Below, one piece after another: positions 1 through 64,000 of a stretch of DNA of 64,000 nt (within the stretch, counting starts at the first letter, position 1; each line of letters starts with the position of its first letter). The notes beneath the pieces were generated by a model. It was given only the letters and a program-made list of their open reading frames with translations. It was not told the origin of the DNA and ran no database searches. The stretch comes from Hyphomonas sp. (GTDB lineage: Bacteria; Pseudomonadota; Alphaproteobacteria; Caulobacterales; Hyphomonadaceae): positions 248,847 to 312,846 of the forward strand of contig NZ_JAGYJH010000006.1 of NCBI RefSeq assembly GCF_018402285.1, in the 5' to 3' direction. The position numbers and the translations under genes are program-made.

Positions 1-568
1 CGGGCTCGGCGGGCGCCTGCGTTACATGGCGAAATTCTATTCGATTGCGGACCTGCTCGCCTTCCTGCCCGAACTTGTCCTGATGGCGATGGGCCATGGG
101 TCCAGCCTGCTTGTTCTGCGCGTCCTGCGTCTTGCCCGCCTGATGAAGATCGCCCGCTTTATCCCTGCCTTCGGGGCGCTCGGCGCCGCCGTAAGGCGGG
201 CAAGCTCCCTGCTTCTCACATCGCTCGCCCTTGCGGTAACGCTCGTCTATGTCGCCGCAGTCCTTCTGTATTTCGTCGAGGGCGTCGGAGGCGAGCAGCA
301 GGAGGCCTTTGCGTCCATTCCGCGCGCCATCTGGTGGTCGGTGGCCACACTGACGACTGTGGGCTATGGCGATGTCTACCCGATAACCCCGCTCGGCCGC
401 TTCTGCGCAGGCATCATTGCGATTGCAGGAATTGGCGTCGTCGCCCTGCCGGCAGGCGTATTCGCCAGCGCCTTTTCCGACGAGCTGCGCGAGCGCGAGC
501 TTGCCCGCCTGCGGGAAGAACTGGAACAGACACGGGCAGACACTGCAGCGGAGAAAATGGATGACTAA
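1..568 (+). CDS. Voltage-gated-type potassium ion channel (Kv/ion transport family), 5' end truncated by window
   Basis: Selectivity filter TTVGYGDVYP, S4-like LVLRVLRLARLMKIARF; frame stays open upstream of the first ATG (26) to the window edge. Confidence 0.85.
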   Translation, partial: GLGGRLRYMAKFYSIADLLAFLPELVLMAMGHGSSLLVLRVLRLARLMKIARFIPAFGALGAAVRRASSLLLTSLALAVTLVYVAAVLLYFVEGVGGEQQEAFASIPRAIWWSVATLTTVGYGDVYPITPLGRFCAGIIAIAGIGVVALPAGVFASAFSDELRERELARLREELEQTRADTAAEKMDD

Positions 569-1391
569 CCCTGAAGGTCCCTTGAGCGTTGCCATTGCCG
601 GTATTGCCGGGCGCATGGGGCGCCAGCTCGCCGCCGTCTCGATTGACCGGGGCATCAGGATCACCGGCGGAACCGAAGTCGCCGCGGCCAACGCCTATGG
701 CGAGGATATCGGCATCCTGGCCGGGCGCCGCGCGGTCGGCCTTCATCCGGTCGCTGACGCCGCCAGCGCGGCCGCCGATGCTGCCGTCTGGATCGATTTC
801 ACCCGGCCGGAAGCCACGATCGCAGCATTGAAGTCCCTGGCTGCCACTTCCGTGCGCGCCGTTGTCATCGGCACCACCGGCTTTAGCGCCGCCGAGGAAG
901 ATGCCATCGCGTCGGCATCTTCGCGCTTTGCCATTGTGAAGGCCGGGAACTTCTCCATCGGCGTAAATCTCCTGGAGGCGCTCACCCGGCTAGCCGCCAG
1001 CCGTCTCGGCACGGACTGGGACATCGAAGTGCTCGAGACCCATCACCGGATGAAGGCCGATGCGCCCTCGGGCACGGCCCTGATGCTGGGCGCAGCCGCG
1101 GCAGAGGGCAGGGGCGCCCCTCTGGGCGAGCTTCGCTCTGCCCCCTATGACGGGCCGGACGCAAGGCGGGAAACCGGCAGGATCGGCTTCTCCGTGCGCC
1201 GCGCGGGCGGGGTCATCGGCGAGCATGAGGTCACGTTCGGCTCCGAGAAGGAGTTGATCCGCCTTTCCCATACGGCCCTCGACCGTTCGGTCTTTGCCGA
1301 AGGCGCGCTGCATGCGGCCATCTGGGCGGCGGGGCAGGCGCCCGGCCACTACGACATGAATGATGTGTTGGGTCTCGGCCACACCGGCTGA
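561..1391 (+). CDS. dapB: 4-hydroxy-tetrahydrodipicolinate reductase
   Basis: N-term VAIAGIAGRMGRQL; VIGTTGF; ETHHRMKADAPSGTAL. ATG at 561 overlaps the stop of the upstream gene by 8 nt. Confidence 0.93.
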   Translation: MTNPEGPLSVAIAGIAGRMGRQLAAVSIDRGIRITGGTEVAAANAYGEDIGILAGRRAVGLHPVADAASAAADAAVWIDFTRPEATIAALKSLAATSVRAVVIGTTGFSAAEEDAIASASSRFAIVKAGNFSIGVNLLEALTRLAASRLGTDWDIEVLETHHRMKADAPSGTALMLGAAAAEGRGAPLGELRSAPYDGPDARRETGRIGFSVRRAGGVIGEHEVTFGSEKELIRLSHTALDRSVFAEGALHAAIWAAGQAPGHYDMNDVLGLGHTG

Positions 1392-1491
1392 GGAAAGCGC
1401 CGCGCCATCAGCCGAATGCGCCTTGACGCGCCGCAGCATCGTGACAACGTGACGGGAGTTTAACGTTCAGGGTTGCGTCCCAAGTAGCGGA

Positions 1492-1896
1492 ATGATCGGC
1501 ATTGTTGTTGTCAGCCATGGAAGATTGGCCCACGAGCTCGTCGCGGCAGCGGAGCATGTTGTGGGCCGCCTTCGGCGTGCGCGGGCTGTTTCCATCGATT
1601 CAGATGACGACCTCGACCTCAAGCGGGAACAGATCCTCGCTGCTGTCAAAGCCTGCGATGACGGGCGCGGTGTCGTTGTCCTGACCGACATGTTCGGCGG
1701 GACGCCGTCCAATCTCGTTCTCTCCATCCGGGGCAGCGTACCGATGGAAATCGTCTCAGGCGCCAACCTGCCGATGCTGATCAAGCTGGCAGAAGTGCGC
1801 GAAGTGCTCAGCCTTCAGGAGGCGGCTATCGCCGCAGCCGAGGGCGGGCGCAAATATGTGACCATCGCGTCCGAGCTCCTCGCCAGGCTGCCCTGA
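1492..1896 (+). CDS. PTS sugar transporter subunit IIA, mannose-type (EIIA-Man family)
   Basis: MIGIVVVSHGRLAHELVAAAEHV, VVVLTDMFGGTPSNL. Confidence 0.88.
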   Translation: MIGIVVVSHGRLAHELVAAAEHVVGRLRRARAVSIDSDDDLDLKREQILAAVKACDDGRGVVVLTDMFGGTPSNLVLSIRGSVPMEIVSGANLPMLIKLAEVREVLSLQEAAIAAAEGGRKYVTIASELLARLP

Positions 1897-2189
1897 TGTC
1901 GACCTCTGTGCCGGCCGCTTCTGCGCGTGTGACCATCGTCAATCGCAAGGGCCTGCATGCGCGCGCTTCCGCAAAGGTCGCCAAACTCGCCGCCGAATAT
2001 GATGCCCGCGTGATCGTGCGCCATGAAGGCGAGCAGGCCGACGCCCGCTCGATCATGGATCTCCTGATGCTGGTGGCCCATACCGGCTGCGAGATTGAGC
2101 TGTCAGGCTCCGGCCCGCAAGCGGCAGAAGCGGTCGAAGCCATCGCCGCGCTGGTCGCCGATGGCTTCGGGGAACGCGACGGGGGCTGA
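1896..2189 (+). CDS. HPr family phosphocarrier protein
   Basis: VTIVNRKGLHARASAKVAKLA active-site His region; overlaps the preceding stop (TGATG). Confidence 0.9.
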   Translation: MSTSVPAASARVTIVNRKGLHARASAKVAKLAAEYDARVIVRHEGEQADARSIMDLLMLVAHTGCEIELSGSGPQAAEAVEAIAALVADGFGERDGG

Positions 2190-2210
2190 TCGCCCGGCGT
2201 CAATACCGCG

Positions 2211-3773
2211 TCAGGCAGCCCGGCTGCGCTTGGCCTTGCGAACCTCGAACTTGTTGAGCGCGTGCAGATAGGCCTTGGCGCTTGCAACCAGCGTGTCGGG
2301 ATCCGACGACCGGCCCGTCGCCATGATGCCATCCCCGTTCAGCCGTACAGAGACGGTCGCCTGCGCGTCTGTTCCCCCGGTCACGGCATGCACCTGGTAA
2401 AGCTCCAGGACCGCATGATGCGGCACCAGCTGGCGGATGGCATTGAATACCGCGTCCACCGGGCCATTGCCGCGCGCGATGGAGTATTTGTCCTCGCCGT
2501 CGATCGTCAGATCGATTTCGGCCGTCTGCGGACCTTCCGTGCCGGCGACCACGCGCAGGCGCTTGAACCCGATCCGCTCACCTTCAGCCGCCAGCTGTTC
2601 GTCAACCAGCGCGATGATGTCATCGTCAAACACGTGCTTCTTGCGGTCGGCCAGGTCCTTGAAGCGCTTGAAGGCATCATTGAGGGCGTCGGCTTCGAGC
2701 GTATAGCCCATCGATTCCAGCTTGTCGCGGAAGGCATTGCGGCCAGACAGCTTGCCCATGACGAGCGAGGTTTTTGCCACGCCCACGTCTTCGGGCTTCA
2801 TGATCTCGTAGGTTTCGGAATTCTTCAGCATGCCATCCTGATGGATGCCGCTTTCATGCGCGAAGGCGTTCTTGCCGACGATGGCCTTGTTGTACTGCAC
2901 CGGAAAGCCGGTGATCCGGCTCACCATTGCCGAGGCGCGGGCAAGATAGCTTGTGTCGATATTGGTATCGTAGGGCAGGGTGTCCCCGCGCACCTTCATC
3001 GCCATGACGATCTCTTCGAGCGCCGCATTGCCCGCCCGCTCGCCGAGGCCATTTATGGTGCATTCGATCTGGCGTACGCCATTGGCCATGCCCGCCAGCG
3101 AGTTGGCGACGGCGAGGCCAAGGTCGTTATGGCAATGGGCCGACCAGATCACTTTATCTGAGTTCGGGATGTTTTCGATCAGCCGCCGGATCAGCGCGCC
3201 ATACTCGTCCGGGTGGGAATAGCCCACGGTATCGGGCACGTTGATGGTCGTCGCGCCCGAGGCAATCGCGGTGTCGATGCACTTGCAGAGGAAGTCAAAC
3301 TCGGTGCGGGTCGCGTCTTCGGCGCTCCACTCCACATCGTCCACCAGATTGCGCGCCTGCGCCACCGAGCGGCCAACCGCTTCGAGCACGGCATTGGGGC
3401 CCATCTTCAGCTTGTGCTTCATGTGCACGGGGCTGGTGGAGATGAAGGTGTGGATCCGCGGGCGGGCAGATTTTCGCACCGCTTCTCCGCACCGGTCGAT
3501 ATCGCTCGGCGTCGAGCGCGAAAGCCCGCAAATGACGGCGCTCTTGGACTGGGCGGCAATCGCGCTGACAGCGGCAAAATCGCCAGCCGAGGCTGCCGGG
3601 AAGCCCGCCTCGATGATGTCCACACCCATATTTTCCAGCAGGTTTGCCAGCTCAAGCTTTTCGTTGAGCGTCATGGAAGCGCCCGGCGACTGCTCGCCGT
3701 CGCGCATCGTGGTGTCGAAAATCAGTACGCGAGGCTTCTTTGCGGCGGTCGCGGCGGGTGTCTTGGAGGTCAT
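2211..3773 (-). CDS. leuA: 2-isopropylmalate synthase
   Basis: FDTTMRDGEQSPGASM, HCHNDLGLAVANSLAG, NGLGERAGNAALEEIVMA, C-terminal regulatory domain. Confidence 0.96.
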   Translation of the reverse strand: MTSKTPAATAAKKPRVLIFDTTMRDGEQSPGASMTLNEKLELANLLENMGVDIIEAGFPAASAGDFAAVSAIAAQSKSAVICGLSRSTPSDIDRCGEAVRKSARPRIHTFISTSPVHMKHKLKMGPNAVLEAVGRSVAQARNLVDDVEWSAEDATRTEFDFLCKCIDTAIASGATTINVPDTVGYSHPDEYGALIRRLIENIPNSDKVIWSAHCHNDLGLAVANSLAGMANGVRQIECTINGLGERAGNAALEEIVMAMKVRGDTLPYDTNIDTSYLARASAMVSRITGFPVQYNKAIVGKNAFAHESGIHQDGMLKNSETYEIMKPEDVGVAKTSLVMGKLSGRNAFRDKLESMGYTLEADALNDAFKRFKDLADRKKHVFDDDIIALVDEQLAAEGERIGFKRLRVVAGTEGPQTAEIDLTIDGEDKYSIARGNGPVDAVFNAIRQLVPHHAVLELYQVHAVTGGTDAQATVSVRLNGDGIMATGRSSDPDTLVASAKAYLHALNKFEVRKAKRSRAA

Positions 3774-3848
3774 GGATTTGCGTAGCTCTGCGGAAAGGAG
3801 GGAAGAAAGCGGTTCTTTTTCTCAGATCCCCTGGCCGCGCGGCCGCCC

Positions 3849-3917
3849 TCAGACTCGGGCGTCCGTCCCCGGCCAGGGGCCGGTAAGCAGAAGGAGAAGG
3901 GGTAGAACTTTGCGCAT
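3849..3917 (-). CDS. Candidate leuA leader peptide MRKVLPLLLLLTGPWPGTDARV
   Basis: 22-codon ORF 75 nt upstream of leuA with six Leu codons in a 7-codon stretch (L P L L L L L); overlaps an inverted repeat GGCCAGGGG/CCCCTGGCC (3828-3836 / 3871-3879). Confidence 0.55.
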   Translation of the reverse strand: MRKVLPLLLLLTGPWPGTDARV

Positions 3918-3924
3918 GGCCACT

Positions 3925-4701
3925 CTAATCAACGGCTTGGCGGGTGCTGTCAACCGGCGGTGCGCTGGTGTCCGCAATAATTTGCCCTGCCCGGGCAGCC
4001 CGGCGCCGGAAATAGAGATACCCGGCAATGTAGGTGCCGACGGCCGCCACCGCTGCCAGCAGCGCGACGAGGATATTGCCCTGAAGCGCCGCCAGAAGGC
4101 TGCGCCCGGCAAAGGCGATCAGGGCGATCTTCGGAATGATGCCGAGGCCCATGCCGATCCAGTAATCGCTGAATTTGGCGTTGCTGACGCCAAACGCCAT
4201 GTTCACCAGCAGGAATGGTCCGGTTGGCACATTTCGCACGATCGCGCTCGTCAGCATCGCATTGCGCCCGACAAAGCGCGACAGCCTCTGCGCGCTCGCC
4301 CCGGCATAGCGACGGAAAGCCTGCTCCCCGGCGGCCCGCCCGATCCAGAAGGTCATCGCGCCCGACACCATGTTGGCAACCCAGGAATAGCCTGCCCCAT
4401 ACCAGGGCCCGAACACGGCGATGGTCGTCGCGATCAGGGCAAATTGCGGGATGCCGACAAAGGCGGCAACGCAGAACACCGCAACCACTGCCAGGAGCCC
4501 CCAAGGACTGTCATTGAGGGATTCCATCCAGCCGGTCACGGTCTCTGCGTCCGGCAGCAGGCCGGCCTTGCCAGCGCCAAACACGGCGATGATCACCGCC
4601 AGCAGCCCCAGCCCCAGGAAGATCGCGCGCCGGGACGCGGCCGGCCGGGCGCCGTCCTGAAGGTCAGTATTCGGGCTGGTCTGTGCCTCGCTATCGCTCA
4701 T
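3925..4701 (-). CDS. TVP38/TMEM64 (VTT-domain) family membrane protein
   Basis: Multi-TM; internal ATG MSDSEAQTSPN preferred; motif GxxYSWVANMVSGAMTFWIGRAAGEQ typical of VTT proteins. Confidence 0.78.
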   Translation of the reverse strand: MSDSEAQTSPNTDLQDGARPAASRRAIFLGLGLLAVIIAVFGAGKAGLLPDAETVTGWMESLNDSPWGLLAVVAVFCVAAFVGIPQFALIATTIAVFGPWYGAGYSWVANMVSGAMTFWIGRAAGEQAFRRYAGASAQRLSRFVGRNAMLTSAIVRNVPTGPFLLVNMAFGVSNAKFSDYWIGMGLGIIPKIALIAFAGRSLLAALQGNILVALLAAVAAVGTYIAGYLYFRRRAARAGQIIADTSAPPVDSTRQAVD

Positions 4702-4754
4702 GGCGCTCTCGTGCGCTGAAAGCCCGTGGGCGTCAATCTGAACCCGGCAGGGCT

Positions 4755-5723
4755 TTAGGCACTGGCGAGAAATGCCCCGCTCATCGCCCACAGCTTCTCG
4801 GCGCGGGCATCATCGCTGATCCATTCCCTGGCATGCTGATAGCGCAGGCTGTCGGGCGTTGCGGCCTGGGCAATGTCGCAGTCTTCGCAATACACCCCGC
4901 CCTTGCCGGACAGCCCGGAAGACGTCGCCGCCCAGACGGTTGTGGAAGCGCCCTGTTCCGGCGTCTTGAACGAGGCCTTGATCCGCTCGGGCAGGCTGCC
5001 GTCCGGATTTTTCCAGCCCAGCACGACCATTTCCTCATCCGGCAGGTGGCGCTGCAGGTTCGTGAAGATGCCGCCAGGATGCACCGAGAAGGCGCGGATG
5101 CCATTGCCCTTTTCACGAAGGTCCACCCCCAGGGCAAACAGCGCATTGGCGGATTTGGATTGTCCGTAGGCTTCCCATTTGTCGTATTTGCGCGACTGGT
5201 AGTTGGGATCATCCCAGATCACGTCAGAAAGGATGTGCCCGGTGGACGAGAGCGCCACAACCCGCGCGCCTTCCGCTGCCCGCAGCGCTGGCAGGAGGCC
5301 CTGATAGAGCGTGAAGTGACCGAGGTGATTGGTGCCGAACTGGCTCTCCCATCCCGGGCCGATGCGGGCGAGCGGGCAGGCCATGATCCCGGCATTGTTA
5401 ATCAGCAGATGCACCTTGCCCTGGGTTGCGACATGGTCGTCTGCAAATTTCCGGACGCTGGAAAGGTCGGAAAGGTCCATCGCCGCAACAGTGACGCCGT
5501 TGATGCCGGCCAGGGCCTCGCGCGCTGTGTCCGGGCGCCGCGCCGGAACGGTCACGCGCGCGCCAGCTCCCGCCAGGGCGCGAACGGTCTCAAGCCCGAT
5601 GCCGGAATACCCCCCGGTGACCACCGCGTTTTTCCCCGAAAGGTCGATCCCCTGCACGACTTCCTGCGCAGTGCTCTTTGCATGAAAGCCCGAGCCCATA
5701 GGCACCTGATCTTTTGCGGCCAT
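4755..5723 (-). CDS. SDR family NAD(P)-dependent oxidoreductase
   Basis: NAVVTGGYSGIGLETV, INNAGIM, YGQSKSANALF (YxxxK). Confidence 0.88.
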   Translation of the reverse strand: MAAKDQVPMGSGFHAKSTAQEVVQGIDLSGKNAVVTGGYSGIGLETVRALAGAGARVTVPARRPDTAREALAGINGVTVAAMDLSDLSSVRKFADDHVATQGKVHLLINNAGIMACPLARIGPGWESQFGTNHLGHFTLYQGLLPALRAAEGARVVALSSTGHILSDVIWDDPNYQSRKYDKWEAYGQSKSANALFALGVDLREKGNGIRAFSVHPGGIFTNLQRHLPDEEMVVLGWKNPDGSLPERIKASFKTPEQGASTTVWAATSSGLSGKGGVYCEDCDIAQAATPDSLRYQHAREWISDDARAEKLWAMSGAFLASA

Positions 5724-5869
5724 CGTCGCATCTCCCGTCTGTTTTGGAATAGTTGAGGCGATGCTAGTCCTGCGCGCCCTGTCAGGCTACTGCAATCTGA
5801 CGGGCGCCTTGCCCCAGCCTTGCCTAATTTTGCCCCTAGAACACCACACAGGAAAAGGAGACCCGACCC

Positions 5870-6475
5870 ATGAAAAAGGTTCTCATGATGCTTGGCGCAG
5901 CCCTCATGGCTTCGGCCCTGGCCCTGCCGGTGTGGGCGCAAGGGCTTACCGGGCGTGTCGAGCGCACACAGGCGGAACTCGCCCTGGAAAAGGCAGAAGG
6001 CGAGTTTGCGCAGCTGAAAGCAGCGCGCGAAGAGGCCCGTACAAAATGCGCAGCCCGCGAATACCAGGCCTGCTACGAGCTGGCAGAATTGCAGCGCAAG
6101 GGTCTGGGCGGCATGCAGGATCTTGCCGGGGCCGCCTCCAGCTACAAGAAGGGCTGCGATGCCAAGGACGCGCGCGGCTGCGCAGGCCTTGCCTATCTCA
6201 CCGTCCAGGGCCGGGGCGTCACCGCCAATCCGGCCGAGGGCCGCCGCCTCTACGAGAAGTCGTGCGAGCTTGGCGAAGTCAGCGGCTGCGCGGCCTGGGG
6301 CAACATGGCCTATACCGGCACCGGTGGCCCTAAGGATGTTGCCGGCGGCACGCGCGCGCTGAAAGAAGCCTGCGACAAGGAATATCAATGGGCCTGCGAG
6401 CGTCTTCAGACGCTGGGCGCGTTCGACGCTGACGACGACACGATGCAGCGCCTGCGCAACATCCGCAACAACTAG
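5870..6475 (+). CDS. Secreted Sel1-like repeat protein
   Basis: Signal peptide MKKVLMMLGAALMASALALPVWA; Cys-containing Sel1/HcpA-like repeats (GCDAKDARGCAGLAYLTVQGRGV...A.RLYEKSCELGEVSGCAAWGNM). Confidence 0.75.
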   Translation: MKKVLMMLGAALMASALALPVWAQGLTGRVERTQAELALEKAEGEFAQLKAAREEARTKCAAREYQACYELAELQRKGLGGMQDLAGAASSYKKGCDAKDARGCAGLAYLTVQGRGVTANPAEGRRLYEKSCELGEVSGCAAWGNMAYTGTGGPKDVAGGTRALKEACDKEYQWACERLQTLGAFDADDDTMQRLRNIRNN

Positions 6476-6948
6476 GCTCCGGTGACCGTGGCGGCCGGCT
6501 CGCCTGCCGGTTTCTGGGCTGTGAGTGCTTTCGCCCGCTCGGCATGGGCGGGCGAACGTTCCGGCGCAATCAGCAGGTCGCCGTCCACACACGCATTGCC
6601 CTCAACCCGCATCGACGGTGAAAAGATTGATCCCTCGATCCGGGCGCCCCTGGAAACCTCGATCCGGCGCGCCGCGACGATCTCACCGACCAGCGTGCCC
6701 ATCACGACGATTTCAGCCGCACTTACCCGTCCCCGGATGCTCGCCCCGGCTTCGACCGTCAGCGCGCCCTCGCAGGTCACATCACCCAGCACGTCTCCGC
6801 CAAGGCGGAGCGAACCAGAAATTGTCAGGTCTCCGACAATCCGGCAACCGGCCGCGATAACGTTTCCTGTCCCGTTCTGGGGCGCAGGTTTTGCTGGCGC
6901 AGGCGGGGTGGCCTGGGGCGGTGGGGTTCTTGATTTGTCGGTGGCCAT
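6472..6948 (-). CDS. Bactofilin family (polymer-forming) cytoskeletal protein
   Basis: Beta-helical bactofilin core GCRIVGDLTISGSLRLGGDVLGDVTCEGALTVEAGASIRGRVSAAEIVVMGTLVGEI. Confidence 0.88.
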   Translation of the reverse strand: MATDKSRTPPPQATPPAPAKPAPQNGTGNVIAAGCRIVGDLTISGSLRLGGDVLGDVTCEGALTVEAGASIRGRVSAAEIVVMGTLVGEIVAARRIEVSRGARIEGSIFSPSMRVEGNACVDGDLLIAPERSPAHAERAKALTAQKPAGEPAATVTGA

Positions 6949-7035
6949 GCTGCGTCTCCCAATATCCACCCGTTGATGAGGGGCCATCATGTCCAAGGTG
7001 ATCCAGTTCGGGACAGTCATGCGGGGCGCGGGGAC

Positions 7036-7710
7036 ATGAACATGCCCCCTGGCGCCCTCTCCGTGCTGGCCACACTGGTGATGCTTGCATCCTGCGGGCC
7101 AAAACCGTCCCCTGTCGAGCCAGATCGCGCCCTGCCGCTCGCACCGGGCGCAGAAGGCATCGACCTGTCCCATCACAACGGCCCGGCTGACTGGCCCCTC
7201 CTGTCTGCGGCGGGGCTGGACTTTGTCTATCTCAAAGCCACCGAAGGGGAGGGGCATGTCGATACGCGCTTCCAGGAAAACTGGCAGGGCGCCGTGCGCC
7301 ATCACTGGCAGGCAGGCGCCTACCATTTCTACCTCCTCTGCCAGGACGGGCGCCGGCAGGCTGCCAACTTCATCCGCCAGGTCGAGGTGCGCGCCGGCGC
7401 GCTTCCGCCAGCGGTCGATCTGGAGCACGCCCACAACTGTGCCCCGCGCGGCAGCCGCGCCGAAACCCTCGCGGATCTGGAAGTGTTTCTCGCCGCACTT
7501 GAGGAAGAATACGGCGCCGTCCCGGTCATCTACACGACGCCCGCCTTCCATGCCGAATGGCTTGCCGGGGAAGGGTTTGGCCGCCACCCTCTCTGGGTGC
7601 GCTCCCTCAGTGGCCCGCCGGACCTGCCCTACGCTATCTGGCAATATTCGATGAAGGGCAAAGTTCCCGGCCTCGACGGCCCGGTCGACCTTAATCGGGC
7701 GGCAGACTAA
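7036..7710 (+). CDS. Glycoside hydrolase family 25 (lysozyme-like) lipoprotein
   Basis: Lipobox LASCG; EGIDLSHHNG, FVYLKATEGEGHVDTRF, AGAYHFY, WQYSMKGKVPGLDGPVDLNRA. Confidence 0.88.
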   Translation: MNMPPGALSVLATLVMLASCGPKPSPVEPDRALPLAPGAEGIDLSHHNGPADWPLLSAAGLDFVYLKATEGEGHVDTRFQENWQGAVRHHWQAGAYHFYLLCQDGRRQAANFIRQVEVRAGALPPAVDLEHAHNCAPRGSRAETLADLEVFLAALEEEYGAVPVIYTTPAFHAEWLAGEGFGRHPLWVRSLSGPPDLPYAIWQYSMKGKVPGLDGPVDLNRAAD

Positions 7711-8270
7711 ATCGCTTTTCCCATCCTCAACCCCGGCACGTCCACTCCGTTTTCCGAGGCGCTGATGATGTACTCGATTTCCTGATATCCGCAGGCGCGG
7801 TAGAGCGGTTTGCCCGCCAGCGTCGCCATCAGCTCGACGCGGGAGAAGCCTGCGGCCCGCGCCGCCTCCTCGCAGATGGCCAGCATGTAGCGGCCAAGGC
7901 CGCGCCGGGTAAAGCCGGGATGGGTATACATTGCGCGGATACGGGCAGCGTCTTCGCCGATGCGCAAAAGCGCGGCATTGCGCTGGGCCGTGGAATGGTC
8001 CCCGCCATAGAGCGTCGCGCGACGGCTCCAACCGCCCGACGCCACAAGAGCGCCGGTTTCATCGTCATGTATCAGAAAATAGGTGCCGTCGGCGATCAGC
8101 GTCCGGTCAAGCCCCATGATGGAGCGCGATACGACGACCTGCTCGGGGCTGAGAAACCCCTTGAGCAATTCGCCGATCGCCCGGTCCATCAGGACACTGA
8201 TCTCCGCCTCATCCGACGCCGTCGCAAGGCGATGGCAGAACCCGGGAAGAGGCGGAGACCTGTCGGTCAT
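7707..8270 (-). CDS. GNAT family N-acetyltransferase
   Basis: IRAMYTHPGFTRRGLGRYMLAICEEAARAAGF acetyl-CoA binding motif. Confidence 0.85.
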   Translation of the reverse strand: MTDRSPPLPGFCHRLATASDEAEISVLMDRAIGELLKGFLSPEQVVVSRSIMGLDRTLIADGTYFLIHDDETGALVASGGWSRRATLYGGDHSTAQRNAALLRIGEDAARIRAMYTHPGFTRRGLGRYMLAICEEAARAAGFSRVELMATLAGKPLYRACGYQEIEYIISASENGVDVPGLRMGKAI

Positions 8271-8284
8271 GGAGCAGCGTTGCC

Positions 8285-9349
<1,065 letters not shown>

Positions 9350-9354
9350 TCAGG

Positions 9355-9972
9355 TCAGTCGGTACCGCAGATCCAGTCACTGCTGAAATTGGCAACACCG
9401 ATAACGAGATTGTTGAGCCGGGAGATGTCATCTTGGGTCACGGCAAGGCGCGAGAAGGTCAGAGCGCCTTCGCCAGTTCCGAGGCGGGTGATAATGTCGT
9501 GGCTGTCGAGGATCAACCGGATGCTGCGCGAGCCATCGGGATTGACCGTCATCGCCTCGCGCGGACCATAGAGAGCAGGCGGCGCAGCCTTGATGGCCGC
9601 AGCGGCGTCCTTCACTTTTATCGCCACATCCAATGGCAGCGTCGTGCGCAGCTGGCAGGCCGGCGCGTTCCCGCCCGCATCCCGGCGCGGAACCGACCGC
9701 GCTTCCAGAAAGAGGTAGGGTTTCTCCTCGCTGACGGAATAAACATATGACGCCCCGCTCAGCGAGACAGTGTCGACAATCCGCAGCCAGTCTTCCGGCG
9801 CCGCACCAAACAGCTGCTCGCCGCGCGAAACGATGGCATCCGCGCGCCCGGCATCGCATGCCAGCCGCTCCTCATCACTCGTGAGCGGAGCACAGGGCGC
9901 TGCCTGCGCGGCCGCAGCCAGGGGAAGGGCTGCCAGAGCCAAGAGCAGGAAAGGAAGGCGCACGGCAATCAT
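9355..9972 (-). CDS. Secreted protein of unknown function inside the ilv operon
   Basis: Signal peptide MIAVRLPFLLLALAALPLAAAAQA; ATGA overlap (9969-9972) with the ilvN stop. Confidence 0.75.
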   Translation of the reverse strand: MIAVRLPFLLLALAALPLAAAAQAAPCAPLTSDEERLACDAGRADAIVSRGEQLFGAAPEDWLRIVDTVSLSGASYVYSVSEEKPYLFLEARSVPRRDAGGNAPACQLRTTLPLDVAIKVKDAAAAIKAAPPALYGPREAMTVNPDGSRSIRLILDSHDIITRLGTGEGALTFSRLAVTQDDISRLNNLVIGVANFSSDWICGTD

Positions 9973-10535
9973 CCCTTTTCCTTGCCGCGCTTGATCGAGA
10001 GCACGCCGGTCCGGCTCACTTCGACGAGACCGAGCGGGCGCATGAGGTCAATGAACTGGGTGAGCTTGTCTGACGCGCCGGTCACCTCGAAGATGAAGCT
10101 TTCATTCGTCGTGTCGATGACATGCGCCCGGAAAATCTCCCCGATCCGCAGCGCCTCGACGCGCTTCTCGCCGGTTCCTGCCACCTTCACCAGCGCCAGC
10201 TCGCGCTCGATCCCGCGCTTGGAATTGGTGATGTCTATCACCTCGGCCACCGGCACCAACCGCAGAAGCTGCGCCTCGATCTGCTCCAGGATATGCCCGG
10301 TGCCCTGCGTCACGATGGTGATGCGCGAGCGGTGCTGGCTTGCGTCCACTTCGGCGACAGTGAGGGAGTCGATATTATATCCGCGTCCGGAGAACAAACC
10401 GACCACGCGCGCCAGCACGCCCGGCTCGTTGTCGACGATCACCGCCAGCGTACGGCGTTCAACTTCCTCATCCTCATGGGCAAGGAAGTAGGCTGATTTC
10501 GGCGCCTGACCGGGAGGGGGTGTGCCATCGCTCAT
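9969..10535 (-). CDS. ilvN: Acetolactate synthase small subunit
   Basis: ACT domain RRTLAVIVDNEPGVLARVVGLFSGRGYNIDSLTV. Confidence 0.95.
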   Translation of the reverse strand: MSDGTPPPGQAPKSAYFLAHEDEEVERRTLAVIVDNEPGVLARVVGLFSGRGYNIDSLTVAEVDASQHRSRITIVTQGTGHILEQIEAQLLRLVPVAEVIDITNSKRGIERELALVKVAGTGEKRVEALRIGEIFRAHVIDTTNESFIFEVTGASDKLTQFIDLMRPLGLVEVSRTGVLSIKRGKEKG

Positions 10536-11230
10536 TGGGGGCGCTCCGATTGGGTGTTGCTTGCAAATCCGCGATCCAGAACCACATTCGGCCGCCGCGC
10601 CAGAAGTTTGCCCCGCAGCGCGGCGGTCTGCTCCTTGGCATGGGCCCGGTTTTCTTTGGTGCGGTCATCATACCGCTCGACGATCTCGTCAAGGCGGCGC
10701 GGGTCGAGATGGGCCTGCAATTCGGAAACCAGCAGCCGGCGGCATTCGTCGATGAAGTCGGCGCACTCCTCCGAAGGCGGTCCGCCCTCCCGGGTCAGTG
10801 CCTCGATTTCCCGATAGGTGAACATCAGCGCATCAAGTATCGGTGGGCGCGATCCGCGATAGGCGCCTTCCTTTTCGACGCCTTTTCCGTCCGGATCTAT
10901 GTTCGGGAAAAACATCCGTCCCCGGTCCACCAGGGTCGAGAGGACGATCATCATGTTGGTCTTGGCAGCGAGGAACGCCCCGTCATTGGCATGCATGTGA
11001 CGGGTGCGGACAAAGGTCGCGCAGCGCGCCAGCGTGTCGATCGCGGCCCCGCCCCATTCGAGGCTGGCTGAGTCGATGCTCTGGCGCAGGCGCTCGGTCT
11101 GCAGCTTGCGCTGCCTGGCTGTCTCCCCGCGCGCCACGACCGCGCTGATCAGCGCGACAATGGCCGAAAGGATGCCGATGAAAATCTCGGCATTGCCCTT
11201 CAGCCAGTCAAAAATGCCTGCGGCGTCCAT
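10532..11230 (-). CDS. Uncharacterised protein with N-terminal TM segment, between ilvB and ilvN
   Basis: FIGILSAIVALISAVVARGETARQRKLQTERLRQSID; ATGA overlap (10532-10535) with the ilvN start. Confidence 0.75.
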   Translation of the reverse strand: MDAAGIFDWLKGNAEIFIGILSAIVALISAVVARGETARQRKLQTERLRQSIDSASLEWGGAAIDTLARCATFVRTRHMHANDGAFLAAKTNMMIVLSTLVDRGRMFFPNIDPDGKGVEKEGAYRGSRPPILDALMFTYREIEALTREGGPPSEECADFIDECRRLLVSELQAHLDPRRLDEIVERYDDRTKENRAHAKEQTAALRGKLLARRPNVVLDRGFASNTQSERPQ

Positions 11231-11265
11231 GAAATTCCCTCTGCTCCGGTCCTGACCGGAAAAAC

Positions 11266-13062
11266 CTAGACCAGCCCGCGGCCAGCCTCTCCGATCTCGT
11301 TACCCGTTATCTCGCCGAGAATCATCTGGTTGTGCGCCGAGCCCGACGGAATCATCGGCAGGCAGTTCTCAGCCCGTTCCACCCGGCAATCGAACAGGAC
11401 CGGCCCGGCATGGTTGATCATTTCCAGGATCTTCGCGTCGAGCTCTGCCGGATCATCACAGCGGATACCATGCGCGCCCAGCGCATCGGCGAGCTTCACG
11501 AAGTCCGGCAAGCTCTCCGAATAGGAATGCGAATAGCGCTCTCCATGCAGCAGCTCCTGCCACTGGCGCACCATGCCCATCCATTCATTGTTGAGGATGA
11601 ACACTTTCACCGGCAGCTTGTGCTGCACGGCGGTGGACAGCTCCTGCATCATCATCTGGATCGAGGCTTCCCCGGCAATGTCGATGACCAGCGCGTCGGG
11701 GTGGGCGGCCTGAACGCCCACGGCGGCCGGCAGGCCGTAGCCCATCGTGCCGAGCCCCCCGGAGGTCATCCAGCGGTTGGGCTCCTCGAAATGATAGAAC
11801 TGCGCGGCCCACATCTGATGCTGGCCCACTTCGGTCGTGATGTAGGCGTTCCTGTCCTTTGTCAGCGCATAGAGCCGCTCGACGGCGTATTGCGGTTTGA
11901 TCACCTCGCTTGAGCCCTTGTAGGCAAAGCAGCGCCGGGCGCGCCAGGCGCCGATCTGTTCCTTCCAGGGCCCCATGTCCGGCAGCTTCGCCTTGCGCGC
12001 CTTCAGCTCCTTAAGGATTGCTTCGAGCGCCTGCCCGCAGTCGGCCAGCACCGGAACATCCACCCGCACGATCTTATTGATCGAGGAGGCGTCGATGTCG
12101 ATGTGCACCTTCTTCGACTTCGGTGAGAACGCGTCCACACGGCCCGTCACCCGGTCATCAAACCGTGCGCCGACACAGATCATCAGGTCGCAGTCATGCA
12201 TCGCATTGTTGGCTTCAAAGCTGCCATGCATGCCCACCATGCCAAGCCAGTCGGGATGGCTGGCGGGAAAGGCGCCCAGCCCCATCAGGGTCGAGGTTAC
12301 CGGAATGCCTGTAAGTGCCTGCAACTCGCGCAGCAGAGCCGAGGCGCGGGGCCCGGAATTGATCACGCCGCCGCCGGTATAGAAAACCGGCCGCCAGGAC
12401 TTGGTGATCAGGTCGACCACCGCCTTGATTGCCTCAGGCACTGGCTCAGTCTGGGGCACATAGGTCGGCTTCAGGATGCCTGCCTTGCCGACATAGGGCC
12501 CGGTGGCAAACTGGATGTCCTTGGGAATGTCGATGACGACCGGGCCAGGCCGGCCATTGGTGGCAATGTAGAACGCTTCATGGATCGTCCGCGCCAGCTG
12601 GTTCACGTCGGTGACGAGATAGTTGTGCTTGGCGCAGGTGCGGGTGATGCCGGTCGTGTCGCATTCCTGGAAGGCGTCGGTCCCGATCAGATGCGTCGGC
12701 ACCTGCCCGGTGATCACCACCATGGGGATGGAATCCATCATCGCATCAGTGATCGGGGTGACCATGTTGGTCGCGCCCGGCCCGGAGGTGACCAGCGCCA
12801 CGCCGCATTTTCCCGTCGAGCGCGCATAGCCTTCGGCGGCATGGCCGGCGCCCTGTTCATGGCGCACGAGGATGTGGCGGATCGCGTCCTGCCCGTAGAG
12901 CGCGTCGTAGATCGGCAGCACCGCCCCGCCCGGATAGCCGAACATTACCGATACGCCCTGCTCGCGGAGAGCTTCCACGACAATCTGCGCACCGGTCATC
13001 AGGCGCGGGGCGGAGGGGGGGGCCGTGTCAGCGGCGGGCTTGGCCTTCGTCTTGGTGGTCAT
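11266..13062 (-). CDS. ilvB: Acetolactate synthase large subunit
   Basis: ThDP enzyme: GAQIVVEALREQGVSVMFGYPGGAVLPIYDAL, HEQGAGHAAEGYARSTGKCGVALVTSGPGATN; ATG at 13062 preferred because the longer ORF reads through the attenuator. Confidence 0.96.
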   Translation of the reverse strand: MTTKTKAKPAADTAPPSAPRLMTGAQIVVEALREQGVSVMFGYPGGAVLPIYDALYGQDAIRHILVRHEQGAGHAAEGYARSTGKCGVALVTSGPGATNMVTPITDAMMDSIPMVVITGQVPTHLIGTDAFQECDTTGITRTCAKHNYLVTDVNQLARTIHEAFYIATNGRPGPVVIDIPKDIQFATGPYVGKAGILKPTYVPQTEPVPEAIKAVVDLITKSWRPVFYTGGGVINSGPRASALLRELQALTGIPVTSTLMGLGAFPASHPDWLGMVGMHGSFEANNAMHDCDLMICVGARFDDRVTGRVDAFSPKSKKVHIDIDASSINKIVRVDVPVLADCGQALEAILKELKARKAKLPDMGPWKEQIGAWRARRCFAYKGSSEVIKPQYAVERLYALTKDRNAYITTEVGQHQMWAAQFYHFEEPNRWMTSGGLGTMGYGLPAAVGVQAAHPDALVIDIAGEASIQMMMQELSTAVQHKLPVKVFILNNEWMGMVRQWQELLHGERYSHSYSESLPDFVKLADALGAHGIRCDDPAELDAKILEMINHAGPVLFDCRVERAENCLPMIPSGSAHNQMILGEITGNEIGEAGRGLV

Positions 13063-13115
13063 GGGCTTCAGCTTCCGGGAGGAGGGTTTCTGCGTAGGGT
13101 TCAAAAAGGGCTCGG

Positions 13116-13150
13116 CCAAAAGAAAAAGGGCCTCCAGAGGAAGCCCTTTT
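13116..13150 (-). terminator. Intrinsic terminator of the ilvB attenuator
   Basis: Minus strand AAAAGGGCTTCC-TCT-GGAGGCCCTTTT (12-bp stem with one G-U, arms 13139-13150 and 13124-13135) followed by TTTCTTTT. Confidence 0.85.
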
Positions 13151-13159
13151 GTGCGCGCA

Positions 13160-13192
13160 CCCGCAACTGCCTGGTCGAAGGGCAGCTACGGG
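13160..13192 (-). promoter_or_regulatory. Pause/antiterminator hairpin of the ilvB attenuator
   Basis: Minus strand CCCGTAGCTGCC-CTTCGACCA-GGCAGTTGCGGG, 12-bp stem with two G-U pairs; its 5' arm contains the leader UAG stop. Confidence 0.75.
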
Positions 13193-13224
13193 CACTTAAG
13201 AATTACTACTTTTTTGGCGCGCAC
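13186..13224 (-). CDS. ilvB leader peptide MRAKKVVILKCP
   Basis: GTG CGC GCC AAA AAA GTA GTA ATT CTT AAG TGC CCG TAG: Val-Val-Ile-Leu run just upstream of the pause hairpin and terminator; GAGGA-like RBS upstream. Confidence 0.75.
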   Translation of the reverse strand: MRAKKVVILKCP

Positions 13225-13249
13225 TTGGCGTTTCCTCAATTACGGGAGT

Positions 13250-14200
13250 TCAGGCATAATCTTCCGCGTCGGCGGTGTCAATCTCACGATAGAGGGCAAA
13301 AATAACCCTCAGCCGGTCGCCGATTTCAGGGGAAGGGATGCGTGGCCATAACGGAAACTGCCGCCCGATCCAGGTAAATTGCCTTTTTGCATAACGCCGT
13401 GACTCGCGTTTGGCGCTTTCGGCGGCCTCTTCGGCGCTGATCTCACCGCGCACGAATGCGGCAATCGAGGGCATGCCCAACGCTTTCATCGCCGGCAGTT
13501 CGGGGTTGAGATCGCGGGCGACCAGCGCGCGGGCCTCTTCCACAGCGCCCTGCATCAGCATGCCTTCAAACCGCCGGTCTATCTTCTTGTAGAGCGCAGT
13601 GCGCGGCGGGGTGAGGGCAAAGCCTGTCCATTCGCCCTCCTTCAGCACCGGCGGCTGGCGCTCGGACTGGAAGTCGCTCAGCGGCCGTCCGGTCGCCAGC
13701 CACACCTCATAGGCCCGCGCCAGGCGCTGCTTGTCGCCGGTGCCAAGGCGTTCGGCAAGGTCGGGATCATGCGGGGCAATGCGCGCCCGCAGGCCATCTG
13801 CGCCTTCGGTGTCGGAGATGGCGCGCACTTCGGCGCGGATATCGTCGGGCACCGGGGGAATGTCGGAAAGGCCCTGCGTCAGCGCCAGCAGGTAAAGTCC
13901 TGTGCCGCCGACGATCACCGCATGCTTGTTCTGCCGCTGCAGGCGTTTGAGCACGCTGCGCGCCGCTTCCAGCCATTCGCCCGTCGAATAGCGCGTCGCT
14001 GCGTCGACATGGCCGAACAGATGGTGGGGCACGCCGGCCATTTCCTCCTCGGTCGGGCGGGCAGAAATGACCTGCAAGTCCCTGTAAACCTGCATGGAAT
14101 CGGCATTGATCACCTCGCCGCCGAGCTTGCGGGCGAGTTCAATGGCAAGGGCGGATTTTCCGCTGGCCGTCGGGCCGTGTATCAGGATGGCAGGATGCAT
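13250..14200 (-). CDS. miaA: tRNA dimethylallyltransferase
   Basis: AILIHGPTASGKSALAIELARKLGGEVINADSMQVYRDL. Confidence 0.95.
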   Translation of the reverse strand: MHPAILIHGPTASGKSALAIELARKLGGEVINADSMQVYRDLQVISARPTEEEMAGVPHHLFGHVDAATRYSTGEWLEAARSVLKRLQRQNKHAVIVGGTGLYLLALTQGLSDIPPVPDDIRAEVRAISDTEGADGLRARIAPHDPDLAERLGTGDKQRLARAYEVWLATGRPLSDFQSERQPPVLKEGEWTGFALTPPRTALYKKIDRRFEGMLMQGAVEEARALVARDLNPELPAMKALGMPSIAAFVRGEISAEEAAESAKRESRRYAKRQFTWIGRQFPLWPRIPSPEIGDRLRVIFALYREIDTADAEDYA

Positions 14201-14268
14201 CCCCTACAACTAAGGACTTGCAGCCCTCGAGGAAAGCCACCTAGAGACGGCCAGCTTCGAAGAGGGCC

Positions 14269-15180
14269 TTGAGAATGCAGATGGGTTGGGTCTTGGTTGC
14301 TGTTTCCAGCGGGGCAGAGGCCCGCCTGGGCGAGCTTTCAGAAACATCTGTCCTCGCCGCTGGCGGCACGCCCAACGGCTGGACCTGCCTTTCCGATACC
14401 GGCCCGCTTCACGCGGGTGCCTTGCGCTTTACCGCAGCAACCGAAGGGCTCGGCGTCCTCCGCAATGCGCTGGAGGCTGCCGGCCCCATCGATGCCGCCA
14501 TCCTGCCCGCAGCCCGCTTCGGCCGGAAACGCCTCCTCATCTCCGACATGGACTCCACCATCATCGGCCAGGAGTGCATCGATGAAATCGCCGACGCGGT
14601 CGGCCTGAAAGCAAAGATCTCCGAAATTACCGAACGCGCCATGCGCGGCGAACTGGATTTCGAGGCGGCCCTGACCGAGCGCGTCGCCATGCTCAAGGGG
14701 CTCCCTCTGGGCGCCCTCGCCCGCACGCTGGAAGAGCGCATCACCCTCAATCCCGGTGCCCGCACGCTGATCGCCACCATGAAAGCCCATGGCGCGGCCA
14801 CCCTGCTGGTCTCCGGAGGCTTCACCTATTTCACGTCCCGCGTCGCCGAGCTCGCCGGGTTTGAAAGCCATCAGGGCAACACGCTGATCGATGACGGGGC
14901 CACCCTCACCGGCGAGGTCGGCCGCCCGATCCTTGGCCGCGAAGCCAAGCGCACGGCGCTCCTGGAAGCAGCCGCCGCCCTCGGCGCCAGCGCCGAAGAG
15001 ACCCTCGCTATGGGCGACGGGGCTAACGATCTCGACATGATCCGTGCCTCCGGCCTTGGCGTCGCCTATCGCGCCAAGCCGGTCGTTGCGGCCGAAGCGG
15101 CCGGTTCCATCCGCCATACCGACCTTACCGCGGCCCTCTTCTTCCAGGGCTACAAAGCGTCCGAATTTGTCCTTGACTGA
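14269..15180 (+). CDS. serB: Phosphoserine phosphatase
   Basis: LLISDMDSTIIGQECIDEIAD, LLVSGGFTYFT, MGDGANDLDMI. Confidence 0.94.
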   Translation: MRMQMGWVLVAVSSGAEARLGELSETSVLAAGGTPNGWTCLSDTGPLHAGALRFTAATEGLGVLRNALEAAGPIDAAILPAARFGRKRLLISDMDSTIIGQECIDEIADAVGLKAKISEITERAMRGELDFEAALTERVAMLKGLPLGALARTLEERITLNPGARTLIATMKAHGAATLLVSGGFTYFTSRVAELAGFESHQGNTLIDDGATLTGEVGRPILGREAKRTALLEAAAALGASAEETLAMGDGANDLDMIRASGLGVAYRAKPVVAAEAAGSIRHTDLTAALFFQGYKASEFVLD

Positions 15181-15186
15181 CCGGTC

Positions 15187-15657
15187 ATGTCAAAGATCCG
15201 TACCCGTCTCTTCCAGTCCTGGTTCCGCCTCAGCCGCCCTATGACGCTCGGTGTGCGCGCCGCGGTTGAGAATGAGGCGGGCCATGTCTTGATGGTGCGC
15301 CACACCTATATCCGCGGCTGGTACATGCCGGGCGGCGGCGTCGAGAAGGGTGAGCCCGCCCTCGACGCGCTCGGCCGGGAACTTGTCGAGGAAGCCGGCG
15401 TACGTCTCATCTCCGAGCCGTGCCTGATCAGCATCTACTCGAACCACCACAACTTCCCGAACGATCATGTCCTCTTCTACCGCCTGCCCTGGGGCAGCTG
15501 GGAGCCCGTCAAGGCCACGTCCCTCGGCGAGATTGCCGAGACTGCCTGGGTCGATCCGGTTCTGCCCCCGGAGGGCACAAATAAGGGCACCCGGATGCGC
15601 CTTGAGGAACTTTACGGCGGCCAGCCCATCTCGCCCTACTGGGCTCACCGCACCTGA
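15187..15657 (+). CDS. NUDIX hydrolase
   Basis: YMPGGGVEKGEPALDALGRELVEEAGV Nudix box. Confidence 0.88.
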   Translation: MSKIRTRLFQSWFRLSRPMTLGVRAAVENEAGHVLMVRHTYIRGWYMPGGGVEKGEPALDALGRELVEEAGVRLISEPCLISIYSNHHNFPNDHVLFYRLPWGSWEPVKATSLGEIAETAWVDPVLPPEGTNKGTRMRLEELYGGQPISPYWAHRT

Positions 15658-16409
15658 TACGCTCCGTTGCGTACACTGATGGCGGGCGGTGCGCCGGTCT
15701 GCGCAAACTTGTCCCAGCCCGGTTTCAGCCCCTGCCAGAACCCGGCATGTTCGCTGGCTGAATGCGCCACCAGATTGGCGTCCGTCAGGGGGAAGGGGAA
15801 GATGTGCACGTCCACGCCGGCTTGCCCGCCCTCGAAGGCTGCCTGCATCAGCGTCCAGATTTCCTCGATCCCCTCATCCGTCATCGCAAAACAGCCCACC
15901 GACGCGCACGCCCCGTGCACCATCAGGAAACTGCCCGTCCGCCCGGCGGCCCGGTCAAAGGCGTTGGGGTATCCCAGATTGAAGGAGAGGTGAAAGCTCG
16001 AGGCCGGGTTCATCTGCGCGGGCTTAACCTTGTAAAACCCCTCCGGCGCCTGGAAGTCGCCCTCCCGCATCTTTGGCCCCAGCCCGCCGGAAACTGCACA
16101 GACCGGCCAGGTCCGGAAGGGCTGGAACCGGCCCTCCTCGTCCCTCACAAACGCCGTCACTTCGCCCGGCTGCTTGGTGATCTGCAGGAAAACCGGGCTG
16201 CCCAGTGTCAGGCCCTTCTCCGCCAGCGCGGCCCTTATTGGCGCTTCCTGCGCCGCATAGACCGCCCGAGAGCGGGCAGTCTCAGGCACAACATCCGCAT
16301 GGGCAAAGGCAAACAGTGCCGGCAGGCAGAGGAAAGCCAGCATCGCGATCAGGATCGCGAAGATGTTGGGCTGCGGGCGGCGGGGATGTTTCGGGCGAAG
16401 CAGGCTCAT
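15645..16409 (-). CDS. L,D-transpeptidase (YkuD) family protein
   Basis: SFLMVHGACASVGCFAMTDEGIEEIW (HG..SxGCxxM catalytic motif); N-terminal TM/signal; internal ATG MSLLRPKH preferred. Confidence 0.83.
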   Translation of the reverse strand: MSLLRPKHPRRPQPNIFAILIAMLAFLCLPALFAFAHADVVPETARSRAVYAAQEAPIRAALAEKGLTLGSPVFLQITKQPGEVTAFVRDEEGRFQPFRTWPVCAVSGGLGPKMREGDFQAPEGFYKVKPAQMNPASSFHLSFNLGYPNAFDRAAGRTGSFLMVHGACASVGCFAMTDEGIEEIWTLMQAAFEGGQAGVDVHIFPFPLTDANLVAHSASEHAGFWQGLKPGWDKFAQTGAPPAISVRNGAYQVR

Positions 16410-16502
16410 GGCCGGCAGGATTTCATCCCGATTGTGGCTGAAGCCGGGCGGCTTCGGGGAGGTCCCGGGACTTGAGGTTAAATGTCCGTCATCCGTCACC
16501 GG

Positions 16503-16876
16503 TCATTCTGCCGGGATAGGGTCCTGTCCGGACGGCTTTATCGGATGGCGCATCAACTGTTCCAATCGCGGCACGGGTGCAATCGAGGCGACCGATGGAC
16601 GCGACAGGAAACAGCCCTGTATGAGCTCGACCCCCATATCCCGCAACACGACCAGTTCGCCGAGGGTTTCAATGCCTCACAGATAGCCTTGATGCTCAGA
16701 TCATGCCGCATCTTCAAGCTTGGTCGGCTGCACATTGTCCTTATCAATATCGCGGATCAGCTCCATGTCGATCTTCACGAGGTCTGGCTTGAGCTTCGAC
16801 AAAAGGTCAAGGCCGGCATAGCCTGCGCCAAAGTCATCGATCAGAGAAGGCGCGTTAAGATACCGCGCATGCGGGC
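16503..16876 (-). pseudogene. Fragment of an EAL-domain (cyclic-di-GMP phosphodiesterase) protein with two frameshifts
   Basis: Minus strand reads APSLIDDFGAGYAGLDLLSKLKPDLVKIDMELIRDIDKD in one frame (stop 16701), then RHDLSIKAICE, then GIETLGELVVLRDMGVELIQGCFLSRPSVASIAPVPRLEQLMRHPI in two further frames; N-terminal part absent. Confidence 0.8.
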
Positions 16877-17046
16877 GTTACCAGAAGCATCTGCCTGGCC
16901 GCCCGGAATGGAGTTCATTCCTCGTTAATAATTGAGGCGTAACCTGGGCACATGTCGGGTTTACCCCTCCCGCCATACTGAATGACGACCCTGCAAATCG
17001 GCGGCCGCGCACTCTCCCGCGTACAACCCCGCCCATCGACGTCGAC

Positions 17047-17078
17047 GCCGGTCTGCTTCCCCAGACCGGCGTTTTCGC
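17047..17078 (+). terminator. Intrinsic terminator-like hairpin
   Basis: ACGCCGGTCTG-CTTCC-CCAGACCGGCGTTTTC. Confidence 0.6.
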
Positions 17079-17080
17079 GT

Positions 17081-17731
17081 TCAGCGCCCGCCGCCCTGGA
17101 TCGCCTTCACATATTGCGCGCCCGTCAGCAGGGAGAGCCCCGCCGCCGCCCACAGCGCCAGCACCAGCGCCCCCGTCGCCACCGCGCCCCAGGGCGCGCC
17201 GCCTTCAGTGCTCGCCGCCTCCGGCACCGGCCACAGCGCCAGCGGCAACATCAGGCCGGTAATTGCGAGCATTTCCGCAGCCGTCTTCCATTTGGCGAGC
17301 TTCGACGGCGCCACGATCCCCGCCGCTTCGGGGCGGGTGCGCAGCCAGGTCATGAACATGTCCCGCGCCAGGATCAGCGCCGCTGGCACGTAGATCAGCC
17401 AGGTCTTCAGCGCCAGGGCAAGCGCAATAAGCGCCGCGCCCACCAGCAGCTTGTCGGCAATCGGATCGAGCCACACGCCAAACCGGCTTTCTGCCTTGAA
17501 GGCGCGCGCAGCCCAGCCATCGAGGAAATCGGTCAGCATGCCGGAGATGAACGCCAGCAGCGCAAACTGGTGCCAGAGCTGCTGGAAGGTGGCATACCGC
17601 GCCCGCTCAAGGCCGGTCACGCCCGCGTCCGCCAGCAGTGGCTCAATGCCCGCCGCCTTGAAGGCACCAAACAGCACCAGCGCCGCGAACATGCAGCGGG
17701 AAATCGTCAGGGCGTTGGGGATCCAGGCAAA
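17081..17731 (-). CDS. pgsA: CDP-diacylglycerol-glycerol-3-phosphate 3-phosphatidyltransferase family
   Basis: NALTISRCMFAALVLF; CDP-alcohol motif DFLDGWAARAFKAESRFGVWLDPIADKLLVG. Confidence 0.88.
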   Translation of the reverse strand, partial: FAWIPNALTISRCMFAALVLFGAFKAAGIEPLLADAGVTGLERARYATFQQLWHQFALLAFISGMLTDFLDGWAARAFKAESRFGVWLDPIADKLLVGAALIALALALKTWLIYVPAALILARDMFMTWLRTRPEAAGIVAPSKLAKWKTAAEMLAITGLMLPLALWPVPEAASTEGGAPWGAVATGALVLALWAAAGLSLLTGAQYVKAIQGGGR

Positions 17732-17779
17732 CATGTCGCCCCGTCTGCCAGCGCCGGGCCGCCTCTGCAATGGCAGGTC

Positions 17780-19312
17780 TCACTGCTTCAGGCGCAGGTC
17801 CGAGATGGAGCGGGCGATCGAGCGATAGGCTTCGATCAGCTCTTCGCCGCTGTCAGCATTGAAGGCGTGATCGGCCGAGGTCGCGCAATATTCGAGGATC
17901 GTGCGACCGTCGCCGGTGCGTTGCACGCCGGAAGGCACCTGAAACCCGACGGTATAGATCTGTATCCGGCGGTTTGAGGCCTTCATCCCGTCGCAGAGAT
18001 CCATCGACTGGCGGAAGGAATTCTTCGAGGCGGTGGGGTGCTGGATGTTGAAATCACCGTCCGTCATCAGGATCACGGCCTTGGAGGTTTGCGGCTCGCG
18101 ATAGGGCAGGGGCTTGGAGGCTTCCGGCCAGATATCCGCCCATTCCGGGGACACAAGATACCAGCCCCAGGCAATGCCGAGATGGCCCGCCGTGCCGCCT
18201 TCGGCCACCAGATTGCTGATATGGGTCTTGAGCGCGACCTTGTCCTCTGTCAGGGGCACAGGGCCTGACGGCATGCACGTCCCGTGGCGGCCTTGATGAG
18301 CGCCGACATTGTATCCGGTCGCCCCCTGGTTCTCGACATTCTGCCAGCCGTTATACTTGTCATTGGCACTGTCATAGAAATTCCAGCGCGGATTGCCCGC
18401 CCCGATCCAGCTGCCATTGCCCGGCGCGGCATCGGTAAAGGCGTCCGTGCCCGTACGTTCATGCACGCAGCTGGTTGAAAGGCTCGTCTGGTCGAAGAAG
18501 CGCCGCGCCGCATTCCAGCTCCAGCTGGACGCGTAGCTGCAATTGCTCGTGCAGGTGCCGCGCTGGTAAAAGAAAAACCGCTTTCCGCTGGCCTGGTCGA
18601 TCAGGCGTTTGGTGTTGTGGCTGTTGTACCGGTCGAGCGCGGTGGAGTTTGATCCGTCGGCAGACAGGGTCACTGTCTCGGTCACCGCATTGAGATAAGA
18701 GCCGGCATTGATTGCATGGTTGTAGCTGGCAATCGCCAGGCGCACCGTGCCATCGCGCGGCCGGCTGTCAGGCAGGAGCTCGTCGATCGCGGCGGCAGCC
18801 GCCGTCTTCAGCTGGGCGAGGCGGTTAAAGCTGTTCATCGAGCCTGACACGTCGAAGATGAACGCCACATCGAGCTTGCCCACCCCATAGGTTGAGGCCG
18901 AGGTCACATTGAACTCAAGCTCGTCATGCCCGATCAGGCTGGAAATGTAAGTCGGCTGGACACAGCGCACGGCGCCGTAGATGTCGAAATTGGCTTCATC
19001 GAAGGTGACATTGACAGCGTCGCATTCCAGTCCGCCGCCCTGATCAATGAACAGGGCTTCGGCATAGGTTTGCACGTCCACGGTCACTTCCGCCGGCGTG
19101 TTGCCCGCCTGCCGGCCAAGCGCGCCGGCCAGCACAGCCGAGTCCAGCGCAGCCTGTACCTTGGATTTCTGGCGAACGGTGTTCTGAAGATCAATCGCGA
19201 TCCCTGCCAGTGCCACAATAGTCGGAATGACAAAGGCGGCAATCATGGCCACATTCCCGCCTTCGGCGCGCAGGGGCACGCAAAGGCGGGAGGTGAGGCG
19301 ATGATGTCTCAT
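17780..19312 (-). CDS. TadE/TadG-like pilus assembly protein with vWA domain (paralog 1)
   Basis: GGNVAMIAAFVIPTIVALAGIAIDL (TadG N-term), MIDAS VAFIFDVSGSMNSF, C-term YRSIARSISDLRLKQ. Confidence 0.85.
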   Translation of the reverse strand: MRHHRLTSRLCVPLRAEGGNVAMIAAFVIPTIVALAGIAIDLQNTVRQKSKVQAALDSAVLAGALGRQAGNTPAEVTVDVQTYAEALFIDQGGGLECDAVNVTFDEANFDIYGAVRCVQPTYISSLIGHDELEFNVTSASTYGVGKLDVAFIFDVSGSMNSFNRLAQLKTAAAAAIDELLPDSRPRDGTVRLAIASYNHAINAGSYLNAVTETVTLSADGSNSTALDRYNSHNTKRLIDQASGKRFFFYQRGTCTSNCSYASSWSWNAARRFFDQTSLSTSCVHERTGTDAFTDAAPGNGSWIGAGNPRWNFYDSANDKYNGWQNVENQGATGYNVGAHQGRHGTCMPSGPVPLTEDKVALKTHISNLVAEGGTAGHLGIAWGWYLVSPEWADIWPEASKPLPYREPQTSKAVILMTDGDFNIQHPTASKNSFRQSMDLCDGMKASNRRIQIYTVGFQVPSGVQRTGDGRTILEYCATSADHAFNADSGEELIEAYRSIARSISDLRLKQ

Positions 19313-19357
19313 CTGTCAGTCACTGCTCAGCAGGCAGAGGGCGCGTGCCATGTCAGG

Positions 19358-20776
19358 TCAGCGCGAGATGCGCAGGTCGGAGATGGAGCGGGCGATCGAC
19401 TTGTAGGCTTCGGTCAGTTCCTGGCCATTGCTGGGCTTGAAGGCGAAGGCCGGGTTGGTGGCGCAATAGGCGAGCACTTCCTGGCCAGCCGTCGGCGCGC
19501 TGAAGGCCACCGTATAGATCACGATGTCATTTGCCTTCATCTGGTCGCACACCGCGCGGGCCTGGGTCGTCGAGCTCGGATTGCCACTGCCGGGGCGGGT
19601 CTGGTTGTATGCGCCATCCGACATCATGATCACAACCTTGGTGGCGTCCGGCTCGTCATAGGGCAGGGCCTTCGAGCCGCTTGGCCAGACAGTGTTGAAG
19701 TCGGGCGAGACCAGATACCAGCCCCAGGCGGTGCCGATATGACCCGCCGTCATGCCGACCGGTCTCATGCCGTCGATGAAATCGAGCAGCTTTTCGCGGT
19801 CATGGGTCAGCGGCACCGGAATGTCGGAATTGCAGTTGGGGTTGGCCGCACTATCCACCCGCCAGCTGTCATTGGTGTTGTTGAAGGTGGCCGTGATCGG
19901 CGTCAGCCAGCGATTGTTCGCCGGGCCCCGCCCGGTATAGCGGTCTGCGCCTTCACGTTCCCACACACAGGTCGAGGTGATGGTGTGGCTGCGGGAATGG
20001 GGCCCGGACCAGGCATAATTCCATTGAGTGCATTGGCCGCGCCAGTTCCTCCGGCGGCAGGTCGTTGCCTGGTAGATGCTGCCATAATAGCTGTAGGTCC
20101 GGGTCGGGTCCACATTCGTCACGGCCTTGAAGTAGGGCCCTGCATTGACCATCGTGTCATATGACACCATCGCCAGGCGCACATCTTCCGGGTCGCCGGA
20201 ATAGCCTTCCACGGGAAGCAATGTATCGACCGCGTCCCGCGCAGCGGCTTTCAGATCGGTCATGCGATTGTTGGAGCCCATCGAGCCCGATACGTCGAAC
20301 ACGAAGGCGATCTCGAGCTTGCCGATGCCGTAGGTGGCCGCCGACGCCACGTCGAATTCCAGCTTCTGGATACCGGCCACCTGCGACAGCGTCGTCTTCT
20401 GCTCGCAGCTGGCCCGGCCTTCCATCTCTTCGGTGGCGTCGATGTAGATCAGGTCGATCTTGGTGCAGGTCAGGCCACTGTGGCTGGACTGGTTGAGGAT
20501 GCCGGTAAAGTAATCGTTGGCTTCCTTCAGCGTGTAAGCCTTGTCCTTGCCGTCCTGCATCGATTTGGTCGCAGCCAGAACGGCGCTGTCGATGGCTTGC
20601 TGGACGCGTGCCTTCTGGGTCGTCGTCACCTGGAAGTCGATGGCAAATCCGGCAATCGTGACGATCGGAATGATGGTCAGCGCCGCGATCATCGCAACGT
20701 TGCCCGACTCATTGGCGGCAAACCCCTTGAAGATATTCCTCTGGCCCGTTTTCATCTTGACCTCTGTCCCATCCAT
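19358..20776 (-). CDS. TadE/TadG-like pilus assembly protein with vWA domain (paralog 2)
   Basis: SGNVAMIAALTIIPIVTIAGFAIDF, IAFVFDVSGSMGSNN, C-term YKSIARSISDLRISR. Confidence 0.85.
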   Translation of the reverse strand: MDGTEVKMKTGQRNIFKGFAANESGNVAMIAALTIIPIVTIAGFAIDFQVTTTQKARVQQAIDSAVLAATKSMQDGKDKAYTLKEANDYFTGILNQSSHSGLTCTKIDLIYIDATEEMEGRASCEQKTTLSQVAGIQKLEFDVASAATYGIGKLEIAFVFDVSGSMGSNNRMTDLKAAARDAVDTLLPVEGYSGDPEDVRLAMVSYDTMVNAGPYFKAVTNVDPTRTYSYYGSIYQATTCRRRNWRGQCTQWNYAWSGPHSRSHTITSTCVWEREGADRYTGRGPANNRWLTPITATFNNTNDSWRVDSAANPNCNSDIPVPLTHDREKLLDFIDGMRPVGMTAGHIGTAWGWYLVSPDFNTVWPSGSKALPYDEPDATKVVIMMSDGAYNQTRPGSGNPSSTTQARAVCDQMKANDIVIYTVAFSAPTAGQEVLAYCATNPAFAFKPSNGQELTEAYKSIARSISDLRISR

Positions 20777-20935
20777 GCGGTCGGACTCCGGGTCAGATTG
20801 CCCCCCCGATTGCCCGCCATCCCAGCGTTATGACAGATGTGGGTTGATGCCCCGTAAGGGCAGTGAGATGAAATTTGGCGGGCCGGTTCAGAATCTGTTA
20901 ACCTCACCCGGCCCGAATCGAGAGGTCTCCGCCCC

Positions 20936-21730
20936 ATGCACCAGTATCACGCCCTGATGAAGGACATCCTGGCAAACGGCCACCAGCGGGGCGACCGGAC
21001 CGGTGTCGGCACAATCGGTGTCTTCGGCCGCCAGATGCGGTTTGACCTCTCCGAAGGCTTCCCGATGGTGACTACCAAACGCCTTCACCTGCGCTCGATC
21101 ATCATCGAGCTGCTCTGGTTTCTGCGCGGCGATACCAATATCGCCTATCTCAAGGAAAACGGTGTTTCCATCTGGGATGAATGGGCCGACGAGAACGGCG
21201 ACCTTGGCCCGGTCTATGGCAAGCAGTGGCGCAGCTGGGCCGCGCCAAACGGCGAAACCATCGATCAGATCCAGTGGGTGCTGAATGAAATCCGCACCAA
21301 CCCCAACTCCCGCCGCCTGATCGTCTCAGCCTGGAACCCGGCGGACGTGAACGACATGGCCCTGCCGCCCTGTCACTGCCTGTTCCAGTTCAACGTCATG
21401 AACGGCAAGCTCAACTGTCAGCTTTACCAGCGCTCGGCGGACGTTTTCCTCGGCGTGCCCTTCAACATAGCCTCCTACGCGCTCCTCACCATGATGATGG
21501 CCCGCGCCACCGGCCTTCAGCCAGGCGAGTTCGTCCACACCTTCGGCGACGCCCATCTCTATCTCAACCATCTCGAACAGGCCGAGCTCCAGCTCACCCG
21601 CCAACCCCGCGCTCTGCCCACAATCTGGATGAACCCGGAAAAGACCGGCCTCTTCGACTGGACGTATGAAGACTTCCGCGTCGACGGCTACAATCCCCAC
21701 CCGCACATCAAGGCGCCGGTGGCCGTGTAA
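20936..21730 (+). CDS. thyA: Thymidylate synthase
   Basis: [48 protein letters not shown]. Confidence 0.97.
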
Positions 21731-21739
21731 GGCCGCGCC

Positions 21740-22249
21740 CTATTCGCTGATCAGCTCGCAATGTATATACCCGCCGGTCTCCACCGCGATCGGCAGGGCT
21801 TCTTCAAATTCGGTGCAGTAAACCACCGGCCCGCCCTCGGCATTGACGGCGGCGCTCACCTTGACCTTCGGGTCCCCGCTCACCTCGCGCGCCACCTGTC
21901 CGGCATCAAACCGCCCGGCCAGCGTGATGGACTGGTCGCGCGCGCTGATGTCGCGCGTTTCCGCGCCAAGGCTGACGAGGCCCTTGCCCCGGCGTGCCTT
22001 GCCCGAATAGTCAGCCTGAATGGCAAGCCTAGCGCCAGCTGCGTCCAGCGCCTGGTGCACATCGCCTGACATCGTCACGTCCAGCCGGAAGGGCAGGGCT
22101 GCCGGGCGCGGCTCATGGCTGGCTGGCTCGGCAAGGCTCGCCGCTTCACTGACCCCAGGCACCATCGCGCCGGCCGGCTCCCGGCTATGCCCGCAGGCAA
22201 CCAGAAGCAGGACGGCGAGGAAGAAGGCGGTCAGGCGTGTCATGGTCAT
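21740..22249 (-). CDS. Putative lipoprotein, unknown function
   Basis: MTMTRLTAFFLAVLLLVACGHS lipobox. Confidence 0.65.
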   Translation of the reverse strand: MTMTRLTAFFLAVLLLVACGHSREPAGAMVPGVSEAASLAEPASHEPRPAALPFRLDVTMSGDVHQALDAAGARLAIQADYSGKARRGKGLVSLGAETRDISARDQSITLAGRFDAGQVAREVSGDPKVKVSAAVNAEGGPVVYCTEFEEALPIAVETGGYIHCELISE

Positions 22250-22393
22250 AACTCCTTGTCTTCCAGACAGTTGCGGGCACCGGCCTTTCTGGCAAGCCCC
22301 CATAAAGTTGCTTGCCGGAAGGTCAAAAGCTCTGCATCCTGACAGTGGCTTGAGGCGGCAATAAGACCGTCCCGGCCCAACAAGGAGGCATCC

Positions 22394-23074
22394 ATGAAGA
22401 TCCTGATTGCTGAACTTATCGGCACTTTTGCCCTTGTCCTGTTCGGCTGTGGTGCGGCCGTACTCGCGGGAGGCGACGTTGGCCAACTGGGAATAGCTTT
22501 CGCTTTTGGCCTGGCCATCGTCGCCATGGCCTATGGCATCGGCCCCATCTCGGGCTGTCACGTAAACCCCGCCGTCAGTTTCGGCGCGTTCATCGCCGGG
22601 CGTATGTCTGCGGGCACCATGTTCCAATACTGGATCGCCCAGTTTATCGGGGCCCTCCTGGGCGCCGCGGTCCTTTATTTCATCGCCTCGGGCAAGGCGG
22701 GCTATGACCTCGCCGCAAACGGCCTCGGCCAGAATGGCTGGGGGCCGGGGTATCTGGGCGAATACAGCCTTGTCGCTGCCCTCGTCTTCGAGGTCGTCGC
22801 CACCTTCCTCTTCCTCGTGGTGATCCTGGGCTCCACCCAGAAATCGGCGCCCGGAATGGTCGCGGGGCTCGCTATCGGTCTGACACTGGCAGTGATCCAC
22901 ATCGTCGGCATTCAGGTCACCGGCGTCTCGGTAAACCCCGCCCGCAGCTTCGGCCCGGCGGTCATAGTCGGCGGCGTGGCCATCAGCCAGCTCTGGCTGT
23001 TCTTCGTCGCCCCGCTCATCGGCGCGGCCCTTGCCGGTCTTCTCTTCAAGCAGAAGGTGCTGGAAACGGAATAG
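22394..23074 (+). CDS. aqpZ: Aquaporin Z-type channel
   Basis: Two NPA-type motifs (GCHVNPAVSFG, GVSVNPARSFGPA); AELIGTFALVLFGCGAAVLAGG. Confidence 0.94.
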   Translation: MKILIAELIGTFALVLFGCGAAVLAGGDVGQLGIAFAFGLAIVAMAYGIGPISGCHVNPAVSFGAFIAGRMSAGTMFQYWIAQFIGALLGAAVLYFIASGKAGYDLAANGLGQNGWGPGYLGEYSLVAALVFEVVATFLFLVVILGSTQKSAPGMVAGLAIGLTLAVIHIVGIQVTGVSVNPARSFGPAVIVGGVAISQLWLFFVAPLIGAALAGLLFKQKVLETE

Positions 23075-23201
23075 GTCTTACCTGGCCTCGCCCCGATAGG
23101 GGCGGGGCCATCCCAACCGCACGGCTGGGTACCCCACAATCAACGCGCAGGCACAGCGGCGCCGGGCCGAAAAGGCCCGGCAATAGCCGCGATCAATCCA
23201 A

Positions 23202-23863
23202 CTATGCCTCATATGGCGAGACCAGCCCTTTGTCCTCGCGCCGGCGGATCACATACGACACGATCACCGCGCCCACCATCTTGCCAATCACGAACACAAT
23301 CCAGTTGAGTGGGTGGAGGGAATTGCCCGGTTCAAGCCCGAGCTCCATCTGCTTGGCCAGGTCGGCCCCATAGAGGAACACGGTGGTGTCCACCGGCGTC
23401 GCCAGCGCGCTGGAAATCAGGATGCGGGTCGACAGGCGGTACTTGGTGAAGGTGTAGACCAGCCAGTCCACCATCTCGGAGACCGCAAATGCGATCCCGC
23501 TGGCCAGCGCAATCACTGGCCACGAATAGAAGAACGACCACGCCACCGCGATCCCCATCAGGATAAGCACCCTGTGCCCCATTTCCCGCTGCACGAAGTC
23601 GCGGATCACGAACACCATGCCCGTCACCATCGTCATCGGGTGCAGCGCGATGCCCGGCGCATAGTCCCCGCCCGGCGCCACGATCTGGGCTTCGGGAATC
23701 ACCCGAATGACCAGTTGAGAAACGGGATCAGTGCCACATAGATGAAGGCCCACATCCGTCCGTTCAGGAACCAGATGGCGCAGAAAGTGAGCAACAGCGC
23801 GCCCAGCGCAGGCCCCAGCAGCTGAGGCTGTCCATTGGTTAACACACCCACTAGTCCCGACAT
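23202..23863 (-). pseudogene. VUT family / queuosine-precursor-transporter-like membrane protein, interrupted by a single-base frameshift
   Basis: Start MSGLVGVLTNGQPQLLGPALGALLLTFCAIWFLNGRMWAFIYVALIPFLNWSFG* (23863-) is followed in another frame by VIPEAQIVAPGGDYAPGIALHPMTMVTGMVFVIRDFVQREMGH...; one extra C at plus-strand CCC 23702-23704 restores a 220-aa ORF. Confidence 0.75.
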
Positions 23864-24003
23864 TTATGAGCGCTCCCCCGCCGTGTCATTTAATGCAGTT
23901 GCCGCTGCGTTGCGCGCTTGCTTAAACCATGCGCGCAGGGTGAGGAAGCGCCCAAGTGGGAGCACGCCCGTCGGGACAGATGTGAAAGATAATAACCAGA
24001 GCA

Positions 24004-24534
24004 ATGTCCACCGAAGTGAAACTCTGCCTGATTGTTGCGCAGGCGCGCAACCGGGTGATCGGCTCGTCCGGCGCGCTGCCCTGGCGGCTGAAGGATGACA
24101 TGGCCTTCTTCAAGGCGACCACGATGGGCGCGCCCGTCATAATGGGCCGCAAGACCTGGGAAAGTTTCCCCAAGCGCCCGCTGCCTGGCCGCGAAAACAT
24201 CGTTCTGACCCGGGACTGGGATTATGACGCAGCGCAAGCGCGCGTCTATTCCAGTTTTCCCGCAGCCATGAACGCCGCCCGCGCCATCGCTGCCCGCGAG
24301 GGCAAGGATGAAGCCTTCGTCATCGGAGGGGCCGAAATCTACGCTCTCGCGCTACCCTTTGCCGACCGGATCTACCTCACCGAGGTCGACGCCGAGATCG
24401 AAGGTGACACGCTCTTCCCTGAACTCGACCTGCGCCAGTGGCGCGCCGAGGATGTCACCGCCCATCCGGCCGGGGAGGGCAACGACCACGCCTTCACCAT
24501 CCGCCGCCTCGACCGCGCTTCCGCCATCGTCTGA
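24004..24534 (+). CDS. folA: Dihydrofolate reductase
   Basis: LIVAQARNRVIGSSGALPWRLKDDMAFFKATTMGAPVIMGRKTWESFPKRPLPGRENIVLTR. Confidence 0.95.
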   Translation: MSTEVKLCLIVAQARNRVIGSSGALPWRLKDDMAFFKATTMGAPVIMGRKTWESFPKRPLPGRENIVLTRDWDYDAAQARVYSSFPAAMNAARAIAAREGKDEAFVIGGAEIYALALPFADRIYLTEVDAEIEGDTLFPELDLRQWRAEDVTAHPAGEGNDHAFTIRRLDRASAIV

Positions 24535-24551
24535 GCAAAACACCTCTTACC

Positions 24552-24570
24552 CCTCTCCCTCCGGGAGAGG
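24552..24570. repeat. REP-like short palindrome
   Basis: CCTCTCCC-TCC-GGGAGAGG just after folA. Confidence 0.4.
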
Positions 24571-24826
24571 CTGCCGAGGATAAGCGTTTGCGCCGCTAAC
24601 GCCCCGAGAAAGAATGAAAGGGGCCTGCGCCCTTGCGGCAATTGCCGACACCTCCTGGCGCACACTGAGCTCGATATTCAGCTTCCCCCCCCCGGCCAGC
24701 CCAGGCTGCGTCCGGCCCTTTGTGCTGCGTGAAACGCAATACGCCTTCACCCGGCGGCAGCAATGGACACCGGCCTCGCCCCCGCCTTACCCTCCCGCAA
24801 AAGGAAGGCTCCGGAGGAACAAGAGC

Positions 24827-25747
24827 ATGGATTTTGAAGTCATCGGATCGGGTCTCGGCTTTCCCGAAGGCCCCGTCGTCACGGAAGACGGCTCAGTCAT
24901 TCTCGTCGAAATCCAGAAAGGCTGCATTTCCCGCCTCTGGAACGGCAAACGCGAAGTCATCGCCACGCCGGGCGGGGGGCCCAACGGCCTCGCGATCGGC
25001 CCGGACGGCGCGCTTTATTGCTGCAACAATGGCGGCTTTGAATACCATGAGGTCGGCGGCCTCACGATCCCGGGCAACTGCCCGCCCGACTATTCCGGCG
25101 GCCGCATCGAGCGGATCGACCTCTCCACCGGCAAGGTGGACCGCCTCTATGACGCCGTCGATGGCAATTCCCTGCGCGGCCCCAATGACATAGTCTTCGA
25201 CAAGGAGGGCGGGTTTTACTTCACCGATCTCGGCAAGGGCTTCTCCCGCAACCGCGATCATGGCGGCCTCTATTACGCAAAGCCAGATGGCTCCCTCATC
25301 AGGGAAGTGGATTACCACCACATCTCCCCCAATGGCTGCGGCCTCTCGCCGGACGGCAGGACGCTCTACTTCGCAGACACGATGACCGCCCGCCTCTGGG
25401 GCTTTGCTCTCACAGGCCCTGGCGAATACACGCCTCATAAGCCCCCCTTCCTGCGCGGCCGTGTCGTGACGGGGCAGACGGAGCTTTGCTATTTCGACAG
25501 TCTTGCTGTGGCCGCCTCCGGAAACGTCTGTGTCGCAACCATCCTGAAAAATGGCGGCTATGGCGGCATCACCACCATCACGCCCGAAGGCACGTCCAGT
25601 TTTACCGAACTGCCCGACCCCTTTGTCACCAACATCGCCTTTGGCGGGGCAGACATGAAAGACGCCTATATCTGCGCTTCGGGCACCGGCCAGCTGATCA
25701 GGACCCGCTGGCCCGAAGCCGGCCTCAAGCTGAACTATAACGCCTGA
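24827..25747 (+). CDS. SMP-30/gluconolactonase family protein
   Basis: GLGFPEGPVVTEDGSVILVEI, GPNGLAIGPDGALYCCNNGG, LRGPNDIVFDKEGGFYFTDLG; GGAGGA RBS. Confidence 0.9.
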   Translation: MDFEVIGSGLGFPEGPVVTEDGSVILVEIQKGCISRLWNGKREVIATPGGGPNGLAIGPDGALYCCNNGGFEYHEVGGLTIPGNCPPDYSGGRIERIDLSTGKVDRLYDAVDGNSLRGPNDIVFDKEGGFYFTDLGKGFSRNRDHGGLYYAKPDGSLIREVDYHHISPNGCGLSPDGRTLYFADTMTARLWGFALTGPGEYTPHKPPFLRGRVVTGQTELCYFDSLAVAASGNVCVATILKNGGYGGITTITPEGTSSFTELPDPFVTNIAFGGADMKDAYICASGTGQLIRTRWPEAGLKLNYNA

Positions 25748-25849
25748 CCTTTACCCCTCTCCGGCTTGCGATCTTGTCAGGACAGGTGATCGCGTTGCGA
25801 TCGCGCTGATAAGGGCAGGGGGTGGGGGCAAGTCGCTAAAGACAAAGCC

Positions 25850-26530
25850 TCAAGGCGCAACGCACCCCGTGCCCACCTGCCGGTAAGGGCGGTGGCATTG
25901 CCATCCGTCACCGGATGAATTGAGGTGGGCAAACTCTGGCACCGCCACCTTGTCGCAGATCCCCCCGCGCGCCCGGTATCCGCGCTCGCAGGTCCAGCCC
26001 GTGCCCGATCCACTGTTGGTCAGATAGGCGTTCGCCGGCAGGGAAATCGGCAGGCATCGGCTGCCGCTCGCGCGAAAGCCCCGGTCACATGCCCAGCCGC
26101 TGCCATAGCCGGCGCTGGTAAGGTAGCCGTTCTCGGGAACCTTGATCGGCGTGCAGGCAATGCCCGCCGCAACATAGCCGCGCTCGCACTGCCAGCGTGT
26201 GCCCGACGTGTCGAGATAGGCGTTGGCCGGAACCAGGATCAGCGCGCAGGCATTGTTCTCCAGCCGGTAGCCATAATGGCATTCCCAGCCGCTGCCATAG
26301 GTGCCACCGGAGAGGTAGGCATTGTCCGGAAGGATGATCACTTCACACTGCTTGCCTGTCTCTCGGAACCCCGCATCGCAGTTCCAGCCATCGCCATAGG
26401 CGCGGGAGCTGGCATTCTCGGGGGGAGGGGTTGCGGGGGCCTGGGCAGCGGCGCTGCCGGCCACCAGCAGAAAACTCCCCGCGGCAAGCAGGCGCGCCCA
26501 GCGGCGCAGGGCGGAATGAGAAAGTTTCAT
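25850..26530 (-). CDS. Secreted Cys-rich tandem-repeat protein, six repeats
   Basis: Signal peptide, then six units of about 35 aa of form GxGWxCxxGYRxxGxxCxxxxxPxNAYLxxxG. Confidence 0.8.
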   Translation of the reverse strand: MKLSHSALRRWARLLAAGSFLLVAGSAAAQAPATPPPENASSRAYGDGWNCDAGFRETGKQCEVIILPDNAYLSGGTYGSGWECHYGYRLENNACALILVPANAYLDTSGTRWQCERGYVAAGIACTPIKVPENGYLTSAGYGSGWACDRGFRASGSRCLPISLPANAYLTNSGSGTGWTCERGYRARGGICDKVAVPEFAHLNSSGDGWQCHRPYRQVGTGCVAP

Positions 26531-26601
26531 GATTGTCTTTCAGCCTGCCGGCGGCAGGCAACAGGGCGCGCCCGCACTATGGCGGCGGCGCCTTAAGGAG
26601 A

Positions 26602-26736
26602 TCAGCCCTTGGAGGGGAACGCAGCGCTCTTCACGCGCGGCTCACCTGCCTGGGCCGACAGGATCATGCGCGGCGGCGAAGGGGCGGCATATTTGCGCTT
26701 CACTTCCCCGGCTGGCGAGTTTTTCTGACGAGGCAT
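26602..26736 (-). CDS. Candidate 44-aa small protein
   Basis: MPRQKNSPAGEVKRKYAAPSPPRMILSAQAGEPRVKSAAFPSKG with AGAAGG 8 nt upstream of ATG; below the ORF-track cutoff. Confidence 0.35.
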   Translation of the reverse strand: MPRQKNSPAGEVKRKYAAPSPPRMILSAQAGEPRVKSAAFPSKG

Positions 26737-26877
26737 GGGCGCATCCTTCTGCAAGCAGAAAGTATGTCCTGCATGCTATGTATACCGCCAGCATCCCCCA
26801 ATTAAAAGTCTTTGAAAGATATATATTATTTACCCGGAAATTCCGCATGGAAACAGGGTTGCAGTTTCTGCCGGCGC

Positions 26878-28089
26878 CTAATCCTCAAACACAATCTCCG
26901 GCGCCGGTTTCGTCACCAGCTCGTCCAGCGCAATCGCCACGCGCCGCGCAAGTTTCAGAAAAACGTCCGCGGCAGGACCTTTCACCAGCGCTGCCGGCGT
27001 GCCCGCGTCGCCCGCTTCGCGGATCGCCTGCAGCATCGGGATTTCGGCCAGAAGAGGCAGGCCCAGCGCCTTGGCCATCTTCGCTCCGCCGCCTTCGCCC
27101 ATCAGGTAATGGCGGTTTCCGGCCGGGTCTTCAAACCAGCTCATTGTCTCGGCAATGCCGATCACGGGCACATGCGTCTTGGCAAACATCGCCGCGCCCC
27201 GGCGCACATCCGCGAGGGCAACTTCCTGCGGCGTCGTCACGATGATCGCCGCCGTCACCGGCACCTTCTGCGCAATCGCCAGCTGCGCGTCGCCCGTGCC
27301 CGGCGGGGTGTCAATGATGAGAATGTCGAGCGGGTCCTCCGCCGTGCCCCATTCGGCATCGTTCAGCAGCTGGGTAATCGCCGACATGACAATCGGCCCG
27401 CGCCAGATCATCGGGGCGTCCGGATCAGACAAGTATCCGATCGACAGCGTCTTCATCCCGTGCGCCTCCACCGGGATCAGCTTCTTGCCAGGGGAAGTTC
27501 CGGGCTCAGCGTTCACGGTCCCCAGCATGGTCGGGATGGAAGGGCCGTAGATGTCGGCGTCGAGCAGGCCGACCTTCATGCCTGCCTTGGCCATCGCGGC
27601 GGCAAGGTTCACCGCGACGGTCGACTTGCCGACCCCGCCCTTGGCGCTGGCGACCACCAGGATGCGTGCAATGCCCGGAACAGGTCTCATCGCGGTCGCA
27701 GGCGGCGGAGCGCCCTGGTTCATTGCCTCATCGGAAAGGCGCGCGCCCTTGGTCACGCGGCGTGTTCCCGCCGGCGGGGCAGGGGTCAGATAGAGGCCGG
27801 AGCTGGCCGGCTCTGGCGTCTTTTTTGTATGCGAATGGCGCGGGGCCGGCGCCGTTTCGGCGGTCAGCACGGTGGTCACTTTCTCGATGCCGGAAATGCG
27901 CGAGGCGGCGTTCTCCGCCTCGATCCGCCGCGCTTCGGCGGTGGCCGCGTCGGCCATGTCTGCCCGGATCACCAGGATCGCCCGGCCGTCCTCTCCCACA
28001 GTGACGGACTCAAGCCAGTCAGGCATCCCCAGCGCGCTGCGCACGGTGGCGGCGAGCTTCTCCCGGGCTTTCTGCCTTGATCCAAACAT
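26878..28089 (-). CDS. apbC: Mrp/NBP35 family Fe-S cluster carrier ATPase
   Basis: ILVVASAKGGVGKSTVAVNLAAAMAKAGMKVGLLDADIYGPSIPTMLG; DUF59-like N-term. Confidence 0.93.
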   Translation of the reverse strand: MFGSRQKAREKLAATVRSALGMPDWLESVTVGEDGRAILVIRADMADAATAEARRIEAENAASRISGIEKVTTVLTAETAPAPRHSHTKKTPEPASSGLYLTPAPPAGTRRVTKGARLSDEAMNQGAPPPATAMRPVPGIARILVVASAKGGVGKSTVAVNLAAAMAKAGMKVGLLDADIYGPSIPTMLGTVNAEPGTSPGKKLIPVEAHGMKTLSIGYLSDPDAPMIWRGPIVMSAITQLLNDAEWGTAEDPLDILIIDTPPGTGDAQLAIAQKVPVTAAIIVTTPQEVALADVRRGAAMFAKTHVPVIGIAETMSWFEDPAGNRHYLMGEGGGAKMAKALGLPLLAEIPMLQAIREAGDAGTPAALVKGPAADVFLKLARRVAIALDELVTKPAPEIVFED

Positions 28090-28244
28090 TAAGACTTCCT
28101 CGGCTAAGAACGGGATCAATCGGCCTGTACGGGCGCCCCTGCCCGCCGGAATGCGGCATTTTTGCTGCGCCGGGAAGCCGATTTAGCGTGCAGACTGCAA
28201 CAGACACTCTATATAGGCGTCAAACGCAGATTTCAGGAGGCTGA

Positions 28245-29393
28245 ATGCCCTGGGACGACAAGACTAAAGGCTCTGGCCCGTGGGGCGGGGGCGGCTCGGG
28301 TAACAATGGCGGTGAGGGCGGTTCTCCCTGGAACAGGCCCGGAAAACCCGATTCCGGTAAGGAAAAAGATCAACCCGCCGATCTGGAAGAACAGATGCGC
28401 CGCATGCAGGAGCGCTTTCGACAGCGCCGGAACGGCGGCGGTGGGGGCCGCAAGGGCGGCGCAGGCGGCGGCGGTCTTGGCCGCGGCGCGGGCCCGTTGG
28501 GCATCCTCGTCATCGTCGGCGTCGGCCTTCTGGCCTGGCTCTCGACCAGCATCGTGGTTGTTGACCCGACCCAGCAGGCCGCGGTCTTCCGCTTCGGCAA
28601 ATGGCAGGCAAACTACGGCCCCGGCCTGCATTTCCACCTGCCAGCCCCGCTGGAAAGCCACCGGCTGATCCAGGTGGAAACCCGAAACGAAACCCGCATC
28701 GGCAACACTCAGGACGAGAGCCTGATGCTGACGGAGGACGAAAACATCGTCGATATCCACTTCTCCATTATCTGGAAAGTCGACACGCAGAACCCTGAAA
28801 ACTACGTCCTGAACGTGCGCGATCCGGACATGACGGTCGCCATGGTCGGGGAGTCGGTGATGCGCGAAGTGGTCGGCAAGACCCGCCTTCAGGACATCAT
28901 CACCACCGAACGCGACCAGGTCCAGCAACAGGTTGCCGAGCAGACCCAGACCCTGCTCAATGAATACCGCGCCGGCGTGCAGGTCCTGCAGGTGCAGATC
29001 GGCAAGGCCGACCCGCCCCAGCCGGTCATCGAGGCGTTCAACGACGTGAACGTTGCCGAACAGGACGCCGAGACACTCACCAACCAGGCCACCCAGTTCG
29101 CCAACCAGATCGTCCCGCAGGCCCGCGGTACGGCCTCCCGCCTCCAGCAGGAAGCCGAAGCCTACCGCGACCAGATCGTGGCCGACGCAAACGGTGAAGC
29201 CGCCCGCTTCGACCAGATCTACGAAGAATACCGCAAGGCGCCCCGCGTCACGCGCGAACGCATGTATCTGGAAACCATGGAGCGTGTGCTCGAGCGGTCC
29301 GACAAGCTGATCCTTGATCAGAATTCCGGCGCTGTGCCCTATCTGCCCCTTGAGCGGTCGCGGCCCCAAACCACTACGGGAGGAGATCGCTGA
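28245..29393 (+). CDS. hflK: FtsH protease modulator HflK
   Basis: Gly-rich N-term; VVVDPTQQAAVFRFGKW SPFH domain; followed directly by hflC. Confidence 0.95.
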   Translation: MPWDDKTKGSGPWGGGGSGNNGGEGGSPWNRPGKPDSGKEKDQPADLEEQMRRMQERFRQRRNGGGGGRKGGAGGGGLGRGAGPLGILVIVGVGLLAWLSTSIVVVDPTQQAAVFRFGKWQANYGPGLHFHLPAPLESHRLIQVETRNETRIGNTQDESLMLTEDENIVDIHFSIIWKVDTQNPENYVLNVRDPDMTVAMVGESVMREVVGKTRLQDIITTERDQVQQQVAEQTQTLLNEYRAGVQVLQVQIGKADPPQPVIEAFNDVNVAEQDAETLTNQATQFANQIVPQARGTASRLQQEAEAYRDQIVADANGEAARFDQIYEEYRKAPRVTRERMYLETMERVLERSDKLILDQNSGAVPYLPLERSRPQTTTGGDR

Positions 29394-30289
29394 TGCGCGC
29401 TTTCGGTTGGCTTATCCTGGTCCTGTCCATCGTTGGACTGGTCATTGCCTCAAACGTTTTCTACATCGTCCGCCAGTCCGAGCAGGCCATCGTGCTTGAA
29501 GTCGGCCGCCCGGTCGGCATCATCAATGCGCCGGGTACGGATCAGGCGGGTCTTCACATGAAGATCCCCGTCTATCAGCAGGTCGAGATTCTCGACAAAC
29601 GCAACCTTGGTCTTGATGTCGAAGGCATCCAGGTCATCGCATCTGACCAGCGCCGGCTGCAGGTCGATGCGTTCGTGCGCTGGCGTATCAGCGATCCGCT
29701 CCTCTACTATCAAAGCTTCCGCACCGAGCGCGTCGCGGCCCAGCAGATCAACACGGTCACTGTCGCAGCGATCCGCGCTGTTCTGGGTGATGTGCCGGTT
29801 CCGGAAATCATCTCCGGACAGCGCGCCGCGCTGATGGGTGATATCCGCACTAATGTGAACCGGGAACTGGCAAAGGCCGGGGTCGACATCATCGATGTCC
29901 GTATCCGGCAGGCAGACCTTCCCAACGAAGTTGCCGAAGGCGTCTATGAGCGGATGCGGACAGCACGTCTGCAGGAAGCCCAGCGCATTCGTTCGGAAGG
30001 GGAGGAGCGGGCCCGCCTGATCCGCGCCCAGGCCGAACGCGAGCAGACCGTTCTGGAAGCCCAGGCTCGTGAAGCCGCCGAGAAGGTTCGCGGTGAGGGC
30101 GATGCCCGCGCCACCGAAATCTATGCGACGGCCTACAACAAGGATGCCGAATTCTTCCGCTTCCAGCGCGCGCTGGTGGCTTGCGAAAAAGCAATCCAGC
30201 AGGGAACGCAGCTGGTCATCAGCCCCGGTTCGATGGGTATCTGTGACCAGTTCTTCGACAGCGCCCGCGCTGCCGGAACCCCGCGCTAG
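29393..30289 (+). CDS. hflC: Protease modulator HflC
   Basis: SPFH domain; NVFYIVRQSEQAIVLEVGRPVG. Confidence 0.95.
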   Translation: MRAFGWLILVLSIVGLVIASNVFYIVRQSEQAIVLEVGRPVGIINAPGTDQAGLHMKIPVYQQVEILDKRNLGLDVEGIQVIASDQRRLQVDAFVRWRISDPLLYYQSFRTERVAAQQINTVTVAAIRAVLGDVPVPEIISGQRAALMGDIRTNVNRELAKAGVDIIDVRIRQADLPNEVAEGVYERMRTARLQEAQRIRSEGEERARLIRAQAEREQTVLEAQAREAAEKVRGEGDARATEIYATAYNKDAEFFRFQRALVACEKAIQQGTQLVISPGSMGICDQFFDSARAAGTPR

Positions 30290-30307
30290 CCGGCTGCGGG
30301 CTGCGCG

Positions 30308-30508
30308 ATGAGCGCGATCACGCTCGCCCTTGCCGGTTTCGGCGTCTGGCTGCTGGTGGAAGGCGCGCTTTGCGCCATCGCGCCGGACTACATGCGCCGG
30401 ATTGGCCAGCTATTGTCCAACATGCCAGCCCGCGATCTTGCGATCGGCGGGCTGGTGGTTGCAGCCCTGGGCGTCGGGCTCCTGATGCTGGCAGTGCGAA
30501 CAGCCTGA
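30308..30508 (+). CDS. DUF2065 family small membrane protein
   Basis: ALAGFGVWLLVEGALCAIAPDYMRRIGQLL, position downstream of hflKC. Confidence 0.82.
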   Translation: MSAITLALAGFGVWLLVEGALCAIAPDYMRRIGQLLSNMPARDLAIGGLVVAALGVGLLMLAVRTA

Positions 30509-30597
30509 GACTGTTGCAACTGGCGGCTAAAGCGCCATAGTCATCGTTAAAGACATTCCAGGCACGCCGGGCCTCATACCTGCCGCGCGCCAGAGAA

Positions 30598-32076
30598 ATG
30601 ACCGTGAAGGGAGTCACCTCCACCATGATCCGGACCGCCGCCGCGGTGTTTGCCCTGATATGCGTCATGGCCCCTGTCAGTCTCGCCCAGACGGGCGGCA
30701 GCCTGTCGCGTCCCGGCGTTCCGGCCGATGCCAGGACCGCGCCGCAAAGTTTCAGCGCGCTGTCGAAGCGCCTTATGCCGGCCGTGGTCAACATCTCGAC
30801 CTCTCAGGTTGTGGCAACCCGCCTGCCGACCTTCCCGGAAGGCTCGCCAGCCGAGCGGTTCAACGAATATTTCGGCCGCAATGATGACGGCTTCCAGCGG
30901 CAGGGCTCACTCGGATCAGGCTTTGTCATCAGCGCGGACGGGTACATCGTCACCAACAATCACGTGATCGAGAAAGCAGACACGATCGAGGTGACCTTCT
31001 CCGACGGCCGCACGCTGGATGCCAAGATCATCGGACGGGACAAGGACACCGACATAGCTGTCCTCAAGATTTCCTCGCGCACGCCGTTGCCCTTCGTGGA
31101 CCTTGCCGACAGTGACGAGGCCGAGGTCGGCGACTGGGTGATTGCCATCGGCAACCCGCTCGGCTTTGGCGGTTCGGTATCGGCGGGCATCATTTCGGCG
31201 ACGGGCCGCGACCTCAATACGGGGCGGTCGGACAATTTCATCCAGACCGACGCGGCCATCAACCAGGGTAATTCCGGCGGGCCGCTGTTCAATCTGAACG
31301 GCCAGGTTGTGGGCGTGAATACGGCCATCATCTCCCAGTCGGGCGGGTCCATCGGGCTTGGTTTTTCGGTTCCCTCCAACACCGTCAAACGCATTTCCGC
31401 GGCGCTCATCAAGGATGGCCGGGTGAGCCGCCCCTGGCTCGGCGTGAACGTGCAGGATGCTGACGCGTCCCTGATCAAGGCCTACCGGGCCAAGGGCACG
31501 ACCGGCGCGATTGTCACCCGCATCACCGATGCCAGCCCCGCCGCCAAGGCGAAGCTGGAAGTGGGGGATCTCATCCTCTCCATCGACGGTCGGACGGTCG
31601 CCGGTGTCCGCGACATGACCCGCCAGCTTTCGGAAAAGCCGATCGGCAAGGCGGTGACGTTCAGCATCGTGCGCGATGGCCGCCAGCGCGATGTTCCGGT
31701 GATCCTCGGCGAGCTGCCCGACGAGGACGAACCGGCAACTGCCGCTCCGTCTGAAACAGCCGGCATGTCGAATGATCTCGGCGCCGATCTCGTCGCGCTT
31801 GATGATGATGTCCGCCGCCGGTTCGGCGCGCCCCGCGACATGAACGGCGTGGCCGTGACGGCCGTGAGCACGCGCGGACGGGCCTACAACAAGCTGCGCA
31901 AGGGCGATGTGATCGTGGAAGTGAACTTCCAGCCGGTCAGCGCGGTGGCCGATGTGATCAAGCGGCTCGACACCGCCATGCAGTCGCCCAACCAGCCGAT
32001 CCTGATCCGCGTGAAGCGGCGCGGCGAGACCGGCGGGTGGTTTGACCAGTTCGTCTCCATCGAGATCAAGAAATAG
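30598..32076 (+). CDS. Do family serine endopeptidase (DegP/MucD-like)
   Basis: GSGFVISADGYIVTNNHVIEKA, TDIAVLKI, QGNSGGPLFNLNGQVVGVNTAI, two PDZ domains. Confidence 0.94.
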   Translation: MTVKGVTSTMIRTAAAVFALICVMAPVSLAQTGGSLSRPGVPADARTAPQSFSALSKRLMPAVVNISTSQVVATRLPTFPEGSPAERFNEYFGRNDDGFQRQGSLGSGFVISADGYIVTNNHVIEKADTIEVTFSDGRTLDAKIIGRDKDTDIAVLKISSRTPLPFVDLADSDEAEVGDWVIAIGNPLGFGGSVSAGIISATGRDLNTGRSDNFIQTDAAINQGNSGGPLFNLNGQVVGVNTAIISQSGGSIGLGFSVPSNTVKRISAALIKDGRVSRPWLGVNVQDADASLIKAYRAKGTTGAIVTRITDASPAAKAKLEVGDLILSIDGRTVAGVRDMTRQLSEKPIGKAVTFSIVRDGRQRDVPVILGELPDEDEPATAAPSETAGMSNDLGADLVALDDDVRRRFGAPRDMNGVAVTAVSTRGRAYNKLRKGDVIVEVNFQPVSAVADVIKRLDTAMQSPNQPILIRVKRRGETGGWFDQFVSIEIKK

Positions 32077-32230
32077 GGGAATTCTCCGGTGTTTTCAGGG
32101 CCTGGCGGGGATGACGCTGCGTCACAGTCCTGTCAAACATTAGGGAAAACATGCCGAATTGGCTCGCCAAGGGCGGCAACGCACGCTAAGGACTGCACAA
32201 ACTGACCTTTTGACGGGCTGAGGCAGAGAT

Positions 32231-32317
32231 ATGATCCATCCTTCCCTGATTGCGATTGCCGCTATTGTTATTGTGTTCGCCATCCTGAATCTCATAGAGT
32301 TCAAGCGTCTCGATTAA
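32231..32317 (+). CDS. 28-aa single-TM small protein MIHPSLIAIAAIVIVFAILNLIEFKRLD
   Basis: Clean ORF with single hydrophobic helix then charged NLIEFKRLD tail, just upstream of the exchanger gene; missed by the 60-aa cutoff. Confidence 0.6.
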   Translation: MIHPSLIAIAAIVIVFAILNLIEFKRLD

Positions 32318-32335
32318 CGCTCAGGGGAGCAGGCG

Positions 32336-33328
32336 GTGCCCGATCCCATCCTGCTCATTTCCCTTTTTGGCGGGCTGCTGCTCATGGCGGTTGCCGGCGA
32401 CCTGCTTGTGCGGGGCGCGCTCGGATTAGGCCGTGCGATGGGCGTCTCGCCCCTGGTTGCGGGTATCTTCATTGTCGGTTTCGGCACGTCGGCGCCCGAG
32501 ATGTTCATCTCGGCCAATGCCGCACTTAACGGCAATCCCGGCCTCGCTATCGGCAATATCGTCGGCTCCAACATTGCCAACCTCCTCATGGTCGCGGCCA
32601 TTCCGGCGCTGTTTTTCCCCTACCGTACAGGCGGGACCGGGCAGGGGCGGGCCTTGTTCATGCTGCTCCTCGCTACCGGCATCTGGATCGGCATGACGGC
32701 CATCATGCCGCTCGATCCGCTGATGGGCATCTGCTTCCTGTTCGTGCTGGTCGGCTATACCGGTCTCTCGATCTTTGCCGCGCGGCATGACGAACTCGCC
32801 GGGCGCGGCGTTGCCGATGGCGAGCCGGCCGTGACCATCAATCCTCCTGTCTGGCGGGCAATTTTTTATGTGCCGCTGGGCATTGCTGGCCTTCTCTATG
32901 CATCGGGCATGATCATTACCGGCGGTGAAGGCGTGGCGCGGCATCTGGGAGTGCCTGATGAGTGGATCGGTCTGACCATCCTGGCGCTGGGCACGTCGCT
33001 GCCGGAGATCGGCGCGGGGCTGGCGGCCGCATTCCGCCAGCGGGGCGATGTGGTGGCAGGAAACATCCTCGGCTCCAACGTGTTCAACCTTCTGGGCGCG
33101 GGCGGGATTGTGGCCCTCTTCGGGCCGTTTGAAGTGGCGCCGATGTTCCTGCGCTATGACCACTGGGTCATGGGGATAACGGCGCTGCTGTTCGCGGTGC
33201 TGATACTGCTGCGTGTGCGGATGGGACGGCTTCTGGGCGTTCTGCTGCTGCTGATCTATGCGGCGTACATCTACGGTCTGGTAACGGGCACGAACCTGCT
33301 GGCGCTGGCGCAGATGGTGACGGGATGA
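32336..33328 (+). CDS. Calcium/sodium antiporter (CaCA family, YrbG-like)
   Basis: Duplicated alpha repeats FIVGFGTSAPEMFISANAALNGNPGLAIGNIVGSNIANL and LALGTSLPEIGAGLAAAFRQRGDVVAGNILGSNVFN; GTG start. Confidence 0.92.
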   Translation: MPDPILLISLFGGLLLMAVAGDLLVRGALGLGRAMGVSPLVAGIFIVGFGTSAPEMFISANAALNGNPGLAIGNIVGSNIANLLMVAAIPALFFPYRTGGTGQGRALFMLLLATGIWIGMTAIMPLDPLMGICFLFVLVGYTGLSIFAARHDELAGRGVADGEPAVTINPPVWRAIFYVPLGIAGLLYASGMIITGGEGVARHLGVPDEWIGLTILALGTSLPEIGAGLAAAFRQRGDVVAGNILGSNVFNLLGAGGIVALFGPFEVAPMFLRYDHWVMGITALLFAVLILLRVRMGRLLGVLLLLIYAAYIYGLVTGTNLLALAQMVTG

Positions 33329-34077
33329 CACCCAAAGGCGCGCTGGTGACAGGGGCGGGCGGCCGCCTTGGCCGGGCCATGGCCGAGGCGCTTGGCGCCG
33401 ATGGATGGGCGGTAGCGGTGCATTACCGGGGCTCTGCCGAGGGCGCCGAGGAGACAGCGGCAACAATTCGCTCGGCTGGCGGACGGGCCGAAATCATCGC
33501 GTGTGACCTCTCTGACGAGGCCCGGAGGGCGTCACTGCTTGGCCAAGTCCGGTCAATCCTGGCCCTTCCGGTGACGCTTCTGGTCAATTCGGCCTCCACG
33601 TTTACCAGCGACAGCACGGCCGGGCATACACGCGAAGGCTGGGACCATCACTTCGAGCCAAACCTGCGCGCGCCGGTTCATCTTGCCCAGCAGCTGGCCG
33701 CAAACCTTCCCGATGGAGAGCGCGGGCTGGTCGTCAACCTGATCGACCAGAAGGTGCTCAAGCTCAATCCGCTGTTCTTCACCTATACCCTCTCCAAGGC
33801 GGCGTTGTGGCAGGCGACGCGGATGCTGGCGCAGGGACTGGCGCCGAATGTGCGGGTCAACGCCATCGCGCCAGGGCCAACACTGCAGAGCGTCCACCAG
33901 AGCGACGCGCAGTTTGCCGCCGAGCGGGCCGCCACGCTGACCGGCGAGGGCAGCAACCCGGAGGAGATCGTCCGGGCTCTGCGCTATCTGGTTTCGGCCT
34001 CCAGTGTGACCGGCCAGATGATTGCGTCGGATGGCGGTCAGCATCTCATGTGGCAGACGCCCGACACCCAGATTTGA
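33325..34077 (+). CDS. SDR family oxidoreductase
   Basis: ALVTGAGGRLGRAMAEAL, LVNSAST, YTLSKAALWQATR; overlaps upstream stop. Confidence 0.87.
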   Translation: MTPKGALVTGAGGRLGRAMAEALGADGWAVAVHYRGSAEGAEETAATIRSAGGRAEIIACDLSDEARRASLLGQVRSILALPVTLLVNSASTFTSDSTAGHTREGWDHHFEPNLRAPVHLAQQLAANLPDGERGLVVNLIDQKVLKLNPLFFTYTLSKAALWQATRMLAQGLAPNVRVNAIAPGPTLQSVHQSDAQFAAERAATLTGEGSNPEEIVRALRYLVSASSVTGQMIASDGGQHLMWQTPDTQI

Positions 34078-34087
34078 GAGACTGACA

Positions 34088-35125
34088 ATGAACTTTTCCT
34101 CCGACACGGCCGCGCCGGCCCACCCATCCGTGCTGGAGGCGATGATGCGGGCCAATAGCGGGCCTGCTCCCAGCTATGGCGCCGACAAAGTGACAGCCCG
34201 GGTCCGGGCACAGCTGGCGCGCGTATTCGAGACGGACGATTTCGATTTCTGGATCACGCCGTCGGGCACAGCGGCGAACGCGCTGGCGCTGTCCTGTTTC
34301 TGCCCGCCGATCCATTCGGTGATCTGTCACCAGGAAGCGCATATCCAGATGGATGAGCGCGGAGCCGTGGAGTTCTTCACCGGCGGCGGCCGGCTGCACC
34401 TCATGCCGGGCGAGGGAGCAAAGCTCGATCATGATCTGTTTGCGGAGTATCTGCTCAATTATGATCCAGGCTTTGTGCACGCCACGCCCCCGGCGGTGCT
34501 GTCGCTGACCAATCTTACCGAATGCGGCACAGCCTATTCGGCCGATGAGGTCGCCCGGTTTGCGAAGCGCGCAAACCTCGGCGGCCTTGCGGTGCACCTG
34601 GACGGTGCGCGCTTTGGAAATGCGCTGGCGCATACCGGCGCCAGCCCCGCGCAGATGAGCTGGCAGGCCGGCGTGGACGTGCTGACGCTGGGGCTGACCA
34701 AGACCGGCGCGCTCAGCTGCGATGTTGTGATCCTGTTTGGGCAGGCCAAGGCAAAGGGCAAGGAGCTGCGCGCGCGGGCCAAGCGTGCAGGCCACATGCC
34801 AGCCAAGATGCGCTTCCTGGCGGCGCAGGCCGAGGCGATGCTGGAGGGCGGGTTGTGGCTCGATCTTTCGCGCCACGCCAATGCGATGGCGCAGAAGCTG
34901 GCGGCGGTGTTCCGCGAGGACAGCATTGAGCTGGCCTGGGATGTTCAGGGCAATGAGGTTTTTGCTCTGCTTGACCCCCATGACATCGACAAGCTGCAGG
35001 AGGACGGCGCAGCCTTCTATGCCGAGTGGCCGGGCGGATCGAGCCGGTTTGTGTGTTCCTGGGCGACCACAGAGGCAGAGATCGAAAGTGTACGCGAAAC
35101 GCTGAAGCGGCCTATGCGGAAGTAG
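34088..35125 (+). CDS. Low-specificity L-threonine aldolase-like PLP enzyme
   Basis: NFSSDTAAPAHPSVLEAMMRAN, VHLDGARFGNALAHTG, LGLTKTGALSCDVVI. Confidence 0.87.
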   Translation: MNFSSDTAAPAHPSVLEAMMRANSGPAPSYGADKVTARVRAQLARVFETDDFDFWITPSGTAANALALSCFCPPIHSVICHQEAHIQMDERGAVEFFTGGGRLHLMPGEGAKLDHDLFAEYLLNYDPGFVHATPPAVLSLTNLTECGTAYSADEVARFAKRANLGGLAVHLDGARFGNALAHTGASPAQMSWQAGVDVLTLGLTKTGALSCDVVILFGQAKAKGKELRARAKRAGHMPAKMRFLAAQAEAMLEGGLWLDLSRHANAMAQKLAAVFREDSIELAWDVQGNEVFALLDPHDIDKLQEDGAAFYAEWPGGSSRFVCSWATTEAEIESVRETLKRPMRK

Positions 35126-35744
35126 GCGTTAGTGCCTTGCCGAGCCAGCCCTGCAGTGTGCTGATGACTTTGCTAAAGTCGATGGGGGCCGAGGTCGCGC
35201 CGCCGAGCAGCTCCTGGTGGAGGCTCATGACGAGCAGGGGAGAGAGGGCGGCCAGCGCCGCAGCGCGCAGGGCCGCCTCGTCCTGCGGGGCGCCGGGGGT
35301 GGCCCGGAGTTTGTCTGAAACAGCGTTCAGGGCAGGCTCGAGCACCTTTTCAAGGTACGCCTGGCCGATGGTTTCGTCGGCGAGGCCTTCGATCAGGCCG
35401 AAGGCGTGGGCCCGGATGAACCCGCCAAGGCGCATGCCGGCTTCAGAGATGCGGAAATATTCCTCGAAGGCGGTGGCTGGGTTGGCCGAGGGCAGGGCGA
35501 CGACAGCCCAGAGGGGCGCGCCCTTGCGGCCGATGTTTTCGAGGATTTCGATGATGAGGCCCTGCCGGTCTCCGAAATAATGGCGCAGGGTCGGCTCAGA
35601 CGCATTCATCGCCTGGGCGAACTGGCGCAGCGAGGGGCGACGCAAATCGGCGGAGAGGGCAAAATCGGTCAGCGCGTCGAGCAGGGCGGCGCGTTTGGCG
35701 TCAAAGTCATGATTGCGGGCGCCCGCTGGCCTTGGCATTCGCAA
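35112..35744 (-). CDS. TetR family transcriptional regulator
   Basis: N-terminal HTH ALLDALTDFALSADLRRPSLRQFAQAMNASEPTLRHYFGDRQGLIIEIL. Confidence 0.85.
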   Translation of the reverse strand: MRMPRPAGARNHDFDAKRAALLDALTDFALSADLRRPSLRQFAQAMNASEPTLRHYFGDRQGLIIEILENIGRKGAPLWAVVALPSANPATAFEEYFRISEAGMRLGGFIRAHAFGLIEGLADETIGQAYLEKVLEPALNAVSDKLRATPGAPQDEAALRAAALAALSPLLVMSLHQELLGGATSAPIDFSKVISTLQGWLGKALTPTSA

Positions 35745-35847
35745 ACTCTCCCTGCGGCGCCGGAATCGGGCGCATCCCCATTTCCTACATCACACCGGAG
35801 GCGATACCCGTCAACGCGGGCGATTCACGCGGGGCGGAGAGAAAATT

Positions 35848-36226
35848 AGACCAGATGGCCAATAAGCCGGGTTCTGTTCGTCCCTTGCGGGATCTGGCAG
35901 CCATTCCTCTGGGGCGTTCATTGCTGAACGCCTCGGCGCGACGCACCCGGGGCACGGGCGGCGGACAGCCCATATGTGCCCCCTACTTGGTCTTGCTCCG
36001 GGCGGGGTTTGCCATGCCAGCCCTGTTACCAGCGCTGCGGTGGGCTCTTACCCCACCCTTTCACCCTTACCCTCGGGCTGAAGCCTTCGGGCGGTTTCCT
36101 TTCTGTGGCACTTTCCCTCGGCTCACGCCGGGCGGCCGTTAGCCGTCGCCCTGTCCACCTGGAGCCCGGACTTTCCTCCAGCATGGGGTTACCCCCATAC
36201 CAGCGGCTGCCCGGCCATCTGGTCTG
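35848..36226 (-). ncRNA. rnpB: RNase P RNA (bacterial class A)
   Basis: Minus strand has GGAGGAAAGTCCGGGCTCC near the 5' end and GACGAACAGAACCCGGCTTA near the 3' end, with terminal complementarity CAGACCAGATGGCC/GGCCATCTGGTCT. Confidence 0.95.
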
Positions 36227-36423
36227 GTGGGGGATATAGGGGAAGTGCAGGCGCAGCGCAAATCAAGGGCAAGTGAGGAGGGCGGTTGCAGGTGGGGCTG
36301 TCCCTTCCGTCCGCTTCGCCTCCATCTCCCGCGCTTGGCAGGGGAGGATGATCCCCTCGCCTGCTCGGGCGCAGCGGACAGACCGAAGGGGATGCTGCGC
36401 CACGATTCAGGCCCCAAACGCAA

Positions 36424-36960
36424 GAAGGCACGAACCCCTTTCGGACTTCGTGCCTTCCCGTGTGTTTCGAATCGGTCTACCGAGACACTGTGCTAGCACT
36501 CGATTTCGGTCTTCGATCGACATCAAGGCTCTGGAGACAATCCGTTCGAGCGGATTCCCTTTCATCACCTTCCAGACCCGGACGTTCGCCTTTTCAGGCG
36601 CACGGTTCCGTTTCCGTCGCCGCCGTGCACAACCGGGGGGTTGCCTGCACGCGGCTGACCGCCTGCGGTTACCATTGCTGGCACTCACTTCTTGGTCACC
36701 GTTTACGGATCGTGCCCCGTTACGGCATACGGCCCCGATCGGTGGGTCTAGTTCCCGCCTCACGGCCATCGCCTGCTTTATCCCTTCATCTCCGCCGGGG
36801 TCCTTTGCGTGGCCGGTCTCCCGGCTTTGCTCCTGACCCGGTTTCGTCCGGGGGCGATGGACTTGGCCTTCGGTTCCTCTGGCAGGTTTGCTCCTGCGGG
36901 GAGTTCCGTTGGCTTACCGAAACGATCTCACAAGGCCTCGCCTGAGTCGAGACCCTGTCC
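36424..36960 (-). ncRNA. Candidate large structured non-coding RNA, family unassigned
   Basis: No credible CDS; on the minus strand GNRA-capped hairpins GCCGG-GAGA-CCGGC (36812-36825), CGCCT-GAAA-AGGCG (36587-36600), GAAGGCACGAAGTCC-GAAA-GGGGTTCGTGCCTTC (36424-36457), plus other nested helices. Confidence 0.5.
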
Positions 36961-37343
36961 AGATTTTTTCTCGTCAGGCGAGAAGAATCTCACAGGTTTC
37001 GTTGCGGCTGTGGAATGATTTTGAGCCTCCAGAGAAAAACTTAACAAAATCAACCGGACAAGGATCAATCCTTTCCAGGCTTGCAGGCGCTCGGAGGTCC
37101 TGCGCAGGGGGTGTTCGTCCAACTCGTCCGCAGACGGTGTATTATTTGCGACGAGATCTAAGTGATATGTCCCTGGCTTCCCGGCTCTGCTCATCCGCAG
37201 AATGGCCGGGTGTCGGGATGCAGTTCCCTGCGGACAGGCACGCCTCATTTCCTGTCGCTCCTGTAATGAGTGCGGGCATTGGGCGCACCTACAACAGCTC
37301 CGCGAATGCAAGGTTTTTTTCTTGGGCGGAGCATGCCACAACC

Positions 37344-38225
37344 ATGGGGATGCTCGAGCGCTGGCGACCCGACTTCATCGATCCTGCTGTCCGGGCTGTG
37401 CGCCGGCTGGTGCGCCCGGATGTGCGCATAGTGACCGGGGGCGTGGCCTTCTATGCGCTGTTTTCGATCTTCCCGCTTATCTACATGACGCTGACGCTGC
37501 TGACATTTTTCCTGCCGCCGGAACTGGCGCACCAGCTGGCCAAGCCTGTGACGAATTTCTTCAGCCAGAGTGTGGAGCCGCTGACCTTTGAGGAGGTGGA
37601 CGCGATCCAGAAGATGACACCGGCAGGGCTGAGCCTGCGGGCGTTCCTGGCGGCGGTGCTGGTCCTCTTCACGGCGACCTCAGGGGCCAAGGCCCTGATT
37701 ACCGGCATAAGGATGATTGCGGGCACGGCAGACCGGACGCGGTTTGCGCGGTTTCAGGGCACCTCGCTGCTGCTCACGGCCACGCTGATCCTTGGCGTTT
37801 GGTTGCTGGGCGCGATGCAGCTCATCGCGACGGTGGCGGTGCAGGAGGCAGGGGGCTTTGCGGTGCGCTTTGCCAACGAGATCACGACGCTTGTCGACTC
37901 GCTATGGATCTCAAAGGGGATTGCGAGCTTTGCCGTGTTCTACCTGATCCTCGTGATGTCGCTGCGCGGGCATGTGCGGCAGGGGACACGCGCGCTGGCG
38001 GCCGGGGCAGGGGTCGCGGCGGTTGCCTTCCTCGGGGTGACGTTCCTGTTCCAGCTTTACCTGCACTATTCGGTGCTGGGCACGATCTATGGCGCGATTG
38101 CCTCGCTGATCTTCGGCTTTATCTGGCTCTCGGCGTCGGTGTCTTCGCTGCTGCTCGGGGCGGCGCTGGCGACCGAATGGGCCCATGCCTGGGGCGAGGA
38201 TGAGCCTCAGGAAGCCGGCGCGTAG
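37344..38225 (+). CDS. YihY/virulence factor BrkB family protein
   Basis: DVRIVTGGVAFYALFSIFPLIYMTLTLLTFFL, FQLYLHYSVLGTIYGAIASLIFGFIWLSASVSSLLLGA; ATG at 37344 chosen. Confidence 0.88.
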   Translation: MGMLERWRPDFIDPAVRAVRRLVRPDVRIVTGGVAFYALFSIFPLIYMTLTLLTFFLPPELAHQLAKPVTNFFSQSVEPLTFEEVDAIQKMTPAGLSLRAFLAAVLVLFTATSGAKALITGIRMIAGTADRTRFARFQGTSLLLTATLILGVWLLGAMQLIATVAVQEAGGFAVRFANEITTLVDSLWISKGIASFAVFYLILVMSLRGHVRQGTRALAAGAGVAAVAFLGVTFLFQLYLHYSVLGTIYGAIASLIFGFIWLSASVSSLLLGAALATEWAHAWGEDEPQEAGA

Positions 38226-38917
38226 GCCGCTGCGATCTGGGCGAGGCGGCGGAGGGTATCTGCGTCCGCCATGCCGGTGATGCTGGCGGGCATCCAGCGG
38301 CGCTGAAAGGCGCGCAGGGCAGCGGGGACATCCGTGATGTCATAGCCAATGGCAGCGAGATGCGCGTTGAGGCGCGAGGCGTCGCCACCCGACCAGACGC
38401 AAGCTGCGCCGGTATCAGGCTGGGGCCAGAGGCCGAGGCCCGCTTCGGCGAGGCGTTGCCAGGGGAAGTGCTCGCCGGGGTCGATCTTCCGGCTGGGGGC
38501 GATGTCGGAGTGGCCGACCAGGCCTTTGGGCGGGATCGCGTAGTGGGCCATGATCTGGCGGGAGAGGGCGATGACGGCCGCGACCTGGACGTCCGGATAG
38601 GGCGGGAGCTGGCCGCCGGGGGCGGGATAGTCATGGCCGCCATTGACGATCTCGATGCCGACGGAGCGGGAGTTGAGGTCGTCCAGGCCCTGCCATTTGG
38701 AGACACCGGCGTGCCAGGCGCGGCCATTCTCGGCCACCAGACGGACAATCCGGCCGTCTTCGCGGACCATGTAGTGCGCCGAGACCTTAGCCTCCGGATC
38801 GCGCATGCGGGCGAGGGCGGCGTCGCCCGATTCCATGCCGGTGTAGTGGAGGACGAGGAGGGAGACGGGGTGTTTCCGGTCGTCGAAATTCGGGCTGGGG
38901 GCGTCTTCAATATGCAT
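38207..38917 (-). CDS. ampD: N-acetylmuramoyl-L-alanine amidase (AmpD-like)
   Basis: LLVLHYTGMESGDAAL, VSAHYMVREDGRIVRLV, WHAGVSKW, VGHSDIAPSRKIDPGEHFPW, C-terminal PG-binding-like region. Confidence 0.88.
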   Translation of the reverse strand: MHIEDAPSPNFDDRKHPVSLLVLHYTGMESGDAALARMRDPEAKVSAHYMVREDGRIVRLVAENGRAWHAGVSKWQGLDDLNSRSVGIEIVNGGHDYPAPGGQLPPYPDVQVAAVIALSRQIMAHYAIPPKGLVGHSDIAPSRKIDPGEHFPWQRLAEAGLGLWPQPDTGAACVWSGGDASRLNAHLAAIGYDITDVPAALRAFQRRWMPASITGMADADTLRRLAQIAAAYAPAS

Positions 38918-39819
38918 CAGGAGTCTCCCGCGCCGGCCTTCTTGCCGAGGGCGGCTTCGGGCATTTTTTCGTTCGGGCGGAGCGCGATGACAAGTACGCC
39001 CGACAGCGAGACGATGGCGCCGAGGATGAGGCGCAGGGTGAGCGGCTCGTTCAAGAGGGCGATGCCGAAGATGACGCCCCAGATGGGGGTCATCAGGGTA
39101 AGCGGGGAGAGAAGGGAGACGTCATACTTCTTCAGGAGGCTGTAGAAGGCCGAATGGCCGAACACCGAGACGCCGAGGATGGCGAAGGCGCTGGCAGCCC
39201 AGACCATCCAGCCGCCGTCGATATAGGTCGCCAGCTGGTTTTCCTCGATGGCGAAGGAAAGAGCAAAGAGCGGCGCGAAGCTGAAGAGGCCGACCCAGGC
39301 CTGCATGCGCAGGCCGGAGATCTGCGGCATGCGCTTCATCACGATGCCGCCCGCCGAGCCGATGAAGGCGGAGGCGACGATGTAGAGGAGGCCGAAGGAG
39401 ACCGAGAAGTTTGCCGGGTCCAGCGCGATGATGATGACACCGAGGAAGGCCAGCGTGATGCCGATGGCGCGGCGCCAGCGGATGACTTCGCCCAGGAACA
39501 GCATGCTCATCAAAGTGGAGAAAGGCACGCCGAGCTGACCTGTGACGGCGGCGGCGGAGGCGTCTGCGTGTTGCAGGCCGATGAAGAGCAGCGAGAAATG
39601 GACGCTGCCGATCATGATCGAGACGAAGAACAGCGTGCGCAGGTTGGGCGGGCGCGGGAAGAGGAACGGCACAAGGCAGACCGCGACGCCGAGGAAGCGC
39701 AGCGCGGCAAAGAAGATTGGCGGAATGGCCATGTCGGCCACAGCCCAGCGCGTGACGACGAGGTTCAGCCCCCAGACGAGGCAGACAGCGCAAAGCAGGA
39801 TAAAGTCACGAACGGCCAT
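38917..39819 (-). CDS. EamA/DMT family transporter
   Basis: 10-TM DMT pattern; VWGLNLVVTRWAVADMAIPPIFFAALRF. Confidence 0.86.
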   Translation of the reverse strand: MAVRDFILLCAVCLVWGLNLVVTRWAVADMAIPPIFFAALRFLGVAVCLVPFLFPRPPNLRTLFFVSIMIGSVHFSLLFIGLQHADASAAAVTGQLGVPFSTLMSMLFLGEVIRWRRAIGITLAFLGVIIIALDPANFSVSFGLLYIVASAFIGSAGGIVMKRMPQISGLRMQAWVGLFSFAPLFALSFAIEENQLATYIDGGWMVWAASAFAILGVSVFGHSAFYSLLKKYDVSLLSPLTLMTPIWGVIFGIALLNEPLTLRLILGAIVSLSGVLVIALRPNEKMPEAALGKKAGAGDS

Positions 39820-39869
39820 GATGGGTTGGGCCCTATCAGGCTTTGGCGGCGATTGGCAGGGGGCGCGTG

Positions 39870-39939
39870 GGGGTAAGGCGGCAGGGAAGGTATGCCGGGG
39901 GCTGCCAGGTGGCGCGCGCCCCCTCCCTGGCCTTACCCC
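39870..39939. repeat. Interrupted inverted repeat in intergenic region
   Basis: GGGGTAAGGC (39870-39879) / GCCTTACCCC (39930-39939). Confidence 0.5.
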
Positions 39940-39984
39940 TTGTCTGGGAGAAAGGATGTGTCGTGCCTGGGCAGGCGCGCCCTG

Positions 39985-40848
39985 TTACTTGCCGAGACGG
40001 TTCACCGGTAAACGCAGGTAAGTCTGGCCGTCGGATTCAGCAGGTGGGAGGCGGCCGGCTCGGATGTTGACCTGCAGGGACGGAAGGATCAGGCGCGGGG
40101 CGGCGAGGGTCTGGTCGCGGGCAGTGCGCATGGCGACGAAATCTTTTTCTGTGATCCCGTCATGAACGTGGACATTGGCCGCGCGGTGCTCGGCGACGGT
40201 CGATTCCCAGGCATAGTCCGAGCGGCCTTCCGGGAGATAGTCATGGCCGGTGAAGATGCGGGTTTCCGGCGGCAGGGCGAGCAGCTTGCGGATCGATTGG
40301 TAGAGCGCGTGGGCATCGCCGCCGGGAAAGTCTGCCCGCGCGGTGCCATAGTCGGGCATGAAGACGGTGTCGCCGACAAAGGCCGCGTCACCGATCAGAT
40401 AGGTGAGGCAGGCGACCGTATGGCCCGGCGTATGCAGTACTCGGATGGTTTCCTTGCCCAGCGTTATCTCGTCCCCCTCATTGAAGAGCGCGTCGAAGAC
40501 GCTGGCGTCCGGCGTATCCGGCGTGGGGCCGAACATCGGGCGGAAGATTTTCTGGACATCAGTAATGTGGGCCCCGATGCCGACCCGGGCGCCGGTCATC
40601 TGGCGGATGTAATCGGCTGCCGAGAGATGGTCGGCATGGGCATGGGTGTCGAGCGCCCAGGCTATTTCCAGCTCTTTGGCTTTTGCCGCAGCAAGGACGG
40701 CATCGGCCGACTTCGTGGAGAGGCGCCCGGGGGCGGGATCAAAGTCCAGTACCGGATCGATGATGACCGCCTGGCGGGTGGCCTTGTCCCAGACGAGATA
40801 GGTGACCGTGTTTGTCGCGGAGTCGAAAAAAGCTTTGATCTCGGGCAT
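39985..40848 (-). CDS. MBL-fold metallohydrolase (persulfide dioxygenase/Blh-like)
   Basis: LDTHAHADHLSAADYIRQMTGARVGIGAHI, HTPGHTVACLTYLIGDAAFVGDTVFMPDYGTARADFPGG. Confidence 0.9.
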   Translation of the reverse strand: MPEIKAFFDSATNTVTYLVWDKATRQAVIIDPVLDFDPAPGRLSTKSADAVLAAAKAKELEIAWALDTHAHADHLSAADYIRQMTGARVGIGAHITDVQKIFRPMFGPTPDTPDASVFDALFNEGDEITLGKETIRVLHTPGHTVACLTYLIGDAAFVGDTVFMPDYGTARADFPGGDAHALYQSIRKLLALPPETRIFTGHDYLPEGRSDYAWESTVAEHRAANVHVHDGITEKDFVAMRTARDQTLAAPRLILPSLQVNIRAGRLPPAESDGQTYLRLPVNRLGK

Positions 40849-40891
40849 CTCGGCCTCCTCTTCAGGGTTTGCGGACGTCTGTGTTCCTGCC

Positions 40892-40932
40892 AATATATGA
40901 AATACTTCTAAATTAGCAAGTTATCATATATT
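40892..40932. promoter_or_regulatory. AT-rich palindromic candidate operator between the MBL and TauE genes
   Basis: AATATATGA (40892-40900) / TCATATATT (40924-40932) perfect 9-bp arms in an otherwise GC-rich region, between two divergent starts. Confidence 0.55.
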
Positions 40933-40943
40933 TGATACTGGAC

Positions 40944-41786
40944 ATGGCACGCAGACACGCGAAGGTGGGTCGGCCAGGGAGCGGGACGCAAACGGAACTT
41001 GTGCCAATCGTCATTCTCGCCGCGATCCTCAGCGGAGTGGTCGTCGGAGTTTTCCTCGGTACATTTGGCGGAGGCGGCAGCGTTCCGGCCGCGCCGCTGC
41101 TGATCTATGCGGTTGGCGTGAATGATCCGCACGTGGCAATCGGCACGTCAGCAGCGGCGGTGGCGGCGATTGCTGCGGTGAGCGTGATCGGCCATTGGCG
41201 GCCCAAGCGGGTGAAAAGGCCGTGCGCGGGGATATTTGCGCTGGCCGGTATTGCAGGGTCGATTGCCGGGTCGCAGCTTGCGCTGAGGGTGGATGGCCCC
41301 TGGCTGCTGCTGGCCTTTTCCGCGGTCATGGCCGCGATTGGCCTGTCGATGTTTCGCAAGCCCAAGGGTCTGGTGGATCCGGATGTGCGTATCACGGCGG
41401 CCATCATGGCGCGGATTGTGCCGCTGGGCGTGCTCACCGGGCTGGCGGCAGGCTTTTTCGGAATAGGGGGCGGGTTCCTCATCGTGCCCGGCCTTATGTC
41501 GGCGACGGGGATGACGCTTTCCAGTGCAATGGCTTCTTCGCTGGCCTCCGTGGCGCTGTTTGTGGCGACGACCTCTGCCAATTATGCCCTTGCCGGATAT
41601 GTGGACCTGAAAATGGCCGGGCTGCTGCTGGCGGGCGGGACCGTGGGCGGGGTAGCAGGTGTGCAGGTGGCCAAGGTCCTGGCCGGGCGGGTTTCGCTGG
41701 CCCGCAAAGGCTTTGCTGCCATGATTGTGGGGGTGGCGGGCTATGTCGGCTGGAACGCTGTGCTTGGAATTGCCGCAACCTCCTGA
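40944..41786 (+). CDS. Sulfite exporter TauE/SafE (TSUP) family protein
   Basis: GVVVGVFLGTFGGGGSVPAAPLLIYAVGV and GLAAGFFGIGGGFLIVPGLMSATGM duplicated TSUP motifs. Confidence 0.9.
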   Translation: MARRHAKVGRPGSGTQTELVPIVILAAILSGVVVGVFLGTFGGGGSVPAAPLLIYAVGVNDPHVAIGTSAAAVAAIAAVSVIGHWRPKRVKRPCAGIFALAGIAGSIAGSQLALRVDGPWLLLAFSAVMAAIGLSMFRKPKGLVDPDVRITAAIMARIVPLGVLTGLAAGFFGIGGGFLIVPGLMSATGMTLSSAMASSLASVALFVATTSANYALAGYVDLKMAGLLLAGGTVGGVAGVQVAKVLAGRVSLARKGFAAMIVGVAGYVGWNAVLGIAATS

Positions 41787-41911
41787 CTTATCGTGCGTTT
41801 AGAATTGCAGCGGCCCTGCGAAAGGTTGCTAAATCCGCCGCAAAGCGCTGATATATGAACCAGCAGGGTTAACTTGGCATGGGCCGCAGGGCCCCGCAGG
41901 GAGATTGAGTG

Positions 41912-42631
41912 ATGGGCCTGATCTGGTGGATTATGCCATCGATTGCGGGGGTTATCGGCCTCCTTCTCCTGTTCGCAGGATTTGGGAAGCTGGCAAACCT
42001 CAAGCCGTTTGCCGGCGTGACCCGGCTGGCTTTCGGCACCGGCTTTGTCGGGATTGCCGGAATGGTCGCCTTCATCGGGCTGAACATGCAGACCTACAAG
42101 CGGCTGACCTATGAACGCCCTGTAGCAGTCGTGAAGTTTGTAGCCGTCCCCGGGCAAGAAGATGCGTTCACCGCCGACGTGACCTTTTCGGACGGGACGC
42201 AGCTCCTTCAGGCGGACGGGACACAGCCGGTGTTTCGTGGCAACGAATGGCAGATCGGCGCGCGGGTGATCAAGTTCAAGCCAATGGCGAATATCCTCGG
42301 ATATGACTCGGTTTACCGGATCGAGCATATGCGCTCGACCAATGCCATGCAGTTTTCCTCCGAGGCCGTGACCGAAGGCAAGATTGACGGCATACGGATC
42401 GTGACCGAAGAGCCGGGCATCGACATTTCCAAGCTGGCCGATACCCATGGCTCGCGTTTCGGCATCGACGCCGAATACGGATCGGCGACCTATCAGCCGA
42501 TGGGTGACGGGTTTGAATATGAAGTCTCGATCACGCAGGACGCCCTGATCGCGCGCCCGACCGAGGCAACCCGCACGGCGATCCAGTCCAATGCCTATCC
42601 GGGCTTTCTTCCCTCCAAAAAGGCAGACTGA
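41912..42631 (+). CDS. Conserved membrane-anchored hypothetical protein
   Basis: Two N-terminal TM segments then soluble domain; start overlaps operon spacing with next gene (ATGA-type junction at 42631). Confidence 0.7.
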   Translation: MGLIWWIMPSIAGVIGLLLLFAGFGKLANLKPFAGVTRLAFGTGFVGIAGMVAFIGLNMQTYKRLTYERPVAVVKFVAVPGQEDAFTADVTFSDGTQLLQADGTQPVFRGNEWQIGARVIKFKPMANILGYDSVYRIEHMRSTNAMQFSSEAVTEGKIDGIRIVTEEPGIDISKLADTHGSRFGIDAEYGSATYQPMGDGFEYEVSITQDALIARPTEATRTAIQSNAYPGFLPSKKAD

Positions 42632-43257
42632 TGAACCCCTGGGAGCGATATGTTGTCCCCAGCCTGATCTCATGCGCGTGCTCGACCAAGCCGATCATGA
42701 AGCAGCGGGCGAAAGTTGTTCCGAAGGCGGACGGGGTTGTGCTGGAGCTCGGCTGTGGATCGGGTACCAATTTTGCGATGTATGACGGCGCGAAGGTCGA
42801 CCATCTTTATGCGCTGGAGCCGGCGCCGGGGATGATCGCCAAGGCAAAGCGCACGGCGAGCGAGCTGGGCATCGGCAAGAGTATCGACTTTCTCGAGACG
42901 GGCGCAGAAGCCATTCCGCTGGCGGACAATTCGGTGGATACCGCCGTGATCACTTTCGTGCTCTGCACGATCCCGGACTGGAAGTCTGCGCTGGCCGAGA
43001 CCAAGCGCGTGCTTAAGCCCGGCGGCAAGATACTCTTCACCGAGCACGGGCTGGCGCCCGACGAAGGTGTTGCCAAATGGCAGCGCCGGGTGGAGCCCGT
43101 CTGGAAGGCGCTGGCGGGCGGGTGCCATCTGACGCGCGACACGCAGGCGATGCTGCGCGCGGCGGGGTTTGAGCCGCAAGGCGCTGAGACAATGTATCTG
43201 CCCGGCACGCCGAAATTTGCCGGCTATGTCAGCTGGGGTGCGGCACGGGCCGTCTGA
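42631..43257 (+). CDS. Class I SAM-dependent methyltransferase
   Basis: VVLELGCGSGTNFAMYDGAKVDHLYALEPAPGM. Confidence 0.9.
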   Translation: MNPWERYVVPSLISCACSTKPIMKQRAKVVPKADGVVLELGCGSGTNFAMYDGAKVDHLYALEPAPGMIAKAKRTASELGIGKSIDFLETGAEAIPLADNSVDTAVITFVLCTIPDWKSALAETKRVLKPGGKILFTEHGLAPDEGVAKWQRRVEPVWKALAGGCHLTRDTQAMLRAAGFEPQGAETMYLPGTPKFAGYVSWGAARAV

Positions 43258-43270
43258 GGCGGGCCTGACG

Positions 43271-44098
43271 ATGCGCCGGCCGCCCTATCTTCCTTTCCTG
43301 AATGGTCCTTTGAGCCTTGCGCCGGGGCTGCGTCCGATTGCGCCGGAAAGCTGGCTGTGTCCGGATACAGAAGCGCATGTTCTGCAAGAAAAGCGGGCGC
43401 TGATGGCCGCCCGGCGCGGCGAGGTGTATGGCGCGCGAGATGGCAGCGAGCTGGCGGCGCTGGAGCTGGCAGCGGCCGTGCACGGCTTGGCGGGGCCGGC
43501 GGCGGGGGTGTGGAAGAGCGCGCTGGAAGGGGCGGCGAGCGCGGTCTCCGATGATATCTGTATACTGATCAAGGACAGGGAGGGGCTGTGGCGGCTGGAG
43601 GCAGCATGCCTCTGCGCACCGACGTTCTGGCGGCTCGACGAGAAGCTGGGCGAACCTCTGGGCGGGTTGCACGGGCCGGTGCCCGGGGCCAATCCGGGGA
43701 TGGTGGGGCGCATTCACCGCATGTTTGACGCGCTGCGGCCCGGGCAGGTGCTGGAGCGGTTCAACTGGACGGTTCAGCCTGGGACGGAGCGGTTTACCCC
43801 GTCACAGGCTGGGTTCACGGCGGTGGCCGCCGGAATGGATGAAGCGGGCGCGCTGGACGCGCTCTGGCTGCGAGTGGAGCGGCAGACAATCTCGAAGCTG
43901 GAAATTTCAGGCGCGGTGGTATTCACCATCCGGGTGGCGATTGATCCGCTGCGGGCGGCGCTGGAGGGGGCAGAAAGGTGCGAGGCGTTTGCGGCCGCGT
44001 GGGACGGGATTGATCCGGTGCTGGCAGACTATAAGGGCTGGCCGCATTATCAGCGGCTGGTTCGCGCGGCGCTGGCGCAGGCGGGGAGCGCGCGCTAA
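43271..44098 (+). CDS. DUF3445 family protein (heme-dependent oxidative N-demethylase-like)
   Basis: LAPGLRPIAPESWLCPDTEAHVLQEKRALMAAR and WRLDEKLGEPLGGLHGPVPGAN..FNWTVQPGTERFTPS layout. Confidence 0.75.
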   Translation: MRRPPYLPFLNGPLSLAPGLRPIAPESWLCPDTEAHVLQEKRALMAARRGEVYGARDGSELAALELAAAVHGLAGPAAGVWKSALEGAASAVSDDICILIKDREGLWRLEAACLCAPTFWRLDEKLGEPLGGLHGPVPGANPGMVGRIHRMFDALRPGQVLERFNWTVQPGTERFTPSQAGFTAVAAGMDEAGALDALWLRVERQTISKLEISGAVVFTIRVAIDPLRAALEGAERCEAFAAAWDGIDPVLADYKGWPHYQRLVRAALAQAGSAR

Positions 44099-44368
44099 AT
44101 TGTGCTTCGCGGGAGGACATAAGGCAGCTGTCTGAAGCAAGGGAACGCTGCTGGGTCGCGGAGTTTGAGGGCGATTTCGTGATCTTCCTGCCTGACTGGA
44201 AAGCCTTCAACCAGCCGGTTGCCAAGAACGGGGATGTTGGTATCTGGCAAGAGACTTGTACGATTCGCCCCGGAAGCTGCCGCAACATATATGGCGACAT
44301 GCCCGCCTATGGACTTGGCCTGGCGGCCCCATTGAGGCCGGCGGGCGGAAAACACTGAGGACCTGCAG

Positions 44369-44806
44369 ATGCAATACTGGCTGATGAAATCGGAGCCTGA
44401 CGCCTGGAGCTGGGAGCAGCAGGTAAAGAAGGGCGAGGCCGGCGAGATCTGGTCGGGCGTGCGCAATTACACCGCGCGCAATCACATGCGCGAGATGAAG
44501 CTTGGTGACCAGGTGTTCTTCTACCACTCCAATATCGGGCTGGAGATTGTTGGCGTGTGCGAGGTGTGTGAGCTGTCAAAGCCCGATCCGACGACGGACG
44601 ATGCGCGTTGGGATTGCGTGACCATCCGCGCGCTGGCGCCGATGCCGAAGCCGGTGACGCTGAAGGACGTCAAAGCCAATCCGAAGCTGTCGGAGATGAG
44701 CCTTGTTGCGTCGTTTCGTCTGTCCGTGCAGCCGGTGACGGCGGCCGAATGGAAAGAGGTCTGCCGCATGGGCGGCATGGACCCGAAGACGCTGAAGGCG
44801 GTTTAG
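44369..44806 (+). CDS. EVE domain-containing protein
   Basis: QYWLMKSEPDAWSWEQQVKKGE..WSGVRNYTARNHMREMKLGDQVFFYHSN. Confidence 0.93.
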   Translation: MQYWLMKSEPDAWSWEQQVKKGEAGEIWSGVRNYTARNHMREMKLGDQVFFYHSNIGLEIVGVCEVCELSKPDPTTDDARWDCVTIRALAPMPKPVTLKDVKANPKLSEMSLVASFRLSVQPVTAAEWKEVCRMGGMDPKTLKAV

Positions 44807-44809
44807 GGC

Positions 44810-45340
44810 TCAGCCCCTGTTGCCATCCTCAAAGCTCGCCAGTGTCCATTCGGCGAAGCGTTCCAGATTGCCGCCGGTGAAGAGGAAGCCGGCGACGCCG
44901 GCGGCCTTGGCCGCTTCGATGTCGGCCTCCTTGTCGCCGATGAGGAAGCTGGCTTCGCGTTTCACCGGAAAATCCGACATGGCGCGCAGGAGCATGCCGG
45001 GCTTGGGTTTCCGGTCGAAACTGTCCTTCCGGTAACGGAGGTTTTCGCCTTCCTCATGGAAGGGGCAGAAATAGATCCGGTCGATGCGCGCGCCCTTTTC
45101 GGCAAGGCGCGCCTGCATCCAGTCATGCAGGGCGTGCATGTCGTCTTCTGTGTAATAGTTACGGGCAATTCCGGACTGGTTGGTGACGATGAAGACGTAC
45201 CAGCCGCGCCGGTTAAAGGCGGCGATGGCCTCGGCGGCGCCTTCGATGAATTCGAAGTCGCCGATGCGGCTGACATAGCCCCGGTCGATATTGATGACGC
45301 CGTCTCTGTCCAGGAAGAGGGCGGGGCGCTGTTTGCTCAT
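44810..45340 (-). CDS. gmhB: D-glycero-beta-D-manno-heptose 1,7-bisphosphate 7-phosphatase-like HAD-IIIA
   Basis: PALFLDRDGVINIDRGYV, VFIVTNQSGIARNYYTEDDMHALHDWM, RKPKPGMLLRAM; ATG at 45340 preferred. Confidence 0.87.
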   Translation of the reverse strand: MSKQRPALFLDRDGVINIDRGYVSRIGDFEFIEGAAEAIAAFNRRGWYVFIVTNQSGIARNYYTEDDMHALHDWMQARLAEKGARIDRIYFCPFHEEGENLRYRKDSFDRKPKPGMLLRAMSDFPVKREASFLIGDKEADIEAAKAAGVAGFLFTGGNLERFAEWTLASFEDGNRG

Positions 45341-45482
45341 GGGCTCTATGTGGCAGCTTCGCGGGAGGATGCAATCCTCTCCAGAGGCGCGAAGGGCATC
45401 GACAGTCAAGGTCTTCTGCGGAACAATCGTGTTCCGGGGCAGGCCGGGGAACGCCTTTGCAGCAAAATGACAGGGGACAGTG

Positions 45483-45752
45483 ATGGAAGCATACATTCCG
45501 CTGATCGTGAGCGCGCTGGGCGGCACGATCCTCGGGCCGGTTTTGTCGAAGCTGCTGGGTGGCAGCGCCATGATGGGCGTTTTCGGCGGCATTCTCGGGG
45601 GTGTCGGGGCTCATTACGGGGCTGACGCGGCCAGCACCGGGCAATTACTCGGCAGTTCACCGGTCATGGTCCACCTGCAGGATCTTCTGGAAGGCGGCAT
45701 TGGCGGGGGCATTGTCGGAATGCTCGGCGGCGCCCTTCTCAGGAAGCCCTGA
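45483..45752 (+). CDS. Small Gly-rich membrane protein, hypothetical
   Basis: Glycine-zipper-like hydrophobic sequence; RBS AGGGG upstream. Confidence 0.6.
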   Translation: MEAYIPLIVSALGGTILGPVLSKLLGGSAMMGVFGGILGGVGAHYGADAASTGQLLGSSPVMVHLQDLLEGGIGGGIVGMLGGALLRKP

Positions 45753-45782
45753 AACACGCCTGCCCGGTGCCGGCATGCCTTG

Positions 45783-47054
45783 TCAGGCAGATGTCGCGGG
45801 CAGGGCGCCCCGGTTTGCCGCCACCCCGCGCAGGAATGGCAGGAACGCGGCCGCAGTGAGCAGCCCGGCGAGCAGGAAGGCGGCGCCGCCAAACTGGACC
45901 GGTGCCCCGTCATGCGAAAAGCTGAACAGGGCGGCGCTCATGATCAGGGGACCGATGATCATGCCTAGGGCGTTGAGGCTGGAGGCGGCGCCCTGCAGCT
46001 CGCCCTGGGCGTCAGGCGGGGTGAGGCTCGACATGAGGGCATTGGTGGCCGGCATGGTCACGCCGCCGAGCGCGCTGATTGGAATGATCAGATAGGCCAG
46101 GAGAGGCTGGCCGGCAAAGGCAAAGCCGAGCATGGCGATGATGTTGACAATGTAGCCGAAGACGATTGTGCGCACGCTGCCAAGACGCTTCAGGATAAAG
46201 CCCATGAGGCCGGCCTGGACAACGGCTGCGCCGACGCCGACTGCGCCGAGGGAGAGGCCGATCTGCATGGGTGACCAGTCATAGCGGATTTCGCCATGTA
46301 TCGACCAGGTGGCTGGATAGACGGTGTGCGCGAGGAAGAATATGCCGCTGGCGATGAGGAACCAGGAGACCTTCGGAAGTTTGGAGAAATGGCGCGCGGC
46401 GCCCAGCGGATTGGCGCGTTTGAAGGCTAGCGCGCGGCGGCGCTCCCGTGGCAGGGATTCGGGCAGGACAAAGACGCCATAAATGAAATTGAGCAGGGCA
46501 AGCGCGACGGCCGCGAAGAAGGGGATACGGGGCCCAATCTCGCCCAGCAGCCCGCCGATCACCGGGCCGAAGATGAAGCCCAGCCCAAAGGAAGCGCCGA
46601 TGAAACCGAAGGCGCGGCCGCGTTCTTCCGGTGTGGTGGTATCGGCGATATAGGCATTGGCGGTTGAGAAGGTGGCCCCGGAGATGCCCGCCAGTGCGCG
46701 GCCGAGGAAGAGGATCCAGATGTTTGGGGCAAGTGCCATGAGGAGGAAGTCGAGCCCCAGCATGGCCATGGAGACAAGCAGCACCGGGCGGCGGCCAAAC
46801 CTGTCTGACAGGGCGCCGATCAGTGGGCCGAAGAGGAAATTCATCACGGCATAGGTGGCTGCCAGGGCGCCGATCCACAAAGTGGCACCGGAGGCGGGAA
46901 CATGGGCGAGGTCCTGGATGAGGCTCGGCAGGACCGGTATGATAAGGCCAAAGGCCAGATGGTCGATGAAGACCGTCACCAGCACGAAGAAGAATGCGTT
47001 TCGGCCCGGGCGGCGGACGGCGGCGGTGTCGGTCATGGCCCGGACTGTCGGCAA
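45783..47054 (-). CDS. TCR/Tet-type MFS transporter
   Basis: FLFGPLIGALSDRFGRRPVLLVSMAMLGLDFLLMALAP, ISGATFSTANAYIADTTTPEERGRAFG. Confidence 0.92.
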   Translation of the reverse strand: MPTVRAMTDTAAVRRPGRNAFFFVLVTVFIDHLAFGLIIPVLPSLIQDLAHVPASGATLWIGALAATYAVMNFLFGPLIGALSDRFGRRPVLLVSMAMLGLDFLLMALAPNIWILFLGRALAGISGATFSTANAYIADTTTPEERGRAFGFIGASFGLGFIFGPVIGGLLGEIGPRIPFFAAVALALLNFIYGVFVLPESLPRERRRALAFKRANPLGAARHFSKLPKVSWFLIASGIFFLAHTVYPATWSIHGEIRYDWSPMQIGLSLGAVGVGAAVVQAGLMGFILKRLGSVRTIVFGYIVNIIAMLGFAFAGQPLLAYLIIPISALGGVTMPATNALMSSLTPPDAQGELQGAASSLNALGMIIGPLIMSAALFSFSHDGAPVQFGGAAFLLAGLLTAAAFLPFLRGVAANRGALPATSA

Positions 47055-47137
47055 GGCGCAGCCCCAGTCAAACGAAATTGTGCATCATCTGCGCGGGGGG
47101 CTTGGCAGAGGCCGGGGAAAGCTGCGATTCAGGAGCG

Positions 47138-47749
47138 ATGGCGAGCGAGCTTCCGATCACGCGAAACCCTGCAAGCGCTGAAACCGCAGAGGCGGTCCGC
47201 TGCGCCGTGCGGCTGGCGACACAGATGGGCAGCTCGCGGCTGGCGCGGATCGAGGACGCGGCGGGGCTTTATACGCTGCTGTCTGACCCGGCGGTGCATG
47301 CGCCGATCTATACACTGCCGCGGCCGCTGACGGAGCGCAGTGTCGAGGACTTCATCGAGACGCATCTGCTTGAGCGCGAAGTGGGCATTGGGCTGCTGTT
47401 CCTGCGCGAGGGTGAGGGCGGGCAGATCCTCGGCTATTCGGATGTGCAGGTCTGGCCGGAGTTTGGGGCAGGCGAGCTTGGCGGGGCCTTGCATCCCTCC
47501 CTCCATGGGCAGGGGAGCGGCGCGCGCGGGGCGGCTGAAAGCTTTGGCTGGATGTTCGAGGCGCTGGGGCTGGGACTGATCTGCGAGACAGCGTCGCTCG
47601 ACAATGTGGCGACGCAGCGTCTGCTGGACGGGCTGGGCTTCCGCCGCATGGGGGAGGTGACGAGCCTGCGCAGCGACGGGACGAGCCGGGCGAGCCTTGT
47701 CTGGGAGATGACCCGGAGCGAGTGGGAAGGCCGTCACCGTAAAGACTGA
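47138..47749 (+). CDS. GNAT family N-acetyltransferase (RimJ/RimL-like)
   Basis: LGGALHPSLHGQGSGARGAAE..ICETASLDNVATQRLLDGLGF. Confidence 0.83.
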   Translation: MASELPITRNPASAETAEAVRCAVRLATQMGSSRLARIEDAAGLYTLLSDPAVHAPIYTLPRPLTERSVEDFIETHLLEREVGIGLLFLREGEGGQILGYSDVQVWPEFGAGELGGALHPSLHGQGSGARGAAESFGWMFEALGLGLICETASLDNVATQRLLDGLGFRRMGEVTSLRSDGTSRASLVWEMTRSEWEGRHRKD

Positions 47750-47785
47750 TTGCCAGCGCGCGGGAGACCGGCTAGCGGGCGCGCC

Positions 47786-48040
47786 ATGACGATCACGGAA
47801 ATCCTGATTGAAGCGGCTGGCTGGTCCGGCGCGGTGCTGATTCTGGGCGCCTATATCCTCTTGTCGCTCGGGCGTCTGCAGGGGAATTCACCGGCCTATC
47901 AATGGGCCAATGTGATCGGAGCGGCAGGGTTTATCCTCAACAGCGGTTATCACGGGGCAATCCCGTCAGTGGCGATCAACATCCTGTGGGTGGCGATCGG
48001 CGTGTTCGCGCTGTGGCGGATCTACAAGGCGGCGGCCTAG
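47786..48040 (+). CDS. Small membrane protein (CBU_0592-like domain)
   Basis: AAGWSGAVLILGAYILLSLGRLQGNSPAYQWANVIGAAGFILNSGYHGAIPSVAINILWVAIGVFAL. Confidence 0.75.
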   Translation: MTITEILIEAAGWSGAVLILGAYILLSLGRLQGNSPAYQWANVIGAAGFILNSGYHGAIPSVAINILWVAIGVFALWRIYKAAA

Positions 48041-49218
48041 CGGCTGAGTTCCTTCATCGCTTCGTCGAGGCCAGCGAGGGTCAGCTCGAACATGCGGTGG
48101 GGGCCGATCAGTTCGCGGATGAGCTTGATGGAGCCGGTGTATTCCCAGGCGCCTTCCTTGGTGGGGTTGAGCCAGACGAAGTTTGGATAGCGCTCCACGA
48201 AACGCTGCAGCCAAAGGCCGCCGGCCTCTTCATTCCAGTGTTCGACCGAGCCGCCGGCATAGGTAATTTCGTACGGGCTCATCGTTGCATCGCCCACGAC
48301 GATCACTTTGTAGTCTGACGGATATTTGTTCAGCACGTCCCAGGTGGGGATGCGGTTGTTCATGCGGCGGCGGTTGTCGCGCCAGAGGCCCTCATAGGGG
48401 CAGTTGTGGAAGTAGAAGTATTCAAGGTTCTTGATCTCTGCGCGGGCGGCAGAGAAGAGCTCTTCCATCACGCGGATATGCGGGTCCATCGAGCCGCCGA
48501 CATCGAGCAGCAGGATGACCGAAATCGTGTTGCGCTTTTCCGGGCGCATCTCGATGTCGAGATAGCCTTTGCGGGCAGTGTTGCGGATCGTGCCGTCAAG
48601 GTCGAGTTCGTCAGGGGCGCCCTTGCGGGCCCATTTGCGCAGGCGCTTCATGGCGACCTTGATGTTGCGCGTGCCGAGTTCGAGCTTGTCGTCGTAATTC
48701 TTGAATTCGCGCTTGTCCCATACCTTTACGGCGCGGCGATGGCGGGACTTGTCCTGGCCAATGCGCACGCCTTCGGGATTGTAGCCATTGGCGCCGAAGG
48801 GCGAGGTGCCGCCGGTGCCGATCATCTTGTTGCCGCCTTCGTGGCGTTTCTTCTGCTCCTCGAGGCGCTTCTTCAACGTCTCCATGAGCTTCTCGAAGCC
48901 GCCCATGGCCTCGATTTCTTCCATTTCTTCCTTGGTGAGGAATTTCTCGCTCATCTTCTTGAGCCATTCCTCGGGAAGGTCCTGCACGTTGACCGCGTCG
49001 CCCAGCGTGTCGAGGCCCTTGAAGGTATGGGAGAAGACGCGGTCGAACTTGTCGATGTTTCGCTCGTCCTTCACGAGGGCCGCGCGGGAGAGGTAGTAGA
49101 ACTCCTCCACCTCCATATCGATGACCTGCTTGTCCATGGCCTCCATGAGCATCAGGTATTCCTTCAGCGTGACCGGGACTTTCGCCGCGCGCAGCTCGTT
49201 GAAGAAATTCAGGAACAT
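48037..49218 (-). CDS. VWA domain-containing CoxE-like protein
   Basis: ISVILLLDVGGSMDPHIRVMEELFSAARAEI, VVVGDATMSPYEI; internal ATG MFLNFFNELRAAKVPVTLKEYL. Confidence 0.87.
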   Translation of the reverse strand: MFLNFFNELRAAKVPVTLKEYLMLMEAMDKQVIDMEVEEFYYLSRAALVKDERNIDKFDRVFSHTFKGLDTLGDAVNVQDLPEEWLKKMSEKFLTKEEMEEIEAMGGFEKLMETLKKRLEEQKKRHEGGNKMIGTGGTSPFGANGYNPEGVRIGQDKSRHRRAVKVWDKREFKNYDDKLELGTRNIKVAMKRLRKWARKGAPDELDLDGTIRNTARKGYLDIEMRPEKRNTISVILLLDVGGSMDPHIRVMEELFSAARAEIKNLEYFYFHNCPYEGLWRDNRRRMNNRIPTWDVLNKYPSDYKVIVVGDATMSPYEITYAGGSVEHWNEEAGGLWLQRFVERYPNFVWLNPTKEGAWEYTGSIKLIRELIGPHRMFELTLAGLDEAMKELSR

Positions 49219-49337
49219 CGGCAGGGCCTTTCTGCTTCTCGAACGAGGAAGATAACCCTCATGGGGGCGTCTGTCCAAGCTGACGCTGGGAAAAGTGTGG
49301 TCATTTGCGGTTCATGCAGGCCGGGTTAGGAAAAGAG

Positions 49338-50138
49338 ATGCTTCGGGTGGCCCTTTTCTCGTGTTTTCTGGTGGTTGGCGCATGTGCGGCCACGGCGGCG
49401 CCGTCCGGCCCGCCGCCTGCCCGAATGGTGCCGCAGGGTATGTCGATGCAAGCCGATTGCAGCGGCCCGGGTGAGGCAGGGTGTTTGCTGGACGCGGCCT
49501 GGCAGGCGGCCGGGCTGTTGCCCGCCGACAAGCAGGCACGCCTGAAACCGGCCTTTGCCGAAGCGACCCGCGGGCTGAAGGACAAGACGCTCGCCTCAAA
49601 ATGGCAGATGCGGCTGGGGCAGGTGTCCCTGCCCCAGCCGGCGCCGGATTTTGCCCGTGAGCAGGCGCAGGCGGCGATTGCCGAATATGGCTGGGAAGGA
49701 TTTTTCCAGCGGGCCCGGCAGGGCCAGGCGCCGCTGAACATGGGTCGGCCGGAAATCATGGCAGCAGCGATTGATATGGCGCCCAATGCAATGGAACGCC
49801 TCCGCCTGATCGACATGATGTTTTCCTTCGCAGGTGTGCCAAAGCCCGGCACGATGGGGCAGTTCAGCCAGGATGATTTCGAGCGCGCTTCCTTCAGCCA
49901 TGTGCTGGCTGAGCAGATGATGGAGGATTGCAAGCTGGATGAGTTTGACCGGGCACGAGACCGGACTGCCGCGCCACAGTCCATCCGTTATGAGCTTTGG
50001 CGGGCACGGATTGCCGGCGGGGCAGGCAAGCTTGCGCCAAAGATCCGCCAGGGCGATGGCAGCACTGACACGACCTTCGTGCGCCATGTTCTGGAAGGGT
50101 ATGGGCCGATCCTGCGGCAGGGATACTGCCCGGGCTGA
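49338..50138 (+). CDS. Secreted/lipoprotein hypothetical
   Basis: MLRVALFSCFLVVGACAATAAP signal/lipobox. Confidence 0.65.
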   Translation: MLRVALFSCFLVVGACAATAAPSGPPPARMVPQGMSMQADCSGPGEAGCLLDAAWQAAGLLPADKQARLKPAFAEATRGLKDKTLASKWQMRLGQVSLPQPAPDFAREQAQAAIAEYGWEGFFQRARQGQAPLNMGRPEIMAAAIDMAPNAMERLRLIDMMFSFAGVPKPGTMGQFSQDDFERASFSHVLAEQMMEDCKLDEFDRARDRTAAPQSIRYELWRARIAGGAGKLAPKIRQGDGSTDTTFVRHVLEGYGPILRQGYCPG

Positions 50139-50199
50139 TTGCCGCGTTCCGGGCGGCGTGACTTTTCCCGGCGGCATTCCTGAGGCATAGGGTTTCTGC

Positions 50200-50952
50200 A
50201 TGGATACCATGGACGAAACAGACGCCGACCACGAATTGCCCCCGGCCGAGGGGCTGTGTGGTCCGTCCGAAGTGACGGCGCTGTCGCATCTCTACCGCGC
50301 GGAAGTCTACCGCTCGACAGTGTGGCGTCAGCGGCTCGACCAGACGACGAACTGGGCCGTCATTTCCACCGGCATCGGTCTATCGGTGGCATTTGCCAAT
50401 GAGCGGGCTTCACCCTTTCCGATCGTGCTGGTGGGGATGCTGTGCATCGTGTTCCTGATGCTGGAAGCGCGGCGCTACCGGTTTTTCTATGTCTGGCGGT
50501 TCCGGGCGCGGGTGATCGAGATTGCCTTTTATGTGCCGATCCTGCGCGGAGAGGGGACAAAGATCCGCCTCGACCGCGGAACAGCGTTGTCGGACGACTA
50601 CGAGAAGCCGCAATACAGGATTTCGATGATCCGGTGTGTGGGGCGCAGGCTCAGGCGGAACTATGGCTGGATATTTGCCATTCTGGGCGCGGCCTATTTT
50701 GCCAAGATCGCCATCCATCCGGTTGATGTGACCTCCTGGGAGCAGCTCTTCCGGCGGGCGCATATCGGGCCGATCCCGGGCTGGGTCGCCATCTCGTTTG
50801 GCTTCGCGTTTCATCTGGGATGGATATTCCTGGCCTGGAAAACCTGGTGGGACGAGCGAACCGACAAGACCAAGATGGCTGACTTCCTGAAGAGCCGGGA
50901 GGACGTGAACTATGTCAGCGCCGCGAACGCTCACGATTCGGCGCTGGGCTGA
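50200..50952 (+). CDS. DUF2270 domain-containing membrane protein
   Basis: LSHLYRAEVYRSTVWRQRLDQTTNWAVISTGIGLSVAFAN, LMLEARRYRFFYVWRFRARVIE. Confidence 0.8.
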   Translation: MDTMDETDADHELPPAEGLCGPSEVTALSHLYRAEVYRSTVWRQRLDQTTNWAVISTGIGLSVAFANERASPFPIVLVGMLCIVFLMLEARRYRFFYVWRFRARVIEIAFYVPILRGEGTKIRLDRGTALSDDYEKPQYRISMIRCVGRRLRRNYGWIFAILGAAYFAKIAIHPVDVTSWEQLFRRAHIGPIPGWVAISFGFAFHLGWIFLAWKTWWDERTDKTKMADFLKSREDVNYVSAANAHDSALG

Positions 50953-50955
50953 GGC

Positions 50956-51282
50956 TCAGCCGCTGGCCCGGTTCAGCAGGTCATCTGTCACTTCCATGGT
51001 GAAGACCGGGTCGTTGCCGGGCGGGGTTTCGCAAACGGCGTCTGAGAAGGCGGCGCGGGTTTCGGGCTCGTCATAGATCATCTTCTGGTCATACGCCTTG
51101 CGCCAGGTTTTTTCGTCGGGCCATTCGGCATAGCCGACGAACCGGCCGTCCTTGTCCTGGTGCAGGCGGGAGCCATAGCTGCCATAGCGCTCGCCGATGA
51201 GATGGGTTCCGCGTACCCAGGCCTTGCGGAACTGGTCTTCCTTGCCCGGATGGACGCGCCACCAATAGACCGCGACGAACAT
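50956..51282 (-). CDS. Antibiotic biosynthesis monooxygenase-like (ABM fold) protein
   Basis: MFVAVYWWRVHPGKEDQFRKAWVRGTHLI. Confidence 0.6.
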   Translation of the reverse strand: MFVAVYWWRVHPGKEDQFRKAWVRGTHLIGERYGSYGSRLHQDKDGRFVGYAEWPDEKTWRKAYDQKMIYDEPETRAAFSDAVCETPPGNDPVFTMEVTDDLLNRASG

Positions 51283-51355
51283 GGGGTGCCTCCTTCAATT
51301 CTGTGGCTTTCCTCACATGCCAACGCGCCGGGCGGAGATATGATCCGTCAAACGC

Positions 51356-51384
51356 AAAAAGCCGGGACAGAGTCCCGGCTTTTC
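51356..51384. terminator. Intrinsic terminator (bidirectional-looking)
   Basis: AAAAAGCCGGGAC-AGA-GTCCCGGCTTTT. Confidence 0.85.
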
Positions 51385-51407
51385 GAATGTCCTGAGGGGC
51401 GTTCGCC

Positions 51408-52292
51408 TCAGCCTGCCGGGCCGCGGCGGCCGCCGCCGGTGTTGCCGCCCCCGTCCTGACGGCGGGAGAGGAAAGCGAGGCGTTCGAAGAGGGCGACGTC
51501 CTGCTCGTTTTTCAGGAGCGCGCCGTGGAGTGGCGGGGTGAGGCGCTCGGGGTCTTTTTCGCGCAGGGTTTCCAGGTCGACATCCTCGTTCATGAGGAGT
51601 TTCAGCCAGTCGAGCAGCTCGGACGTGGAGGGCTTTTTCTTCACGCCGGGCAACTCGCGCATCGAGTAGAAGGTGGCGAGGGCGTCGGCGACGAGCTTTT
51701 TCTTGATGCCCGGATAATGGACGTCGATGATCGAACGCATGGTCACTTCATCCGGGAACTTGATGAAGTGGAAGAAGCAGCGGCGCAGGAAAGCGTCGGG
51801 CAGCTCTTTCTCGTTGTTCGAGGTGATGATCACGATCGGGCGCTGAACGGCTTTGACCGTTTCGCCGGTTTCGTAGACGAAGAATTCCATCCGATCGAGC
51901 TCCTGCAAGAGGTCGTTCGGGAATTCGATGTCGGCCTTGTCGATCTCGTCGATCAGGAGGACAGGGCGCTTGCCGGCGGTGAAGGCCTCCCAGAGCTTGC
52001 CCTTCTTGATGTAGTTCTTGACGTCCTTGGCGCGCTCTTCGCCCATCTGTCCATCGCGCAGGCGGGAGACGGCGTCATATTCGTAGAGGCCCTGATTTGC
52101 CTTGGTTGTGGACTTGATGTGCCATTCGATCAGCTCTGCGCCCAGCGCCTTGGCCACTTCAATGGCCAGCACGGTCTTGCCGGTACCCGGCTCGCCCTTC
52201 ACCAGCAGCGGACGCTCCAGCGTGATGGCGGCGTTGACGGCCACACGCAGGTCATCTGTTGCGACATAATCCTTGGTGCCTTCGAACCGCAT
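51408..52292 (-). CDS. MoxR-family AAA ATPase
   Basis: PLLVKGEPGTGKTVLAIEVAKAL, RPVLLIDEIDKADIEFPNDLLQELDRMEF. Confidence 0.9.
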   Translation of the reverse strand: MRFEGTKDYVATDDLRVAVNAAITLERPLLVKGEPGTGKTVLAIEVAKALGAELIEWHIKSTTKANQGLYEYDAVSRLRDGQMGEERAKDVKNYIKKGKLWEAFTAGKRPVLLIDEIDKADIEFPNDLLQELDRMEFFVYETGETVKAVQRPIVIITSNNEKELPDAFLRRCFFHFIKFPDEVTMRSIIDVHYPGIKKKLVADALATFYSMRELPGVKKKPSTSELLDWLKLLMNEDVDLETLREKDPERLTPPLHGALLKNEQDVALFERLAFLSRRQDGGGNTGGGRRGPAG

Positions 52293-52616
52293 CCGCCTCG
52301 TCCCTTCATCCTGATTGCTGGCTGGCACAATAAGGCCGCGCGAGGCGCGGGCAAGCGCTGACCTGAAGGAAACTGCTGCAGTGCAGAATCGAATTTCCTT
52401 AAGGGAAGGGCAAAGCTGTGGTAAACAGGATAGGCCATGCGCGCCGCCACAGAGGCTCAAGCTTCACGCTTAGCGTCGCGCCGGTATCAGGGTGGCTGGC
52501 CGGTCCGGTTGGCCCGAAAGATGCCGGACCAGACCTTATGATCCAACTGCCCCCGGTTGACGGGCGCATGGCTCCCAACCCCCGGGTAACTATCTGGAAA
52601 GCAAGCGTTAACGCCT

Positions 52617-52635
52617 TTGTGTGAATTTCACACAA
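52617..52635. promoter_or_regulatory. Perfect 19-nt palindrome upstream of flbT
   Basis: TTGTGTGAA-T-TTCACACAA, 23 nt before the flbT ATG. Confidence 0.55.
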
Positions 52636-52658
52636 TCCGAACCATGGGGGCCGGACGC

Positions 52659-53039
52659 ATGCCGCTCAAACTTTCTCTCAAGCCAGGCGAAACCTTCGTG
52701 GTGAACGGCGCTGTCGTCCGCAATGGCGACCGGCGCGGCGTGCTGCTGCTTGAAACCCAGGCCCGTATACTGCGCGAGAAGGACATTCTGGCCCCGTCAG
52801 CGGTCTCGACCCCGGCCGAGCGCGCCTATTTCGCGGTTATGCAGATGTATCTGCTCGGCGAGGTCGATGGGCCGCTCTATACGCAAACTGCCGAGGCGCT
52901 GGCCGGTCTGATCGCCGGAATGCCCGATGCGCGCGACGATGTGCTGCAGATTTCCGCCGATGTGGTGGCCGGCGACCTCTACAAGGCGCTGAGCCGGTGC
53001 CGGAAACTGATGCCCCCCCTCGGATCGGAGGCCGCATGA
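52659..53039 (+). CDS. flbT: Flagellar biosynthesis repressor FlbT
   Basis: LKLSLKPGETFVVNGAVVRNGDRRGVLLLETQARILREKDIL. Confidence 0.88.
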   Translation: MPLKLSLKPGETFVVNGAVVRNGDRRGVLLLETQARILREKDILAPSAVSTPAERAYFAVMQMYLLGEVDGPLYTQTAEALAGLIAGMPDARDDVLQISADVVAGDLYKALSRCRKLMPPLGSEAA

Positions 53040-53350
53040 TGGCCGACGGCAGCCAGGTTCAGGCGCGCACCCTGCGCGCAGAAGCAACAACAGGTCTTGA
53101 AGAGGCCATCCGCAAGCTTGAAGCCGGTTCCGGCGAGGGGCTGGCGGTTGATCTGGGCAATGGCCGGATCGCCCGGGCTGACAGCCCGCGGGGCAATGAA
53201 GGTCTCCTGCAGCGCCTTCGCGGCCACAGGATGTTGCTGGCGCTGGCAGCGGGGGGCGCTGACCTGTCCCGGTTCAAGGCGGCGCCTGGTGAAGTGCAGG
53301 TCGCGCTGGCCGTGCGCGAAATCCTTGACGCAGCGGCACGCAAAGCCTAG
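53036..53350 (+). CDS. Uncharacterised 104-aa protein coupled to flbT
   Basis: ATGA overlap with the flbT stop; no recognised family. Confidence 0.65.
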   Translation: MMADGSQVQARTLRAEATTGLEEAIRKLEAGSGEGLAVDLGNGRIARADSPRGNEGLLQRLRGHRMLLALAAGGADLSRFKAAPGEVQVALAVREILDAAARKA

Positions 53351-53361
53351 CGCGTCGCCGC

Positions 53362-54012
53362 ATGTCGCCAGAACTGATTTCCCTTTTCACCGCCGCGTTC
53401 GTCACCTTCTTCGTGCTGATTGATGCGCCGGGGGTGGCGCCGATCTTTGCGACGCTGACAGCGAAGGGCTCGCCTGCCTATCGCCGCAAGATGGCGTACA
53501 AGTCGGTGCTGGTGGCGACGATCATCATGCTGCTGTTTGCCTTTGGCGGCGCATGGCTGCTGGATGCGATGCATATCTCGATCGATGCGTTCCGCGCCGC
53601 GGGCGGGGTGCTGCTGTTCCTCATCGCGCTCGACATGGTATTCGAGAAGCGCACCGAGCGCCGCGAAAACCGCGCCGAAGAGGTGCTCGAGGAGCACCGC
53701 AATGATCCGGAGCCGGAAGATGTGTCGGTCTTCCCGATGGGCATTCCGATGATTGCGGGTCCAGGCTCTATTGCCACGGCCATGTTCTACATGTCGGAAG
53801 CTGAAAGCATGGCCCATCAGGGCGTGGTGCTGGCGGCGATTGGCCTGAACCTTCTGATCACGCTGGTGATTTTCCTGCTCGCGACGCCGATTGTCCGGCT
53901 CATGGGCGCCAGTGTAGCCGGCGCGCTGACGCGCATTCTGGGCGTCATCCTGGCGGCGCTTTCGGCGCAGCTGATCATTGATGGTATCCGCGGCGCGTTT
54001 GGGATCGCCTGA
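53362..54012 (+). CDS. MarC family membrane protein
   Basis: FFVLIDAPGVAPIFATLTAKGSPAYRRKMAYKSV, MGIPMIAGPGSIATAMFYM. Confidence 0.9.
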   Translation: MSPELISLFTAAFVTFFVLIDAPGVAPIFATLTAKGSPAYRRKMAYKSVLVATIIMLLFAFGGAWLLDAMHISIDAFRAAGGVLLFLIALDMVFEKRTERRENRAEEVLEEHRNDPEPEDVSVFPMGIPMIAGPGSIATAMFYMSEAESMAHQGVVLAAIGLNLLITLVIFLLATPIVRLMGASVAGALTRILGVILAALSAQLIIDGIRGAFGIA

Positions 54013-54027
54013 TATATTGCCGGGATT

Positions 54028-55401
54028 TCAGGCGCCCTGCGGCTCGGCTCGCGGTTTGGGCAGCTTGATGTAGAGCCGCACGGTCGAGAGCATCACCCAG
54101 AAGAGCAGCATGCCGGCCGCCGTCAGGCTCATGATTTCGAGCACCGTGTTGCGGTTCCAGCTGATACCGGCGTCGGCGATCTTCAGGGACTCGCGGCCCT
54201 GTTCCCTAACCAGCACGATCAGGCGCTCGCCGCCTGCTTCGGCCAGGAGCCGCGCGCGCTGCAGGTCTGCGCCGTCTTCGATGACTGCCAGGATCGTCAG
54301 GGCGCCGCCCGGGCTGGTCTGGGCAGCCAGGCGCTGGATCTGGTCCAGATCGCCTTCGAGGACGGCCAGTCCTGTCCGGTCGACGGACGCCTCGTAGGCC
54401 GCGCGCACCCGTTCGGCGCGAACATCGGTGGTAGCAAGTTCAGCGAAGGCTTCCCCCAGCGCGGGCTGCAGCCTTTCATCGGGCAGGGCGGCGTCCACAT
54501 GTTCGTCGAGATAGGCCGAGAAGCCGGGCGTCAGGCGCTGAGAGCGGCGGGCAGACTTCAGAATGGAGACCGAAAGAGCTGCGGCATCCGACAGGCCGTC
54601 GCTGTAATCCTGCTGAACAAGGCCGAGGCCAGTCAGCTTTACAACCAGCTCGTCAGAGCGGTCGCCCTCGATCCAGCGCTGGGACATGTTGGAGAGGTCG
54701 GCATAGCTGCCGAGGATCTGGAAACGGCGCTCGTCTTCACTGCGCACATTGGCCTGGAGAACGATGGGCTCTCCTTGGGGCGCAGGCTCGGAGAGCGGGA
54801 TAGTCTCTTCTGCGGTCGGAGTGGGCGTGGCTTCCGGGCCAGAGGGCTCGCTCGTTTGCGCTTCGGGCCTCTCCGCCGCGCCTGGATCGCCTGCAGGCAT
54901 ATCGGATACCGCATCTTGGACTGACGGGCTCGCTGCCGGAGGATTGAAGCGCTCGGTCTCCAGGATGCGCGTGGCGACGCTTTCGGGCAGTTTCTGCATG
55001 GCGGCGCGGATCAGGCGCTCGTCAGGCGTGCCGGTGACTTCGGCTTCTGCACGAACCCGGATCTGTTCGCCCAGATCCCGGCCGAGCATCTGGGGGGCTG
55101 CCAACATGTAGCCACGTACGGCGGACATGTTGCGGGCGTCGAGTTCTGCCACGATCCGGTCCTGCCAGTAGGGGAGCTTGCTGTTCTCGTCGCGCGGGCC
55201 AATCGTGGCGAGTTCGTCCAGCAGCTTTTCACTGGCATGCTGAAGCGCTTCGGCAGCGCCCTCGCGGGACGTAAGGTCCTGATCGTAGGCATTCGCGACA
55301 GCTCGCGCACCAATCACCGGCAACAGAATCAGCAGCGAATTGAACATCACTGCCAGCATCCAGCCAGCTTTTCGGGAATGTACTTTCCGTTGGCGGGCCA
55401 T
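54028..55401 (-). CDS. Hypothetical protein with N- and C-terminal TM segments
   Basis: N-TM WMLAVMFNSLLILLPVIGARAVA and C-TM NTVLEIMSLTAAGMLLFWVMLSTVRLYI. Confidence 0.7.
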   Translation of the reverse strand: MARQRKVHSRKAGWMLAVMFNSLLILLPVIGARAVANAYDQDLTSREGAAEALQHASEKLLDELATIGPRDENSKLPYWQDRIVAELDARNMSAVRGYMLAAPQMLGRDLGEQIRVRAEAEVTGTPDERLIRAAMQKLPESVATRILETERFNPPAASPSVQDAVSDMPAGDPGAAERPEAQTSEPSGPEATPTPTAEETIPLSEPAPQGEPIVLQANVRSEDERRFQILGSYADLSNMSQRWIEGDRSDELVVKLTGLGLVQQDYSDGLSDAAALSVSILKSARRSQRLTPGFSAYLDEHVDAALPDERLQPALGEAFAELATTDVRAERVRAAYEASVDRTGLAVLEGDLDQIQRLAAQTSPGGALTILAVIEDGADLQRARLLAEAGGERLIVLVREQGRESLKIADAGISWNRNTVLEIMSLTAAGMLLFWVMLSTVRLYIKLPKPRAEPQGA

Positions 55402-55628
55402 TCCGACGATTTTACCGTTTGGGCAACTGTGGGGGAGGATGCCCATAGAGCGTGCCGGGGGGTGAAAGATCAAGTGCTGGTGTGCAACTTGCACTGTGCA
55501 GGAACGCCGTTGTGGGGCATTGAAGCGTTTACTGACAGCATTTCGGCATTTTTTTGTCGTAATTGTCTGAAATTACAGGATTTAACACCGCAGTCACGGA
55601 GATTGCAGTGAATGGAGGTCCGCTCTAT

Positions 55629-56075
55629 ATGGCACGCAAACGAGTGAAGGAGTCTGCCGTGAGTATTGATCTCTCAGACGATTATCGCCCCTCGGAAGAC
55701 GAAGAGTTCATGAATGAACGCCAGCTCGCCTATTTCCGGCGGATGCTGGAAGCTTGGAAGGCCGACATCCTCGACGGCGCCAAGCAGACCATTCACAACC
55801 TTCAGGACGAGTCCGGCTCTCTCCCCGATATCGTCGACCGCGCTTCAGCGGAAAGTGACAAAGCCCTTGAACTGCGCACCCGCGACCGCCAGCGCAAGCT
55901 GATTTCCAAGATCGACTCCGCCATTCGCCGGATCGATGATGGCAGCTACGGGTACTGCGAAGCGACCGGTGAGCCGATCGGCCTGCGCCGTCTGGAAGCG
56001 CGCCCGACGGCGACCCTGAGCCTTGAGGCGCAGGAGCGTCACGAGCGCAAGGAACGCACCCTGCGGGACGACTAG
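55629..56075 (+). CDS. dksA: RNA polymerase-binding protein DksA (reduced zinc-finger cysteines)
   Basis: DIVDRASAESDKALELRTRDRQRKLISKIDSAIRRIDDGSYGYCEATGEPIGLRRLEARPTATLSLEAQERHE. Confidence 0.93.
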   Translation: MARKRVKESAVSIDLSDDYRPSEDEEFMNERQLAYFRRMLEAWKADILDGAKQTIHNLQDESGSLPDIVDRASAESDKALELRTRDRQRKLISKIDSAIRRIDDGSYGYCEATGEPIGLRRLEARPTATLSLEAQERHERKERTLRDD

Positions 56076-56103
56076 TCGCTCAACTTTTCCTGCCTTGCAG
56101 ACA

Positions 56104-56142
56104 GCAAAAAGGCGGCGCTCCAGATCGGAGTGCCGCCTTTTT
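56104..56142. terminator. Intrinsic terminator after dksA
   Basis: AAAAAGGCGGCGCTCC-AGATC-GGAGTGCCGCCTTTTTT. Confidence 0.9.
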
Positions 56143-56322
56143 TCCAGTCATCTTCCCCACGCCTTTGGCGGATTTTTGTACGAGCTTCTTTGGCCGCACG
56201 ACCAATATGACGCCAAGTTCCGAATCGCCCCTTACCAAGGCCTGAGCAGAGGGTAAAAATCCCCAGACTTGAGTGAACGGTTGGGGCAGACGCTGTTAAT
56301 AGTTGCCCGTCGAGCGAGTTTA

Positions 56323-56337
56323 CTAACGCGCCGTTAA
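56323..56337 (+). promoter_or_regulatory. Candidate CtrA box
   Basis: CTAA-CGCGCCG-TTAA, one mismatch to TTAA-N7-TTAA, about 25 nt before the FliM-like ATG. Confidence 0.4.
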
Positions 56338-56360
56338 CCTTCTCAGGGCGACTAATAGGT

Positions 56361-57440
56361 ATGACCATGGCGTCCGCCTCTTCCGTGAAGAGTGTATCCC
56401 TGCAGGACAATGCGGAGGATGGCTGGGACGTTTCACCCCGGCTGCGGCGCCGCATAATGACGGATACCCCGCCGATGCGCGAACCGATGCCCCCGGACCG
56501 GCCCCTGCCCACCTCGCGCGGCGTGCTGTCGGCTGCCGAGATCGAGATGCTGCTGCGCCCGGACCTGTCGGACATGGACGACCTGCCGGAAGAGGCCCCC
56601 GCTCCAAGGCCCGTGCCGGAATTCACTGCCGCGCCAGCCAGGGCCAGATCTGGCCGGGAAGACGCGGCCCGGCGGATCGCGGCGCGCCTGTCGAGGTCAA
56701 TGCGGGAAACATGCGGGATTGCGGCGGCGTTCACGGTTAAACGTCTGTCTCCGGCCAGCCTGGCGCAGGCAGTCTCCAACCGGGAAGAGCAGGGACAGGC
56801 GATTGTCTGCTGCGCCGGTTCGGACGGCGATGTGGCCGCCATGCTGGTACTCGGGGCGGGGCTCGCCCAGATCATGATCGAGACCGCCTGTGGCGGTCCG
56901 GTTCCCAATGGTCAGCCCAGGCAGCTCAGCCCGATTGACCTCGCCCTGATTGAGGGGCTGACGCGTCCCCTGGCGCCCTTCATCGGCAGCGGGCTCGGCT
57001 TTGCCGGGGTCGAAACCGATCCCTTGTTTGCCGCATCGATCGCGGCGCCAGGCGCGGCCTATGAAATCCTGTTTTCCGTGAGGGCGGGCGGGGCGGACTG
57101 GCCCGCATGCCTCCTGATCCGCGAGGCCTTGCTGCCGGACACGGCAGAAGAAACGCAAGTGAACAGGCAGGATGCAGGCAAAGCGCGTGACCTGACGGTT
57201 CTGATGACGGCCCGTGTGGCACGGGTCGAGATGCCGCTGTCAAAGCTGAGCAGCCTGCGCCCTGGGGCAACGCTCCTTCTGGGCGTGCCGGCAGACCAGC
57301 CAGTGGAGCTGCTTTCGGGCGGGCTGGACGGGGACGTTGCCGCCGAAGCCCAGATCGGGCGCAAGGGAAACAAGATGGCCCTGCGCATATCGCGGCGTGG
57401 CCCGGCGCTGCGGGCGCTCAATCCGGCGTTTGCCGGATAA
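56361..57440 (+). CDS. Flagellar motor switch FliM/FliN C-terminal domain protein (FliM-like)
   Basis: Leading SAAEIEMLL; C-term SpoA-like VARVEMPLSKLSSLRPGATLLLGVPADQPVELLSGG..AEAQIGRKGNKMALRISRR. Confidence 0.75.
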   Translation: MTMASASSVKSVSLQDNAEDGWDVSPRLRRRIMTDTPPMREPMPPDRPLPTSRGVLSAAEIEMLLRPDLSDMDDLPEEAPAPRPVPEFTAAPARARSGREDAARRIAARLSRSMRETCGIAAAFTVKRLSPASLAQAVSNREEQGQAIVCCAGSDGDVAAMLVLGAGLAQIMIETACGGPVPNGQPRQLSPIDLALIEGLTRPLAPFIGSGLGFAGVETDPLFAASIAAPGAAYEILFSVRAGGADWPACLLIREALLPDTAEETQVNRQDAGKARDLTVLMTARVARVEMPLSKLSSLRPGATLLLGVPADQPVELLSGGLDGDVAAEAQIGRKGNKMALRISRRGPALRALNPAFAG

Positions 57441-58080
57441 ACTCCGCTTCGATTTCGATCCGGACGGTATCTGTCAGGAGCCCTGACAACCGGTCCACGC
57501 CGAACGCGGCGCGACTGATTTCTGAGGTTGCTGAAAAGCCGACCACGTCGGCGCGGCGCAGCGGGTCATAGGCGCTGCCATTGAAGCGGGCAGAGAGTGT
57601 GACCGGCCTTGTGACGCCCTTTAGGGTAAGGTCGCCGGTGATGATTGCGGACGTTTCCCCGGTCAGTTCTATGGACCGTGACCGGAAGATTGCCTGAGGA
57701 TGGGCGTCCGCATCAAACCAGCCGGGCCCCATCAGCTCTGCGGCAAACTCCGGATTGGCGATATTCAGCGAGGTCATGTCGATGATGGCTTCAAGCCTGG
57801 CCTCTGCCGGAGAGGCCGCGTCGCCGCGGAGGCTGGCTTCAAAGCGGTCAAACCGGCCGGCATAGTCTGCAAAGCCAAGATGATTGATCCGGAAGAGCAG
57901 GGCCGCGTGGGTGGTATCGAGCACAAAGTCGCCGGGGGCAAGCGAGGCAGCCGCGGTATCGATCTTCGGCGCCAGGAAAGCGCTGGCGATTGAGGTGCAC
58001 CCCGCTAGGCACAACATCGCCAGGCCAATGGCTGCGCCGGTGCTGCGGCGGTTCAAGCGCCCTTTGTCTGTGCGATCCAT
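57418..58080 (-). CDS. YceI family lipoprotein
   Basis: FVLDTTHAALLFRINHLGFADYAGRFDRFEASLRGD, ITGDLTLKGVTRPVTL. Confidence 0.9.
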   Translation of the reverse strand: MDRTDKGRLNRRSTGAAIGLAMLCLAGCTSIASAFLAPKIDTAAASLAPGDFVLDTTHAALLFRINHLGFADYAGRFDRFEASLRGDAASPAEARLEAIIDMTSLNIANPEFAAELMGPGWFDADAHPQAIFRSRSIELTGETSAIITGDLTLKGVTRPVTLSARFNGSAYDPLRRADVVGFSATSEISRAAFGVDRLSGLLTDTVRIEIEAEFIRQTPD

Positions 58081-59912
58081 GCGTCCACATTCTCCTCCAG
58101 AATGGCGAGCGGCACGGCGCCGTCCCTGAGAACCACATCATGAAAATCACGGATGTCGAAAGCCTCGCCAAGTTCTGACTTAGCGCGTTCGCGCAGTTCG
58201 ACGATCTTCAGCATGCCAATCTTGTAGGCAGTCGCCTGGCCCGGCATCACGATATAGCGGTCGATGGCCTTGCGGGCATCACCTTCGGGATTGGGCGTGT
58301 TCTCCATAAGATACTGGACGGCCTGCTCGCGCGTCCACTGTCTGGAGTGAAGGCCGGTATCGACAACGAGACGGGCGGCCCGCCAGATTTCCATGGCGAG
58401 ACGCCCAAAGTCTGAATACGGATCGGAATAATACCCGATCTCCTTGGGCAGGAGTTCGGAGTAGAGCCCCCAGCCCTCCGAATAGGCGGTATAGCCGCCA
58501 TATTTTCGGAAGCTCGGGACGTTCTCCAGTTCCTGGGCAATGGCAATCTGCATGTGGTGGCCCGGAATGCCTTCATGGAAGGCGAGGGCCTCCAGCTGAT
58601 AGGTCGGCATGTCGGCCATCCGGTAGAGGTTGGCGTAATAGACACCAGGGCGGCTGCCATCGGGGGCGGGGCGGCTGTAGAAAGCCTTTCCGGCCGACTT
58701 TTCGCGGAAGGGCTCAACAGCCTGGACGATCATGCCGGCCTTGGGGAAGGTGTTGAACAGGCTGGGCAGGTCGGCTTCCATCCGGGCGATCGCGGCGCGC
58801 GCCTCGGCGAGATATTCCTCGCGGCCCTCAGGCGTTTCGGGTTTGTAGAAGCGCGGATCAGTCCGCATGAACTGGAAGAAGTCCTGAAGGTCCCCTTCAA
58901 AACCAACCTGCACAATGATGGCGCGCATCTCCTCATGGAGGCGTGCGACCTCGTCCAGCCCGATCTGATGGATTTCGTCAGATGTCAGATCGGTCGTGGT
59001 CATCGCCCTGAGGCGGGTGTCGTAATAGGCCGCGCCATCGGGCAGCTTCCAGATGCCGTCATCGGCGGTGGCGTTGAGCTGCTGACGGCTCAGCTCTTCA
59101 ATGGTGGCCTGATAGGCCGGGCCGACAGCGTTCAGCAGCGCCGCTTCGGCGCGGGCGATGAATGCGTCTGCTTCCTCCTGTGTGAGCGTGGCATTGGTGA
59201 CGAGGGCGCCGGTCTTGCCGCGGAAATCTGCCATCAGGGGGCTGTCGGCCGTACCGTCTGATGCGCCGGAAAAGGGGTGGCCGGTCAAAAGGCGCTGCGC
59301 ATCTGAGAGGACATAGTCATAGACGAAAGATGGTGGCTGAATCCCTTTTTCGGATGCACGATTTGCGTTCTCTAAATGCTGGCCAAGATACGCAGGCAGG
59401 GCTTCCAGCCGGGAGATGTAGGCGTCGAGGTCAGCGGCGCTGGTCGCCTTATGTTGGTTGATGAGGAAGGCGGGAATTGAAGACTGGACCCCGAACATCT
59501 GGTTGAACGTGTAGCCGTGATCGCGGAACGACGCGTTTGCTTCGGCGCGTTCCAACTCGTAGACAGCCAGTCTCCAGGACAGTCTGCCTTGCCCGTCCAG
59601 CTTGTTGAAATCGAATTTCTCCTGCATTTCCTGAACAGTAGCCTTTTGCAGGGCGAGGCTTTCCGTGTCGAATTCGGGCGATGGATCGGTCCATTCCCCA
59701 TATCGCTCGCGCCGCCCCAGAGCGGTCAGGCGCATCGGATCGCGGGCAATGGCTGCTTCGAACTTCTCCTCGAACCAGGCATTCAGGCGCGCTGATTCCG
59801 TCTCTACGATCTCGGCAGAATATTCCGGGACACGGGGCTCACGATGGGCGGGCGCGCCGCAGGCCGCTGTCAGCAGAAGCGCTGCGAGGAGCGCGATCGG
59901 TCGTGATACCAT
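58053..59912 (-). CDS. DUF885 family (M32-like peptidase-related) lipoprotein
   Basis: LAFHEGIPGHHMQIAIAQEL HExxxHH-type motif, YSEGWGLYSELLPKEIGYY; signal LLAALLLTAACG. Confidence 0.88.
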   Translation of the reverse strand: MVSRPIALLAALLLTAACGAPAHREPRVPEYSAEIVETESARLNAWFEEKFEAAIARDPMRLTALGRRERYGEWTDPSPEFDTESLALQKATVQEMQEKFDFNKLDGQGRLSWRLAVYELERAEANASFRDHGYTFNQMFGVQSSIPAFLINQHKATSAADLDAYISRLEALPAYLGQHLENANRASEKGIQPPSFVYDYVLSDAQRLLTGHPFSGASDGTADSPLMADFRGKTGALVTNATLTQEEADAFIARAEAALLNAVGPAYQATIEELSRQQLNATADDGIWKLPDGAAYYDTRLRAMTTTDLTSDEIHQIGLDEVARLHEEMRAIIVQVGFEGDLQDFFQFMRTDPRFYKPETPEGREEYLAEARAAIARMEADLPSLFNTFPKAGMIVQAVEPFREKSAGKAFYSRPAPDGSRPGVYYANLYRMADMPTYQLEALAFHEGIPGHHMQIAIAQELENVPSFRKYGGYTAYSEGWGLYSELLPKEIGYYSDPYSDFGRLAMEIWRAARLVVDTGLHSRQWTREQAVQYLMENTPNPEGDARKAIDRYIVMPGQATAYKIGMLKIVELRERAKSELGEAFDIRDFHDVVLRDGAVPLAILEENVDAWIAQTKGA

Positions 59913-60105
59913 GATAAGCCGAATCCTGTTCAGATGAGGAAGATTGCCCGGTCTCTATTAACGGCTTTTTCGGGTTCGTTAACCTTTGCCGTGCGAGAAC
60001 TGGTAGTCTAGGTGACGGCTTGGCATCGAGTTGCGTGATGCCAGCCTCGCATATGGCGTGGCCGTGCCGGGCAGTGGCGCTGGCCGAATGGAATGGCGGT
60101 AGACC

Positions 60106-62706
60106 ATGAGTAAAGATGCAGACACGCTTGAGCTGACACTCGCGGCAGTAACGCCGGGCGAGGAAGCCGACGCAGCCAAGGCCGGAGACCGCGACGGGCG
60201 GCGCATCGACTTCCTGCAGCTGGGCTTCTGGGGATGCCTTCTCCTCTCTATTGCTGCTGCCAGCATTTCGCTCGCCTGGCCCAACGCGTCTGGCGCGACA
60301 GGTTCCATCCTTCTGATCACCATGGCATCGGGCGGGCTTGTCTTCCTGCTGTGGACGGTTCGAGGGGCAGGGCGGTTCATCGGGCTCTTCCCCGAGAAGG
60401 GCGCAGCCGCGCGCGTGGCCAATGCCAGCGCGCCGCGCTTTCCGTGGATCGAAGCGCTCGACGAGGCTGTTCTGGTAACAGATCCTGGCGGCGCGCCGGT
60501 CGCGGCGAACGAAGCCTATGGGGATCTCACCCGGCTCGCATTGATCGCAGGCACCTCGGAAACCGGGCCTGTCACCGTGGATCGCCTCTTCGGCGCCAAT
60601 CCAGGCCTTGCGGCACCGGTTTACCGGTTGTCGAAATCGGCCAAGGCGGGTGTGCAGCGCCGGGAAGTGCTTCCTCCGCTGACGCTTGGGCCGGAACAGG
60701 TGCCGGCGCAGTTTGAAATCAACGTCTCGCCCCTGCCGCGTGGCCGCGTGCTCTGGCGCATCCGCCGTATTGCGGGCCAGCTTGAGGCGACGGGCGCCTC
60801 GGACCTGAAATCCCTCTATGTCGAAGACGCTCCGATGGGCTTTTTCGCTGCCAAGCCGGACGGCACGATCACCTATGCCAACGCCTGGCTGCGCGAGCTG
60901 CTGGGCCTGCCGGAAACGGCCAAGAACATCCGCACCGACGACATCATGCGGCCTGAGTTCGTGAAGATGCTGGCGCGCGACCGCAAGTCCGGCGCGCCCG
61001 GCCGCGCGGACATCCAGCTGCGCGCCCGCGACGGGGTGGAAATCCCCGTGCAGGCGATCACCAGCTGGTCGGGCCGCGGCGTGGACGCTGCCGGCCGCAC
61101 GATTATCCTGGCCAGCCCGCAGGTTTTGAATGGCGGCGAGGAACGCTTTGCGCTGCAGGCTGCCTCGCGCCCGCCGCGCCTGGACGGCGACCCGATGTTT
61201 GACGACGCACCCTTCGGTGCCGTTCGCCTGGACGGCGACCGTGTAGACGGGGCCGTCATTCTTGATGCCAACCGTGCCCTGATGGAAATGACCAGCGGCC
61301 GGGCAACGCCAGGGACACGCTTTTCGGACCTGTTCGTTTCCGATGACGGGGAAGACACGCTGGCGACCCTGCTGGTTGATGCGATCGACAAGCCTGTTGC
61401 GCTCAAGACAGCCGGCGATGAAGCCCGGCATGTGAATGTCTTCGTGACGCTCAATTCCACGGGCCGGCCATCGGTGGCCTATATCATCGACATCACCGAG
61501 CAGCGCATTCTGGAAACGCGCCTCGCACATGGCGAGAAGATGCGCTCCATCGGCCAGCTGGCCGGCGTCGTCGCGCACGACTTCAACAACGTCCTGCAGG
61601 GCATCATCTTCAACTATGAAGAGCTGATGACGCGCCACCCTGTGGGCGACCCGTCCTATGAATATCTGCAATCGATCCACGAGTTCTCCTCGCGGGCCCG
61701 CGAACTCGTCCGCATGTTGCTCGCCTATGCCAGGGCACAGACCTTCAAGCGGGAGATTTTCAACGTCACCGATTTCCTGTCGGAGTTCTCGATCCTGCTG
61801 CGCCAGGTGCTTGATGAGCGGGTTGAGCTGGACGTGAAGCATGGCCGGGATGTGCCATGGATCAAGGCCGACAAGAACCAGCTCGAAACGGCGATCATCA
61901 ACCTCGCCACCAATGCCCGCGACGCGATGATCTCACAGCGCAACGGCGGCAAGCTGTCGATCCGCACGGCCCGCGCAACGGGCAAAGATGCCCATGCAAA
62001 GGGCTTCAACTATGTCGAGGATGGCGAGTATCTGCTGATCGAGGTCGAGGACAATGGTTGCGGCATGCCGCGCGATCTGCTCGACAAGATCTTCCAGCCC
62101 TTCTTCACCACCAAGGAGCAGGGCTCGGGCACAGGCCTTGGCCTCGCCACGGTCTACGGCATCATCAAGCAGTCTGGCGGGTACGTCTGTCCGGTGTCGG
62201 CCGTCGGCAAGGGCACGACCTTCTACATCTACCTGCCGGCGCTCGCCGCTGAAGACATTCCCGAGGCGTCCGACTTTGCCGAACAGGCAAAGGTCGTCGT
62301 ACGCCCGATGGATATGTCCGGGCGCGGACGTATCCTGCTTGTCGAGGACGAAGACGGCGTGCGCTCCATCGCGGCAACCCATCTGCGCCAGCGCGGCTAT
62401 GAGGTGGAAGAGGCGTGCGACGGCGAGGAAGCCCTGGACATTCTCACCGACATGCCAGGCTCCTTCGATCTTATCATCTCGGATGTGGTTATGCCTGGTA
62501 TGGACGGCCCCACGCTGATCCGCGAAGCCAAGGACAAGCTGGGCCATGCCCGGGTGATCTTCATTTCCGGCTATGCCGAGCGCGACCTCGCGCAGCAGCT
62601 GGACGACCGCGCGGTGTCCTTTCTGCCCAAGCCCTTCACGGTTCGTCAGCTCTCTGAGCGGATCAAGCAGGAACTGGCCGGTATTGGCGGCAAGGAAGCG
62701 GCCTGA
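60106..62706 (+). CDS. cckA: Hybrid sensor histidine kinase CckA
   Basis: PAS, phospho-acceptor [20 protein letters not shown], ATPase [28 protein letters not shown]-terminal receiver [28 protein letters not shown]. Confidence 0.9.
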
Positions 62707-62730
62707 TCAAGTTGTGGAAAAAGTTGCAGG

Positions 62731-62754
62731 GGCCGGCTTTTCAGCCGGCCTTTT
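62731..62754 (+). terminator. Intrinsic terminator after cckA
   Basis: GGCCGGC-TTTTCA-GCCGGCCTTTT. Confidence 0.8.
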
Positions 62755-63478
62755 GCCATAGAGCCTTCAGCACGGCTGCGAAATTTTCCGCCCGATCATG
62801 GCAGGCCCAGTGGCCTGTGCCGCGCTCGACATGCAGCGGTGTGCCGTGGCGTTTGGAGAAGCGCTCCGCCACCGGCAGCTCCACATAAGGATCATTCTCG
62901 CCCCAGAAGAGCTGGCCATGCTCGGGCAGATTGGCGAGGTCTTCGACCCAATGCCCGCTGAAACGCAGGCCAATGGCCGAGCGGTAAAGACTGAGGATCG
63001 ACTGGCGCATCTGCTTGTCGATATGGGGTACTTCCTGCTCCGCCAGTTCCCGCGGCATGCCGCCCTGGACAAGGCCTTCGATCAGGCGCGGCTTGTTGCG
63101 CATGTTCAGCATCACGAACTCGCCAAGCAGGGGCGTTGCCCACATGCGTGCTGTTCTGTGGCCGGAATAATCCGGATCGATGACCGCGTTGGTGACGCAC
63201 CAGCTTTTCACGAGGTCGGGGCGAAGGCTTGCCACGCGCAGGGTAAGGAGGGCGCCCCAGTCATGGCCTACGATATGGACCGGTCCGTTCGCCGCGTCCA
63301 TCTGGGTGATCAGCCAGTCGGCATACTCATCCTTGGTGCTGCGGAATGCCGGCGGCTTGCTCCGTCCGAAGCCGGGAAGGGCGGGCGCCATATACTCGCC
63401 AGACTTGATCCCCAGCGCTGCAATCAGCGGGTCCCAGAGAATAGGCGTGTCAGGTACGCCGTGTACGAACAGGATCAT
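62741..63478 (-). CDS. Alpha/beta hydrolase (haloalkane dehalogenase/epoxide hydrolase-like)
   Basis: MILFVHGVPDTPILWDPLI, VHIVGHDWGALLTLRVA, GTGHWACHDRAENF. Confidence 0.88.
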   Translation of the reverse strand: MILFVHGVPDTPILWDPLIAALGIKSGEYMAPALPGFGRSKPPAFRSTKDEYADWLITQMDAANGPVHIVGHDWGALLTLRVASLRPDLVKSWCVTNAVIDPDYSGHRTARMWATPLLGEFVMLNMRNKPRLIEGLVQGGMPRELAEQEVPHIDKQMRQSILSLYRSAIGLRFSGHWVEDLANLPEHGQLFWGENDPYVELPVAERFSKRHGTPLHVERGTGHWACHDRAENFAAVLKALWQKAG

Positions 63479-63482
63479 AAAT

Positions 63483-64000
63483 TCAGTCCTTTGTGCCGGG
63501 TTCCCAGAAGGTTTCAGGCGGGAAGATTTCATCCATGGTGCCGTCGATCGACGGTCCATAGAGCGGATTGGGCAGGAGGAACCAGCCTTTGCCCCACATG
63601 GCGTCAAAGGCTGGCGAAGCAGAGAGTTGTTTGCGATCTGCCGGGCGCAGGGATTTCTCATTGAAGATGTCTGCGATGTCGCCGAGCTGATCACCGGCGA
63701 GCGCGACGACACAATAGTTTTCCGAGATGGCAAGGCGGCGGCCATCCTTGGCGGAGCCGCCGGGCGTGTCGCCCTTGAGGAAGAGAGTAGATCCGTGCAC
63801 GAAATCGCCGATACCGGCCATACGCAGGGTTGCGATATTGCCCTTGACGTTCACGGCTTCGCGATTGGTATTGACGATAATTTCGACGTCCGCCGCGCGG
63901 ATGCGCTGAAGGGCATCGAGGACGCCGGGGATCGCGACGGCCTTGCCTGCGCCGGTGCGCTCCCAATCGGCCCAGATCTCGGGCGTGTATTCGAGGTCCA
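63483..64000 (-). CDS. Acid phosphatase class B / 5'-nucleotidase lipoprotein e(P4)-like HAD protein, 5' end beyond window
   Basis: LEYTPEIWADWERTGAGKAVAIPGVLDALQRIRAADVEIIVNTNRE ... RLAISENYCVVALAGDQLGDIADIF. Confidence 0.8.
   Translation of the reverse strand, partial: DLEYTPEIWADWERTGAGKAVAIPGVLDALQRIRAADVEIIVNTNREAVNVKGNIATLRMAGIGDFVHGSTLFLKGDTPGGSAKDGRRLAISENYCVVALAGDQLGDIADIFNEKSLRPADRKQLSASPAFDAMWGKGWFLLPNPLYGPSIDGTMDEIFPPETFWEPGTKD

Follow-up and report, generated by a model that had tools for sequence, protein, structure and literature searches.

Next to the RNase P RNA gene (rnpB) of this Hyphomonas genome lies a gene for a structured noncoding RNA of roughly 490 bases, which folds into a conserved, pseudoknotted shape and matches no catalogued RNA family. 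The element is encoded on the minus strand of the window, the 64,000-nucleotide stretch of DNA analysed here, and is distinct from rnpB. Homologues, one per genome, occur in several genera of a single bacterial family, with a probable promoter and an intrinsic terminator of their own. The function of the RNA is unproven, as is its expression, for which no data were at hand. We hold with high confidence that it is an independent, new structured RNA.

Identification of the RNA and its boundaries

The original prediction described a large structured RNA of about 550 nt and unassigned family on the minus strand, directly upstream of rnpB, with three GNRA-capped hairpins and a possible transcript end at the hairpin 36424-36457. 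The observation itself is confirmed, as all the hairpins it named (36424-36457, 36530-36576, 36587-36600, 36625-36650, 36812-36825, and 36882-36897) are present in the sequence. Its reading as a large structured RNA is also supported, although with corrections. The length is about 490 nt rather than 550, the proximity to rnpB is a local accident, two of the three GNRA caps are not conserved, and the key pseudoknot had gone unnoticed. What looked like the 5′ end of the RNA (36922-36950) is probably promoter DNA.

A strong match to an Rfam family had been named in advance as the result that would make the RNA a known one. A scan against all 4227 Rfam models at E up to 10 returned only rnpB plus sub-threshold noise. 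Absence of homologues or of covariation, which would have reduced the element to chance structure or decayed DNA, was likewise not observed. The interval between rnpB and the yihY-type gene contains no stable reading frame, and no frame is consistently open across the homologues.

The minus strand folds better than dinucleotide shuffles (z -4.6), but so does the plus strand (z -5.1), and energy alone does not decide the strand. The evidence for the minus strand comes instead from the excess of G-U over A-C cells in the core helices (141 to 38), from the conserved GNRA loop of hairpin P3, and from the orientation of promoter and terminator, which both face the minus strand. Of the three GNRA caps, only that of P3 is conserved family-wide. 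The cap at 36587-36600 is GNRA only in the nearest relatives, whereas that at 36424-36457 is the loop of a terminator hairpin whose sequence changes freely.

Table 1. Features of the RNA locus in window coordinates
Feature	Position	Strand	Supporting observations
Predicted transcript of the new RNA (about 490-495 nt)	36420-36915	-	Conserved block in 30 Hyphomonas loci; bounded by promoter and terminator; transcription start placed by spacing from the -10, not measured
Upstream inverted repeat CACAG-N12-CTGTG, probable regulator site (DnaA-box-like half sites)	36991-37012	.	Found in most homologues at 19-20, 30-31 or 40-41 bp before TCGACT; only 3 such repeats in the whole genome
-35 element TCGACT; TCGACTC (36944-36950) contains a CcrM-type GANTC site (GACTC)	36945-36950	-	TCGACTC found in 43 of 44 homologues
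-10 element GATCGT (consensus nATnnT), 17 bp from the -35	36922-36927	-	T3 in 43/43, A2 in 36/43, T6 in 40/43
5′ hairpin GCAGG-AGCAAA-CCTGC	36882-36897	-	Pairs kept through one-side and some two-side changes in Hyphomonas, absent in part of Henriciella; not individually significant
P1, 5′ strand (pairs with 36766-36773)	36853-36860	-	8 bp, at least 95% paired; outermost pair E=0.003
P1, 3′ strand	36766-36773	-	As for the 5′ strand
P3 hairpin GCCGG-GAGA-CCGGC	36812-36825	-	GNRA loop in 44/44; loop-closing pair E=0.003
P4 (36761-36765/36735-36739) enclosing P5 hairpin 36743-36757 with loop CUAG	36735-36765	-	P4 pairs E=0.000, 0.003 and 0.047; palindromic loop variants UCGA, CCGG
Pseudoknot, GCC (36731-36733) with GGC (36714-36716) in the P7 loop	36714-36733	-	Variable pair C-G 27, U-A 16, U-G 1; third-best of all column pairs; two-set E=0.003
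P6 hairpin with inner CGG/CCG stem P7 (36717-36719/36706-36708)	36698-36726	-	4 of 6 P6 pairs E<0.05; P7 invariant in 44 sequences
Conserved 3′ block; hairpins GUG-CUAG-CAC (36490-36499) and UCGG-UAGA-CCGA (36472-36483)	36452-36502	-	83-95% identical to distant Hyphomonas homologues; loop CUAG or CAUG, both palindromic
Intrinsic terminator hairpin with a short T tract	36424-36457	-	Sequence replaced between clades with pairing and T run kept
rnpB (RNase P class A), neighbour only, not part of this RNA	35847-36222	-	RF00010, 304 bits; absent next to the RNA in the other Hyphomonas loci L007-L030

Distribution of homologues

BLAST finds the element in 32 of 61 related genomes. A pattern scan of named genomes locates it in Hyphomonas, for example in H. 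polymorpha PS728, and in a second genus, Henriciella; exact hits of the degenerate pattern in other phyla were taken as chance and not followed. A covariance model of the 5′ core built from Hyphomonas alone (R1) reached three further genera of the same family at E values of 1e-9 to 1e-27. A second model (R3), trained on all of these, finds one match in each of 56 of 105 family genomes: 36 of 42 Hyphomonas, 17 Henriciella-type, and 3 in two other genera. Six Hyphomonas genomes and many other family members lack a match, so the RNA is dispensable. Four Hyphomonas genomes that are at least 99% complete (G002, G003, G025, and G029) give no match to either core model; these are apparent losses that would serve as natural controls.

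We accept no homologue outside the family. In 385 genomes of the class the only matches outside it are two weak ones, one of which reads as protein-coding DNA while the other lacks most of the P6 pairs. Of the individual outside matches, that in genome G297 (locus L077) lies in DNA that reads as dnaE, that in G193 (L078) looks coding too, and that in G367 (L116) lies in DNA that reads as enolase; all three were rejected as chance. The match in G706 (24 bits, L117), which lacks most of the P6 pairs, was also rejected. No match was found in the plasmid and phage collections, and a scan of viral contigs for the 3′ motif found none. A literature search found nothing on this RNA.

Covariation supports a pseudoknotted core

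To assess the structure, we aligned 44 sequences with MAFFT without using structural information, built a FastTree tree, and simulated a null in which each column keeps its number of substitutions but places them at random on the tree (an R-scape-like script of our own). Of 46 pairs in the core, 10 have E<0.05, distributed across P1, P3, P4, P6, and a pseudoknot, and the six best of all column pairs lie in the structure. Covariation above phylogenetic expectation, the criterion for a structured noncoding RNA, is thus observed. The pseudoknot joins GCY to RGC in the P7 loop. Its covarying pair was noticed in the ranking before the pseudoknot was added to the structure, so that its two-set value is slightly favoured, but its rank among all pairs is not.

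The 3′ half varies in length, with predicted transcripts of about 330 to 590 nt. It aligns poorly outside Hyphomonas and shows only one significant pair, apart from which the near-invariant block at 36452-36502 stands out in Hyphomonas. In loci L066 and L067 (genus g20) the RNA is much shorter (about 330 nt predicted for L066), although the core is intact.

Several other pairings were considered and dropped. The 5′ pairing CUCA/UGAG, first taken as a helix, is not significant and coincides with promoter spacing. A pairing of GUUUCG with CGAAAC at the 3′ end was discarded because the group with GUUACG does not compensate. The tRNA-like look of GATTCGAAACACCA was not supported by any T-arm pairing.

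The P5 loop is CUAG in most sequences and UCGA or CCGG in others, while the 3′ hairpin loop is CUAG or CAUG. Intramolecular kissing of the two CUAG loops is disfavoured, as the other loop does not follow where one changes (CAUG, UCGA), while each stays self-complementary. Most variants are self-complementary, with one clear exception (CCAG in locus L013) and a few that are shifted. Simulation gives P values of 0.03 and 0.10 for the changed loops, so that a kissing homodimer is a suggestion and not a result; contacts between RNA molecules were not assayed.

Probable promoter and terminator

The first conserved block, TCGACTC, is followed after exactly 17 bp by nATnnT, with a spacer of variable sequence. 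This is the layout of a sigma-70-type promoter, so the RNA probably begins near 36915. L067 lacks the TCGACTC block. Upstream lies the inverted repeat CACAG-N11-13-CTGTG, whose distance to TCGACT is 40-41 bp in most homologues, 30-31 bp in some clades, and 19-20 bp in others, corresponding to whole turns of DNA. This favours a protein bound on a fixed DNA face and is hard to explain for a non-transcribed stretch.

The half sites resemble the TCCACA DnaA motif and the -35 element contains GANTC, both described for Caulobacter cell-cycle promoters (PMC4287350, PMC3667746). Control by DnaA or by GcrA/CcrM rests on this motif resemblance only, without binding or methylation data. In genus g19 a frame that reads like GcrA, the cell-cycle regulator, lies about 1.7 kb from the RNA (L075, 5282-5803), beside an ABC-2 permease like that near the Hyphomonas copies.

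INDEPENDENCE

In the window's clade (L001-L006, L076) the RNA lies between rnpB and yihY. In the other Hyphomonas loci fetched (L007-L030) rnpB is not near, and neighbours there include uvrB, a Na/H antiporter, an ABC-2 permease, and a caspase-domain protein. The RNA gene has changed location while its copy number stays one. In the non-rnpB Hyphomonas locus L033 a caspase-domain protein (PF00656; 10929-13199) lies close to the RNA, and similar long frames recur at the same place in sister loci. In other genera the RNA sits beside tRNA genes or PilZ- or XRE-like frames, the last two named from our reading of the sequence. It is therefore neither a leader of rnpB nor a piece of RNase P, is not tied to any one gene, and does not act in cis on one gene. 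With a promoter and a terminator of its own and no fixed neighbour, the element satisfies the description of an independent RNA gene on sequence evidence only; transcription was not measured.

Comparison with known RNAs

RNase P class A (RF00010) is similar in size and a neighbour in this clade, but within the window its model matches only at rnpB and not at 36424-36970. For alpha tmRNA (RF01849), neither ARAGORN nor the covariance model finds a two-piece tRNA-like domain with tag frame in the window; the genome's copy is at G000:C3:858706-859059 (G000 being this genome). The model of 6S RNA (RF00013), a rod of about 187 nt with an open-promoter-like bubble, has no match in the window, and a candidate elsewhere in the genome scores 35.4 bits, below the cut-off. 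OLE, ROOL, GOLLD, HEARO, and group I and II introns, as held in Rfam 15, have no match at E up to 10, and none at gathering score in 15 loci with divergent homologues.

OLE, ROOL, and GOLLD are large bacterial noncoding RNAs with multi-helix folds and loop–loop contacts that form RNA-only homo-oligomers (PMC12286853), which self-complementary loops would also permit here. The new RNA is shorter, has no sequence or covariance-model match to them, and was not seen in the phage records or in the viral-contig scan for its 3′ motif. The only near-miss is Proteo-phage-1 RNA (RF03044), with a partial match of 21.8 bits at the P6 hairpin and following AGAACACCGGCA of a Henriciella homologue. This is far below the 42-bit cut-off, is not matched in the window, and is likely due to chance.

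Discussion

We interpret the element as an independent gene for a previously undescribed, trans-acting structured noncoding RNA of the Hyphomonas family. The sequences themselves show single-copy homologues, a covarying P1-P7 core with a pseudoknot and an invariant GNRA hairpin, a conserved promoter-like element, an upstream inverted repeat moved in whole helical turns, and an intrinsic terminator. What follows from these is inference: RNA polymerase with a sequence-specific activator would transcribe the gene, the DnaA-box-like half sites and the GANTC site inside the -35 point to DnaA and GcrA/CcrM cell-cycle control, the core would bind one or more proteins as a scaffold or regulatory RNP, and the two self-complementary hairpin loops may join two copies. 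This cell-cycle and RNP mechanism is tentative. Its fullest form, a cell-cycle-timed, homodimeric large RNA specific to Hyphomonas and relatives, is unlikely though not excluded. In that view, DnaA at the upstream repeat and GcrA/CcrM at the -35 would switch on, around replication, a pseudoknotted RNA that pairs with itself through palindromic loops and organises a protein complex.

Among the alternatives, all of them unlikely, a new ribozyme with the P6/P7 loop and pseudoknot as catalytic core ranks first. The nearly invariant loop RGCRCGA, the invariant P7, and the pseudoknot are compatible with this, but no known catalytic signature is present and the invariant residues equally fit a protein or ligand site. 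A very divergent member of a known RNA class is less likely still. The size and the GNRA-capped, pseudoknotted architecture are generic to such RNAs and the weak Proteo-phage-1 match exists, but the model scans give no support, and rnpB, tmRNA, and the 6S candidate are separate genes in this genome. A cis-acting leader or antisense element, for example a long 5′ leader of rnpB, is suggested by the position just upstream of rnpB on the same strand. However, a terminator lies between the two and the neighbour is different in other lineages. At 36223-36300 rnpB seems to have its own promoter, separate from the new RNA, with TTGATT and TATATC-like elements read by eye. A small protein gene with a structured mRNA is very unlikely: a 120-codon frame overlaps the element in this genome, but open frames differ in position and length between homologues and indels are not multiples of three.

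That bacteria carry orphan large RNAs is already known; what is new here is the RNA class, which is unrelated to any catalogued family at model level. New classes of structured bacterial RNA approaching 500 nt are rare, and several known ones proved to be ribozymes or large RNP scaffolds. This RNA is present in the named strain H. polymorpha PS728, is single-copy, and is missing in some near-complete sister genomes, making it directly accessible to deletion and phenotype tests, while the helical phasing of the upstream site gives a testable handle on when it is made.
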